This document shows, in pieces, positions 1 to 64,000 of a stretch of DNA of 64,000 nt. The stretch is taken from NCBI RefSeq assembly GCF_950295315.1, contig NC_080179.1:72228615-72292614 (forward strand), in the 5' to 3' direction. A program made the translations under genes and the position numbers. The notes beneath the pieces are model-generated. The model was not told where the DNA came from. It was given only the letters and a program-made list of their open reading frames with translations, and did no database searches. How positions within the stretch are numbered: the stretch's first letter is position 1; each line of letters opens with the position of its first letter. This DNA is from Erinaceus europaeus (Eukaryota; Chordata; Mammalia; Eulipotyphla; Erinaceidae).

Positions 1-484
1 CTTTCTTCCATCATCTATGGGAACCCATCTGATTGTACAGCGTCCGGTCCACTTACTCAGAGTCCACAGCGGACGGTCGGCCCTCTCCTGTAAAGGACAG
101 GCTTTTGATGGAGATCACATGGAACATGGTGGGTGAATGCACGCTAAAAAGCTACACCAAAGAGCTGACAGTTTCATTTGCAAAAACGAGTCAATATCTG
201 TACGTCATAATATCTGGAGAAAAAAAATAAACTGAAAATTAAGGAACAGAATGCACAAGTCAAGGTACCATAATGGAGGCAAAGATAGCACTAAAAATAC
301 ACTTTTTTTTTTTTTTGAAATTCAAAGATACAGAGAAATTCATGTAGATGTCGCACTCACAAAGACCCAACTTCTATACAAGGCAGGTGCACAGAAAAAT
401 AAGCATGCAATTACTAAATAATAAAGCAAAACTGAAAGGTGGTCTACTTAATGAAGCTGGAAGGCAAAAAATAATTTCCAAGGC
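1..484. other. No gene seen
   Basis: AT-rich sequence with a T run near 303-317. No recognised repeat, exon or RNA gene. The only open frame (33-230, 65 codons) has no recognisable protein character. Confidence 0.5.
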
Positions 485-642
485 TGGTAAGTGGCTCAAC
501 TAGCAGTGTACAGGTTGCTGTGTGCAAGTACCCAGGTTCTAGCCCCAAGGCCACTAGACAGAATTCTTGCCTGGGGGGACAGAGTGAGGAGCGAAATAAG
601 CAGTGAAGTGGTGCGGCAGTGTCTCTCCTCCTCTGTGCAGTG

Positions 643-685
<43 letters not shown>

Positions 686-778
686 TTTTATCAAAAAGGA
701 GGGAAAATGGCCTCCGGAAATGGCAGAGTCATGCAGACACTAAGTCCTTGTGATAAACCAGGTGACAAAAAAGAGAAA
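485..778 (+). mobile_element. Diverged SINE (type 2-like) with TC expansion
   Basis: A degraded tRNA-like head (GGTTCTAGCCCC as B box, near 535) is followed by a CT-rich body expanded to (TC)n at about 641-683. A 3' part resembles the 'ATGGCCTCC...GGTGGA' extension seen in longer SINEs of this window. The CT translation (Ser-Leu repeats) is not a protein. Confidence 0.6.
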
Positions 779-802
779 GAAGGAAATACATAACTAAATA
801 GA

Positions 803-862
803 GAGGGGGTGAGGAGGGAGGGAAAGAAAGAGAGGGAGAGAGGAAGAAAAGAGAAAGGTAGT
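803..862. repeat. Purine-rich low-complexity (GAGG/GAAA)
   Basis: Almost pure A/G stretch of imperfect GAGGGA and GAAAGA units. Confidence 0.7.
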
Positions 863-1270
863 TCTCACAATGTGCAAAGCAGTAAACTAACTGCAGGATG
901 CAAGGTGACTTGTATCCCAATGGAGCTGAGATCACTTAGAGGGTAGTTAGCCTGAGACTCAAGAAAGTGGACAGGTAGGTCTTCTGTGAATGTATTCAGC
1001 AATCTATCCTCTCTGTTGTTTCTGAATGAACCCATTTATTGCTGGACTAACAGAACGCTTTTGTCTAAGTGTGACATAATGAACAGAGCTGAAGCCTATT
1101 AGTGATCAGAAGTTAAGAGTATCAGGGCATTTTCCATGGTATAAGATGAAAGTGAGTATGAGATAATTACTAAGAATAAAATTTGAAAAGACAATTCTAT
1201 AACAGAAAGCAAATTCTTATTATTGCTGTTGTACCAAAGATTTGTTCTGCATCTCTGTCATGACATTTTT

Positions 1271-1393
1271 TAGGGGGAGGGAGGGAGAGAGAGAGGGAGA
1301 GAGGGAGAAAGAGAGATGAGAAAGAGAAAGAGACATAGATAGATGAGAGAGAGAGAGAGAGAAAGAGACATAGATAGACGAGAGAGAGACTGA
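1271..1393. repeat. GA-rich simple repeat with an internal duplicated unit
   Basis: Purine tract in which a longer unit containing GAGACATAGATAGA occurs twice (near 1330 and 1367), separated by (GA)n. This suggests slippage on a higher-order unit. Confidence 0.75.
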
Positions 1394-1479
1394 GATTCTC
1401 ATGCTCAGAGAACTGTAAGAGCACAGAATTGGACCTGAACCAGGCTTGATGAGTGTGGGAGGAGGAACTCATTCCTTTA

Positions 1480-1735
1480 GAAAATTATGGCTAGTTCAAA
1501 TCATGTCAGTGGACTCTGGGGAAAGAGGACAGGGACAGGGGTTGAGGAGTCGGTAGGCTTTGAGGTGCTGGTACATGGTGATGGAAAGGGAACAGAGCTG
1601 GGGGTGAGAGTGTTCTGCACACACCTGCCCCAGGGAGATAAGAGAAGTTGTATACAGGTGCTCACAAATGAACTGTAAGCCATTTATCCCCAATAAAATA
1701 ATAAAAAAACTACTATAAACAATAACAAAAAGAGA
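1480..1735 (+). mobile_element. L1 3' UTR fragment
   Basis: Matches the 3' end shared by other L1 remnants here (10035-10545 and 48632-48872). The shared features are a G-rich stretch, 'GAGTGTTCTGCA', a TGTAAGCCATT-type segment, then CCCCAATAAAATAA and an A-rich tail. It carries no coding content. Confidence 0.65.
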
Positions 1736-1828
1736 GAAAGAGAGAGAGAGAGAGAAAGAAGGAAGGAAGGAAGGAAGGAAGGAAGGAAGAAAGAGAAAGA
1801 AAGAGAGAAAGAAAGAAAGAAAGAAAGA

Positions 1829-1889
<61 letters not shown>

Positions 1890-1896
1890 AGGGAAA
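1728..1896. repeat. (GAAA)n/(GGAA)n microsatellite
   Basis: Long tetranucleotide purine tract directly downstream of the L1 A-rich tail. It probably grew from that tail. Confidence 0.9.
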
Positions 1897-1944
1897 AGAA
1901 AGAAAATCATGGCCTAAGTAGAATTTGTTTAGAAATGTTAGCTA

Positions 1945-2276
1945 TGGGGATTTGGGCGGTAGCGCAGCGGGTTAAGTGCACATGGCGCCAAGCGTAAGGA
2001 CTGGCTTAAGGATCCCGGTTTGAGCCCCTGGCTCCTCACTTGCAGGAGCGTTGCCTCCCAAGCAGTGAAGCAGGTCTGCAGGTGTTTATCTTTCTCTCCC
2101 CTTCTCCATCTCCCCTCCTCTCTTGATTTCTCTCTGTCCTATCCAACAACAATAACAGCCACAACAGTGATAAAACAAGGGGAACAAAAGGGGGTGAAAG
2201 ACGGCCTCCAGGAGCAGTAGATTCGTGGTGCAGGCACCGGAGCCCCAGCAATAACCCTGGAGGCAAAAAAAAGAAA
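1945..2276 (+). mobile_element. SINE type 1, long form
   Basis: A box near 1958 (TAGCGCAGCGGGTTAAG), B box-like GGTTTGAGCCCC near 2016, the typical CT-rich body, and the extra 3' module ending GCAATAACCCTGGAGGC. It is flanked by the direct repeat GTTAGCTA (1937-1944 and 2277-2284), which fixes the insertion boundaries. Confidence 0.9.
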
Positions 2277-2336
2277 GTTAGCTAGGGAAGTGTGTGTATG
2301 AGAGAGAGAATGAGAGAACATAGAGTGCTTTTCTAT

Positions 2337-2527
2337 CTTTTAAAATATTGTATGTACTTATTTATTGGTCAGAGAGAAATTAGTGTACAGAGGAAAGAGA
2401 GACAACTGTAGCATTACATCACCACTTGTGAAACTTTCCCTCTGCAGCTGGCTACTGGACACTTGAACCCGGGTCCTTCTGCATTGTGTATGTACATTCT
2501 ACCAGGTGTTTCCCTGCCCAGCCACTT
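2337..2527 (-). mobile_element. SINE type 2, reverse
   Basis: Reverse complement of the type 2 SINE. The inverted B box appears as GAACCCGGGTCC near 2465 and the head is at the right end (ACCAGGTG). Confidence 0.8.
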
Positions 2528-2535
2528 CAGAGTGA

Positions 2536-2612
2536 TATATATATATATATATTATATATATATATTATGTATTATATAGATTATATTATATATATTATGT
2601 ATTATATAGATC
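2536..2612. repeat. (TA)n-rich microsatellite
   Basis: Imperfect TATATA/TTATGTATTATATAGAT units, with the longer unit duplicated. Confidence 0.85.
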
Positions 2613-2639
2613 AGTAGGTAAGTTCAGGTTGGTCAGAGT

Positions 2640-3618
2640 AGAGTTCATTGAGATGGTAATTTAAGCTAAAGTTGGGCTGTCAAGCAGTGACTGATCATAC
2701 CAGCCTTTTTAATTTTTATTGGAGAAAAAATAAAAGCTACTGAAACATTATGAACCAGGGAAGAGAGCAATATAACAGGGGAGCATATTAAATAGCTAAC
2801 TCAACTTCCAGTGAAATATGATAGAGATCCATCTTTTTACCTCTCCCCCAAACCATTAAACTTCTGCTGTAAAGAACAGATTTAATATAACTTGGGTTTA
2901 TGACTTGAATGCAAATCTTAGCCCTCACTTACTAGCTGTGCGATGTTCAAGTGTGTTACTTCTCTTGAGGCACTGTCTTTTGTCTTGTAGAGTAAAATAC
3001 TGCTATCTTTCCTGCCGGACTTGTATAGGATCCAGAGATGCAAATGAGAATTTGAAATGAAGGCATTAAGCCCAGCACTGGCTGATCTTGGGAGTGTTTT
3101 GTTTCAAGTAGCAGAACACCCTTCTTAAAGGAGGTGATGTCTTGAAACACTTTTCAGAAGGAAGGGTAATAATAAAGTTTGACACCTTAAAAGGCTGAAA
3201 TTTGGGAGTCAGAATGTAAAGATCCTGCACAGTTCACCTACAGTCACACTCCCGTCGTTTCCTGGGAGCTGAGTTTTCACTGCACCCACCACAAGCTCCG
3301 GGTCAGTGTCCTTTCTACTCAAGCTCACGGTTTCGGTTTTTTAAGTTTTAGTTCTAAATTTCTAGGAAGAGACTTTCTTCTTTGCTCATCTTAGCACTGT
3401 TTTTTAAAAATTATATTTTATTTTATTTATCTGCAAGCAGCCTACTATGGCAGTGGGTGAGTTCTAGAAAATTTTCCAGAAGAGGTGTGATTTTTTTTTT
3501 TTTTTTAAAGACAAAATAGTCAGGGCCAACAAAAAGCTCACTAGGTTAGTTTTTTGCTTTGGCATCATGTGGTGATCCAGGTTAAAGGCTGTTACCTGGT
3601 AAATTGGAGGAAGATTTG

Positions 3619-3620
<2 letters not shown>
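2640..3620. other. No gene seen
   Basis: Mixed-composition sequence with no recognised repeat apart from short T runs near 3490. No open frame with protein character. Confidence 0.45.

Positions 3621-3621
<1 letters not shown>

Positions 3622-3661
<40 letters not shown>
3622..3661. repeat. (TG)n microsatellite
   Basis: About 20 uninterrupted TG units. Confidence 0.95.
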
Positions 3662-3664
<3 letters not shown>

Positions 3665-3699
3665 ATCTGAAAAAGTCATCTTGGAGCTAGCTGTGAAGC

Positions 3700-4288
3700 C
3701 TTAGTGGCAACAGAAAAAAAAAAAAATTCAGAGCAAACCAAACCCAGTCAGGATCTCAACAGAAATCACAGAAACCGGAAAAGTCAGGCTAGTTCAGGAA
3801 AGGTACGTATAATCACAAAGATGTGACCTAGTTATGGGAGACCCTTGGGAGGGGCATGCAGAGCCTGCAGTAGCCACATCCAGAGACATAAGGACGCGAG
3901 GAGCAAAAGTTTACCAGCAACTAAAGTGAGAAATAATTCAGGAGCCTTACTAGAGCAATGACTTCTGTTTGAGAACATGGCCGACTTGAGATAAGCTTAT
4001 TGGGAGAGAATCAGAAAATATATATTGACTCCAAATATTGCCTTCAGTGTCTTGAGTTCTTCTTTGACCAAAAGAAATGGAGAATTCCAGTAGCTTAAGA
4101 ACGGATGGACATACCATTCGTGTGGGTGTGGGTGAAGCTTGCAAGACAGACTCCAAAGGGAAGAAGGGGTCTACTCAGGAGACGTAGGACAGACAAGATA
4201 GCTTACACTACCCTATGGAATTCACTTACTAGATTCTAATTGTGATCTCCCTCAATAGAATTCACGTTACATTAATTAGTATGGCATC
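3700..4288. other. No gene seen
   Basis: No repeat or coding signal recognised. Confidence 0.45.
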
Positions 4289-4289
4289 A

Positions 4290-4440
4290 GGCTAGGGAGA
4301 CAGCACAGTTATGAAAATCCTCTCATGCTTGAGGCTCTGTGGTTCCAGATTCAATACTCAGCACCACCATGAGCCAGAGCTGAGTGGTATCTATGTGTCT
4401 TTATTTCTACCTCCTATTAAAAATAAAATAATTTAAAACA
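4290..4440 (+). mobile_element. SINE type 3
   Basis: Head GGGAGACAGCACAGTTATG, B box-like segment near 4350, then CAGCACCACCATGAGCCAGAGCTGAG and an A-rich tail. Older and more diverged than the type 1 copies. Confidence 0.75.
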
Positions 4441-4814
4441 AATGTATGCAACCTGCTTGAATACTGACAAATATAATTTATTGACAAACTATAGACTTCT
4501 ACTTTTTATGTGGGGAAACTTTCAGTTAGATGACTGCTATGATTGACTGAGTCCACATAAGGTCCACCCCCAATGCTCAAAATATCAACTTTAGTTGGAA
4601 ATTTTAGTGAGAAACATTAGTCCTTAGCCATAAAACAAATAATTGTGGGGAAACCTCATTTTCAGAATAATTTCATTATATCTTCCTTAGCACAGTTTAT
4701 ATGTGAGTAAATACTGAGTATCTCATTCACATTCTTTTCTAAAGAAAAGATTAGAATTCTAATCTCTCACACTTTAGCATCTCAATTTAACCAATGGGGA
4801 TTCTGTTGCAAAAT

Positions 4815-4817
<3 letters not shown>

Positions 4818-4852
<35 letters not shown>

Positions 4853-4885
4853 CATATATGTATATATGTATGTATGTATAATGTG
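4818..4885. repeat. (TA)n/(TATG)n microsatellite
   Basis: Pure TA units turning into TACA and TATG units. Confidence 0.9.
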
Positions 4886-5129
4886 TCTATACTTTCTGTG
4901 ACTTATCAAAGTAAATTTATAAATGAAATTGATTTTTTAAATCAGCTATATAGGAATCTAAAATAAAAAATCTCTTGATTATTTTTTTCAATGACACTAT
5001 GCCATTTTTAGTTTGCGGAGATGGTGACATCTGATTTAGGAATTCTAACAGGATGGAAAGATCATATTTTAAATTGATCTCTACAGTTGCCACAAAAGTG
5101 AAAAGTGAAGTCACGACAAGAACCGCTCT

Positions 5130-5268
5130 ATGACAGTATTGTGGTTCTTCAAAAGACTCAAATAGCTTTGGTTCTGAGATCCCAGCTTCAATCCTTGGCA
5201 CCATCTTAAGCTAGAGCTGAGCAGTGCTCTGGTCGAAAAGTAAAAATAAGTAAATCAAAATAAAACAT
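5130..5268 (+). mobile_element. SINE type 3 fragment
   Basis: Contains TTGGCACCATCTTAAGCTAGAGCTGAGCAGTGCTCTGG-like body (abbreviated: CACCATCTTAAGCTAGAGCT) and an AAAATAAG tail. The head is degraded. Confidence 0.55.
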
Positions 5269-5345
5269 GGTCCAGGAGGTAACACACTGTATAAAATGTT
5301 AGACTCTCCAGTATGAGTTCCTGAATTGGATCCTTGGCATTCCCT
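5269..5345 (+). mobile_element. Second SINE type 3-like fragment
   Basis: Starts with a GGTCCAGGAGGTAACACA head and a TTGGATCCTTGGCA B-box-like segment. Short and diverged. Confidence 0.4.
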
Positions 5346-5398
5346 TTTTCTCTTCTCTTTCATTATAAATGATGATAGTAGTAACAATTTTAAAAATA

Positions 5399-5702
5399 GG
5401 GAGTCGGGCTGTAGCGCAGCGGGTTAAGCGCAGGTGGCACAAAGCACAAGGACCGGCATAAGGATCCCGGTTCAAACCCCGGCTCCCCACCTGCAGGGGA
5501 GTCGCTTCACAGGTGGTGAAGCAGGTCTGCAGGTGTCTGTCTTTCTCTCCCCCTCTCTGTCTTCCCCTCCTCTCTCCATTTCTCTCTGTCCTATCCAACA
5601 ACGACAACAACAATAATAACTACAACAATAAAACAACAAGGGCAACAAAAGGGAATAAATAAATAAAATAAATATTAAAAAAAGAATAAAAAAATATAAA
5701 AA
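5399..5702 (+). mobile_element. SINE type 1
   Basis: Nearly intact copy with GTAGCGCAGCGGGTTAAG, GGTTCAAACCCC, the CT-rich body, CAACAACAATAATAACTACAA-type tail and AT-rich end. The perfect direct repeat AACAATTTTAAAAATA (5383-5398 and 5703-5718) marks an L1-type insertion and low age. Confidence 0.95.
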
Positions 5703-5718
5703 AACAATTTTAAAAATA

Positions 5719-6145
5719 ACTACTTCATTACAGGTAATTCATAAAAACGGAGCCACTGACTAATTGATTCTGGATCTGGATTTATATCTAAGTAGGTGAA
5801 TATTACACATACAAGATACTGACATGAAGAAGTCAAAATGAAGGAGCAAGAGATTTAAATTTAAAAAACCTATTTTTTCATTAACTTTTATATATAAAAA
5901 AGGGTTTTGTCACCCACCCAGGGGATCTTCAGTCTGAAAATACACCCCCACCCTCAAGCTTTGAATAGGTGTTTATAGTCACGGAAAGGTTATAATGTGA
6001 CATTTTCCTCAGACTGACTGTTGAGTTTTACAAATAAAAGTGCATTTTTTAATGTTTTAAGTCAAGTAGGGAGCAGGATTCTGGTAAGGAAAGGGTAATA
6101 GGTTTTTGTTTTTCTTTTTCCTGGGGAACAAGGAGGGAGAGTTTT
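5719..6145. other. No gene seen
   Basis: AT-rich sequence with no recognised repeat or exon. Confidence 0.45.
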
Positions 6146-6147
6146 AA

Positions 6148-6150
<3 letters not shown>

Positions 6151-6182
<32 letters not shown>
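6151..6182. repeat. (CA)n microsatellite
   Basis: About 16 CA units followed by a short TA run. Confidence 0.95.
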
Positions 6183-6184
<2 letters not shown>

Positions 6185-6415
6185 TATATATATATAGTTG
6201 TTGTTGTTCCAGGTGCTAGGATTCCAGACTTTTCTGGAAAGAACTGTTGTAGTATAGTTTGTGATTGTTTAGACTACAATATCACTCTGATCTGATGTTA
6301 TAGCCTAGGAATGAACCTAGGAACATCTCATGTGCAAACTCTGCGTATCAGCCAATGTCACACACAACAAAGCAGGTGTTATCCATGTGAACTATTTCAC
6401 TGGCCTTGACTTTGT

Positions 6416-6706
6416 GTTTTTTTTTAATATATAATTTATTTTCCCTTTTGTTGCCCTTGTTTTATAGTTGTGGTTATTACTGTTGTTGTTGATGTCGTCG
6501 CTGTTGGATAGGACAGAGAGAAATGGCAAGAGAGGAGGGGAAGACAGAGAGGGAAAGAGAAAGATAGAGACCTGAAGAAGTGCTTCACCTCCTGTTAAGT
6601 GAGTCCCCTGTAGGTGGGGAGCTGAGGGCTCAAACTGGGATCCTTACCCCATCCTTGTGCTTCACGTCATGTGTGCTTCACCCACTGCACTACCATCTGA
6701 CTCACA
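6416..6706 (-). mobile_element. SINE type 1, reverse
   Basis: Reverse copy with TTGGATAGGACAGAGAGAAATGG and the head at the right end. Flanked by a short direct repeat ACTTTGT (6409-6415 and 6707-6713). Confidence 0.85.
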
Positions 6707-6764
6707 ACTTTGTTTCTTAATATATAAATTTAGATTTTCTATACGATAATTATTAGAAGTTGTG

Positions 6765-7375
6765 AGGACAAAGTAACCCTCCTGCAACTGCTGGACGGAA
6801 TGTAGACTGGTTCAACCCCTGTGGGAAAAGTCTGGAATACACTTACAAGGCTAGAAATGGACCTTCCTTATGACCCAGTAATTCCTCTCCTAAGGATATG
6901 TTTTGAGGAGTCAAGCACACCTATCAAAAAAGATATGTTCATAGCAGCACAATTTGTAATAGTCAAGACCTGGTAACAACCTAGGTGCCCAGATGATGGC
7001 TGAGAAAGTTGTGGTATATATACTCAATGGAATACTAATCAGCTCTTAAGAATAATGAACCCACCTTCTCCAGCCCATTCTGGATGGAGCTAGAAGGAAT
7101 TACTTTAAGTGAGATAAATCAGAAAGAGAAAGATGAGTATGGGATAGTCCCACTCATAAACAGAATTTGTGAAAGAAGAACAGAAAGGGAAACACAAAGC
7201 AGAAATGGATTTTGGAGTATTACACCAAGGTAAAAAACTTTGGGGGGGGCGGTGGAGGGAGAGTAAACTTTCAGCTCCACTGTAAGAGGGTGGGGGTAGG
7301 AATTCAGACATTTGGTGGTGGGAAAGGTGTTAATATACACACCCATTAATTTATAATCTTATAAATCACTGTTTA
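6765..7375 (+). mobile_element. L1 ORF2 3' end and proximal 3' UTR
   Basis: Contains the classic L1 segment coding for the end of ORF2p, near 6935-7010: ATAGCAGCACAATTTGTAAT, then a segment like 'AAGACCTGG-AACAACCTAGGTGCCC'. This is followed by the TGGATGGAGCTAGAAGGAATTA and ATGAGTATGGGATAGTCCCACTC blocks. The reading frame is broken by stops. It leads without an obvious break into the long tail block at 7376-10022. Confidence 0.8.
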
Positions 7376-8334
7376 ATCAGTGGGGGGGGGAATAGATTGA
7401 ATTTCTAAAATTTTTTGACCCATAGACCCCACTTCTGTGTATATATTCCTTCAATATAAGCACTTAAGGTTTCAAATCGGTAACTTGATTGAATTTTAGC
7501 AGTGGGTATAAAATATTAATACATTTCTAGTAATGATTTTTTGAAATATTAAACCACCTATAATCTTAGGCCAGGGAGACAAGAAGCAACTGGTCTTATC
7601 AGTATATAGGATATAGTTATTTGTAAATAGAATTAAATGTCATAAATTATGGTAAGGTTTTATATGGTATAGTAAATCCTAAGCATGGGATTTTCAAAGT
7701 AAACCAAGTTCCCAGATGACTTGGTTATAACAATAACTATCTATTGCCTTCTTAAACTCTAAGACATTAAGGAATCTTCCTCACTCCCTATAAAACCCAT
7801 ATTTCTCTCAGTCCTTGAACCTTTATTGCATGGTGAATTTTCTTCATACTTCTCTTGATCCATACCATTTGCTACCGCATCTGTTGATCTCAACCAAATC
7901 AATGCAACCAGTACCACCTCAAAATATTTCACTTCAGATGGTGTCCAGAAATGTCATCGTTTCAGCACCATTACTCTGGTGAGGCCTTTCCTAGCTCATG
8001 GGACTCCTTAAATTCATTTTGGGTAGTACATTTCCTAACAAAGCCACAGAACCTAGATAGAGACCAGGACCCATGAGCTAGAACATATGAACACATGTAT
8101 CCATAAATTAAGGGGGAAATTATAGACTTTAAAGTAAAAGTTCACAATAGTTGCAGTGACGCAATAAGTGCAGCAAGCAAGTAGAAAGACCTAAAAAAAA
8201 AAAAAAAGACACTAAAGTATTCAATCAGGTAGTTTCTACTTAGACCTAGATACCCTCCTCACTTACTTCTTATTTCACTTCCCACAATCACTCTAAGGCT
8301 AACTTTTGTCAGATAAAGTAAGGACTACAAAATC

Positions 8335-8536
8335 GTGTGTGTGTGTGTGTGTGGTTTTAAAAAGTAATTTATTAACTTTTTTATTTTTGAGAGAAATGCA
8401 GAGAGAGAAAGACACAGAGAGAAACACTAGAGCTTAGCTCTGGTTTTATGGTGGTAGCGGGGGATTGAACCTGGGACTTCGAAGCCTCAGGCAAGAGAGT
8501 CTCTTTGCATAACCATTATGCTATCTACCCATGCCA
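8335..8536 (-). mobile_element. SINE type 3 inserted in the L1 tail
   Basis: Reverse copy with a (TG)n start (the tail in its own orientation), an inverted B box GAACCTGGGACTTC and a head CCATTATGCTATCTACCC. The perfect duplication GACTACAAAATC (8323-8334 and 8537-8548) shows insertion into the older L1 tail. Confidence 0.9.
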
Positions 8537-8781
8537 GACTACAAAATCTTAATAAGGACAAGAGACTGGCATACTTTAATGATGGCTCTCTCTTGGTAAC
8601 TAGCAAGCCACCCTATCATCTGGAGCTCTAGTCACTGAATCCTGGGATTCCCGCACATGCACATGACTGGCTGGGCATCACACAGATCCATTTCAGCACT
8701 ATCGTTGGTCATCTCGATCACGAACAGCATAGTAGACTCACTTGTGGGTCTCTACAGGACATTGCCCTGAATGTGGAACAA

Positions 8782-9114
8782 TGTTGGTGTGCTTCTAAAT
8801 TCTGCTTCTAAGACCCCTTCTGTTACATTGCTTGAAGCTGTGGTCTATTTACATAATCATTGTTTTCATTGGTTTAATCCTCACTGGTTCCTGCACTATT
8901 CTTTTTCTCCCACCCCCTACCCTATGTACTTCCTCTTCCTGACACTTCTGCCTCAGGAGACATAAAAGACAGGGCTTTCTAATGAAGAGAGATTAGATTA
9001 GATTAGATTGTTGAACTGCATGGCTGCTCATCAGTAAAGATTGAACTGCATTCCCAGCTCAGCCATGAGTCCTTGGTTGTCTGTCTCCCACCTGCGAAGC
9101 TAGCCTGGCAGAAA
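8782..9114. mobile_element. Probable solo LTR inserted in the L1 tail
   Basis: Against the parallel tail copy (near 26890-26920), 333 extra bases sit between two AACAA copies (8777-8781 and 9115-9119). The insert begins TGTTGG, contains a TATA-like CATAAAAGA near 8960 and a tandem (ATTAG) run near 8993-9009. It ends near CCTGGCAGAAA. TG start, size and 5-bp duplication fit a solo LTR, but the 3' end is not a clean CA. The family is not recognised and the strand is uncertain. Confidence 0.5.
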
Positions 9115-10029
9115 AACAAAGGTAGGGACTGCCCCATTCTCCAAAGGGAGGCTGGGTCAACATACTCTGCCACTTGAGGAAGATGGGTCTCGAAATGAGT
9201 GGAGCCTAGAACGTTCCTAGCTATGACCATGGAATGTGAGTTCAGACAGACAGGGATGCTGAGGTTACACGGGCTCTTGTGCTGAATGTGGGCACCAGAT
9301 CAGACTGACGGGGTTTTTAGTTAATGGTATTTATATACATTTACCATATTTGAGAGCTACTCTCTTCCCTCATCTAGCTTTCTAGTCCTATTTCCAACTC
9401 TGCCGCCATTTTCTCAGACTAATTCCTAGCCCACCTTCATGTTAGCTGTCAGACTTAGCTTGGGTCCATCTACATAGTAGATGTCAAGCTCAGGCAAAAA
9501 CTGGTAAAGTCATGGGCCCCTTGGAATATACCTAAAGTAGACCTACTAACTTTAAAAAAAATGTAGGCCCCAAATCTTCATCTGCAATATTCTTGCCTTT
9601 AGGTTCATGATTAGTCAACAATTTGCTTAGCTTTCTAACTTAACTCTTTTTTAGCTGCCAGGTTCCAGATGCTACCATGATGCCAACCTGACTTCCCTGG
9701 GCAGACAACCCCACCATGTGTCTAGGAGCCCTGCCTCCCCAGAGCCCTGCCCCACTAAGGAAAGAAAGACAGGCTGGGAGTATGGGTTGACCTGCCAATG
9801 TCCATGTTTAGCGGAGAAGCAGAAAAACTATTACAGAAGCCAGACCTTCCACCTTCTGCATCCCACAATGACCCTGGGTCCATACTCCCAGAGGGAGAAA
9901 AATAGGAAAGCTATCAAAGGAGGGTATGGGATAGGGAGTTCTGGTGGTGGGAATTGTGTGGAACTGTATCCGACTTATCCTATGGTTTTGTCAATATTTC
10001 CATTTTATATATTAAAAAAAAACTATGTA

Positions 10030-10545
10030 TTCCTATATTCATAGCAGCATGATTTCCAGTAGCAAAAACCTGGAAGCAAGGTAGGCATTAAGAACAGATA
10101 AGTAACTGAGAGAGTTGAGTATAGTAACTGAGGGAGCTGTGGACATACACAATGAAATACTGCTCATCTATTAAGAATGATGAATTCACCTTCTTCACCT
10201 CTTAGATGGAGCTTGAAGGAATCATGTTAAATGAGATGTCAGAAAGAGAAATATGAATATGGGATGATCTCACTCATAGATAAAATTGAGAACAGAATGG
10301 GAAGCTCAAGGCAGAACTTAGTCTGGGCTTGGTGCATTGCCTCAAAGGAAAGGATTCTGGGAGGGGAGCAGTTGCAGGTCCTGGTGCAGTAGTGGTGGAG
10401 GAGGACCCAGGTGTGGGGGTGGTGGTTAGAGTGTTCTGCAGAAAACTGAGAATGTTTACATATGTACCCACAACTGTATTTAGCACTGACCGTAAACCAT
10501 TAGTCCCTCCATAAGTAATATCAGGAACAGAGAGAATAGTACAAC
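10030..10545 (+). mobile_element. L1 ORF2 end plus 3' UTR
   Basis: The ATAGCAGCATGATTTCCAGT block, then TGGAGCTTGAAGGAATCATG and GAATATGGGATGATCTCACTC. The UTR follows, with a G-rich stretch and an ACCGTAAACCATTAGTCCCTCC end. Many stops are present. Confidence 0.8.
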
Positions 10546-10751
10546 TGGTTTATTAATTGTTTAGCAAGTCTGGAATTATGAATTGTATGTATGCTAAAAT
10601 CTTACTTTGTTATTGAAGTAAACATGCATTATAACATGTAGATTTGGGGTGTACATCTTTGTATGTCAATATTTATATATACTACATTAAGTTCACCATT
10701 GAAATTTCAGTTTTATCCTTCCACTTAAAAACAATAAAATTGGGGCATGGG

Positions 10752-11078
10752 GGGGGCGCTGGGTGGTAGTGCAGCGGGTTAAGAGGAACAAAGCGCAAGG
10801 ACCAGCGTAAAGATCCTGGTTGGAGACCCCAGCTCCCCACCTTGGGGGGGGGGCGCGGTTCTTTCCCAAGCGGTGAAGCAGGTCTGCAGGTGTCTTTCTC
10901 TCCCCCTCTCTGTCTTCCAGTCCTCTCTTGATTTCTCTCTGTCCTACCCAACTACAATGACAGCAATAACAACAACTACAAACAACAAGGGCAACAAAAG
11001 GGAAAAAATAGCCTCCAGCAGCAGGGGACTAGTAGTGGGAGGAGTGGAGGAGGAGGAGGAGGAGAAGGAAAAGGAGTA
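10752..11078 (+). mobile_element. SINE type 1, long form
   Basis: GTAGTGCAGCGGGTTAAG head, a homopolymeric G run near 10845 in place of the usual CTGCAGGGGA, the CT-rich body, and an ATAGCCTCCAGCAGCAGGGG 3' module ending in a (GGA)n stretch. Confidence 0.85.
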
Positions 11079-11084
11079 GCTTTT

Positions 11085-12395
11085 TTGTTAAAATGGTGCT
11101 GGTTGGCTTAGCTATCTTATCTGACTGCTTGGAGAAGCTACCTTATTCACAGCATTTGATAACCAATGCCTAAACTAGGATTGCCAAGAGGAATTAGGAG
11201 CAGATGTATTTAGTATTGTATAATTCCTGTAATGCAGGTTATTTTGATTTAATGAAAATACTCTTTAGCTGAGGTTTCATTAAATTAAAACCTTTGATTC
11301 TAGTTATTTACTGACTATTATGTGCATACACATATGGGGACATGATCATTTCTACCATAGACATGAAGCATGATACATTTGCAAAACTGAAACCTTGAGG
11401 TTTTATATTTTTGAGCATAATGTAAAATCAAATTACAAACCAAGAGATAAAATAATATTTAGAGTAAGATCCTAGCTTTGCTAAAAATGTTGTTTAAAAT
11501 TTTCACAGTTTTACAAACTGCTAATGTTGTTTAAAATCGCCAACTAAACACACAAAAAAAATCAAAACTATTTATGTGGTGAGAAAGATAAAATTTTCTT
11601 CCTTCTGTTCCTCTGTATATTGTGATTTGACAACGGATTCAAGATTATTTTTATATCAGATAACAAATAAATGCAGTTTACAAAATTTTTTTTAAAAACT
11701 CTGCAATAGCTATAGAGACAATATTTTTAAGAATGCTTACTCATTCTAAGCAATTGTGAAAATAATATGTGCTATAAATAAACAAGCCTACCATCAGTTC
11801 TGCTGGAATTAGGGCCTATGTTATAAAATATATATGAATTTTGCTTATAGCTGAAGACAGCAATACAAAAGTAATTCTGTTCCTTTTTTTTTTTTGGTGT
11901 ATGTGTGTATGTGCCTTGTGATTAATAACCAGCCATTTTCCTGGTCAATGTTAGTAAAGACACCCATAATTACTGTTGCATCAAGACTAAGGACATATAT
12001 TTGTGCACTCCTTGAAAAATATGATGTACAAAGTCGAAGGGCTGCTTCTGTGTGTGGATAGCAGTTTACAGTGTCTTCCTGGCCTGCTGCAAACACCCTG
12101 AAATGCTGCCCGAATAAAGGCTAACTACTAAGCATTACTACTTGCTGGCTCTTGTCATCTGAATCGCCTAAGTCCTTCTTCCAAAGCACAGAGGATTTAT
12201 TCCATTAAGTTTGGCAAGTAACTGATTACATATATTCCTATAGAATATTTGGTATTTGCCTTATTTACTTGCAGTGTGTTGTATTGTTTTCTGGTTTTCT
12301 AAGTTTATGGAAGAGTTCTTCTCTGTTATAAACATTCAACTTTGTCAGCCAAAGTTGTGGCAAATATTTTCTCCTACTTCGAATTTCCATTGAAT
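11085..12395. other. No gene seen
   Basis: About 1.3 kb of apparently single-copy AT-rich sequence. No recognised repeat; no convincing open frame. It could be intronic or intergenic. Confidence 0.5.
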
Positions 12396-12399
12396 TCTA

Positions 12400-12549
12400 T
12401 TTATGATATCTTTTTGCACTTTTTTCTTTACTGGGGAGATTAGAGGTTTACAGTCAACAGTAAAATACATATGTGTAACATTTCTCAGATTTCCACATGA
12501 CAATTCAACCCCTAGTAGCCCCTCCTCTGCCATCATGTTCCAGGACCTG

Positions 12550-12602
<53 letters not shown>

Positions 12603-12653
12603 ACACACTCTCACACACACATACACACACTCACACACTCACACACACTCACA

Positions 12654-12708
<55 letters not shown>

Positions 12709-13140
12709 AGCCTTTTACTTTGGTGCCATAATACCAACTCCAGTCCAAGTTCTGCTTTGTGTTTTCCCTTCTGTTCTTATTTTTGAGTGAGATCATCCCA
12801 TATTCATCTTTATCTTTCTGACTTATCTCATTTAACATAATTCCTACAAGCTCCATTCAAGATGAGGTGAAGAAAATGAATAATCATTTTTAATAGCTGT
12901 GTAGTATTTCATTGTGTGAAACTGTGTACCACAGTTTACTCAGCCATTTATCTGTTATTAGACACCTGGGTTGATTTAAGTCTTTGGCTATTAGAAATTG
13001 TGCTGCTATGAACATAGCAGGTATACACAAATATTTTTGAATGGTTATGTTTTGTTCCCTACGGTATATTCCCTAGAGAGGAATTGCAGAGTCATAGGGT
13101 AGGTCTATTTCTAGCCTCCTGAGAGTTAGAGCTAGACAAT
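12400..13140 (-). mobile_element. L1 ORF2 end and 3' UTR, reverse
   Basis: Reverse L1: the 3' end lies at the left (GTTTACAGTCAACAGTAAAA). The GAGTGAGATCATCCCATATTC block is near 12785 and the ORF2-coding segment is near 12980-13110 (ATTGTGCTGCTATGAACATA). The UTR is split by a large CA array. Confidence 0.8.
12551..12706. repeat. (CA)n array with CACT interruptions
   Basis: About 155 bp of CA with scattered CT and TA substitutions, located at the G-rich variable site of the L1 3' UTR. His-Thr or Cys-Val open frames over it are artefacts. Confidence 0.95.
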
Positions 13141-13324
13141 GTGAACAGGCCAATAATATACCTTTTCAACATCAGAGTTTGATGTCTATAAATAATCAAT
13201 TTATACCCATTGACAATTTCCTTATTATTTTCTACCAATTTTCTTATATGATTCAATAGTTTTTTACCGTAGATTTGTGCCAGGTACTCCTTTACAAACT
13301 GAATGCCAAAATAATAAAATATGA

Positions 13325-13815
13325 TGGGGTTGGGTGGTGGCACACCTCACTAAGCATTCATCTTACAATGTGCAAGGACCCAGGTTCAAGCCCCTGGCCC
13401 CCACCTGCAGGAGGAAAGCTTCTCAAGTGATGAAGCAGTACTGCAGATGTCTCTGTCTTTCTGACTTTCTTCTTCTTTTTAATCTTTTTTATTATCTTTA
13501 TTTATTTATTGGACAGAGATAGGCAGAAACTGAGAGGGAAGGTGGTGATAGAGGAGGAGAGACACCTGCAACACTGCTTCACTACTTGCAAAGCTTTCCC
13601 CCTGCAGGTGGGGAGCGGAGGCTCGAACCTGGGTTCTTGAGCATAGCAGCATGTAGGCTCAATCAGGTGCACCACCACCTTGCCCCCCCAGGGTAAGTTT
13701 TGTTATTGTATTTTTCAGAACCTTCAAGGAGGAGCTACTACTTTTTGCCTTTCTATCTCCCTGCTCCCTCTCGGTTTCTGTCTGTCTTTCTCCAATAAAT
13801 ACATAAAAATATTTT
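13325..13815 (+). mobile_element. SINE type 2 split by a nested SINE
   Basis: The left part (13325-13474) has head GGGTGGTGGCACACCTCAC and B box GGTTCAAGCCCC. The right part (about 13695-13815) carries the CTATCTCCCTGCTCCC...CCAATAAATA end. The insert between them is a second SINE in reverse. Confidence 0.8.
13476..13692 (-). mobile_element. SINE type 2, nested
   Basis: Reverse copy (ATTTATTTATTGGACAGAGA at left, GAACCTGGGTTC inverted B box, head CACCACCACCTTGCCCC at right) sitting inside the copy at 13325-13815. Confidence 0.85.
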
Positions 13816-14279
13816 TAAAATACATGACAAAATGTCTGCCCTTATGGAACTTCCACTCTTATGAAGGAGACAGACTGTGAACAAGTCAGGCTGATCCAAA
13901 TGTCGCAGTCTCTGCAGCTTAAATAATTTGGGGTTATTTTAAAGAGAAAGTATAGAACACAAGTTATAAGGCCTTGGAAGAACCTAGCGCACATCAAAAT
14001 GAATGTGAGTGTTTGAAGGCCAACTGAAAGGCTAGATCAGAAAACATCAGGCACAGGTACCTCGGAGGTAAGGAGAGTGTAGAGGCAGAAGTAGAAAGGG
14101 CTCAGTGAAGTCTCCACCAAATTTAGAAAAAGACTCAGAGAAAGGAAGGTAGCAAGTCGAAGGGATAATGATGAAGAGTCACTAAGAATAGAAGGTTCAA
14201 AGGTCCACAAAAGGAGAACTTGCCTTTTGTAGTCAGTGAGTAAAAAAGGGGGTTTGGATCAGAAGCAGCAGGAACCAAA

Positions 14280-14578
14280 AACAAAGAGGGAAGGAAGGAA
14301 GGAAGGAAGGAAGGAAGGAAGGAAGGAAGGAAGGAAGGAGAAAGAAAGAAGAAATAAAGGAAGAGAAGAAAGAAGGAAAAAAAGGAAGAATGAAAAGAAG
14401 AAAGGAAGAAAGAAAAGAAGGGAGGAAGGAAGGAAGGAAGGAGAAAGAAAGGAGAAAGCAAGGAAGAAAAGAAGAAAGAAAGAAAGAAAAGGAAGGAAGG
14501 GTAGAAGGAAGGAAGGAAGATATTGAGAGAAAAAGGAAAGGATGGGAGAAAGGGAGAGAGAGAAAGAAAAAATATAAA
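14280..14578. repeat. Long (GGAA)n/(GAAA)n purine tract
   Basis: About 300 bp of near-pure purine on the plus strand. Both strands give Lys/Arg/Glu-rich or Phe/Leu/Ser-rich open frames, none of which is a real protein. Confidence 0.95.
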
Positions 14579-14589
14579 GAGACAAGAGT

Positions 14590-15225
14590 CACAGGTTAAA
14601 AAAGATACCTCATGAGGGAAAAGGTAGCAGCATGCTTTTATAATTTATTTTTTCTCTGTGAGGGAGGGAGCATCATTAGTGGTGAAATTATCTGAACTAT
14701 GTTTTGCTGAGTTGAAAACAAAGATGTAATAATTCAGGGGAGAATCATAGGTTATACTAATCTAATTCTACAGGAAAAGAAATGTCATTTCCCCTCCACT
14801 CCAAATTTGCCTTAAATATAGAACTTGCAATTTTTCTGGTGTATGTTGGGTAAAGGTTGTAGAAAAAGACATATGTCAAAAAATAGCTTATGGATTTTTG
14901 TCTTAGAAAAAAACAGAATTTGAAGGTACTGTGATGAGAAACTTGGAGAATAATCTTTTGGATATAAAAAGTATGAGAAGTTCCATTTGAGGTATTTGAG
15001 GCATGAAAAATGATTTTAAGATGCCAGTTGGCAATACCAGTGTACAAATTATGAAACTGGAGTTCAACGGAGTGCTCTAAACTGAATATATACAGTTTGA
15101 TATCTCTAACAAAGTAAGAAATGTTTGTAAATGATGATGATTTATGTGAGCCCTGTGAACCACCGTATCAACCAACCCAAGAAATAAGTGTAGATATCAA
15201 TTAAAAAAAAAAAGAAAAAGTCTGA
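14590..15225. other. No gene seen
   Basis: AT-rich sequence without recognised repeat or exon. Confidence 0.45.
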
Positions 15226-15227
15226 GG

Positions 15228-15356
15228 ATTAAGTCCTTGGGTTGAGCAGTGGAGCAGTGTTGCAGGTCTCTCTTTTTATCCCCATCTCTGTCTTCTCCTT
15301 CCATCTGTTTATCTGTTGCTATACAATAAATGAACAAATAAAATTAATTAATTAAA
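15228..15356 (+). mobile_element. SINE type 2 fragment
   Basis: Only the 3' half is present: GGAGCAGTGTTGCAGGTCTC, then the CT-rich body and the ATACAATAAATGAACAAATA tail. The head is missing. Confidence 0.6.
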
Positions 15357-15359
15357 AAA

Positions 15360-16298
15360 AAAGAAATATGTAGAAGAATCAACAAAAGAGAATGTAGGTA
15401 GGATGAAGCCATGCCAAAGATGTTCATGGTCTAATTCCTTAAATATTGCAATTTCTATATAGAAAAAGTGATTTTGCAAATTGAAATTAATGATCTGAAA
15501 ATGGGACTCTCTTCTCTAGATAGTCCAGATGGGTTCAGTGCAACCATAAGAGTACCAGAAAGAGTGAAGCAGGGAGATCTGAAGCAGAGAAAGATGAGAT
15601 GATGGACACAGCGAGGTAAATCATGTGGCTGAAGGAAAGCAGCTTCCAGAATCTAGAAAAGACAGAGCCAATTTGTGCCCAAGGACCCTTTAAGCTGGGA
15701 TCTTTGACAGTGGGCTCAGTGGCATCCATTTTGAATTCTTGACCTTCAGTATTCTCAGTTACTAAATTTGTCTTGCCCCAGACTGCCAGAATTTTAGCTA
15801 TTAGTTACTGCAATGACAGAAAAGAAATACAGAGACTGAGAAGGGGGTTGTTAGGCAATGACATGGGGGAAATGGGAGTGTTTTGTCCTGTGGGCCAAAT
15901 GAAGAAAGTGCTTTAAAAAAGAAAGTAATGATCAACATTTTCTCCCATTCATTTACTAAGCAGGTATGACATTCCTTGCTTCAAACTTGAAAGTTTTAGG
16001 TTAGACTCGATAAATGTGTAACTATATACAAATACAGCAATATATGTAAGTGCCATTTGAGAGGATTTTCATATACTTGAAACCCTAAAGGCTCTGAGAA
16101 ATAACTGAAGACATAAGATTCAAAAGAAGTAGCTGGTTTTAATCTGTATTTTTCTGTAGGGGGTTATGCCATTTGAATGATATAAGTTTGCTACAATGTT
16201 TTATACCTGTTTTCTTAAGGAAACAATTTCTTAGTAATGGTATTTATGATACTCTGTTGTAGCATGACAGTTACATAGAAATGATTACATGGAGATAA
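15360..16298. other. No gene seen
   Basis: No recognised repeat, RNA gene or exon in about 0.9 kb. Confidence 0.45.
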
Positions 16299-16301
16299 AT
16301 A

Positions 16302-16482
16302 AAGGTCTGGGTGGTGGCACGCCCGTTTAAGCTCACATGTTACCATATCCAAGGACTCAGGTTCAAACCCTTGGTCTCCACCTTTAGGGTGTAGGGGTGA
16401 AGCAGTGCTGCAGGTGCCTCTCTTTTTCCTTCTCTCTATATCCTTCCCTCCTCTCTCGATTTTTGTCTTAAAAAATAATAAA
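16302..16482 (+). mobile_element. SINE type 2
   Basis: Head GGGTGGTGGCACGCCCG, B box GGTTCAAACCCT, body with GGTGAAGCAGTGCTGCAGGT and an A-rich end. Confidence 0.8.
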
Positions 16483-16954
16483 AATATATCAAAAAGAAAT
16501 AAATATCATTTGGTACTGTAAAAATCAGCTCTATACATGAGTTCTATAATGTTTTATAGTAATTCTATTTTCTAGAGATTGCCATAATCACTATTGATCT
16601 ACTGTCCCCTAAAATGCAAGTGATAATCATGATGATAGGATAGTGATGGTGGATAATACATGATGATAGATACTTTATCAAGCTAATGGCTTCTGGGAAC
16701 TCATAGACAACGTGAATCTTTAAGTATCCACTGACTCCATGTGACCCTTGCTTGATATTTTTAATATATAACTTAGAGACTTGCATACCAGGTAAAGAGA
16801 ATATACCAGCAGGTATTTATATTGTATTGTTGATCTATCCAGACATTTAAAAGTTTATAAATGAAGTACAGTTAGTTAAATCTAAATTCTCACAAGCTAT
16901 AGTTAAAGCATGTATAATTATATATAGAAAAATATATGCCTGTTAATATATATA

Positions 16955-17090
16955 TTTGCACATTTTCATGAGAGGGAGATGACAGATTACTCCTCACCTC
17001 TGACGTATGGCCATTCTGGGGACTGAACCTGGGTCCTCAGACATGCAAGTCCTGTGTTCTCGCTAGTGCACTGAACTATTGCCCTAGGTT
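16955..17090 (-). mobile_element. Diverged SINE (type 4-like), reverse
   Basis: Inverted B-box-like GAACCTGGGTCC near 17025 and a right-end head ATTGCCCTAGG. Body too diverged for firm typing. Confidence 0.45.
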
Positions 17091-17094
17091 TGGT

Positions 17095-17403
17095 TCCTTT
17101 TTAAAGGAGATATTTTAAATGGGGCCGATGTCTTTTAAACAATATATATATTCATATTCCACATGCAGTAGAAACTTACCAGTTAAGTGTGTAACACTGC
17201 TATCTTCTCATTAGCCACTGAGAATTATGGCCAGAAGACAATCATATTACACTGAATGACACTGTAATACTCCATTTATTCCCCTGTCCAGCCAGCTGTA
17301 ATAGGTGCTAGGGAGCTCTCAGATATGCAAGAGCATTTTAAATCTCCAGAAACAGTCAGAAAAAGCCATATTTTCTTCCTGTGTAGTATACTTAAGTAAT
17401 TCA

Positions 17404-17404
<1 letters not shown>
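17095..17404. other. No gene seen
   Basis: AT-rich flank of the CA array and of the retrotransposon; nothing recognised. Confidence 0.4.
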
Positions 17405-17406
<2 letters not shown>

Positions 17407-17439
<33 letters not shown>

Positions 17440-17462
17440 ACACACGCACACTCACTCTCACA
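17407..17462. repeat. (CA)n microsatellite
   Basis: CA units with GACA, CGCA and CTCA interruptions, ending 30 bp before the target duplication of the next element. Confidence 0.9.
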
Positions 17463-17504
17463 CAGTCTCCTGGTTTGGCAACTAATCAGATAACTGGAAA
17501 TGGA

Positions 17505-18705
17505 TTCTCATATCGCCAAGCTGCACATTAAGCTCACTCGAGGCCGAGGCATGGTGTAGATGGAAAACAGATGATACCGTTTTTGCAGTGCTAGGGATTA
17601 GTCGCCATTTTTTACAGTAATCAGATATCAGAGACATGTCTTTCGTGAGTGTTTCCTCGAGCATGTCGAACTTTGATGCCTGAGTTGCACAGCAGATGTC
17701 ATCGGCGTAGATGAACTTCCTTGAAGAAGTTTCTGGGAGGTCATTGATGTAAATATTAAATAGCATAGGAGCCAGAACAGAGCCCTGGGGGAGGCCACTT
17801 GAGACAAGTCTCCATCTGCTAGACTTGTCACCCAGATGCACCCGGAATCTTCTGTTTTGGAGAAGAAACGATATAGTGTTGGCCACCCATGGAGGCAGGC
17901 ATCTTGAGATCTTGACTAGGAAACCATGGTGCCAGACCGTGTCATAGGCTGCTGTGAGATCCACAAAGACAGCACCCGTCTTTAAATTCTTCTGGAATCC
18001 ATTTTCAATGTAAGTTGAGAGGGCCAGGGCTTGTTCGCAGGTAGATCTTCCTGGGCGGAAACCAGCTTGGGCGGGTGATAGGAATTTCTCTGTAAGATGA
18101 GAAATATGTGACAGAAGCAGCCTCTCAAGGAGTTTGTAACACACGGAGAGGAGAGAAATTGGTCTATAGCTGGCAGCCAGTATTGGGTCTTTCTTTGGTT
18201 TCAAAACCGCTATAATCTTCGCACGACGCCAAACTTTGGGCATAGACTCAGATTCCAAGATGTGGGACAGGAATGAAGCGAGCCACTTCTTTGCCGCAGG
18301 GCCCAGGTTAAGAATGAGTTCTGGGGTGATGTTGTCATAGCCAGCAGCTGTTCCCGGTTTAACCCTCTTCAAAGTGTCTTCCAGTTCAGACAGTGTAAAG
18401 GGAGAGAGTTTTGGAGATGGACAAGAAAACCGGAAGTGGGATGACCACTCGTGGGAAATTTCTCTTTTCCAGACTGGGTTGATCTTAGCACGTCCAACTT
18501 GAGTTAGGTGACTGGCCACTGAGTTTGGAGATACGGGAGGATGGGAGACGGGAGGGGGTTGGCTACCGGCACCCAGTCTGTGAAGAAGCTTCCAGGCCTT
18601 CCTACTTGAGTGGGTGAAGTTCAGACTTTCCGTGAGTTGTTGCCAGCAGGCTTGGCGTGCTACATCCAGGGAGGCAATGAGATGGTCAGCCACATCTGGG
18701 TCGCC
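17505..18705 (-). pseudogene. Reverse transcriptase core of the non-L1 retrotransposon (inverted half)
   Basis: Reads open on the minus strand, giving a 418-residue frame from 18738 to 17482. Its first few residues and last few residues lie in the opposite half and the flank. RT landmarks in order: KPGTAAGYDNITPELI (127-142), a WRRAKIIAVLKP block (170-181), SYRPISLLSVCYKLLERLL (190-208), QAGFRPGRSTCEQ (224-236), FVDLTAAYDTVW with the first catalytic Asp (D260), GLPQGSVLAPMLFNIYINDL (315-334), and YADD (344-347) with the paired catalytic Asp. A thumb-like segment follows, DYCKKWRLIPSTAKT (373-387). The catalytic residues are all present and there is no internal stop. YADD and the RPISLL and GLPQGSVLAP blocks are typical of CR1/L2/Jockey-type elements and unlike the FADD of L1. 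It cannot act alone, because the endonuclease is missing and the C-terminal half is on the other strand. Confidence 0.92.
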
Positions 18706-19512
18706 CAGCCAGTCTATCTTGGCGTTACTCTCGATCACACTCTGTCATTTCATGAACATCTCATAAAAACTGCAGCAAAGGTGGGCGCGAGGAATCACAT
18801 CATTGCAAGACTGGCCAGCTCCTCATGGGGCGTGAGCGCTTCCACACTACGATCATCATCTCTGGCATTATGCTATTCCACTGCAGAATACTGTGCCCCA
18901 GGATGGTTCCGTAGCCCCCATGTCCACTTGGTCGATTCCAAATTATATTCCTCCATGAGGATAATTTCTGGAACCATCCGTTCCACCCCGGTTCCATGGC
19001 TGCCAGTTCTTAGCAACATCGCCCCGCCAGATATTCGTCGGGATGCGGCATCATCTAAGTTCATTTCCCACGTCTACGCTCGACCGGACCTGCCAATATA
19101 CGCGGAGATCTTCGCCCACCCTGTCCAACGCTTGACGTCTCGTCACCCAATCTGGTCCCCTACGCCTACACTGAACTTCTCTGTTCCAGTCTCTTGGAAA
19201 CAGAGTTGGCAGTCAGCTGAGGTAAAGAACAAACACCTCATCACAGACCCCTGCGAGCCTCAACCCGGCTTTGACCTAGCACGTTATGATTGGGCCCTCC
19301 TCAATCGCTATCGAACAGGCCATGGCCGGTGCGCCGCTATGTTCCATCGCTGGGGAGCCAGAGACGACCCGAACTGCCCCTGCGGCTCCAGACAGACTAT
19401 GACCCACATAGTCAATGACTGCCACCTCTCCAGATTCAAAGGAGGTCTCGAAACTTGACATCAGGCTCAACCTGACGCTGTTGACTGGCTACGGAAGAAG
19501 GGCAAACGCTAG
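18705..19512 (+). pseudogene. C-terminal region of the same retrotransposon protein (direct half)
   Basis: Open on the plus strand from within a frame starting at 18610. The first roughly 31 residues of that frame are antisense to the inverted half and are not real. Genuine sequence begins near PVYLGVTLDHTLSF, the post-RT segment that should follow the last residues of the inverted half. Further landmarks are ALCYSTAEYCAPGW (residues 86-99), WLPVLSNIAPPDIRR (130-144), LLNRYRTGHGRC (230-241) and a zinc-binding-like Cx1Cx7Hx4C end motif (C256, C258, H266, C271). A TGA at 19456-19458 interrupts the frame just after GGLET. The same frame then continues for 17 codons, ending DWLRKKGKR, to a TAG at 19510-19512 directly before the AAG tail. 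The TGA is therefore probably a single disabling mutation near the natural C-terminus. Confidence 0.9.
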
Positions 19513-19531
19513 AAGAAGAACTGGAAATGGA

Positions 19532-20050
19532 AATGGGAAAGATGGCAAAGGATTTTACTTGTAATTGTTTCAACTTCCATCAGACCAACAGCCTTGCTTG
19601 TGAGGCTGCATGAGTGGATCCTGAACAAAGCCAGCAGCACGTGTGTATGTGAGCCATTGAGATCTGTTACCCTTCCTAGCCAAAAGCCACAGGATGGCAA
19701 TCCCTGGCATTTGAGAACAATAGGAGGGCTCCCAGGATTCTTACTTTCCATTGCCACTAGTGGATTCCCCCCATCCCTCCAGGACTAGATTTTGAGAAAT
19801 GATTCCAAGCTACTATCAAATGGTTTGGAATGAATCTGTTTGGCTGGAAGAAGGGTTTTAATGAACTTTTGAGCTGCACGAATTAATCTGGACTCGAGTG
19901 AGGGCTTGGCCATTGATTAAATGGTGAGCACCTAAACAGAAAGTATTTGACCAGGAAATAAATTCATGTCTTCAAGGTCACTGGCTCTGTAAGTGAATGG
20001 TTGGTTTAGATTTATGCTCACTGGCTTTCTGGCTTCAACTAATATCTGAC
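19532..20050. other. No gene seen
   Basis: Flank downstream of the retrotransposon; no recognised repeat or exon. Confidence 0.45.
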
Positions 20051-20057
20051 AGAGCTT

Positions 20058-20111
20058 TTTTTTTTTTTTTTTTTCCTCCTTATGCTATTGCTTGTCATCT
20101 CCCTGATCCTG

Positions 20112-20141
<30 letters not shown>
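20058..20141. repeat. T run and (TC)n
   Basis: A 17-18-base T run, then about 30 bp between, then (TC)n from about 20110. Possibly a degraded reverse SINE, but no head is recognisable. Confidence 0.7.
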
Positions 20142-20143
<2 letters not shown>

Positions 20144-20144
20144 T

Positions 20145-21740
20145 ATTTACCTCACCAATATTTTCTTCAAGGTGTGCAACTGGTACAAGGTTTCATTTTA
20201 ATTGTTTTATTTTTATCTAAAGATGAATCACAGTGTGATGATGTTAAAATAAATCAGATATGGTCTTACCCAAATTTTTCTCTTCTGAAAATTATTAAAT
20301 CAACATCAAACAGAAGGCATTTGATCAATTTTCCTGTAGTGTCTTATTATTTTTTTCTCTTCAGGCTAACTATACATAAAAAACACATATACACACACAC
20401 ACACTCCAAGAATTTGGAGTAGACAGACTTTCCTCTGTATATTAGTTAGTAACACAAGCTTGGAGACCAGATATTTACTATAAGAGAATATTGGATCGAT
20501 TCAAGAAATTTTGAGAAATGAGCAAAATGGTTCACTGTTTACTCTAAGTGAAAAAAAATGGCAAAAAAGAAAGAAAAAGCTCTGATCATTGATTTAAGAA
20601 GATAATTAAAATGTAGTTTAATTTCAATATTCTCATTTAAAAATAATAAATTATGGTCTTTAGAAGTGTTTATCCACTCAGATGTAAGCATCTCTCACTT
20701 GAAATAGAAAGGGAATGACTTAAGGTGTTTCTCCTTCCACTTGATTTAATGTCAAGTATAATTTAGTGGACAATTATATAAAATGCCTTTGATAATTAAT
20801 TTTCCTTACTAAATTGGATTTTGATGACCTTTTTCTTATTCTCATACATGCAGAGCAATGCACATTTTTTCATTTTTTCTTATCTCTTTCTCTGTATGTT
20901 TATAATTACTTAAATGAATTTAGCCATTATAATATATTATAAATGAAATGTTCAGATAATGATAAGATGTGATTCTTATTATATAAGCTTTTTTTAAAAA
21001 AAAAGTTGACAAATATATAGAGATGCAGATCAGTTTGTTAAGGCAGAGTTTGTATAATTTTTCTTTTACCTGTAGTTTTCAAATTCCTCTTGAGTTGGTT
21101 TATAGGGCTGTTTGTCTTAGGAACACAATTTAATAGCTCTTTTTGCTATATGTTACCACACCCTGTCTACTATCAAAGTACCAATAACCCACTTAGAAAA
21201 ATTAAAACTACTTTCTCTTTATTCTAACAGCTTCTTTCTCTCAAGAGAGAAAAATTTAATGTGATACAAAATATATATTTAGGAAAAGAAAGAACTAATG
21301 CCTTTGTAAGTATTGATACTTACAATTTTCTAAATATTTATTTTATTGTTTACACATCCCAAGAGACAGAGGGACAATGAAGGAGTCCACCAGAACTTAA
21401 ACAAAGGAAATGCACACAGGCACACTTCATTTTGACTGATTTAGTTCTCTAAATTCACTTCTTGAAAATTGCAACTGTAGTAGAAAGGAGATATAAAGAA
21501 ATCAGGTCCAGTGTCTTTTTTTGTTCAGTCTTGATGGGAATTCTTTTTCTCTCATCAACAAATTACAGCAAAAGGATATTATTCAAAGACTCGCCATGAT
21601 ATACAGAGTACACTGATTGTTCTCCATCCAAGCATTTGTTTTAGAACTTACTGCCTATAAGTTGGTGTGTTTTTTCTGATTGGGTGGGGGGGAAATTTTA
21701 TAATAGGACATGGAATTAATTTATCATATTGTGACCATCT
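20145..21740. other. No gene seen
   Basis: About 1.6 kb of AT-rich, apparently single-copy sequence, the longest quiet stretch in the left half. Confidence 0.5.
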
Positions 21741-21744
21741 TGAT

Positions 21745-21940
21745 TTTATTTTTATTATTTTTAAATAGTTTATTAATTTATTCTTTTAATGAATTAGAGA
21801 AAGAGAGGAAGTTATTAGGAGAGTCCAGAGCACTGCTTAGCTTTGGCTGGTGGTGGTTTAGGAGACTGAACCTAGGACCTGAGAGCTTCAAGCAGAAATG
21901 TCTTTTGCCTAACCCTTATGCTGTCTCCTCAGCCTCCCAG
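21745..21940 (-). mobile_element. SINE type 3, reverse
   Basis: AT-rich tail at left, inverted B box GAACCTAGGACC near 21867, head CCCTTATGCTGTCTCCTC at right. Confidence 0.75.
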
Positions 21941-22052
21941 CCCACTTTAATGCAAAAATAAAGAATCATTGTATGGTGAAAATGCCACTAAAATACAGTG
22001 ATGACAACTTTTAAAAACTTACTATGCATATGTATATTTAAGAATGGATTGC

Positions 22053-22251
22053 CAGGGACTGGCTGAGTGGCGGTGCACCGGGTTGAGTACATATCTTTCA
22101 ATGCAGGTCCGAGTCTCCAGTCCCCACCTGCGGGGGGAAGCTTTGCGAGTGGCAAAGCAGGTCTGCAGGTGTCCCTCTGTCTCTCTCCCTGTCTCCTCCT
22201 TTCCTCTAGGTTTCTGGCTGTCTCTGTTGAATAAATAAAGTTAATTTTTTA
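22053..22251 (+). mobile_element. SINE type 2
   Basis: Head GAGTGGCGGTGCACCGGGTT, body with GGCAAAGCAGGTCTGCAGGT, end TTTCTGGCTGTCTCTGTTGA and an AATAAATAAAG tail. A short AAGAATGG repeat flanks it. Confidence 0.85.
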
Positions 22252-22254
22252 AAA

Positions 22255-22736
22255 GAATGGGTTACTATGTTCTTCGTTCTGAAAGACTGAAGGCATTGGT
22301 TTGCAAAGCACTATGGTACTAGACTAGATGCTATTTTGTTCACTGATTTTTATATTAAGCATATGTGTCTTATTGCCCATCAAACTGTGAATCCAAATCA
22401 GGGATTAGCTTACCTCTTTGGATTTTCTGCTGCTTTGACATAATGCTCAGTGAACAGATAACTGCTTCTCAGTAAGTAATTATGATCTGAGTTGAACAGA
22501 AAAGGTTAACACAAAGTGCGGGCCAAGCTGACAGCTGAACTCACTGTTTTGGCCTCAAAAACTGTTGTGCTGACTCAAGAAGACAAAGACACCAAATGAA
22601 ATGAATAGTGTCAGGTACTGGCATTGATTCTTCCCAGATAGTTTTCTCCCTGGTGAATTACATGATCAGTAAGGAAAATATACATGGCAGTGGAAAGCAG
22701 GAAGGGGGGAAAGACACTGATAGTTCTTAAATTAAA
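22255..22736. other. No gene seen
   Basis: Nothing recognised between the two SINEs. Confidence 0.4.
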
Positions 22737-22745
22737 AATAAAAAG

Positions 22746-23036
22746 CTCAGGACTCGGGCGGTGGCGCAGCAGGTTAAGCACACATGGCGCAAAGCGCAAG
22801 GACGGGTGGAAGGATCCCTCTTCAAGCCCCCGGCTCCCCACCTGCAGGGGAATCATTTCACAGGCGGTGAAGCAGGTCTGCAGGTGTCTATCTTTCTCTC
22901 CCCCTCTCTGTCTTCCCCTCCTCTCTCCATTTCTCTCTGTCCTATCCAACAAGGACATCAGTAACAACAATAAGAACTACAACAATAAAACAACAAGGGC
23001 AACAAAAGGGAATAAGTAAATATAAAAAATAAATAT
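22746..23036 (+). mobile_element. SINE type 1
   Basis: Near-intact copy with head GGTGGCGCAGCAGGTTAAG and full CT-rich body. Direct repeat AATAAAAAG at 22737-22745 and 23037-23045. Confidence 0.92.
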
Positions 23037-23044
23037 AATAAAAA

Positions 23045-23400
23045 GTTAACATTTACGTCATATCTGTTAACATCAGCTGCATTTTCACCAGTTTTTCTCT
23101 GACATTGCTTTGATATCATCCTATAATTGAGTATAGTAATTAGAAAACAAAAAAATGGCTCAGTTTTGACTGGGGTTTAAACAAATGGGGTTTATTACAT
23201 CCCAGTTATTTAGGGACAATGAGTTCTGATTCCCACGGTCCTGTAACTTAAGTTGAATTTTTTTGTAGACACTAACTTAGACACAGGAAAATTCTTTGGC
23301 TGGCATTTGATTGCAGGTGTCTATTCTACCTTGATGAAAGCTTATCATCTCAGCCTTCAACGGCATTTTCTGTTATAGTGAAACTGACCTTGCATTTCTT
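23045..23400. other. No gene seen
   Basis: Short single-copy stretch; nothing recognised. Confidence 0.4.
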
Positions 23401-23402
23401 TA

Positions 23403-23630
23403 AAATAGGTTTTATTTTTTATTTATTGGATAGAGACAGAGAAATTGAGAGGGGAGAGGAAGATAGAGAGAGAGAGAGACAGAGAGACGCCTGTAGCCTT
23501 GCTTCACCACTCGTGAAGCTTTCCCCCTGCAGATGGGGACCAAGAGCTTGAGCCTGGGTCCTTCCGTGTGCATTGTAATGTGTGTGCCGTAATGTGTGCG
23601 CGCTTAACAAGGGGTGCTACTTCCTATTCC
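23403..23630 (-). mobile_element. SINE type 2, reverse
   Basis: TTATTTATTGGATAGAGACA at left, inverted B box GAGCCTGGGTCC near 23552, and an irregular head with duplicated GTAATGTGTG units near 23575-23600. Confidence 0.8.
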
Positions 23631-24224
23631 CTACTGACCACACAAGTCATTGTGGTCTTTGTCCTATAGGATCCTGGCTCAGTTGAATATGAGAAATACT
23701 GATGAGTGTCTCTTAAAAATGTATATCCTAACAAAGGGATTTTTCAAGTTAACCCAAATGCCAAATAATGTGATTATAGCAATAACTAACTATTGTCTTC
23801 TTAAACTCTAAGACAGCAGGAACCTCCTGCTTCCTCTATAGAGCCTATATATCCCCCAGTCCTGGACCCTCTAGGGTGGGGTTCACTTTCCTGCATGCTT
23901 CTCTCAAGTCATACCAAATGCTATTGCATCTGCTGATCCTAACCTAATCAATGCAACAAGTACCACCTCAGCATGCTTCACTTCAGACTGTGTCCAGAGA
24001 TGTCAGGCATGGAATGTCAACCCTTCACCTTCATTATTTGGGTGAGACCTTTCCTTTCATGGTATTCTCTAATTCCATTCCAGGAGGTTCACTTCCTAAC
24101 AAAGTCCCAAAACCTAGATATAGACCAGGTCCCGTAATATAGAGCATATGTTCACATGTATCCATAAATTAGCGTAAAATATATACCTGAAAGCAAAAAT
24201 ACACAATAGTCTTTAGTGAGTCAG

Positions 24225-24529
24225 TGTTGTTAAAATTCGGTGGCTCTAGCTGGCCGGGCTAGCTTCACGGGCGGGTAACAGAGACTGGGCAGGGAAGCTG
24301 TATTTCTTTATTCAGGAACAACGATTCATAAACTAACCCAAACTAATCACCAAACAGAACTCTGCTGCCTCTTTGCCCCGCGACGGTGCCAAGCACTCTC
24401 TAACCATGGAACTCTGGTACCCTCTTGGGGTTCCTTGGGGTGGGGCCAAGCGTGCCCGCGAAACTAGCAGGACTGATCCAATTTTCTTGGCAGGGGGAGA
24501 GCTAGAACAACCTAATGTAAAGCATACAA
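24225..24529 (-). repeat. 3' LTR of element A
   Basis: About 305 bp. On the minus strand it carries AATAAA (plus-strand 24307-24312), placing the poly(A) signal upstream of the terminal part. Relative to the partner LTR it lacks a 17-bp segment between two GAC copies, and its end lacks two or three bases at the junction with the polypurine tract. Confidence 0.85.
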
Positions 24530-24531
24530 TT

Positions 24532-24549
24532 CCCCCCCTTTTTTTTTTT
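24532..24549 (-). other. Polypurine tract of element A
   Basis: On the minus strand an A-run followed by a G-run directly abuts the 3' LTR, the position expected for the plus-strand primer. Confidence 0.8.
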
Positions 24550-25493
24550 AACTAAATGACTACAGTATCAGGGGTGTGGGGTGAACAGAAACCTATATCG
24601 TACAGGCATTTTTTAAAAAAAGAAACTGGCACAAACATGGAGAAACATGTAAGCAAGTAACAAGAACCAGTGTGCTGCCAAGGGAAGGCCTGAGGGTGCC
24701 ATTTCTTGCCTCTGTGGGCAAAACTTTATCAGCTTAAAAAAAAACATTTCTTGCCTCTGGGGGGGCGTACTTGACTCGACAGGCATTTGCATGGGGGTGG
24801 GGAATGGCCTAGAGTCCCAAAGGCAGCTGGCTGCAATTTACTTACTATGAAACAAAACTTGTTATTAGCATAACCACAGCACAATCTAAAATTTCTAATA
24901 GAGAAGGAATTTGAGACTTTTACATATCAACAACATCTTTTTAACCTTTTGTTACACCCATTCAAGATGGAGACACACCCTAGGTGTGTGCAGGAAAGGA
25001 AACCTCAGGCATGAGAATAATTAGCATAGCCATTGTGTAATCTACCATTTCTAATACAGAAGGTAATCAAGAGTTTTACATATCAACAAGTCTATTTAAC
25101 CTTTTGTTTAGACCAACTTAGTTAAAATATATTGATTGTTAACTAATTTTTACCTCAGACTTTAAATGTAAGTTAATTTTATCTTTATGAGAATTACGTT
25201 GAAAACTTTTTTCATTTAACTTTGACTAGTAAGAATTTAGCCTTAAAGTTACTGTTTACCAAACTTTAAACATACACATAAACATGGTCATTAATACACA
25301 AGGAGAGAAACCTTTGTTACGGAAGACATGTCATTTCAAACACGAATTTAGATATGTACTGTCTTAGTTGTTGGGGGGGGTCACCATCCGGAGGTGGCTT
25401 CCCACACAGCTCTACTTCAAGGAATTGCAGGTTGCGATCTCTGCACAAATCTCTGCGTACTCCAGCTTGTCTGCCTTCAGACTGGACCGGCAG

Positions 25494-26057
25494 CTAGAGA
25501 TCTCGTGTGCCCAATTTCGGCAGGGAGCCCGGGGGTGCGGGAGGTCTGGGATCGTTCCAGAATTCATAGCATGAGGGCGGGCAGGCCAGCCTTGTAGAAG
25601 GCGCGGGCCGAGGTGCCCAGGGGTGGTGGCCATGATAGGCTGCCGCGGCCCTGCCCCATGGCCCTGCCATGTCTGCTGCCCTGTTCACAGTGGCCAAGCA
25701 GCGTGGAGGGATCACGCGTCCAGTGCCCTGCGCCACGCGGTGGAGAGCCGGCTCCTGTGGGCTGGCCTGTGTTCTGGCATTGGGCTCCTGCGTGGTGTCA
25801 TCGGGCTCCTGTGTGCTGGCATTGGGCTCCAGCGTGTTGGCATCGGGCTCCTGTGTCCTGGCGTCCACCTCCTGCGGGCTGCAGGGCTGTGGGGCTGCGG
25901 GCGCGGTGCACGGGGTTGTCTGGGCGCAGCCGGCTGGCTGACTGTTCCACCAGGTGGAAAAGGCAGCTCCGTGCCTCGCCTCTTGCCCGCTGACTCTTCC
26001 AGACTCCTCAGGCTGTTCTGAGTTCGGCCAAGCGCGTGGAAACCACAGAGTGGTCAA
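25494..26057 (-). other. Unrecognised open frame in the GC-rich internal part of element A
   Basis: 187 codons, Pro/Ala/Gly-rich. A matching frame exists in element B, with shared blocks such as NSQPAGCAQTTP, ADMAGPWGRAAAAYHG and GSLPKLGTRDL. It contains five imperfect 7-residue units (EPNAxTQ-like; 21 bp each, about 25770-25880) that are largely missing in B. It ends at a TAG (CAG-type codon in B) directly after GTRDL. No known domain is recognised. It could be a degraded gag-region remnant or an open stretch by virtue of high GC content. Confidence 0.3.
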
Positions 26058-26197
26058 GAGATAAATGTTTCAGAAACAGCAAAACAGTCTCATGAAGAAA
26101 GAGCAGAGGCCTTTGGAGATCTCTTCACAAGCAGAAGAGAAGGCCATAGTACATAGGTAGCCAAATTGTCTTCACTTATCTGAGAGATGCGCAGGTC

Positions 26198-26215
26198 AGG
26201 TCCATGTGGGCGCCA
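26198..26215 (-). other. Primer binding site of element A
   Basis: Minus strand TGGCGCCCACATGGACCT, two bases inside the 5' LTR. The first nine bases match the 3' end of tRNA-Lys; the rest resembles the Lys1,2-type site with a one-base gap. Confidence 0.7.
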
Positions 26216-26217
26216 TT

Positions 26218-26541
26218 TGTTGTTAAAATTCGGTGGCTCTAGCTGGCCGGGCTAGCTTCATGGGCGGGTAACAGAGACGACCAGAGACATACGACTGGGC
26301 AGGGAAGCTGTATTTCTTTACTCAGGAACAACGATTCATAAACTAACCCAAACTAATCACCAAACAGAACTCTGCTGCCTCTTTGCCCTGCGATGGCACC
26401 AAGCACTCTCTAACCCTGGAACTCTGGAACCCTCTCGGGGTTCTTTGGGGCGGGGCCAAGCAGGCCTGCGAAACTAGCAGGACTGATCCAATTTTCTTGG
26501 CAGGGGGAGAGCTAGAACAACCTAATGTAAAGCATACAACA
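26218..26541 (-). repeat. 5' LTR of element A
   Basis: About 324 bp. It carries a GC box (GGGGCGGGGCC on plus near 26449) and a minus-strand AATAAA. It is closely similar to the left LTR over the shared part, differing by the 17-bp segment and scattered substitutions. Confidence 0.85.
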
Positions 26542-27261
26542 AGTCAGTATCAAGTTCATAATGAAATGGTGTCTACTTAGACTTAGATACCCTCCTCACC
26601 TACTTCCTATTACAGTTCTCTCACTCACTCCAAAGCTAACCTTATCAAAGCAGGGACTGCAAAAGCTGAATAAGGGCAAGAGACTGGCATACTTTAATGA
26701 TGACTCTTTAGTCACTATCTGGCCACCCCATCAGCTGGGGCCCTAGTTGTGGAGTCCTGAGATTCCCAAACAGACATGATGGACCTAGACCTCAAGTAAA
26801 TCCCTCTCTCCATTGTTACTGGTCATCTCTATCAGGAACAACACAATAGACCCCTTTCTGGGCCCCCATAGGACATTGCCCTCAACATGGATCAACAATG
26901 GTAGAGAATGTTCCATCATCCAAAGGGAGGATGGATAACATACTCCTCGCTATACCTGAGGAAGATGGGTCGATATTGGGACAGCCTGGAATGTTCCTAC
27001 TCATGACCACAGAATGTGAGCTCAGATCTAGAGGGATGCAGAGGTCACATAGGCTCCTAAGTTAAATATGGGCCCCAGATCAGATCACACCAAAGCCATG
27101 GGGTTTACAGTGAACAATATTTATACCCCTTTGCCTTTTAGGGAGCTACTCTCTTCCCTGATTCATCTTTCTGGTCCTTTTTCTAGCCATGCTATTATTG
27201 TCCCCAGACAATAACTTGCATCCACCGGCATATCAGATTTCAGGCACAGGGGGAAAAGAAA

Positions 27262-27358
27262 AAGGAAAAGAAGGAGGAGAAGAAGAAGAAGGAGAAGGAG
27301 AAGGAGAAGGAGAAGGAGAAGGAGAAGGAGAAGGAGAAGGAGAAGGAGAAGGAGAAGA
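27262..27358. repeat. (AAGGAG)n hexanucleotide array
   Basis: About 100 bp of pure purine inside the L1 tail. The minus strand reads as poly-Leu, an artefact. Confidence 0.95.
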
Positions 27359-27934
27359 ACTAGTATAGCCACAGGCCCTTTGGAATTTAACTAGAATATG
27401 CCTACTAGCTATCTACAAAATGGAGGACCTCCCAACTTTTCATCTGTACTGTCCCAGCCCTTAGGTCCATGGTTGGTCAACAATTTGTTTGGTTTCATAT
27501 GTTAACTCTCTTGTCAACCACCAAGTTCCAGATGTTAACATGATGCCAACTGGACTTCCCTGGACAGACAACCCCACCAATGTGTCCTGGAGCCCCACTT
27601 CCCCAGAGCCCTTTCCCACTAGGGAAAGAGAGAGACAGGCTGGGAGTATGGATCCACCTGTCAATGCCCATGTTCAGCGGGGAAGCAATTACAGAAGCCA
27701 GACCTTCCACCTTCTGAATCCCACAATGACCTTGAGTCCATACTCCCAGAGGGTTAAAGCATAGGAAAGCTATCAGGGGAGGAGATGGGATACAGAGTTC
27801 TGGTGGTGGGAATTGTGCAAAATGTGCCCCTCTTATCCTATGGTTTTGTCAATGTTTCCTTTTTTATAAATAAAAAAAATTTTAAATGCATATCCTTTAC
27901 TGTGATTCTTTCTTCAGTAGTCTGAGTTTTCCTT

Positions 27935-28820
27935 AGCATATTTTTTATTGAGGGTGTTAATGCCTTACAATGAAATCACCAATATATGCATATAATTTCT
28001 TTCTATTAGACCCCCCAGAGATTTCTCCCTATCAATCCTCCCTCTCCCTCCCCAGAGTTCATTGCTTTGGTGAACTCTGAACACCACGTTCAGTCCATGT
28101 TTCACTTTGTGCCCTCCCTCTCCAGAATTCTTTGCTTTATTGCAATATACTATGCCCAGTCCATGTTTCAGTTTGTGATCTTCCCGCCCATCCCTACTTT
28201 ATTAAGTCCCAATAACAAGTGACATTATTTGGTATTCATCCTTCTTTTTTGACTCATTTCACTCAACATGATGTTCTTGAATTTCATCCAAGAAGATGCA
28301 AAGGAGATGACCTCACTGTTTTTAGCAGCTGAGTAATATTCCATCCTGTATAATATAATACAGTTCTTTAATTTCTTTATTAGGGGATTAATGGTTTGCA
28401 ATTGACAGTAAAATGCAATAATTTGTACATGCATAGCATTTCTCAGTTTTACACACAACAATTCAACCCCCACTAGGTCTTCCTCTGTCATCATGATCCA
28501 GGACCTGAGCTCTCCCTCCCACCCTAGTACACCAACTCTAGTCCAAGTTCTGCTTTATTTTCCTTACTGTTCTTACTTTTCAACTTCTATGAGTGAGATC
28601 ATCCCATATTCATCTTTCTGTTTCTGACTTAACTATCTTAACAAAATTCCTTCAAGCTCCATCCAAGTTGTGGTGAAGAAGGTGAATTCACCATATTTAA
28701 GAGCTGAGGAGTATTCCATCATGTATGTACACCATACTTGTTTTAACCACTCATCTGATGTTGATCATCTGGGTTAATCCCAGGTTCTTGCAGTTACAAA
28801 CGGTGCTGCTTCCATAGCAT
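27935..28820 (-). mobile_element. Two adjacent L1 3' ends, reverse
   Basis: One L1 family spans about 27945-28350 (CAGTCCATGTTTCAGTTTGTG-type 3' region, then a segment coding RMEYYSAAKNSEV-like ORF2p end). A second family spans about 28351-28810 (GTTTGCAATTGACAGTAAAA, GAGTGAGATCATCCCATATTC). AGCATATTTT occurs at both outer edges (near 27937 and 28815), possibly a shared target duplication. Confidence 0.7.
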
Positions 28821-28934
28821 ATTTTAAGTGAGGCTGCAAGAAAATGTAATGTAAGATTTTTATTAAGACCTACTCTGTGTCCCACATAGAGACATCCTGT
28901 AGACTTGGACCACAATGCAAAGTAGGACTTTAGG

Positions 28935-29098
28935 ATTTAGGGCTAGATAAATGGCACACAGCCTTGTCATGTGTGTGACTGAGGTTCAAGGCTGGCCCCC
29001 ACCGCAGTGAAGGAAGCTTCATCGCTGTGGTTTATTTCACTCTTTTGCTGCTTCTTTGCTCTTTTGTCTTATCTAAAAATAATAATAATAATAAAAAG
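28935..29098 (+). mobile_element. SINE type 4
   Basis: Head GGGCTAGATAAATGGCACAC, GAGGTTCAAGGCTGGCCCCC B-box region, CAGTGAAGGAAGCTTCATCG body and an (AAT)n tail. Confidence 0.65.
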
Positions 29099-29099
29099 C

Positions 29100-29645
29100 G
29101 AAGTGTGATTTATACACAATTTATTATTGATGTTTCTCAAGCAATGTGACTTATTAGCTACTCAAGGCAGAAATGTGACTTATTATCTAACTCAACTGCT
29201 ATGTATTTTCAGTTGCATTTAACCAAAATAGTATTAATTTAATGATTTTATAAGAACTATAAAAATCTAGTTGTTGACCTCAGAAAAAATATACTTTGGG
29301 TTTAAATTATCAATTTTCTTTAACAAGCAATGCTCCTGTATTTTTCTTCACATTTTCATCTAAATAAATAGAATTTTTTTCTCACATAATATTGGACCTG
29401 TGAATAAATACTCTTCAGTAATACTTTCTATCCTATATGTGACACTACACATCAAAGGTTTGTTTGACATATTTGCCTTTGAATTTATGAATGTATTGAA
29501 AAAATTAGCCAAACTTTGAGAAGAGGACATTGAGTTACCAATAATTTTATCACCATGACCATCATCAAATAATATTAAGTGCTTTCCCCCTGGGATGAAG
29601 AAAACTAAATTGTATTAAACTGTCTCTGACTCTTTTTCAGTCAGA
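29100..29645. other. No gene seen
   Basis: AT-rich sequence; nothing recognised. Confidence 0.45.
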
Positions 29646-29659
29646 GATTATTTTTTTCC

Positions 29660-30258
29660 TGTCCTGTCATGGTTATATTGGGGCTTAGTGCCTGCATGGC
29701 AAATCTACTGCTTCCTGTAGCCATTTTTTCTTTCTTTCTTTCTTCTTCTCCTTCTTCATCTTCATCTTCATCTTCTTCTTCATTATTAATTGAGGCAGAG
29801 AAATTTTTTCCCTTTTGTTGCCCTTGTTGTCCTTTTTTATTGTTATTGTAGTTATTATTATTGTTGTTGATGTCGTCATTCTTGGATAGGACAGAGAGAA
29901 ATGGAGAGAGGAGGGGAAGACAGAGAGGGGGAGAGAAAGACAGACACCTGCAGACCTGCTTCACCACCTGTGGAGTGACTCCCCTGCAGGTGGGGAGCAG
30001 GAGGCTCGAACCGGGATCCTTACGCCACTGGTCCTTGCGCTTTGCGCCACTTGCACTTAACCTGCTGTGCTACCGCCCAACTCCTGAGGCAGAGAAATTG
30101 AGAGGGAAAGAGATAGGGAGGGAGGGAGATAAAGAGACTACTGAAGCACTGTTTTATGAAGCTTCCCCTCTACAGGCAGGGACAAGGGCTTGAACAAGGG
30201 TCAGCATGTGTGGTAACATATGCACTCTGCCAGGTGCTCTACCACTCAGCCTCCAGCC
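29660..30258 (-). mobile_element. Older SINE (type 2, reverse) split by a type 1 SINE
   Basis: The left part has the 3' module (GGCTTAGTGCCTGCATGGCA) and a TTC-rich expansion at 29728-29785. The right part (30100-30258) has GAGAGGGAAAGAGATAGGGA, an inverted B box GAACAAGGGTCA and head CTACCACTCAGCCTCC. Confidence 0.7.
29806..30084 (-). mobile_element. SINE type 1, nested
   Basis: Near-intact reverse copy ending GTGCTACCGCCCAACTCC. Exact 15-bp duplication TGAGGCAGAGAAATT (29791-29805 and 30085-30099) shows insertion into the older SINE. Confidence 0.95.
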
Positions 30259-30474
30259 AGAGAAATTTACCCGATTGCTACAGTATAGAAAGAGAAGTTG
30301 AAAGTAGGCATTATATGGGGTTGTGGGAAAAGTAGTGACACATTATTGCATAGAAAACCATAGGAAAATACAACATAACTTTTTTGACAACTCAGTAGCC
30401 TATCTGGACAGTATGCCAAGCTTCTTGCCAGGTACCAAGCCCAGTCCTTATCACATTAGAAGTACTTTACTTTT

Positions 30475-31140
30475 TTAATTTGTATTTATAAAATGGAAAT
30501 ATTGACAAGACCATAGGATAAGAGGGGTACAATTCCACACAATTCCCACCACCAGAACTCCGTATCCCATCCCCTCCCCTGATAGCTTTCCTATTATTTA
30601 TCCCTCTGGGAGTATGGACCCAGGGACATTATGGGGTGCAGAAGGTGGGAGGTCTGACTTCTGTAATTGCTTCCCTGCTGAACATGGATGTTGACAGGTG
30701 GATCCATACTCCCAGCCTGTCTCTCTCTTTCCCTAGTGGGGTGGGTCTCTGGGGAAGTGGGGCTCCAGGACTCATTTGTGGGGTTGTCTGCCCAGGGAGG
30801 TTTGATTGGCATCATGGTAGCATCTGGAACCTGGTGGCTGAAAAGAGAGTTAACTTATAAATCCAAACAAATTGTTGACTAATCATGAACCTAAAGGCTG
30901 GAATAGTGCAGATAAAGATTTGGGGTCTCCGTTTTGTAGATAGCTAGCAGGCCTATTTTAGTTATATTCTAAAGGGCCTGTGACTATGCTAGTTTTTTTT
31001 TTTTTTCCCTGAACCTGGCATCTGATATGCAGGTGGACCCAAGTTATTGTCTGGGGAGATGATGTCATGGCTGAAAAAAAGGCTAGGAACATGGATCAGG
31101 GAGTAGAGTAGCCCCCAAATATGGGAAATGTATATAAATG
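30475..31140 (-). mobile_element. L1 tail, reverse, 3' part of a probable twin-primed insertion
   Basis: Reverse tail whose 3' terminus is at the left (TTTATAAAATGGAAATATTG). It continues to consensus 'ATTTATATACATTTCCC' at 31140, where orientation switches. Internal (TTTTTTTTTTTTTT) near 31000. Confidence 0.8.
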
Positions 31141-31347
31141 CTCCGTCCTCTGAAGGGAGGCTAGACAACATACTCTATCTACCACCTGAGGAAGATGGGT
31201 TCTGAACTTGGGGCAGCTTGGAACATTCCTGCTCATGACCACAGAATGCAAGCTCAGATCTACAGGGATGCAGAGATTACATAGGTTCCTAAACTGAATA
31301 TGGGCCCCAGATCAGATCAAATTAATGGGGTTTCCAGTCAACAAATA
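31141..31347 (+). mobile_element. L1 tail, inverted 5' part of the same insertion
   Basis: Plus-orientation segment from CTCTGAAGGGAGG to AACAAATATTTATACAC. In consensus order it ends where the reverse part at 30475-31140 begins, so the two halves abut with almost no loss. Confidence 0.7.
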
Positions 31348-31394
31348 TTTATACACTGATCCTGGTCTTTTCACATGGTGATCTTGAGTAACTA

Positions 31395-31500
31395 TCAACA
31401 GATGCTAACATGACTTCCCTGGGTAGAAGACCCCACCAATGTGTCTTGAAAACCCACATCTCCAGAGCCCTGTCCAACTAGGGAAAGAGAGAGACAGTCT
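31395..31500 (+). mobile_element. Short L1 tail fragment
   Basis: Contains TGACTTCCCTGGGTAGAAGA and CTAGGGAAAGAGAGAGACAG. Both ends are truncated. Its relation to the neighbouring inverted pair is unclear. Confidence 0.6.
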
Positions 31501-31509
31501 GGGAAAACT

Positions 31510-32970
31510 CCCTGAGCAGTGAAACCCTGATTGACCACAAAACAGCGAGTGTGGGAGAAAAAGAGAGAGATTAGAGTTAAATGTCACATCTAAATCATGT
31601 GTTCTGACAAGTTCCATTACAACCAGCCTTTTACAATAATTCAAGTGTGCTGTGTGTTTTTCTGTTATACACTGTAACTGAGTTTGGGAGAAAATTTCAT
31701 TTTCTGTGCTGTAAATTTGCTGTGCAGGAAATGGGGAAGGATGTCCCTGGGCAGTGTTGAAATGCCTGCTGCTTTTCCTTCTAGAGGCTATGAGAGCTCT
31801 GGTTCCAGGTGATGGAATAGTGCAAACACAGGTGACTTCTGCTTTCTGGCAGGTCTCTGAAGCTAGCTAGATGGGATTCCTGGCACCAAATGGAAAATTC
31901 CTTTGCCTCTAGGCTAGTTTAGAAATGATACTTGCTTTCCTGTCTAGCTAGAGAAGTATATTCTCCTGCATATTAAGGAACTAGTCTTAGAAGTGGAAAA
32001 TATTTACAGACCACCCCTGCCCCCTGACAAAGCTAGCTGTGTCATGAGACCCTGGCTCTGTTTCTGACTGACATGTTTTCATGAGAATTTCATAACTTTT
32101 ATTCTCAGCTTCAGCTCCAGATGTTCTTTGAGCCCGTGCCAAGACTTTTCCTCCAGTCCTTGCTGTGACTCAAACAACAAAATGTCTGGTTTATAAATAT
32201 GTGTATTTTTCCTGAGATCAGCAAGTACTTTTGTGACCTAGCCTAAGAAGTAAATGTATGCACTTTCCATAATTTAAAAATAAAAGATTTCTGAAGTTAA
32301 GTATCAAAAATGGATCTATCCTTAATGGGTGAACAAATGCATGACTACTATCCAGCATTAACTCATTTCAAAATGGAAGCCATCTTCTCTCTTGTAGGTA
32401 TTAGAGTCCAAACAATAATGTAACTGTATCTCTAACTTCAACTTCCACTCTCATTCACACTGGATCCCACACAAAGCCACTAATTTCTGAAGCTGTCCAA
32501 TCTGAGAGTCAACTGCAGAACACACTTGGCAGTGGAGACCTGATTCTTGAATTTCAGGCAATTATATCTAATCACTTACTGGAAAGCTCAACTTGAATTC
32601 CGTACGGACATCTGAAATGTGACCTGCAAAAAACTGAAGTCATTATTTCCCTTTTCAAAAACCACTTTCTATGTTCTCTCTCTGGCTGTCACATTATACA
32701 GACCATTTATCCAAAACAGAGATCTGGGAACTGCCCTAAACTTTCTTCTTCTCTCTTATATTCAATTTCATCCACTCTGCATCCTGCCTCTCTACTGTAA
32801 CCAGCTTAGCTCAGGTCTCCAACATGTTTAAATGAGAAGTCAAGATTTTTTACATGTGTTTGTGCATACATGTACACCCTGGAATATTCTTTTCAGTGTC
32901 CTATGGTAGATTACATTATACTGAACATGTTTACATGATATTACATACTATAAAATACTGTACACCTATT
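31510..32970. other. No gene seen
   Basis: About 1.45 kb without a recognised repeat. Open frames here (such as 32619-32831) have no family signature. Confidence 0.5.
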
Positions 32971-32979
32971 AGAATATTG

Positions 32980-33158
32980 ATATGGGGGGACTGGATTGTG
33001 CACACTCAGTAGAGTAGGCATATTAGTTTGCATGAGGACCTAGGTTCAGGCCCTTAGTCACTACCTGCAGTGGGCTAGCTTCACAAGTGGTAGAGCAATT
33101 GTTTCTCTTGATTTTACTTATTTCTTTATTCTATTTCTCTCCTATAAACAAATAAAAT

Positions 33159-33205
<47 letters not shown>

Positions 33206-33262
33206 CAGGAATAGTGGAGTCACAGTGAGTCAGTGGGCCCCAGCAATAACCCTGATGGCAAG
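32980..33262 (+). mobile_element. Diverged SINE with internal CA array
   Basis: Head GGGGGGACTGGATTGTGCAC, B-box region GGTTCAGGCCCT, tail expanded to (CA)n at 33161-33204, then a 3' module AGTGGGCCCCAGCAATAACC. Confidence 0.65.
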
Positions 33263-33289
33263 TATATACAGAAAGGTGTGTTCTATGAA

Positions 33290-33425
33290 GTCATTTCTCA
33301 TTTTTAATCAATTAGCTTATTATAAGAAAGTGAAGAGAGAGAAAGAGAGTCATAAGGTGGCACTGGAATTGAGCCTGTGACCTCTAGGGTCTCAAGCATG
33401 TAGGATTATTGTCTAAAAAGTCTGT
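33290..33425 (-). mobile_element. Diverged SINE, reverse
   Basis: GAGAGAGAAAGAGAGTC then inverted B-box-like GAGCCTGTGACCTC; head poorly preserved. Confidence 0.45.
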
Positions 33426-33429
33426 AATC

Positions 33430-33985
33430 TCCAAATGACAGTGTGGTGATATAGTGAAGAGGAATGAAAGGTATAGTGAGAAAAAAAAGTTTTCTGGGTA
33501 TTTTGTTTGTTTTGTTATGTTTTTGTTTTAGGTCAGGCTTGTAGCTTTTCCTTCTTGTAGAGAAAAGCAAAACAATTGCTTTCAGTCTCCACGAATTTAT
33601 GATGGCTTAGAAAGTCTTAAAAACAAGGAGCAGAGTTTGAACTCCAGGAATATAACTAGAGGAATAAAGCACTTTCAGTGTGGTGAGTGGGCCGGCGATG
33701 AGGGTAACTGCTCAGTAATAAGATCTTCTAAGAACTCCTGAAATTGAGTCAAAATGAAGGCTCTTTCTGTAGCAACAGCAAAGCCAGGCCTATTCAGGCC
33801 GTGACCATAGCCTAGAGTGAAACCACTCTCTGGAGGGTAACATCAACCCTGAGTGCGCAGTAGAGCTGTCTAGATGTGCTAACTATAAGCAAGAATTAGT
33901 AAATCTTGGCTGAAGTGAAGCACAGGGAAGTGAGAGATGTTTACTTGACTAGCTTTCCAGAGAGGTTGAGTGGTTGAAAGCTAGT
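33430..33985. other. No gene seen
   Basis: No recognised repeat or exon. Confidence 0.4.
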
Positions 33986-33989
33986 AATG

Positions 33990-34100
33990 ATTATGCAAAA
34001 TGACTCTCATACCTGAGGCTTCTAAATCCTAGACTCTATCTCCCAGTCTCCCACACCACCATCTAGCAGAGCTGAGCAGCGCTCTGCTTAAGAAAAATGA
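33990..34100 (+). mobile_element. SINE type 3 fragment
   Basis: ATACCTGAGGCTTCTAAATC and CACCACCATCTAGCAGAGCT match the type 3 body. The head is truncated. Confidence 0.55.
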
Positions 34101-34104
34101 AAGA

Positions 34105-34300
34105 TCTAGGAAAGGTCTCACCAGAGGATTCGAACTGGAAAGTTGACATCCCAGGTCTGGCGTTTCTGGACATAGGTGGCACTGGTTCCATTGATTTGTT
34201 GAGATCAGCAGTATCAGCAGTAACAGCAGTACGGACCAAGAGAAGCATGCAGGAAAATGAGCAAAGCTCCAGAGGTTCCAGGACTGGGAGAAACATGAAT
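34105..34300 (-). mobile_element. L1 tail fragment, reverse
   Basis: GAAAGGTCTCACCAGAG to CCAGAGGTTCCAGGACTGGG is the reverse of the mid-tail region seen at 23850-24055. A 79-codon plus frame across it is an artefact. Confidence 0.65.
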
Positions 34301-34410
34301 TTTACAGAGAATGAGAAAGGTTCTTTGCTGTCTTAAAATTAAAGAAGACAATAGATAGTCATTATTATAGCTAAGTTATTTGGAAATTTGGTTTACTTTG
34401 AAAATCCAAT

Positions 34411-34632
34411 GGTTAGAATTTACTATACTATAAAGACCTTGCCATGATTTTTGTCATTTGATGCTATTTACAAATAGCTATATCTTAGATACTGACAGGA
34501 CTAGTTGCTTCTGGTGTTCCTGGTTAGGATTTACTATACTATAAAGACCTTGCCATGATTTTTGTCATTTGATGCTATTTACAAATAGCTATATCTTAGA
34601 TACTGACAGGACTAGTTGCTTCTGGTGTTCCT
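34411..34632. repeat. 111-bp tandem duplication
   Basis: Two head-to-tail copies (34411-34521 and 34522-34632) starting GGTTAG and ending GGTGTTCCT. I see one difference (GAATT versus GGATT near the start). The unit is not similar to any other repeat in the window, so this is a recent local duplication. Confidence 0.95.
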
Positions 34633-34827
34633 GGTCTAAGATTATTGGGGATTTAATATTTCAGAAGAAGTTATTAGAAATGCATTAACAATTTAAGCCC
34701 AGGGTTAGAATTCAGTCAGTTTACAAATTTGAAACTTTAAGTGCTTAGATTGAAGGAATATATACTCAGAATTGAAATTCATGCATTTAAAGATTCAAGA
34801 CATTTAATTTATTTTCCACTCCCATAT

Positions 34828-35118
34828 TGATTAAATATTGGTTTATGATATTATTAGTTAATAGGAGTGTATATTAACAATATTCCCATCACCAAAGGTC
34901 TGGGTCCCTACCCTACAGTGAAGCTGAAAGTCTACCCGCCCCATACCCCATAGTGTTTTGCTCTGGTGCAGTACTCCAAACCCAGTCAAATTCTGTCTTG
35001 TGTTTCTCTTTCTGTTCTTCTTTAACAACTTCTGCTTATGAGTGGGATCATCCCATATTCATCTTTCTAGGTCTGGCTTATCTCACTTAGCATAATTCCT
35101 TCAAACTCCATCCAAAAT
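34828..35118 (-). mobile_element. L1 ORF2 end/3' UTR, inverted half of a twin-primed insertion
   Basis: Reverse of the L1 region seen at 7080-7375: GTGTATATTAACAAT at left, GAGTGGGATCATCCCATATT near 35040, CCTTCAAACTCCATCC at right. It joins directly to a plus-oriented L1 tail at 35119. Confidence 0.8.
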
Positions 35119-35605
35119 TAGTAAAGTCATGGGCCCCTTGGAATAGACCTAAAATAGGCTTCCTAGCTTCTTCCCATCTGCTCTTTTCTTTCTTACCTTT
35201 AGGCTTCTGATTATCAAACAGTTTTTCCTGTTTTATATCTTAATACTTTTCAGAAACCAAGTTGCAAATGCTACTATGACGCCAACCTGACTTCCGTGGG
35301 CAGACGACCTCACCAGTGTGCCCTGGAACCTTATCTCACGAAAGTCCTATATCATCAGGGAAAGCTAGAAACAGGCTGGGAATATGGATCAACTTGTCAG
35401 TGTCCAAATTCAGTGGAGAAGCAGTTAGAGAAGTCAGACCTCCCATCTGAACTCCATCAAAATCTTCAGTCTATACTCCCAGACGGATAAAGAACAGAGA
35501 ACCTACTAATGGAGGAGATGGGATCTGGAGCTCTGATGGTGGGATTTGTATTCAACTGTACCCTCTCTTATCCTACAATCTTGCCAATCATTATTAGATC
35601 ACTAA
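35119..35605 (+). mobile_element. L1 tail, direct half of the twin-primed insertion
   Basis: Begins TTAGTAAAGTCATGGGCCCC, corresponding to about 9503 in copy 1, and runs to a diverged 3' end (ATCCTACAATCTTGCC). About 1.9 kb of intervening tail is absent at the junction. Confidence 0.8.
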
Positions 35606-35624
35606 TAAGAAGATAAAGCTATAA

Positions 35625-36100
35625 AAAAGGAGAGAAAGAAAGGAAGAAAGGAGAAGAAAGAGAGGAGTGGTTGAACATCTAATATCCATTTGTACTAAAG
35701 CCTTCAGAAGAACACCTAGGTAACACACTTCTCCATTTCTCCAGGATCTTTTTTTTTTTTAAACCCACAGAACACGTATCAATACATCTATGCTAACAGA
35801 AGAAAAAGCAAGCGTAGAGCACTAGATAACTTGCCCATGGGTAGATGATAAATTCAGATCCATGGTTTGAACCTATGTGGTGGTCTGAGTCAAGAGCCCA
35901 GCTTCCTCATACTTGTGCTAATGAAGTAACTAGATTGTGCAGCTCCATAAATTCAGGTTCTGGGCAGATAGTATAAGTGAACATTTAAGACAAGATGTAT
36001 CATGTTAACTAGGAGGTGCTGGGGACTGCGTGAACAGAGAGAAACTCCTGTGTTGTCAGATTGGATTCACCATGACAAACCAGAACCCAATGATTATGTT
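35625..36100. other. No gene seen; short purine tract
   Basis: (GAAA)/(GGAA) units at 35628-35668, then unrecognised sequence. Confidence 0.45.
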
Positions 36101-36107
36101 AGGAGCT

Positions 36108-36376
36108 GGGGCCAGGGAGACAGCACAATGGTTATGCAAAAGACTTTCCTGCCTGAGCCTCTGAGGTCCCAGGTTCATTTCCAGCACCACCATAAACCAG
36201 AGCTGGCTGAGCAGTCCTCTCTCTCTCCCTCCCCCTCTCTCCTTCTCTCTCCCTCTCTCTCCCTCTCTCCCTCTCTCTTTCTCCCTCTCTCCCTCTCTTT
36301 CCCCCCTCCCTCCCTCTCCCTCTCTTTCTCTCTCTTGCCTCTCTGTATCTCTTTATTTAAAATAAAGTTAAAAATT
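36108..36376 (+). mobile_element. SINE type 3 with CT expansion
   Basis: Well-preserved head GGGAGACAGCACAATGGTTA, CCCAGGTTCATTTCCAGCAC, CACCATAAACCAGAGCTGG, then a CT/CCCT-rich array at 36213-36346 and an AATAAAG tail. Confidence 0.85.
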
Positions 36377-36392
36377 AAAAAGAATTTGTATG

Positions 36393-36626
36393 GGGAGTCA
36401 GGCAGTAGCTCAGTGGGTTAAGCGCAGGTGGCACAAAGTGCAAGGATCGACCGACATAAGGATCCCGGTTCGAGCCCCCGGCTCCCCACCTGCAGGGGAG
36501 TCCCTTCACAGGTGGTGAAGCAAGTCTGCAGGTGTCTGTCTTTCTCTCTGTCTTCTCCTCCTCTTTCCATTTCTCTCTGTCCTATCCAACAATGATGACA
36601 TCAATAAAAACAATTACAACAATAAA
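36393..36626 (+). mobile_element. SINE type 1
   Basis: Near-intact, inserted at the tail of the preceding SINE. Perfect duplication AAAAAGAATTTGTATG (36377-36392 and 36627-36642). Confidence 0.95.
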
Positions 36627-36644
36627 AAAAAGAATTTGTATGCC

Positions 36645-38075
36645 CTGGTCTTATTATTCTGTTTTGGGTTGGGGCTGATATATTGGAGTATTTCAGCATA
36701 AGACAGCCAGGAAGCTGGCTCTTTCCTTTGCATGATACAATTGTCCACTGCCTGGAAATTGTCATGCCTACTGAGTTCTATGCATACAGGGAGTTTTGCT
36801 TAAAAAAATAGTATCTCATATCTCACCTGAAGTTTGTATCTCACCTGAAGCCACAAGTATTGGTCAATGTGAAAAATAATTCAGTAAATGAATTCTTAAT
36901 CTCAAAATTTGTGACTATAAAATGTGGTGGGAAACACCTGCTTAATTGCTGGATGAGTACTCAGAAAACAAGTCTAGTTCACGTAAATCTTCACAGGGAG
37001 ACGAGTCACCTAACTATTCCTCTTTATTTTAAAAAAAAAAAAAACTGTGCTAAGTAGTAGCAAATAAGGTTGCAGCTCAGATTGAAAATGGGACCACACT
37101 TCGATCTCCCTTTATTCTTAAAAGATAAAAATCACATTAAGCATGATTGAGCCAGACACTTCACTTACATTACCCCATTTATCCAGAGTCCTATGAGTGG
37201 ACACAATTTCACCCCATTAAAGAACAGAGAAAATCCAGTCTCTGAGAGGTAATCATATATTTTTAAAAAATCATACTGTAGGCGCAAACAAGGTATGTGT
37301 AGCTTCAATTATCGCTACCTGAGATTCAGCTGCCTTGTCTTCCTGCCTCTTTTCGATGAACTTGATCATTTTTACGGCACTATTATCCATTCAGCATTTT
37401 CAGCTGCTGTCAAGTTGGTGAAGTTATAATCACCTACAGGCAGAGGCTCTGCTTAGTGACTGTGCTCAGATCCTGAATAAATGGCATAATCTCTCCATCC
37501 CATGCCTCTCATCATCCTGCTGAAAAGACCATAAGTTCTAGAGTTATTACTCTACTACACACCCATCTCTTTCCTTATCCTATATCCACTCAGTCTTAGA
37601 GCCCTATTGATTTTGTCTCTTGAATATTGTTCCATTATGAGTGTCCCTGTGGTGGTGGTTAACATTCTAGACAGAACTATTGACTGTCACTTGCACAGCC
37701 TGCAACAGTTCCCTTCCTCTATGACTCCTCTTAATCCCCTCAGCCATGTCCCCATAGAATTTCTGATACCCTTTCAGCTGGAGCAATCACCCTAACATAC
37801 AAATATTGACGAATCACCCTCATCTCAGCCTCAAATCTTTATCTATTCGAACATTTCAGCAGGTGCTTCCTATCACTTTAAAGACGATCAAAACCTTGCA
37901 CCTGACCTAAAGGAATCAGCTCACTGCTTCTTGTGCCGCATCACTGATTTTTATCTCCTTTGATTTTAGTCTTACGTTTTGAGTAATTCACTCTCTCCAT
38001 TAACTTCACCTTGTTTCAATCGTATCTTGTGTCACAAATAAAATGTTGCTAGTTCAGTCTAATATTAGGTAAATT
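36645..38075. other. No gene seen
   Basis: About 1.4 kb of apparently single-copy sequence with no exon-like frame. Confidence 0.5.
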
Positions 38076-38079
38076 CTTA

Positions 38080-38325
38080 TTTTGTTTTATTTATAGAAAG
38101 GAAACACTGACAAAACCATAGGATAAGAGGGGTACAACTCCACACAATTCCCACCACCCAATCTCCATATCCCATCCCCTCCCCTGATAGCTTTCCCATT
38201 CTCTATCCCTCTGGGAGTATGGACCCAGGGTCGTTGTGGGATGCAGAAGCTGGAAGGTCTGGCTTCTGTAATTGCTTCCCCGCTGAACATGGACGTTGAC
38301 AGGTCAATCCATACTCCCAGCCTGA
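38080..38325 (-). mobile_element. L1 tail 3' end, reverse
   Basis: From TTTATAGAAAGGAAACACTG to CATACTCCCAGCCTG; 5'-truncated copy of the tail block. Confidence 0.85.
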
Positions 38326-38417
38326 TGAGAAATTCTATGAAATTCATCAGGATACAGATGAAGAAACTTTGAGAGAAAGAACACTAACAGATAAAGGTAT
38401 ACTTAAAAGTGGAATTA

Positions 38418-38682
38418 TGGGTTGGGCTGTAGCACAAGGGGTTAAGCTCACGTGATGCAAAGTGCAAGGATCCTTGTAAGAATCCTGGTTCGAGCCCAGG
38501 CCCACCTGCAGGGGAGTCGCTTCACAAGAGGTGAAGCAGGTCTGCAGGTGTCTATCTTTCTCTCCCCATCTCTGTCTTCCCCTCTTCTCTCAATCTCTCT
38601 CTGTCCTATCCAACAACGAATGGCATCAACAACAATAATGACCACAACAAGGCTACAGAAACAAGGGCAACAACAACAATAA
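38418..38682 (+). mobile_element. SINE type 1
   Basis: Head GCTGTAGCACAAGGGGTTAAG. Perfect duplication AAAAGTGGAATTA at 38405-38417 and 38683-38695. Confidence 0.93.
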
Positions 38683-38759
38683 AAAAGTGGAATTACATGG
38701 TCATGGAGTATACTTTCTACTTTACAAAATATCATGAAATTGCTCTCTAAAATAGTTGT

Positions 38760-39060
38760 GATCTTGGAGCCCTACTTCCCCAGAGCCCTATCCCACTAGG
38801 GAAAGAGAGAGACAGGCTGGGAGTATGGATCGACCTGTCAACTCCCATGTTCAGCGGGGAAGCAATTACAGAAGCCAGACTTTCCACCTTCTGTATCCCA
38901 CAATGACCCTGGGTCCATGCTCCCAGAGGGATAAAGAATAGGAAAGCTATCAGAGGATGGGATGGGATATGGAGTTCTGGTGGTGGGAACTGTGTGGCCT
39001 AGTACCCCTCTTATCCTATGTTTTTGTCATGTATTTCCTTTTTATAAATAAAAATTTTTT
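38760..39060 (+). mobile_element. L1 tail 3' end, 5'-truncated
   Basis: About 300-bp copy ending CTTTTTATAAATAAAAATTT. Perfect duplication AAAATAGTTGT (38749-38759 and 39061-39071) proves that the tail block is mobilised as a 3' end in its own right. Confidence 0.93.
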
Positions 39061-39167
39061 AAAATAGTTGTATGACTTTTAGTTTCATGAGACCACTTCA
39101 AACCCCAGAACTGCCACCCTTTGAATAATGTTTTGTTCTCATTTGGACTTTCCTGCTTTGGAATTTT

Positions 39168-39252
39168 TCAGGGAGGGGGAAGGAGGGGAGGGGAAGGGGG
39201 AGGGAGAGGGAGAGGGGGAGGGAGAGGGAGAGGGGGAGGGAGAGGGAGAGAG
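39168..39252. repeat. (GGGAGA)n/(GGGGA)n tract
   Basis: About 85 bp of G-rich purine, possibly part of a degraded reverse SINE whose right part (CAAGTGTGCTATCTTGTTAGCCC) follows. Confidence 0.85.
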
Positions 39253-39427
39253 GCTACTTCCCTTAGTGTTGTGAAGGGCTCAAATTTGAGTCACATGCAC
39301 TTCAAAGCAGGTATACTCATCAAGTGTGCTATCTTGTTAGCCCTCCTGGAATCAGCTTTTTTTCTAACCCCAAAATTTATTGCTGTAATACCAACCTGAA
39401 GAGTTTTTATTGAATGCTTTACTTTTT

Positions 39428-39709
39428 TCTTTTTAATTTTTTATTATTTATGTGATAGAGACAGCCAGAAATCAAAGGAAAGGGGGCTAAAGAGAGAGGG
39501 GGAGAGGGAGAGGGAGAGGGAGAGGGAGAGGGAGAGGGAGAGGGAGAGGGAGAGGGAGAGGGAGAGGGAGAGGGAGAGGGAGAGGGAGAGAGATATAGTA
39601 CTGCTTCCTAGCTCATGAAGCTTTCCTGCAGATGGGGAATGGGGGCTTGAACCCACGTCCTTGTGCACTGTAACATGTACCCTTAATCAGGTGTGCCACC
39701 ACCCAGCCC
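39428..39709 (-). mobile_element. SINE type 2 with (GGGAGA)n expansion, reverse
   Basis: The normal GA-rich segment of the SINE is expanded to about 16 GGGAGA units (39495-39592). The inverted B box GAACCCACGTCC and head CACCACCCAGCCCC are intact. Confidence 0.85.
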
Positions 39710-39714
39710 CACTT

Positions 39715-41340
39715 ATTTTCCTTATAAACTCCTGTTATGTTGTTTTTTTTTTTTTTTAGGAGCATGCACATTTTGTTCAATTAAAAGGAATAAGATAATA
39801 ATCAACATCTTCATATATTTAAGAAGTGAGGAGAAAATACATCACAAATTGCTTGTTGAAGGGAATGTGTTTTTAGGGTACTAATCCCTTCAATTAGTGA
39901 CTGCTGTGATCACTCAGATTTTCATTTTAAATTGCAATTCATTAACCAGGTAAAATAGATGCAGGCTTTTAAAAATAAGAGCACGGGGAGTGAATATATT
40001 TGCCAGGTCTGCTTCTTTACGGACCATGCCATGGCTCAGCATCTCCTGCCTCTACTTATGCTGCTAACAGTTGGATGCAGGCCTTCAGTATTTTGCTCCA
40101 AAGACAGCGAGGCTGAATCAATGGCAGTTTCAGCTCTCTTAAAGATTGATGCAGTTCTGCACGTTAGCAAAACCATGTGATCTTTTAATCAATCACTGAA
40201 ATAAATTGACACAACTGGTGTCAGCTTCCATAGTCCTTTCGCACTCACCTTTCCCATACCCTAGCATCAAGAAAAGGAATCCAGATTCGACTTGCTGAGT
40301 CTCCACTCCCAAAGGGATCTGAAATCTGTCACTGTTCTTTGTCACTTGTCTCACACTGAATAAACAGAGGTTGACATGTTTATTCATAAGAATGAGAGTA
40401 ATGGGGTATCTTTTCATGGCCCGAACTCATCAGCAGGCCAAGGTAGAATTTTGCTGCTTGAAGCCATAATTCCTAATCTCTGGCATATAAACAATAACTA
40501 CGTTTTCTCACAGGGTTCTAGAAAGGTTTTGGAGACATAACTCACTCTCCTGCTTCATATAAAATGATAGGAAATATGTCTACACAAAAGATGGGTTTTT
40601 TTTTTTCTTCTTAAGTATCTTGAGGAAAGAAGTTTCTCTAAAAATGTAATTTGTAGTCTTGTCCTTTTTCCTTTCAAGGATTTACTCCACCCAAAATCAT
40701 TTAAGGCAAGTGATGGAAAAAAAAAAAAGTGAACCATCAAGTATCGGATGATAAATCATTTAAAGAGCAATTTGACCTTGGCCTGCAGTGCTGTTTGAGC
40801 ATTACACAGTGAAGAACAATGTAATGTCATCTTAGTAAATTCTTAGAGCTTTTATTAGCTGACCCACCCCAAATTCAATAGTGTATTAACGCAGTGGCCA
40901 TCATCAATGCTTCTTCAATTCAGGGCTAGGAAGCCATCTAAGTCTTCTTATTGAACCCTAGGTCCAAACATTTAGTGCCCCTCTTTCAACATTTTGTGAG
41001 CGGCATAACATATCTCACTGGATATGAAGGTAAAAATGTGAAGTTGACTTGAATAGATTTGGCTTTCAGTCTTACATAAATTATTTAGATCCCTGTTGGT
41101 CATAATGCCATAATATTTAAAATATGAGGTGAAACAGCTATTGGGGTTTTCACAGCAGGTCAGGGATGTGGCAGGAGTAGGAAACAAGTGATCACAGATG
41201 GGTAGCTGGCCCAGATGAAGAAGACTGAAGTCATTCAGATCCCGGGGGGCTTGTATGGTTAAGTTGAACTTGACAGTGACTATCAAAAATACCCCAGAGC
41301 AAGCAAGGCTGACAAAACAGCTTATATAAATAGTGTGCTT
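39715..41340. other. No gene seen
   Basis: About 1.6 kb of apparently single-copy sequence. The longest open frame (40972-41349 minus, 125 codons) shows no domain I recognise and lacks exon-like composition. Confidence 0.5.
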
Positions 41341-41344
41341 CTTT

Positions 41345-41470
41345 ACCATATGTTTGACCCAGGTTCATGCATAGCCTGCATTGAAGGAAGATTCAGTGCT
41401 GTAGTCTCCTCTCTCTCTCTCTCTCTCTCTCTCTTATCTATCTATCTATCTATCTCCCTGACTCTCTGCA
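41345..41470 (+). mobile_element. SINE type 4 fragment with CT/CTAT array
   Basis: GACCCAGGTTCATGCATAGC, GAAGGAAGATTCAGTGCTG, then (CT)n and (CTAT)n at 41403-41456. Confidence 0.55.
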
Positions 41471-41584
41471 TATATATGATAGTACCTTAGGTGCTTTATT
41501 GTTGAAACATAATAGTAGTAGTTTCAAATCAGTATTAGACTTTATGGGAAAGGTGGTAGCATCCCAGTATCTGAACTGTGTAAG

Positions 41585-43036
41585 GGAGATACAAAGGAGA
41601 AGTTGACTGAGTTTGGAATATTGCACCAAAGTAAAAAACTCTGGGGGGGGGGGGAAGGGAGGAAGGGTAGATTTTCAGCTCCACTATAGGGAAGTGGGGG
41701 TAGAGACGCAGAGCTTTGGTGGTGGGAATGGTATTAATATACATTCCTATTAATTTATTGTCTTATAAGCCATTATTCAATATGAAAGGTGAGGAATAGA
41801 TTGGATGTCTCAAACTTTTTGATCTATAGACCCCAGTTCTGAGTATATATTCCTTCAATCTAAGCACTTAAGGTTTCAAATTGGTAACCTGATTGAATTT
41901 TAACGGTGGGTTTAAATTCTTAATACATTTTAAATAATGATTTTTTTTTGAAATATTAAATCACCTATAATCTTAGAGCAGGGAGACCAGAAGCAACTAG
42001 TTGTGTCACTGTATGAGATACAGCTAGATGTAAGTAGCATAGAATGGCATAATCATGGTGAAGTGTCTTGTATGATACAGTAAATCTGAACCATGGGATT
42101 TTCAAAGTCAACCAAATCCCCAAATAGTTTGGTTATGATAATAACTATCTATTGTTTTCTTAAACTTTAAGACAGCAGGAACCTCCCTTATTCTCCAGTC
42201 CTGGAGCCTCTGTAGTGTGGCTTCTTTTCCTCCACACTTCTCTTAACCTAATACCATTTGATACTGAATCTGCTGGTCTCAGTCAAATCAATGCACCCAG
42301 TACCACCTTGGCACATTTCACTCTGCACAGTGTCCAGAGACGCCAGGAGTGGAATGCCAACCCTTCCACTGCATTACTCTGGTGAGAACTTTCTTTTTAT
42401 TTTATTTTTTTAATTTATTTATTTTTTGCTTTTTAAAGGACATTTTTTTAGTTTATTTTTTTAATTTATTTTTTATTTAAGAAAGGATTAATTAACAAAA
42501 CCATAGGGTAGGAGGGGTACAACTCCACACAATTCCCACTACCCAATCTCCATATCCCATCCCCTCCCCTGATAGCTTTCCCATTCTCTATCCCTCTGGG
42601 AGCATGGACCCAGGGTCATTGTGGGATGCAGAAGGTGGAAGGTCTGGCTTCTGTAATTGCTTCCCCGCTGAACATGGGCGTTGACTGGTCAGTCCATACT
42701 CCCAGTCTGCCTCTCTCTTTCCTTAGTAGGGTGGGTCTCTGGGGAAGTAGAGCTCCAGGTCTGAAGTCCAGGGAAGCCTGGCCGGCATCCTGATGGCATC
42801 TGGAACCTGGTGGCTGAAAAGAGAGTTAACATACAAAGCCAAACAAATTGTTGAACAATCATGGACCCAAAGCTTGGAATAGTGGAGAGGAAGTGTTGGG
42901 GGGGTTCTCACTGCAGACTCTTGTGTACTTCTGCTTTCAGGTATATATTTTGCACTAGTTTATCTTGGCTCATAGGAATCCTTAGTTTCGTCTCTGGTGG
43001 TGCACTTCCTAACAAAGCCACAGAACCTAGATACCA
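41585..43036 (+). mobile_element. L1 3' UTR plus long tail, copy 3 (split)
   Basis: TTGCACCAAAGTAAAAAACT and the G-rich stretch lead into the tail block (41790-42395), collinear with copy 1 at 7376-8000. After a reverse tail insertion it resumes at about 42965-43036 (GTGCACTTCCTAACAAAGCC). Confidence 0.75.
42400..42900 (-). mobile_element. L1 tail 3' end, reverse, nested in copy 3
   Basis: A second tail subfamily (GAAAGGATTAATTAACAAAA in place of GGAAACACTGACAAAACC), extending to CTTGGAATAGTGGAGAGG. It sits inside an older plus-strand copy of the same block, creating a local inverted repeat. Confidence 0.8.
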
Positions 43037-43180
43037 AATTTACACTTTTTTTTTTTCATTTTATTTTAGTTCCCATAGTGGTTGGACATACAGATTTGCC
43101 CAAAATGTGAAAACATTTGAAAAATATAAAGAAAATTCATCTTTGTCTAATTAATATAACCTTCCAGAAATAAAGTACAT

Positions 43181-43429
43181 GTTTTTAATATTTATTTATT
43201 CCCTTTTGTTGCCTTTGTTTTATTGTTTTAGTTATTATTGTTGTTGTTGTTGTTATTGGTATTGTTGTTGGATAGGACAGAGAGAAATGGACACCTGCAG
43301 ACCTGCTTCACCATCTGTGAAGCGACTTCCCTGCAGGTGGGGAGCCTGGGGCTCGAACCAGGATACTTACACCGCTCTTTGCGCTTTGCACCACCTGAAC
43401 TTAACCCACTGCGCTACTGCCCGACTCCC
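43181..43429 (-). mobile_element. SINE type 1, reverse
   Basis: Shortened middle (the GA-rich segment is deleted: AGAGAAATGGACACCTGC). Perfect duplication AATAAAGTACAT at 43169-43180 and 43430-43441. Confidence 0.93.
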
Positions 43430-43629
43430 AATAAAGTACATTTATACATTTAAAAAGTGTATACTATCTTCTTTACTAGATAAATAGTAAACAGCAGATG
43501 ATGTACAGAGTTTTATGAATTTCACCAAACTAGATATTTCCATAATACATATTTCCAGTTCTTATGAAAGGAACCAGGGACAAGGCACTTAATAATGTAT
43601 TTCTAAAGGACTTATTTTATAAAAATACT

Positions 43630-43800
43630 TGTCTATTTTATTTTTCAAATACTGATTTATCAATAAGCTGGACAAGGAAGGAGGAAGGGGGGATAAGTAG
43701 AGCATCACTCCAGCATATAACCATTCCAAGGATCAAACTTGGTACCTCATGCTTCAGAGTCTAGTGCCCTACATACTGGGCCACCTCCCAGGTCACACAA
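43630..43800 (-). mobile_element. Diverged SINE type 3, reverse
   Basis: GGATCAAACTTGGTACCTC inverted B-box region and a right-end head TACTGGGCCACCTCCCAGG. Confidence 0.5.
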
Positions 43801-43862
43801 CAGACCTGATTTTGAATTAGGATGAATGAGAGGTCTTCTGTTCAGTAGAACTTATTAATACC

Positions 43863-43905
43863 TCCCTCTCTCTCTCTCTTTCTCTCCTTCTCTCTCTCTC
43901 TCCTC
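43863..43905. repeat. (CT)n
   Basis: CT units with a few TT and CC interruptions. Confidence 0.85.
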
Positions 43906-43945
43906 ACCCCTAAACAAGATCAATCTATGTTCAGAAAGGTGGGGG

Positions 43946-44180
43946 GGGGGGTCAGGTGGTAGCGCAGTGGGTTAAGCACAGGTGGCACAAAGCGCAAGGA
44001 CCGGTGGAAGGATCCCAGTTCGAGCCTTCAGCTCCACACCTGCAGCGGAGTCCCTTCAAAGGCGGTGAAGCAGGTCTGCAGGTGTCTGTCTTTCTCTCCC
44101 CCTCTCTGTCTTCCCCACCTCTCTCCATATCTCTCTGTCCTATCCAACAACGACATCAATAACAATGATAACAGCATCAC
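43946..44180 (+). mobile_element. SINE type 1
   Basis: Preceded by a 12-G run. Head GGTAGCGCAGTGGGTTAAG, B box GTTCGAGCCTTC, full CT body and a short CAATAACAATGATAACA tail. Confidence 0.88.
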
Positions 44181-44181
44181 T

Positions 44182-44890
44182 CTTGTTGGAAAAATATATT
44201 TGTTCTAGTTTTTCTTTGAAGGCACAACATCCTAAATAACTATATTAACTTAGAAAGCTGTTCTGAAATCGTGACAGCATCCTGGCATAAGCCTAGTATC
44301 TATCATTCGGGTTCAAAACTGAGTTCCAATGGCAGTGTTGTGCTGACTCTGAAGTGCAATGTTGTAATTACAAACTGAGATTCTATGTGTGTTTGCAGGC
44401 ATTAAAACATAAAAGAATTGAGTTTTCTTCCTTCAAAACAATGAGATGTTTCTTCTATTGGATTACTTGTGGTGGCAGAAACCACATCTTGTGTTGTACT
44501 AAAGAGTGATTTCACCATTAATGCCTCTTGTCCACATAGTAAGGAAACAGAATCCTGTTAAACCCAGGAGAATGTGCACTGCAGGGATCCTTTTGTTCTG
44601 GATATATAGAAGCCCTAAAGTCAAATTAGTTTTCCTTTAGAGGTAAGGAGCTTAATGTGAGCACTAATCTTTGAACTTGGTGAAAGCTGAGAGGCTATTT
44701 CTACACCTGCCTTCATACAAGGATCCCCAAATCATTTTGAGTAGAACTTCAGAGTAAACCAATCAGGGGTGGCTCTTTTAGAAGTGATTTCAGAAACCGA
44801 TGTTATTTATGATCAGGTTGTAAAAAAATAAGATTTTAATACAGTGAAGGAGTAGAGACGCAAGGCATACATGTGATTGAGAAAGGATTC
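44182..44890. other. No gene seen
   Basis: About 0.7 kb of sequence without recognised repeat or exon. Confidence 0.45.
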
Positions 44891-44894
44891 AGTC

Positions 44895-45097
44895 TTTTAA
44901 AGTATTTGTTTATATATTTATTCATTCACTGAACAATTGAAATTGAAAGGTTAAAGGAGATAGGGAGAGAGGAGACCTGCAACACTGTTTTACCACTATG
45001 AAGCCTTCCCCTCTGCAGTTGGGGATCAGAGGCTTGAACTTGGGTCCTTGTGCACTGTAACATGCACCCTAATGGGTGCAGCACAACCCGGCCACCA
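44895..45097 (-). mobile_element. SINE type 2, reverse
   Basis: Inverted B box GAACTTGGGTCC near 45035, GTGCACTGTAACATGCACCC, head AGCACAACCCGGCC. Confidence 0.75.
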
Positions 45098-45436
45098 CAT
45101 TCGGGCTTCCTTTTTATAACTAAGGTCTTGTTACTTTTACCTAAACTCTGTATCTTAAGACAGACCTTTTCTAACATCCCTGGGCAGGCTGTTTCTGGCT
45201 GGAGTCAGAATGCGGGGTGACCTTTCAGATACCCATGTTTCCCTGTTGAACAGCAAATAGGGGAGAACAATGAAAACCCAAGATTGGAAGACCACTCAAA
45301 TCTCTCTTCGAAATATCAGATTATTGCATCTGCTCTGGAACAGCTCTGCCGAAAAGTCTTCCAGAAACGGAACTTATCATCTCTGGAGACAGTTCACTTC
45401 ATATCTCTACAACTCCAATAATTAGAAACATCTTGC

Positions 45437-45605
45437 AGGTTTTTTAATGATAGAAGCAGAAAAGCAGAGAGAGAGAGAGAGTAAGAGAGGGAAAGAGAAA
45501 GAGGACACAGGTCACAAACACCACACCTCCTTTGATGCAGTGGGGGCCAGGCTCAAAATTGGCTGGCACACAGCAATGCAGTACACTACCCAAGTGAGTT
45601 ATTTT
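45437..45605 (-). mobile_element. SINE type 4, reverse
   Basis: GA-rich segment, CACCTCCTTTGATGCAGTGG, CACTACCCAAGTGAG head; matches copies at 46480, 52720 and 56660. Confidence 0.6.
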
Positions 45606-45704
45606 GTAAATCCTTTTAGAACCTTTGCAAATACAGTTTTCTTTTAAATAGATCATTTGGTTATAACTCCATTTTTGTAATCTTTTTACTCCTTTTAAAA
45701 AGGT

Positions 45705-45983
45705 TTTTTTTTTAATATTTATTTATTTATTTTCCCTTTTGTTGCCCTTTTATTGTTGTTGTCGTGATTGATGTCATCACTGTTGGATAGGACAGAGAGA
45801 AATGGAAAGAGGAAGGGAAGACAGAGAGGAGGAGAGAAAGACAGACACCTGCAGACCTGCTTCACTGCCTGTGAAGCGACTCCCCTGCAGGTGGGGAGTC
45901 AGGGGCTCGAACCGGGATCCTTATGCAGGTCCTTGTGCTTTGCGCCACGTGTGCTTAACCCACTGCGCTACCGCCCAACTCCC
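45705..45983 (-). mobile_element. SINE type 1, reverse
   Basis: Near-intact copy (TTGGATAGGACAGAGAGAAA through GCGCTACCGCCCAACTCC). Confidence 0.92.
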
Positions 45984-46021
45984 CCCCTTTTTTTCTTTTT
46001 TTTTTCTTTTTCTTTTTCTTT

Positions 46022-46463
46022 TTTATTTAAGAAAGATTAATTAACAAAACCATAGGGTAGGAGGAGTACAATTCTATACAAGTCCTACCACCCAATCTCC
46101 ATATCCCACCCCCTCCCCTGATAGCTTTCCCATTCTCTATCCCTCTGGAAGCATGGACCCAGGGTCATTGTGGGATGCAGAAGGTGGAAGGTCTGGCTTC
46201 TGTAATTGCTTCCCTGCTGAACATGGGTGTTGACTGGTCGGTCCATACTACCAGTCTGCCTCTCTCTTTCCCTAGTAGGGTGGGTCTCTGGGGAAGCAGA
46301 GCTCCAGGACACATTGGTGGGGTCTTCAGTCTAGGGCAGCCTGGCCAGCATCCTGATGACATCTGGAACCTGGTGACTGAAAAGAGAGTTAACATACGAA
46401 GCCAAACAAATTGTTGAGCAATCATGGACCCAAAGCTTGGAATAGTGGAGAGGAAATGTTAGG
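46022..46463 (-). mobile_element. L1 tail 3' end, reverse
   Basis: Same subfamily as 42400-42900 (GAAAGATTAATTAACAAAAC), reaching AATAGTGGAGAGGAAATG. Adjacent T-rich stretch (45985-46021) is its tail. Confidence 0.88.
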
Positions 46464-46479
46464 TTCCCCCCCCCTTTTT

Positions 46480-46658
46480 TTTTCTATAGTCACCGGGGCT
46501 TTGCTACTCAAGGTTAAGTTTCTCAGATAGAAAAAGAGAGAGAGAGAGGAAAAGACACCACAGCACAAAGATTTCTTCCAATGCTATTGGGGGCTGGACT
46601 CAGAAGTGGGTCACTCACATGGCAAAGTGGTACACTGCCTAGGTGACCTGTTTTTCTG
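46480..46658 (-). mobile_element. SINE type 4, reverse
   Basis: GA-rich segment, CCAATGCTATTGGGGGCTGG, ACACTGCCTAGGTGACC. Confidence 0.6.
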
Positions 46659-46682
46659 GCATTGTTTATCAATTTTTCATGT

Positions 46683-46876
46683 TTTTAAAAAATATTTTAT
46701 CTATGTATTTATTGGATAGAGACAGAGAGAAATTGAGAAGGGGAAAGTAGAGAGACACCTGCAGCACTACTTCACTGTTATGAAGATTTCCCCTTGCAGG
46801 TGGGGACCAGGGGCTTAAACCCAGGCCCCTGCACATTTTAACATGTGTACTCTAATGGGTGTGGCACAACCAGCCC
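46683..46876 (-). mobile_element. SINE type 2, reverse
   Basis: TATTTATTGGATAGAGACAG, inverted B box AAACCCAGGCCC, head GTGGCACAACCAGCCCC. Confidence 0.82.
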
Positions 46877-46897
46877 CAGATTTTCAAAGTAGGGTAC

Positions 46898-47003
46898 TAG
46901 GATGGGGGGAGATAGCACCACAATTATACCAAACGGCTTTCATGTCTGGGGCTTTAGGTATAAACCTGGTATCATCATAAGCCACAGCTGAGTAGTGGAA
47001 CCA
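46898..47003 (+). mobile_element. SINE type 3 fragment
   Basis: GGGGGGAGATAGCACCACAA head and ATCATCATAAGCCACAGCT body. Confidence 0.6.
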
Positions 47004-47251
47004 GAATCGAAGTGTAGAATAATTATGAAACAGAGGAGTCCTGATCTACTTGCTCCCCTCCTACAAGAATCATCACTGTCACCACTGGATGTGAAATGCG
47101 TAGCTTTCAGCAACCTCACTATTTCTGAACAAGAGCTCTGCCTGCTTTACATTTGTTTGGTTAATAAACCACACTTTCTCCACACCATACTTAAACTGTT
47201 GCTTGAGACCTAAGCAAAGAACCTTCTTATTTTTTTCTTTTTCAGGTTACT

Positions 47252-47518
47252 TTTTTATTGAATATTTATTTATTTATTCCCTTTTGTTGCCCTTGTTTTA
47301 TTGTTGTAGTTATCTTTATTATTGATGTCATCGTTGTTGTTGGATAGGGCAGAGAGGCATGGAGAGAGGAGGGGAAGACAGAGAGGGGGAGAGAAAGACA
47401 GACACCTGCAAACCTGCTTCACCACCTGTGAAGTGACTCCCCTGCAGGTGGGGAGCTGGGGACTCAAACCACCTTTGCGCCACCTGCATTTAACCCACTG
47501 CGCTACTGCCTGACTCCC
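47252..47518 (-). mobile_element. SINE type 1, reverse
   Basis: Duplication TCAGGTTACT at 47242-47251 and 47519-47528. The region around the B box is partly deleted (CTCAAACCACCTTTGCGCC). Confidence 0.93.
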
Positions 47519-47744
47519 TCAGGTTACTATTTATCTTGTTAAGATCAAACCATTACTCCAGTCTTTCAGTATTTTTTTTTGTTTCTGGATTTAGTTAATC
47601 AACACGTTCTCCCTCTGCTCCTTATTGTCCTCTTAATTGAGAATAAAAACTACTTTGTATAATGGTGATAAAGACTGTGACTCAACACATGGAAGGTGCT
47701 TATAATGGGGACAAATAATAATTATACACTAAAGAATAATATTA

Positions 47745-47872
47745 TTTTGCATAAGAGGTCCCAGGCTCAATCCCCAGGATTGTTGTATGCCAAAAACTGA
47801 GCAGAGCTCTGGTCTGCACCTCTCTTTATGTCTGTGTTTCTCTCTCTCTGAAGAAAAATATTTTTAAAAAAG
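47745..47872 (+). mobile_element. SINE type 3 fragment
   Basis: AGGTCCCAGGCTCAATCCCC and CTGAGCAGAGCTCTGGTCTG; head truncated. Confidence 0.55.
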
Positions 47873-47939
47873 TATAGAGTGGTTAGAGTTTGAATAAAAA
47901 ATGGTATTAAAATATTACATAAGTAAACAATCAAGGCTT

Positions 47940-48092
47940 TTAAAAATGTTGATTGAGAGAATTGGAGAAAGGGAGAAGGAGAAAGAGAGAGAGAAATACC
48001 AGAACACCACTTCAGCATAAGCAGTGCCTGGAATCAAATTGGAGCCTAATGCATGCAAGTTCTGAGCTCTTCCTGCTAAGTCACCTGCCCAG
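47940..48092 (-). mobile_element. Diverged SINE, reverse
   Basis: GA-rich segment, CCACTTCAGCATAAGCAGTG, GCTAAGTCACCTGCCCAGG head. Confidence 0.5.
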
Positions 48093-48094
48093 GA

Positions 48095-48625
48095 ACTAAG
48101 CCTTTATAATTTAGAGCACTTGAAGAGAAAGTATTTGTTCATCTCTATACATTTCCAAATAAGAGTCCAATATAACTGTAAAAGTTATAGCTCATTTTAA
48201 AGTGCCTTTAAAAATCTACCTCCCCACCTCCTATAGCCACCTGTTAATAGTAACCCCTACATCTACCCAAATGATAAATTATTTTGCATCTCCTCTGGGA
48301 AATCATTACTCAAAGCAGTAGGGGTAGATCCAAACTATTAATGACAAAGTACTGTGTGTGAGAAAGTTAAAACTCTGTCAGTCTGTCACCAGAAGGTTTA
48401 GTAGCAAGACTTAATGAGCACTTGGGCAGACTGGCTTCCTAAATTAGCCCAGGAACATTTTAATTGTGTGTCCATGGAAAAGTTATCAACCTGAATGTGT
48501 CTTCATTTGTTCATTAGTGAGAGTGGTCTCTTTTCTAGAATAGTAAGGAATTTGAAGGAATGTGAAAGTTCTAGCAGTTGTTAGCTTTTTAATTTTTTTT
48601 TATTTGATAAAAACAAATGCATAAA
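48095..48625. other. No gene seen
   Basis: No recognised repeat or exon. Confidence 0.4.
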
Positions 48626-48631
48626 GAGAAG

Positions 48632-48872
48632 TTGAAAAACAAAATCAGAAGGGAAAACACTAAGCAGAACTTGGACTGGAGTTGGTGTATTGCACCAAAG
48701 TAAAAGACTCTTAGGTAGGGGGAGGGGAGGGTTCAGGTCCTGGAACATGATGGCAGAGGAGGACCTAGTGGGGGTTGTCTTGTTATGTGGAAATGTTATA
48801 CATGTATAAACTATTCTAATTTACTGTTGACTGTAAACCATTAATCCCCCAGTAAAGAAATTAAAAAAAACA
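48632..48872 (+). mobile_element. L1 3' UTR
   Basis: TTGCACCAAAGTAAAAGACT, GGTCCTGGAACATGATGGCA, then CTGTAAACCATTAATCCCCC and an A-rich tail. Confidence 0.8.
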
Positions 48873-48934
48873 GAAATGGAGAGGAAGTGATATATCTATA
48901 TATTGATCTCTTTATATATATATTCATATATTTT

Positions 48935-49083
48935 TATATATGGAGAAAGAGAGAGTGCTACACCATCACTGTACAGCTCATGAAGCTCCCCCCTCCCCCC
49001 CCCCCCCCCCCCAGTGAACACCAAGGGCTTGAACTGGGGTCTTTGTTCATGGTAATGTGTGAGCCATTGTGCTGCCCTCTGGC
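48935..49083 (-). mobile_element. SINE type 2, reverse, with C run
   Basis: The usual CCCCCTGCAGGTGGGG segment is replaced by a run of about 20 C near 48990-49012. Inverted B box GAACTGGGGTCT follows. Confidence 0.65.
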
Positions 49084-49289
49084 AGTTATCATCAGTCATC
49101 CCACTGTGTGAGTGACAGTATGGAGCATCAAGAATTTATTTGATGCTTTCCGAGTTCCCATGAAAAGAATCTGAAAATTAGCCACACATTAACAATACAT
49201 TCTCATTAGACTGTTAGAAGAATGTAGACACTCTGACCATATTCCAGAATCAAGCTTAAGTGCTCTGTCATGACTGTAAAAGTAAGACT

Positions 49290-49940
49290 CTCCCCCTGCC
49301 CAGTCTCCATTTGTGATTCATAGTGGGTTACAGTTTTGTAAGACTATAGTTCCACATCATACCCACCCTCAAAGTTCTCTGTCCCCATCCTTCTACTTGC
49401 CAAAGATTACCACTGTAGTTTTCACAGCATCTTAGTCATAGTCTGCTCGCTTCTGTATGTTTTCTTTCTTTATTTGCAGTTCTCTAGACTCCACAAATGA
49501 GTGAAGCCATGTGGTAGTTGAAACCATGTTGTAGAAACCATCTCTTTACCTGTTCATCTAAGCATAAACATCTCTAACTCCATCCATTTTTGTCCCAAGG
49601 ACTCAATATCATCTTTTTTGATTACAGAGTAGTAGCCCATGGAATATAGATCCTATAATTTCATTAGCCATTCTGTTGATGGGTGTTTAGGCTGTTCCCA
49701 CTCTTTGCTGTTATGAATGATGCAACTATGAGCGTAGGGGTGCATATTGTCCCTTTGAATTAATGTTTGAGTGTCATTTGGGAAAATGTCTATGAGTGGT
49801 ATTGCCACATCATAAGTTAATTCCATCTTTATTTGTCTAATGACTCTCCAGTTAGCCTTCCAAAGGGGCTGCACCAACTTTCATTCACATCAGCAGTATA
49901 GCAGATCCCTTTTTCTCCACAACGTCAATAGCATTTGGGA
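49290..49940 (-). mobile_element. Older L1, ORF2 C-terminal region, reverse
   Basis: The minus-strand frame at 49653-49877 reads like the end of L1 ORF2p: MVQPLWKANWRVIRQIKMEL near its start, then PLIDIFPNDTQTLIQRDN, then AHSCIIHNSKEWEQPKHPST. The rest (49290-49650) is the following UTR. A different, older family than the L1s at 6765 and 12400. Confidence 0.85.
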
Positions 49941-49954
49941 AGTATAATTCTCTT

Positions 49955-50615
49955 AAAATCAATGGGGTTCACAGTTAACAATACTTATACACATTTCTCC
50001 AATTTGGGAGCTACTCTATTCCCTGATCAGTCCTGTTTCCAGCTGTGACACCATCTCCCCAGACAATACCTTTGGTCAGCCTGCATATTAGATGTCAGGC
50101 TCAGGCAAAAATTGGTAAAGTCATGGGTCTCTTGGAATGTACCTAAAATAGACCTACTAGCTTTTTCCAAAATGGAGATCCCCTAATCTTCATCTGCTAT
50201 ATTCTTGACGTTAGGTTCATGATTAGTCAACAATTAGTTCTATTTTATATCTTAACTCTTTTTTAGACAGCAAGTTGCAGATACAACTATGATGCCAACC
50301 TGACTTCCCTGGGCAGACAACCTCACCATTGTGTCCTGGAACTCCACCTCCCAGAGCCCTGCCCCACTAAAGAAAGAGAGAGACAGACTGGGAGTATGGA
50401 TCAACCTACCAATGCCCAGGACCAGTGGAGAAGCAATTACAGAAGCCAGACTTTTCCACCTTCTGCATCCCACAATGATCCTGGGTCCATACTCCCAGAG
50501 GGATAAAGAATAGGAAAGCTTTCAAGGGAAGGGATGGGATAAAGAGCTCTGGTGGTGGGAATTGTGTGTAATTGTATCCCTTTTATCCTATGGTCTTATC
50601 GAAATATTTTTATTT
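49955..50615 (+). mobile_element. L1 tail, 5'-truncated
   Basis: From AATGGGGTTCACAGTTAACA to the TTTTATCCTATGGTCTTATC end, collinear with copy 1 from about 9310 on. Confidence 0.85.
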
Positions 50616-50647
50616 TTAATTTACTTTTATTTACTATTTTTAAATTT

Positions 50648-50676
50648 TCTTTCTTTCTCTCTTTCTTTCTTTCTCC

Positions 50677-50735
<59 letters not shown>

Positions 50736-50737
50736 TA
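50648..50737. repeat. (CTTT)n microsatellite
   Basis: About 90 bp of TTTC units, at the junction between the L1 tail and the next reverse SINE's A-rich end. Confidence 0.92.
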
Positions 50738-51048
50738 TTTTTGCCTCCAGGATTATTGCTGGGGCTTGGTGCCTGCACTACAAATCCACTGCTCATGGAG
50801 GCCATTTTTTCCCATGTTGTTGCCCTTATTGTAGTTATAGCTTTTGTTGTTGGGTAGGAAAGAAAGAAATCAAGAGAGGAGGGAAAGACAGAGAGGAAGA
50901 GAGGAAGACAGACACCTGCAGACCTGCTTCACTGCTTATGAAGCGACTCCCCTGCAGGTGGGGAGCTGGGACTCAAACCAGGATCCTTACACCAGCCCTT
51001 GCACTTTGTGCCATGTGCACTGAACCCACTGCACTATCGCCCAGCCCC
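50738..51048 (-). mobile_element. SINE type 1, long form, reverse
   Basis: Full 3' module (GCCTCCAGGATTATTGCTGG) and body to head CACTATCGCCCAGCCCC. Confidence 0.9.
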
Positions 51049-51207
51049 CATTTATTTTATTATTCTATTTTATAAATAAATTTTTAAAATAATGCCTTCT
51101 AGATTTTTAATTGAAAGCATAGGAGAAAGTCAGATAAGCATATAAAATAGCTTACTAATCTTACATATAATCTTGCTGGAGCATGGGAATGGCAAATATT
51201 TGTAACT

Positions 51208-51350
51208 TTGGGCTAAGGAGAAAACATAGTGGTTATGTAGAAGGCTTTCATGGCGGAGGCTCCAAGGCTCCAGGTTCAATACTCAGCAACACCATAGGCC
51301 AGAGTTGATCAGTACTATGGTGTGTGTGTGTGTGTGTGTATGTATGTAAT
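51208..51350 (+). mobile_element. SINE type 3 with (TG)n tail
   Basis: Head GGGCTAAGGAGAAAACATAG, CAGGTTCAATACTCAGCAAC, then (TG)n at 51320-51340. Confidence 0.7.
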
Positions 51351-51382
51351 TTTCTCTGAATTTCTCCTATATTAGAAAATCA

Positions 51383-51591
51383 AATGGCGCACCTGGTTGA
51401 GGGCACGTGTTACAATGTATGAGGACCCTGGGGTTGGAGTTCCCAGTCACCACCTGCAGGGGGAAAGCTCTGAGAGTGGTGAAGCAGTGCTGCAGGTGTC
51501 TCTCTCTCCCTAACTCCCTCTTCCCTATCAATTTCTGGCTGTCTCTACCCAATAAACAAATTAAAATAATGTTAAAAAATTAAAAATAAAT
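51383..51591 (+). mobile_element. SINE type 2
   Basis: GGCGCACCTGGTTGAGG head, CACCTGCAGGGGGAAAGCTC, TTTCTGGCTGTCTCTACCCA end. Confidence 0.82.
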
Positions 51592-51592
51592 G

Positions 51593-51860
51593 AGGATCGG
51601 GTGGTAACGCAGCGGGTTAAGCACACATGGCACAAAAGTGCAAAGACCGGAGTAAGGATCCCCTTTCGAGCCCCTGGCTCCCCACCTGCAGGGGAGTCAC
51701 TTCACAAGTAATGAAGCAGGTCTGCTGGTGTCTATCTTCCTTTCCCCCTTTCCATCTTCCCCTCCTCTCTCAATTACTCTCTGTCCTACCCAACAACAAC
51801 ATCAGTAACAACAATATTAATAACCACAATAACTGTAAAAAAATAAAAATAAAATAAGAC
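51593..51860 (+). mobile_element. SINE type 1
   Basis: Inserted in tandem after the preceding SINE tail. Head GGTAACGCAGCGGGTTAAG, full body, AACAACATCAGTAACAACAA tail. Confidence 0.9.
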
Positions 51861-51919
51861 ATTTAAAAAACATTTGTAACTTCACTTAAACTTCTTTCTC
51901 TCTCTCTGTATGTGTATTT

Positions 51920-52118
51920 ACCTCCCCACCAGTGTTATTTCTGGGGTTTAGTGCCTGTACAAATGCACGATTCCTGGAAGTTACATATATCTATATATTG
52001 ATAAAGGGCCAGGCACATAGAGAGAGAGAGAAAAAAAAAAGCAAGAATGAGAGATGCCTGTAGCACTGTCCTCCTACCACTGGGGGAACTACCCTGTGTG
52101 CCACAACCCAGACGTGCC
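51920..52118 (-). mobile_element. Diverged SINE with 3' module, reverse
   Basis: GTTATTTCTGGGGTTTAGTG module, GA/A-rich middle, GTGTGCCACAACCCAG head. Confidence 0.55.
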
Positions 52119-52119
52119 A

Positions 52120-52515
52120 ACCTTTCTTAAGTGCCTGCTATGTTCCAGGGAGCCCAGGTTGTAAGAATTCAGTGCCCTTGGCAGTCAGAAAACCCTTCTC
52201 ATAGCATCCCGCAAGTTTCTAAACACTCCTTTTTTAATCTATAGAATTAGAAAAATGAAAGTACCTTTATCTGAGAAGTCACTGACTTGTGGAACACAGT
52301 TAACATTTTCTTTCTCTCTCTGCACAGTACATTAAGCATGAAATGAAACTCAATATCAAATCACCAAGGTTTTTTCTTTTGAATAGCTTCTCTTTATCTC
52401 AGTAGTCACTCAAGTCTTTGTTTGCATTGTAGAATGGAAATACTACGTTCGGGAATTAAAATACGCTCAATGGATGCAAAAAATTCAAAGAAATTTAATC
52501 TGCTTTGTAATATTT
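52120..52515. other. No gene seen
   Basis: No recognised repeat or exon. Confidence 0.4.
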
Positions 52516-52519
52516 GAGA

Positions 52520-52672
52520 GGGCTGGCAAGATAGCTCACCTATCCCTGTGAGCCTGAATTGCTGTGGGCGTGACCCAGGTTAGAGTTCAGCCCTGGCTGC
52601 AGTGAAGGAGGCTTTGGTCTGTGGTGTCTTCCTTTGTGTGTCTCAGTTTCTGTTTCTCTCTCTTTTTAGTAT
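52520..52672 (+). mobile_element. SINE type 4
   Basis: Head GGCTGGCAAGATAGCTCACC, GAGTTCAGCCCTGGCTGCAG, CT-rich end. Confidence 0.7.
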
Positions 52673-52719
52673 TATGTGTACTTAACCTGGTTGGCCAGCA
52701 CTTGGTCCCCTCTCTCTCT

Positions 52720-52868
52720 TTTTAAAATGGAGACAGAGAGGCAGAGAAAGGGTAAAAGAAATTGCAGGACCAAAGTTTCCTTCAGTGTGGTGAAGGCCAG
52801 GCTTGAACCTGGGTTGTGCACATGGCAAAGCAACACACTATCCAAGTGAGCTCTTTTGTCAGCCCTCT
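52720..52868 (-). mobile_element. SINE type 4, reverse
   Basis: GACAGAGAGGCAGAGAAAGG, GCTTGAACCTGGGTTGTGC inverted B box, CCAAGTGAGCTCTTTTGTCA head. Forms an inverted pair with the copy at 52520. Confidence 0.7.
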
Positions 52869-52926
52869 CTTTTCTCTCTTTCTATATGAACAAGTCAATT
52901 TTGAGTCGTGAAACCCTCGTGAGAAT

Positions 52927-53499
52927 TGTTGTTAAAATTTTCTAAGGCTCTTGCCGGGCTGGCTTGCTTCACGGCCGGGTAACAGAGACGCGGAGACAAC
53001 GGCTGGGCAGGGAAGCTGTATTTCTTTATTCAGGAACAACGATTCATAAACTAAGACAAACTAATCACCAAACAGAACTCTGCTGTCTCTTTGCGGCGGC
53101 ACAAGCACTCTCTCTCTTACTCTGGCACTCAGGAACTCTCCAACTCTGGCACGCTGGAACTCTCGTACTTGAGAACCCTCTGAAACTCTGGCACACTGGA
53201 ACTCTCTCTTACTCTGTAACCCTGAAACTCTCAAACTCAGGAACTCAGGAACTCTGTCACTGGGGAACTCAGGAACTCTCAGACTCAGGAACCCTCTCTC
53301 GGGGTCCCTTACTCTCCAACTCAGGAACTCTGGAACTCTCTCTTACTCTGTAACCCTGAAACTCTCGAACTCAGGAACTCAGGAACCCTCCCTCAGGGTT
53401 CCTTGGGGCGGGGCCAAGCAGGCCCTTGAAATTAATTGGACTGATCCAATTCTCTTGATTTGGGGAGGGCTAGAACAAACCAATGTAAAGCATACGACA
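52927..53499 (-). repeat. 3' LTR of element B
   Basis: 573 bp. Minus-strand AATAAA at plus 53025-53030; GC box near 53406; minisatellite at 53098-53395. Confidence 0.88.
53098..53395. repeat. LTR-embedded degenerate minisatellite
   Basis: About 25 imperfect 10-12-bp units of the type GGAACTCTGG / GGAACTCAGG. A higher-order unit (CTCTCTTACTCTGTAACCCT) occurs twice, near 53195 and 53338. The 129-codon plus-strand frame over it is an artefact of the unit. Confidence 0.88.
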
Positions 53500-53502
53500 A
53501 TT

Positions 53503-53516
53503 CCCCCTTTTCTTTT
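53503..53516 (-). other. Polypurine tract of element B
   Basis: Minus-strand AAAAGAAAAGGGGG three bases inside the 3' LTR. Confidence 0.85.
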
Positions 53517-54235
53517 TAACTAAATGACTATAGTATCAAGGGTGTGGGGTGAACAGAAACATACATAACAAAAACCAGCATGTTGCCAAGGGAAGGCCTG
53601 AGGGGGCCATATCTGAAAAAAAAACATTTCTTGCCTCTGGGGGGCTACTTGCCTCGACGGGCAATTGCATGGGGGCGGGGAACGGCCTAGAGTCCCACAG
53701 GCAGCTGGCTGCAACTTACTTACTATGAAACAAAACTTGTTATTAGCATATCTACTGCACGATCCAACGTTTCTAATAGAGAAGGAATTTGAGACTTTTA
53801 CATATCAACAACGTCTTTTAACCTTTTGTTACACCCATTCAAGATGGAGACACACCCTAGGTGTGGGCCGGAGAGGAAACCTCAGGCATGAGAATAATTA
53901 GCATAGCCATTGTGCGAGCTACCATTTCTAATAGAGAAGGTAGTGTTTTACATATCAACAAGTCTATTTAACCTTTTGTTTAGACCAACTTAGTTAAAAT
54001 ATATTGATTGTTAACTAATTTTTACCTCAGACTTTAAATGTAAGTTAATTTTTATCTTTATGAGAATTACATTGAAAACCTTTTTCATTTAACTTTGACT
54101 AGTAAGAATTTAGCCTTAAAGCTACTGTTTACCAAACTTTAAACATACACATAAACATGGTCATTAATACACAAGGAGAGAAACCTTTGTTATGAAGACA
54201 TGTCATTTTAAACACGAATTTAAGTCTGTACTGTC

Positions 54236-54838
54236 TTAGTTGTTGGGGGGGGGGGGTTCACCATCCGGAGGTGGCTTCCCGCGCAGCTTCACTTCTAGGA
54301 ATTGCAGGTTGCGATCTCTGCACAAATCTCTGCGTACTCCAGCTTGTCTGTCTTCACACTGGACCGGCGGCTGGAGATCTCGTGTGCCCAGTTTCGGCAG
54401 GGAGCCTGGGGGTCCGGGAGGCCCGGGATGGTTCCAGAATTCATAGAAAGAGGGCAGGCAGGCCATCTTTGTAGAAGGCGTGGGCCTAGGTGCCCAGGGG
54501 TGGCGGCCATGATAGGCCGCCGCGGCCCTGCCCCATGGCCCTGCCATGTCTGCTGCCCTGCTCGCAGTGGCTGAGCAGTGTGGAGGGATCACGCGTCCAG
54601 TGCCCTGCGCCACGCGGTGGAGAGCCGGCTCCTGTGGGCTGCTGCGGGGCTGCGGGGCTGAGCGCGTGGTGCGCGGGGTTGTCTGGGCGCAGCCGGCTGG
54701 CTGGCTGTTTAACCAGGTGGAAACAGCAGCTCCGCGTCTCTCCTCCCGCCCACTGGCTCTTCCCGCTGGCTGTTCTGAGTTCACTGAGCGAGTGGAAACC
54801 ACAGAGTGGTCCAGAGATAAATGTTCCAGAAAGAGCAA
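54236..54838 (-). other. Unrecognised open frame in the GC-rich internal part of element B
   Basis: 200 codons, Pro/Ala/Gly/Arg-rich, overlapping in the same frame the 187-codon frame of element A from NSEQP onward. It lacks most of the 21-bp repeats of A while keeping frame. Where A stops after GTRDL, B reads on for about 45 codons into the G run at 54244-54256. The family is unknown. The shared frame hints at, but does not prove, former coding. Confidence 0.3.
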
Positions 54839-54953
54839 AACAGTCTCGTGAAGAAAGAGCAGAGGCCTTTGGAGATCTCTTCACAAGCAGAAGAGAAGGC
54901 CATAGTGCATGGGTAGCCAAATTGTCTTTACTTATCTGAGAGATGTGCAGGTC

Positions 54954-54971
54954 AGGTCCACGTGGGCGCCA
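54954..54971 (-). other. Primer binding site of element B
   Basis: Minus-strand TGGCGCCCACGTGGACCT, two bases inside the 5' LTR. Closer than element A to the tRNA-Lys1,2 type. Confidence 0.75.
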
Positions 54972-54973
54972 TT

Positions 54974-55517
54974 TGTTGTTAAAATTTTCGGGAAGGCTCT
55001 TGCCGAGCTGGCTAGCTTCACGGGCGGGTAACAGAGACGCGGAGACAACGACTGGGCAGGGAAGCTGTATTTCTTTATTCAGGAACAACGATTCATAAAC
55101 TAAGACAAACTAATCACCAAACAGAACTCTGCTGTCTCTTTGCGGCGGCACAAGCACTCTCTCTCTTACTCTGGCACTCAGGAACTCTCCAACTCTGGCA
55201 CTCTGGAACTCTCGTACTTGAGAACCCTCTGAAACTCTGGCACACTGGAACTCTCTCTTACTCTGTAACCCTGAAACTCTCGAACTCAGGAACTCTCAGA
55301 CTCAAGAACCCTCTCTCGGGGTCCCTTACTCTCCAACTCAGGAACTCTGGAACTCTCTCTTACTCTGTAACCCTGAAACTCTTCGAACTCAGGAACTCAG
55401 GAACCCTCCCTCAGGGTTCCTTGGGGCGGGGCCAAGCAGGCCCTTGAAATTAATTGGACTGATCCAATTCTCTTGGTTTGGGGAGGGCTAAAACAAACCA
55501 ATGTAAAACATACGACA
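54974..55517 (-). repeat. 5' LTR of element B
   Basis: 544 bp; minisatellite at about 55146-55400 with one fewer block (about 29 bp) than in the partner LTR. Confidence 0.88.
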
Positions 55518-55643
55518 GAGAATGACAAACAACACATGGTATTTGAGTGGTGTAATCTCATACAAAAGTAGATAGTGCTTTATTTTTCAAGTAGATGGTT
55601 TTCCCCTGAAGCTAAAGGAATCCTTTAATAAATCCTTCTTTAA

Positions 55644-55857
55644 GGGGCCGGGTGGTGGCACACCTGTTTGAATGCACATGTTACAATGTGCAAGGACCTG
55701 GGTTCAAGTCCTCTGTCCTCACCTGCAGTGGAAAAGCTTTGCAAGTGGTGAAGCAGGGCTGCAGATCTCTCTCTCTCTCTCTCTCTCTCCCCCTTTCTAT
55801 CAACACCTTCCCCTCGATTTCTGGCTGTCTCTATCCAATAAATAAAATAATTTAAAA
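55644..55857 (+). mobile_element. SINE type 2
   Basis: Head GGGTGGTGGCACACCTG, B box GGTTCAAGTCCT, (CT)n at 55766-55790. Perfect 17-bp duplication AATAAATCCTTCTTTAA (55627-55643 and 55858-55874). Confidence 0.95.
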
Positions 55858-56084
55858 AATAAATCCTTCTTTAAAGTAAATACATTCCGTTTGTAAAATG
55901 TAAGTATTATTATGTAGTTTTCTATAAACTGTTACTTTTTAATAACTTAACTTGCATTTAACAGAGTTAATTGTCCTGGCACTTCTAACTGGTGCTACTT
56001 ATAAACTTTCTACACAGTAGAGAACATTAATTATAGAACTTTTAAAAAACTTTATTATTCATGGAAAGATATTAAAAATAGATA

Positions 56085-56280
56085 CTTCACATTTATTGAT
56101 AATATTTGCTTGCTTGCTAGAACAGAGAGAATTTGAGAGGGCAAAAGGAGATAAGTAAGAGTGGGAGAAAGAGAGACACTTGAAGCACTGTTTCATTGTT
56201 TGTGATGCTTCCCTGCTGAATATGGAGAGGAGCTTGGACCTGGATCTTTGTGCGATGCCACTGCCTGCACTGTCCAGACT
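56085..56280 (-). mobile_element. SINE type 2, reverse
   Basis: ACAGAGAGAATTTGAGAGGG, inverted B-box-like GGACCTGGATCTTTG; diverged head. Confidence 0.65.
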
Positions 56281-56284
56281 TCTC

Positions 56285-56630
56285 ATATTAAAAACAATCC
56301 AAATAGGCTTGGATATGTAACTGTATTCAAATAAACCAGAGTCGTCTATGACTCTTTATGTGCCGTTAAGAACAAAACTTTGCAATGTATGGTGTATTTT
56401 AACACAACAAAATGCTGAAGTGCAAAAAAAAAAAAAAATCTACAGACCAAACACCAACTCTGGAAATTGATAATTAACAAAAAGGTGATTAGAAAAAAAA
56501 TATCATTGAACAAAAACTGATCAAACTGTATGTATAAACAAGTAATCAAGAATTCACCAGAGTAAATGACAAGTACAGAACATAGCAATTTGTATTAATT
56601 ATCAAAAGTATTTTATATCTCTCTTCCTTC
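56285..56630. other. No gene seen
   Basis: A-run near 56425; otherwise nothing recognised. Confidence 0.4.
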
Positions 56631-56635
56631 CTTTC

Positions 56636-56845
56636 TGTTTTTTTTTTTTTTTATCATTGTCTGGATTCTATCACTTTTGGCCACTTTTTGAGAGAGAAAA
56701 AGAGAGAGACAGGAGAGAGGAGAGAGGAGAGAGAGAGAGACCACCACAACACCAACACTTCCTTTATTGTGGTCTGAACTGGAATCCAGGCGACTTGCAG
56801 AACAAAGCAGGCACATTTTCCAGGTGAACTGTCTTGGCAGCCCTG
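56636..56845 (-). mobile_element. SINE type 4, reverse
   Basis: T run, GAGA array, CCAACACTTCCTTTATTGTGG, GGTGAACTGTCTTGGCAGCCC head. Confidence 0.65.
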
Positions 56846-56849
56846 TTTT

Positions 56850-57360
56850 CATTTGTAAAAGTCTTACTTTTTGGAAAATATTTAATGAGAACATAAGATG
56901 ACCCTCCTGCCAACAAAAAGAGGATATACTGCAATAGCAACAGAAAAGATGGTGCTCTTACATTTCTACCACTGTGTCTGACAGGTCATTATATAGGTTG
57001 AAAATGCAGAGACGCTCTGTTGTGAACACTGTGCTTTTCCAGTCCTGGGATTCTGGCATTCACAGCAGGGAGCTTGAAGATGACAGGAGCTTATTATGTG
57101 TTGTGAGGAGCTGTGGGAGGAACATGCTCTTAAACAGCCTTCTTTATGGCTAACGGATATCCACTCTCAACCACATCGCCAGCAGCCCCTTCCACTTGTG
57201 AACTGGAATGGAAACGACCCCCAGCCCCAAGTATAAGTTTTTTACCAGGCAGAAGATACTTGCCAAACAGCTGGTTGTAGTTAGTAAGGTGATTCTCTTG
57301 TCTAAAGTATGGAGCAGGGGTGCTGCTGGTAACCCAAAGAAATGAACAGTGAGGGTTCAA
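56850..57360. other. Unrecognised segment
   Basis: A 76-codon minus frame (57130-57360) reads, in part, HLTNYNQLFGKYLLPGKKLI. I cannot assign it. It may be part of an unrecognised LTR or pseudogene, or chance. Confidence 0.35.
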
Positions 57361-57386
57361 TTTCTTTTTCTTTTCTTTTTTCTTTT

Positions 57387-57616
57387 TATTTTATTTATAA
57401 AAAGGAAACACTGTCAAAACCATAGGATAAGAGGGGTACAACTCAACACAGTTCCCACCACCAGAACTCTGTATCCCACCCCCTCCCCTGACAGCTTTCC
57501 TATTCTTTATCCCTCTGGGAGCATGGACTCAAGGTCATTGTGGGTTGCAGAAGGTGGAAGGTCTGGCTTCTGTAATTGCTTCCCCGCTGAACATGGGCGT
57601 TGACAGGTCGATCCTA
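57387..57616 (-). mobile_element. L1 tail 3' end, reverse
   Basis: TTTATAAAAAGGAAACACTG through GCGTTGACAGGTCGATCC. Confidence 0.88.
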
Positions 57617-57762
57617 GACTGAAGGCTAGGCCAACTCTCTGAGTTAATAATATGTAGAAACAGACTAAGAAAGGATTCAAAGGATGGTGATAATACTGTC
57701 ATTTGTATTGTCTTTCCAAGGCTTTAGCAACATAGTATTTCCTTTTTTTTTTTTTCTTCCCT

Positions 57763-58077
57763 CAACAGGATTATCACTGGAGCCTGGTGCCTGTATGATT
57801 CCATCATTCCTTGTGGTTTTCCATTCAGGTCCATCAGCAGCCCTACTATTTGTTTGTTTGCTTATGCCTTTCTCTTTTCCATTTTTCTCTTTTATTAGAT
57901 ATTAGAGAGAAATGGAAAGGAGGGGGGAGATAGACAGGGAGAGATAAAGGGAGACACCTGCAGACCCGCTACACCACTTGTGAAGTGGCTCCCTGCAGCT
58001 GGGCAGCAGGGGCTTGACACCAGGTCCTCAGGCACCAACCAAATGTGCTCAACAAAGTGAGCCATTGCTCAGCTCCC
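57763..58077 (-). mobile_element. SINE type 1, long form, diverged, reverse
   Basis: CAACAGGATTATCACTGGAG module, GACACCTGCAGACCCGCTAC, head GAGCCATTGCTCAGCTCC. Confidence 0.75.
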
Positions 58078-58093
58078 TCTCTTTCTTTCTCTT

Positions 58094-58124
<31 letters not shown>

Positions 58125-58190
58125 TTCCCTTTCTCTCCTTTTCTCTTTCTCTTCCTTTTTCTCTTTCACTTTCTCTCTCTCTTGTGTGTA
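58078..58190. repeat. (CTTT)n / (TTTCTC)n tract
   Basis: Pyrimidine-only stretch about 110 bp long between two reverse SINEs. Confidence 0.9.
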
Positions 58191-58197
58191 AAAAGTC

Positions 58198-58402
58198 TTT
58201 TTTTTAATCTTCATTTATTATTGGGTAGAGAGAGACAGAAGTTGAGAAGGTAGGGGGAGATAGAGAGGGAGAGAGACTCCTGCAGCCAGCTTCACCACTT
58301 GTAAAGCTTCCTCCTGCAGGTGGGGACCAAGGGCTTAAACACAAGTCCTTGCTCACTGTAATGTGGGCTCTCAACCAGGTAGGACACCACCTGTTCCCCC
58401 TT
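58198..58402 (-). mobile_element. SINE type 2, reverse
   Basis: TTCATTTATTATTGGGTAGA, TCCTCCTGCAGGTGGGGACC, head ACACCACCTGTTCCCC. Confidence 0.8.
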
Positions 58403-58404
58403 TC

Positions 58405-58562
58405 TATTTCTTTTTGATAGAGGAGAAAGGGGAGAGAGAAAGAAGGAGAGCCATCTGCATGCCTCCCTTGCCAGTGAAAGATGGGGGATTAAACCCTGGT
58501 CCTTGCACTGGTAAAGTGTGTCGTTTATTTATATTAATATTTATAGTGAGCTACCACTCCAC
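58405..58562 (-). mobile_element. Diverged SINE, reverse
   Basis: GA-rich segment then TTAAACCCTGGTCCTTGCAC and GAGCTACCACTCC head. Confidence 0.5.
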
Positions 58563-58807
58563 CAATCCCAATTCCTCTTAAATTTATTCTATACCTAAAC
58601 ATTCTAGGGACTGCAATTGATCTTTCAGTCTTATAAACCAAGAGTTGCCAATGATTGGTGTACATTCCTACCACAGGTAATTACAATGCTAGGCTATTGT
58701 CTAGGCTTCTTACAGCTACGTTAACCTATACAGAAGATCTTGGAACACATCATAGAAGGTTTCTGAGCTTTGCTGAAAGAGAATTGAGACACTAAGTCTT
58801 AGGGGAT

Positions 58808-59087
58808 TGAAGCTGGCTGGTGGTGTACCTGGTAGAGTGTACATGTTACTATTCACAGGGACTCAGGTTCAAGCCCCTGGTTCCCACTGATGGGGGTGGG
58901 GTTGAGTTTCAGAGCAGTGAAGCCCTACTATGGGCACCTCTCTTTCTCACTCTATATCTCCCCTTCCCTCTCAATTTCTCTCTGTCCTATCAAATAAAAT
59001 AAAGGAGGGAAAAAAAACTTTCCAGGAGTGGTGGATTTGCAGAGTAGACATGGAGTGCCAATGATAACCCTGGCGGCAAAGAGAGAG
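58808..59087 (+). mobile_element. SINE type 2 with 3' module
   Basis: GCTGGTGGTGTACCTGG head, GGTTCAAGCCCC B box, CT body, then CCAGGAGTGGTGGATTTGCA and ATGATAACCCTGGCGGC. Confidence 0.8.
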
Positions 59088-59089
59088 AG

Positions 59090-59812
59090 AGTTAGAGGCT
59101 TAAGGCAGATCCCGTTATTAGCTCACCCCCACCCCCATGGGCTAGCTTTGTGGGATCATGGGATGAATGAGGTGATCTCTGTCAATTTTGGTTACACGGA
59201 ACTGGGTGAGAATCATTTATGTTCTCCAGCAGCCATACTGATTCTTCTGCTAACAGGATACGTCATGTAAGAATTCATCGTCTTACAGTTTGAACAGTAT
59301 GGACTCCTGCTATTTTCCCTCTTCTCATTACTCGGGTAACCTCATTACTTGTCCTTCATAAAGTATTCTCATTGCTTCATTCTGAATCCACTCCAGTCAT
59401 AGAGATTTGTTCCAGGATGGGCACGTGACCTTAACTGGACCATAAGAAAAGATCATTGCTTTCTGTGGAAGCTAAGCAGGTACTATGTAAAATCAGGTCA
59501 ATGTGAACTATTTCTTCCTTTTTTTTTTTTTTAATCACCACTTAGAACTTTTCTAAAAGATAAAGAAAGTTGAAGAATCTGGATGATAACACACATCAGT
59601 TTGTTTATTTATTTATTTTTTATGTACAGGAGAAGTGTATGTATTCTTAGTTTTACACAATTCAGAAATTTCAGTTTTCTTTTTAAAGTCTGCTTGAATT
59701 GGCTTTGTCTTGGTAGCAATTCAAGAGTCTAAAGTAATACAACCTATACTATTAATAAGTTGGTCAGTGTGTGTGTGGTGTAGGTGTGAATTTAAAACAT
59801 ATTTGAAACAAA
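59090..59812. other. No gene seen
   Basis: No recognised repeat or exon; T run near 59520. Confidence 0.45.
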
Positions 59813-59814
59813 TA

Positions 59815-60635
59815 TATTTTCTTTTTATTTTTATTTATAAAATGGAAACACTGAAAATACCATAGGATAAGAGGGGTACAACTCCACACAACTCCCACCA
59901 CCAAAACTCTATATCCTATCCCTTCCCCCGATAGCTTTCTTATTCTTTATCCCTCTGGGAGTATGGACCCAGGGTCATTGTGGGTTGCAGAAGGTGGAAG
60001 GTCTGGCTTCTGTAATTGCTTCCCCACTGATCATGGGTGTTGACAGGTTGATCCATACTCCCAGTCTGTTTTTCTTTTTCCCTAGTGGGGCAGAGCTCTG
60101 GAGAGGTGGGGCTCCAGGTCACATTGGTGGGGTCGTCTGCCCAGGAAAGTCCAGTTGGCATAATGGTAGCATCTGGAACCTGGTGGCTGAGAAAAGAGTT
60201 AACATATAAAGCCAAACAAATTGTTGAGTAATCATGAACCTACAGGCTGGGATATTGCCGATGATTTGGGATCTCCGTTTTGGAACTCACTAGTAAGTCT
60301 ATTTTAGGTATATTCCAAAGGGCTCATGACTTTACTAGATTTTTCCTGAACCTGACCTTTGATATGCAGGGAGACCCAAGTTATTGTCTGAGGAGATGAT
60401 ATCATGGCTGGAAAAAGGGCTAGAAAGTTGAATCAGGGAAGAGAGTAGCTTCCAAATATGGGAAAAGTATATGAATATTGTTGACTGTAAACCCCATCCA
60501 TTTGATTTGGTGCCCATATTCAGCATAGGAGCCTGTGTAACCTCTGCATTCCTGTAGGTCTGAGCTCGCATTCTGTGGTCATGAGTAGGAATGTTCCGAG
60601 CTGCATCAATTTCAGGACCCATCTTCCTCAGGTGA
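59815..60635 (-). mobile_element. L1 tail, reverse
   Basis: From TTTATAAAATGGAAACACTG at left to ACCCATCTTCCTCAGG at right, about 0.8 kb of tail block in one orientation. Confidence 0.88.
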
Positions 60636-60639
60636 CAAA

Positions 60640-62215
60640 CCTATTTTCTTAGAAGGCTTATCTATAGGATGTAAAGGTGGGAATTCCTGTTTGATCATTT
60701 TTATTAGTGAAGTGGACCTTGAAGAGTCATAGTCAGGGAACTGAATAAAACCCCTAACATTTGTCCCCACACTGGGTCTATAGAGTCATATTGGTGGCCT
60801 CAAGAAGTTCATTTGAAGCACTTTCTTGAAGAGCCTCATATCTATGTTCATCTTGAGTTTTAGTATGTAATATCCAGCAAACATTATATATGCCACCCAA
60901 AGACATGGGGAAGTTTAAGCTGTTTGAGTAGTTTAGAGCTCCACGTTGATAGAAAAGATGAGAAAAAAAAAATCTTGATCTGTATGGAGAAAATCACAAG
61001 TATGTACAGCTCACAAAGTAGGGTCTTGAAAAGGAAATGAGCACAGATCAGTCAGAAGATAGGAATGGAATCATAGACGGTTCCTTTAAATTCCGTGACC
61101 TTTGTGTTTCATTTCCTATTTGAAGTAGCATCAGCCCTATAATGGATACTAAATAATAAATATTTATTTATGATAGAGATAAGAAGATCTGGCAAGACCT
61201 CATTGACCTTTGAATATAAGAAAACTGAGCTAGTAAGCTGACCTCCTTCAAATTTAGGTTCCCTTCTCATCTCTCTTAACTTAGCCTTTAAAGAATTTTA
61301 AGCATATGCAATATACAATATTTTGACTTCTCTGCCCCTTGGGGTTTGACTTCTTTGGCTTTTTAATTCTCAGAGGGAGACTGAAAGGTACTTACTTCCT
61401 GAGACAGAGATGCAGCATAAGGCTCCAGGCATATTGTATAGACCTTATTCACTGAATATCTTGGGACAGTTTACGTGTAACATTTTCTATGTGGTGCTTT
61501 ACTGTAAACAAATCTATATTGTAAAATGGATAACTGGGGAATGTGTGAAGCTTACATTTAGTCCTCAGTAGAATGGATATGTTCATCAGCATATCACACA
61601 GGGAAAACAGAGTATGAGGTAGTGTACCTGCTCACCTGCCTTAATCAATAGTATTAGAATATGAACTATACCATCCTGTTGCTCGCATGATAGGGAAATA
61701 AATAAAACAAAAGAGACACCCAGGATCCCAGAGGAATTCTGTTCCTATAGCAGTCAGAGATCTAGAGTTTTGGTCTGATAAAAATCAATGCCTCTATCAG
61801 GGTAGTATATCTTTAGATGTGAGTGAGGGGAGAAGGACATAATGAGGGAGGAATTGTCGGGAGTGGAAAACAAATAAAGAAAAAAAAACATGGTGAGAAA
61901 AAAAAATTGCCCCACTCTCCCTGTTATAAACCATGCCAATGTCTAAGTTATAGCGTAATTATGTATGGGTATTTATAGCTTTGTGAATTCCAGAAATAGT
62001 CAACAGGAACTTTTTTTTTTTTCTGTTTGACTCCTGTGGGTAGATCAGATGTCTTCCCTTATGCCTGTACTTTATGCTCTAATGGATAAGAAACATCTCA
62101 TTCTTTCAACACGTAGTAATGCACTAAGCGCACATGGGTGCTTGACAAATACTATCTGACTGCTTGAATTATGAGTCCAGAAAGCATTACTATCTAATGG
62201 ATGGAGCATTCCACC
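60640..62215. other. No gene seen
   Basis: About 1.6 kb of AT-rich, apparently single-copy sequence. Confidence 0.5.
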
Positions 62216-62218
62216 AGT

Positions 62219-62219
<1 letters not shown>

Positions 62220-62275
<56 letters not shown>
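62220..62275. repeat. (TG)n microsatellite
   Basis: About 28 uninterrupted TG units. Confidence 0.95.
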
Positions 62276-62276
<1 letters not shown>

Positions 62277-62567
62277 GGAGGGGCAGTAGAGGGCAATGCA
62301 TTGTTCCTGTGTTACCACAGATAGTTTGACCTTTCCTGTATTGATCACTCTGGATCTGTATTTTCCCAATCAACAATACTTCAGCAAGCAAGCAAGCAAG
62401 CAAGTTCTTATGTCGTTGTAGGAAAGGAACCTGTTTAACCCTCCCCCTTCATGAAATGCATATTCACATAAGTGAAAAGATGTCTTGCTTATTGTCATTT
62501 AGTGGGCAGCACTCAGGTTACAAGCAGGCCACTGTCTGCAAGCTTACTGGCGAGTCTTTAAAAATGT

Positions 62568-62782
62568 ACTTGGAGCCAGGTGGTGGTACACCCCATTTAG
62601 CATATATATTACCATGCACAAGGACCCAGGTTCAAGCCCCCTGTCCCCATCTGCAGGGGAGGCTTCATGAGCAGTGAAGCAGTGTTGCGATATTCTCCCT
62701 GTGTTTTCCTCTTTATCTCCCCTCCCCTCCCAATTTATGCCTCTACCTAATAAAGCAAGCAAACAAATAAATAAGAAGAAAA
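62568..62782 (+). mobile_element. SINE type 2
   Basis: CCAGGTGGTGGTACACC head, GGTTCAAGCCCC B box, CCATCTGCAGGGGAGGCTTC and an AATAAAGCAAGCAAACAAAT tail. Confidence 0.85.
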
Positions 62783-62799
62783 CCTTAAAATGCATTTAA

Positions 62800-62990
62800 A
62801 TAGGCAAGAGAGGTATCTCAGTATTAAAGTGCAGGTCTTGTAAGTCTAAAGGCCTGGGAGTTCCAGCTTCAGTCTGATCTCCAGAACCACCTTAGGCCAC
62901 AACTGAGCAGTGTTCTCTCTCTCTCTCCCCCCCCATTCCTCTCTCTCTCTCTCTCTTTCTTTCTCTCTCTAAGATAAATTGAAAAAAAAT
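62800..62990 (+). mobile_element. SINE type 3, diverged
   Basis: GGCAAGAGAGGTATCTCAGT head, CAGAACCACCTTAGGCCAC body, then CT-rich segment and A-rich end. Confidence 0.55.
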
Positions 62991-62991
62991 T

Positions 62992-63918
62992 TTTAAATGC
63001 AACTAGTAACCCTTATACTTGTAGATTATTCCTCTGAAATATTATAAATTCTTCAAAGATAGGTTATAAATTCAGAGAAGTATGATAATCAGAAATTATA
63101 TGTGACTTGCTAAAGAAATAATTAACAAGAATAATAATTCCTGTTAACAATAATAACTAACAAGAATCATAAGAATATTTTTGTTTCTGAAACTCTATTT
63201 TCCAAGAACTGTTAAACCTAAGCTAATATTATACAATTAAACCTGGACTTCGAAGATTTAAACTGTTTTTTTTTAATGAAGAAGTACATATATTAAAAAA
63301 AAAAAAAAAAAAGGAGGACCTGGCACAAGGTGCCCTGGAAACAACCGTCCTGCATTTAGGTTTAGACATTAGGAAGCAATTATGATTGCTGAGGCTGACT
63401 TCCAGACACATCCCATTTGAGCTCTTGTGAGCACATCTAAATGGGATTTGGCAGGTGAATAAAAGACATATTGATTCCTGTTTCAAGGGATAACTGTAGA
63501 TGAGCTGCTTCAACAGACTTTCAGACTGGGCTTGAGGCTGACATCACACACAGAAGCCTAGACTCCATTCCTGCATCACAACCCTCCACAGTGACAAGCT
63601 GAATAATCCCAGGCTAAGGAAGGCTCTAAGACTGCATGTGGAACAGCTGCTGTGTGCTGCTTCAGAGGCTCAGGGGGGAGAAATATGCTCTGGGAGTGAA
63701 AAATTTAGCTGTTAATCTGCCTTCAGATGCCAAATAAACTTCTATAAACCACGGTGTATATTCATATGAATGCGAATGTACCTGGAAGGAGTTCTTAGCA
63801 GCTACTGGCTGACCTGTTCATTAGACTTTGCATTTAGGGCTTTGTTTGGTGAGATCATAGAGATCTGGAGTACAAAAAAGGCACAGAAAAACAATATGGG
63901 GTCTGTTCGCTTAGAAAC
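62992..63918. other. No gene seen
   Basis: AT-rich at left, A run near 63294-63312, then mixed single-copy sequence. No exon-like frame recognised. Confidence 0.45.
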
Positions 63919-63921
63919 TGC

Positions 63922-64000
63922 TATCAATCCAACCAGTACCACCTCGACATGTTTGACTTCAGATGGTGTCCAGAGACATCAGGTCTGGAATGTAAACTTT
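63922..64000 (+). mobile_element. L1 tail, cut by window edge
   Basis: CCAACCAGTACCACCTCGAC and GGTGTCCAGAGACATCAGG match copy 1 near 7905-7955. Continues beyond the window. Confidence 0.75.

Follow-up and report, generated by a model that had tools for sequence, protein, structure and literature searches.

The window, a stretch of 64,000 nucleotides of Erinaceus europaeus DNA, carries at 17505-19518 a single non-LTR retrotransposon (LINE) insertion, bounded by an exact 13-bp target-site duplication (TSD). These limits coincide with those given in the original prediction, which had described open frames with reverse transcriptase (RT) blocks on two strands, three catalytic Asp residues and a C-terminal CCHC-like motif; each of these was found. 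The minus-strand frame (17482-18744, 420 codons between stops) contains an RT domain (Pfam RVT_1, E 4.5e-32) with the motifs FVDLTAAYD, GLPQGSVLAPMLFNIYINDL and YADD, so that the three catalytic Asp residues are all kept. The plus-strand frame (18610-19458, 282 codons), for which a Pfam scan at E<=0.1 gave no domain, covers the C-terminal region and includes the CCHC-like motif CPCGSRQTMTHIVNDC. The 5′ part of the element is inverted with respect to the 3′ part, the endonuclease part is absent (5′ truncation), and the target joint has a microhomology of 2 nt (TC). The original prediction mentions neither the inversion within a single copy, nor the absent endonuclease part, nor the in-frame stop at 19456-19458. 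Upstream of the insertion, at a distance of about 40-100 bp, lies a CA-rich microsatellite (17405-17465). Elsewhere in the window, two direct repeats of about 0.55 kb (52944-53499 and 54993-55517), whose starts are about 2.0 kb apart and whose ungapped blocks are 93-98% alike, resemble the paired LTRs of a short LTR element, and a second stretch related to these repeats lies at 24225-26539.

Features of the insertion, with positions in the window
Feature	Positions	Strand	Basis
Left target-site duplication AACTGGAAATGGA (13 bp)	17492..17504		Exact direct repeat of 19519-19531; adjoins the end of homology to other copies
Inverted 5′ part: end of APE-RT linker and reverse transcriptase, YADD at 17698-17709	17505..18702	-	RVT_1; identity to P0001 and to L002-L008
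Inversion joint: GCCC/GGGC microhomology of 4 nt, with a loss of about 9-11 nt of the element	18703..18706		Comparison with colinear L002
3′ part: C-terminal region, CCHC-like motif, terminal TAG at 19510-19512, short (AAG)n tail	18703..19518	+	P0001 and DNA identity
In-frame stop TGA, Leu in P0001	19456..19458	+	Comparison with P0001
Right target-site duplication AACTGGAAATGGA	19519..19531		Exact direct repeat of 17492-17504

The two frames were compared with a protein of 582 aa (P0001) that runs as one protein across both window parts. Both parts together, 540 of 559 compared residues are identical (280 of 290 in the 5′ part and 260 of 269 in the 3′ part), a two-part match to a continuous protein that is far beyond chance. 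The 19 residue differences include the in-frame stop, and five of them fit CpG decay in the window copy. Three residues of P0001 (RHE) fall between the parts and are missing from the window copy at the joint. Residues 1-20 of P0001, which were left out of the comparison, align at 80% over 20 positions with the antisense of the 3′ region of the element, indicating that P0001 is a rearranged copy too, yet continuous over the compared stretch. At the level of sequence, the two opposite-strand open frames are one protein in one inverted copy; the alternative of two independent genes on two strands was ruled out by the one protein and the one TSD.

Other copies were sought in the whole genome (2,720,570,532 bases in 1172 contigs), where the window itself lies at C96:72228615-72292614. 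The 5′ part has 97.7-98.1% DNA identity, over all 1198 bases, to each of seven loci (L002-L008), and the 3′ part has 98% identity over at least 813 of its 816 bases in 39 other places listed, 40 of 3260 candidates having been scored. Twenty of these 39 places were fetched. In 18 of them the arrangement is colinear, with the end of the 5′ part preceding the 3′ part in the same orientation at a distance of 11 nt; these copies hold 28 to 1198 bases of the 5′ part, the whole of it in two cases. The remaining two begin within about the last 30 nt of the 5′ part, and the stretch around the joint between the parts is inverted in none of the 20. The colinear copy L002 likewise has 11 nt between the two parts. 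All seven loci L002-L008 contain the 3′ part, complete or nearly so in five; in L004, which is clipped by the locus edge, and in L008 it is in two pieces. The suggestion that many copies are without the 3′ part was ruled out, matches of 39 nt being an effect of how candidates were cut.

The anatomy of the family was read from the near-complete copy L002 (about 3.08 kb, for a family of about 3.1 kb), whose ends were set from sequence common to other loci. Its upstream part encodes an APE-type endonuclease (PF14529, E 8.4e-13; PF03372, E 4.6e-12). Since L002 ends at the terminal stop and tail, it leaves no room for RNase H; none was found in P0001 in a Pfam scan at E<=1, and the domains precomputed for the 120 matches listed by one of the RT-query searches do not include PF00075. 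In the 21 copies compared (the 20 fetched, which were selected by their 3′-end match, and the window copy), a stop and an (AAG)n-like tail follow directly after the CCHC region. The 3′ tail of L002 is (TAG)n rather than (AAG)n. Among PDB chains, the match to human L1 ORF2p (E 2.7e-9) is weaker than that to R2 (E 1.6e-13), and the tail is (AAG)n, not poly-A; L1 membership was rejected on these grounds, in agreement with the predicted non-L1 LINE in a mammal-like genome. Direct repeats of at least 9 bp were found near the ends in only 11 of the 21 copies by a rough search in which ends were set approximately; in the other ten the end repeats are 4-8 bp, a length that chance can give. Taken together, the family looks compact, abundant and young, with endonuclease, RT and a CCHC-like motif and without RNase H.

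The original prediction had proposed that copies be counted and dated across the genome. The 3′-terminal 30-mer occurs 38,311 times at <=2 mismatches (19,180 + 19,131), and a reversed control gave 0. Two internally deleted derivatives of about 195 bp (L036:328-522 and L039:964-1157) retain both ends of the element, with about 150 nt from the 5′ side and about 55 nt from the 3′ side, and derivatives of this kind may make up much of the 38,311 3′ ends. Over the 3′ part, divergence between the window copy and the 20 fetched copies is 1.84% at all sites and 0.91% outside CpG-class columns, and among the 20 themselves 2.43% and 1.42%, figures that are biased low since the 20 were drawn from the 40 copies most similar to the window copy. 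The insertion has a CpG o/e of 0.59, against 0.22 for the window as a whole, and the window copy is about 97-98% identical to most other scored copies. The insertion is recent. Since the endonuclease is absent and the frame is broken by a stop, the window copy was dead on arrival.

In Vingi-1N3_EE and similar names the N marks non-autonomous families. Kojima, Kapitonov and Jurka reportedly described Vingi in 2011, under the names Vingi-1_EE and Vingi-1_AAl, as compact APE-RT elements without RNase H that have internally deleted derivatives. A recent expansion of Vingi in hedgehogs has been in print since that year (Kojima, Kapitonov and Jurka 2011, as cited in passages of PMC5753468 and PMC3183009). 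The row that PMC3183009 gives for the hedgehog Erinaceus europaeus contains a single LINE-derived name, Vingi-1N3_EE, with 311 copies that are less than 1% diverged, the name of one entry being blank, and a passage of the same source places the hedgehog Vingi among older likely horizontal transfers. The internal-deletion derivatives L036 and L039 are in line with the non-autonomous Vingi-1N3_EE as it appears in that row. No horizontal-transfer donor was identified among the RT relatives listed or in the tree described below. The window copy is very probably a hedgehog Vingi LINE of the Vingi-1_EE type that inserted recently in a 5′-truncated and 5′-inverted form. Its assignment to this family draws on the literature and on architecture, the comparison with Vingi-1_EE being one by description, and is most likely correct. 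The original prediction had inferred that a lineage unexpected as an active one in this host has been active recently. The recency stands, on the CpG content and the copy identity given above, and the unexpectedness is not supported, as the properties of the element fit Vingi; with the hedgehog expansion in print since 2011, the observation is real and the surprise is not. The window copy is most likely an ordinary, recent and defective member of an already described family, which resolves the flagged anomaly, the inversion explaining the frames on opposite strands.

Relatives of the RT were collected in two RT-query searches, each of which scored about 8,000 candidates and listed the best 120. 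In a 45-row tree, built without named CR1, L2, Jockey, Ingi or Vingi references, the window RT and P0001 form a pair (100/100) nested in a group of 20 rows (100/98) that includes two proteins of the eel Synaphobranchus. No row of this tree other than P0001 exceeds 65% identity to the window RT, and closer, short partial matches lie outside the tree (P0082, 75% over 46% of the query; P0044, 70% over 57%). RT blocks and a C-terminal CCHC-like motif are common to many LINE groups, among them the CR1, L2, Daphne and Jockey types; the relatives among the matches listed also range widely, over insects, shrimp, pseudoscorpion, eel, turtle and coelacanth. Both points would suit the reading of the original prediction, by which a lineage other than Vingi, of CR1, L2, Daphne or Jockey type, has newly become active in a placental mammal. 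Against such a lineage, a single protein of about 1000 aa, the lack of RNase H, the short deleted derivatives and the youth of the copies all fit the hedgehog Vingi as described and cited above. The hedgehog row of PMC3183009, with its one blank, points the same way, and a non-Vingi origin appears improbable.

For the Vingi insertion, twin priming is inferred as the route, and the window copy bears its expected signature. Vingi RNA would have been reverse-transcribed at a nicked target, starting from the (AAG)n 3′ end, while a second priming, from the other target strand, would have yielded a cDNA of a region further upstream in this RNA. Joining of the two cDNAs via the 4-nt microhomology would then have left an inverted front part, a loss of about 9-11 nt and a 13-bp TSD. 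Alternatively, two separate insertions in opposite orientation, or a later genomic inversion, might have produced the same layout, and composite or neighbouring pieces do occur elsewhere, for example at L036 and L039, which have a second, deleted copy nearby. At the window locus, however, a single TSD encloses both parts, and in element coordinates one part takes up where the other stops, apart from 9-11 nt lost at a joint with a microhomology of 4 nt; a later inversion would in addition need to have broken the DNA precisely at the target site and at the point where the two parts meet in the element. Such a two-step history is therefore hardly to be expected here. Contamination by arthropod or other foreign DNA, which the original prediction had named as a possible refutation, was ruled out by the TSD in host sequence, by host-type SINEs on both sides of the insertion (a 46-nt core, presumably that of a hedgehog SINE and so pointing to a hedgehog host, occurs 13 times across the window at 1 to 9 mismatches; a text search of the literature for part of it found no paper), and by the 38,311 3′ ends, with copies spread over many chromosome-size contigs.

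The resemblance of the window copy to Vingi-1_EE and Vingi-1_AAl, drawn by description, lies in the hedgehog host, the recent expansion, the compact APE-RT architecture, the lack of RNase H and the internally deleted derivatives; it is unlike them in being 5′-truncated and 5′-inverted. Ingi carries RNase H, and its absence sets Vingi apart from Ingi. The copies here differ from the Ingi clade in that stop and tail come right after the CCHC region. In the survey of another hedgehog, Atelerix albiventris, Vingi is presumably filed under the label 'I-Jockey'. Table 1 of that survey gives 4,476 'I-Jockey' copies and 2.232 Mb (PMC12026660), a number far below the 38,311 3′ ends found here, which counts against the Vingi reading; short derivatives may have been filed there under other labels. 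The wording 'Ingi-related' in the published 2011 title links the group to the Ingi clade. X12_LINE, labelled in a passage of PMC5753468 as an ancient human Vingi fossil, belongs by that label to the same clade and is an ancient human trace, whereas dozens of the copies listed here are 97-98% identical.

Inversions were mapped in 27 loci against L002 as a ruler, the ruler itself being counted as straight. An inverted front part is present in 6 of 28 loci (the window copy, L004, L005, L007, L008 and L041), and in L004 and L008 the RT part is inverted against the 3′ part, as in the window copy. The rate of inversion is strongly sampling-dependent, since it was found in one of the 20 3′-anchored copies (L041) and in four of the seven loci L002-L008. 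Clear flanking direct repeats are present at two inverted loci only, the window copy (13 bp) and L041, where a repeat of 5 bp in the rough search becomes 11 bp once the inverted part is counted. At L005 a 9-bp repeat overlaps the locus's own inverted piece and is uncertain, those at L007 (5 bp) and L008 (7 bp) are unconvincing as TSDs, and L004 is cut off by the edge of its locus. In the cell assays summarized in the relevant passage of PMC4245944, 5′ inversion was confined to L1 in human cells, save for one insert of Nimb-2_DR. A tentative and somewhat doubtful reading of the inverted copies is that a non-L1 LINE regularly gives rise to twin-primed 5′ inversions in a mammalian germline. If true, this would argue that inversion is set by the host cell, or by a target overhang some 10-15 nt long, and not just by a property of L1. 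The recurrence of 5′ inversion in a Vingi-type family may be unreported so far. With 38,311 3′ ends and recurring inversions, the genome offers a natural test of whether inversion is LINE-dependent or host-cell-dependent.

A close mechanistic parallel for the window copy is with 5′-inverted inserts of human L1. L1 copies end in a poly-A tail, and microhomology occurs at the joints of their inverted inserts. The window copy differs from human L1 in belonging to another LINE clade and in its (AAG)n tail. It is like the human 5′-inverted inserts in having a joint microhomology, an inverted 5′ part and a TSD within the 10-20 bp reported for them in a passage of PMC4245944, which also cites Ostertag and Kazazian 2001 for twin priming as the origin of 5′-inverted insertions of human L1.
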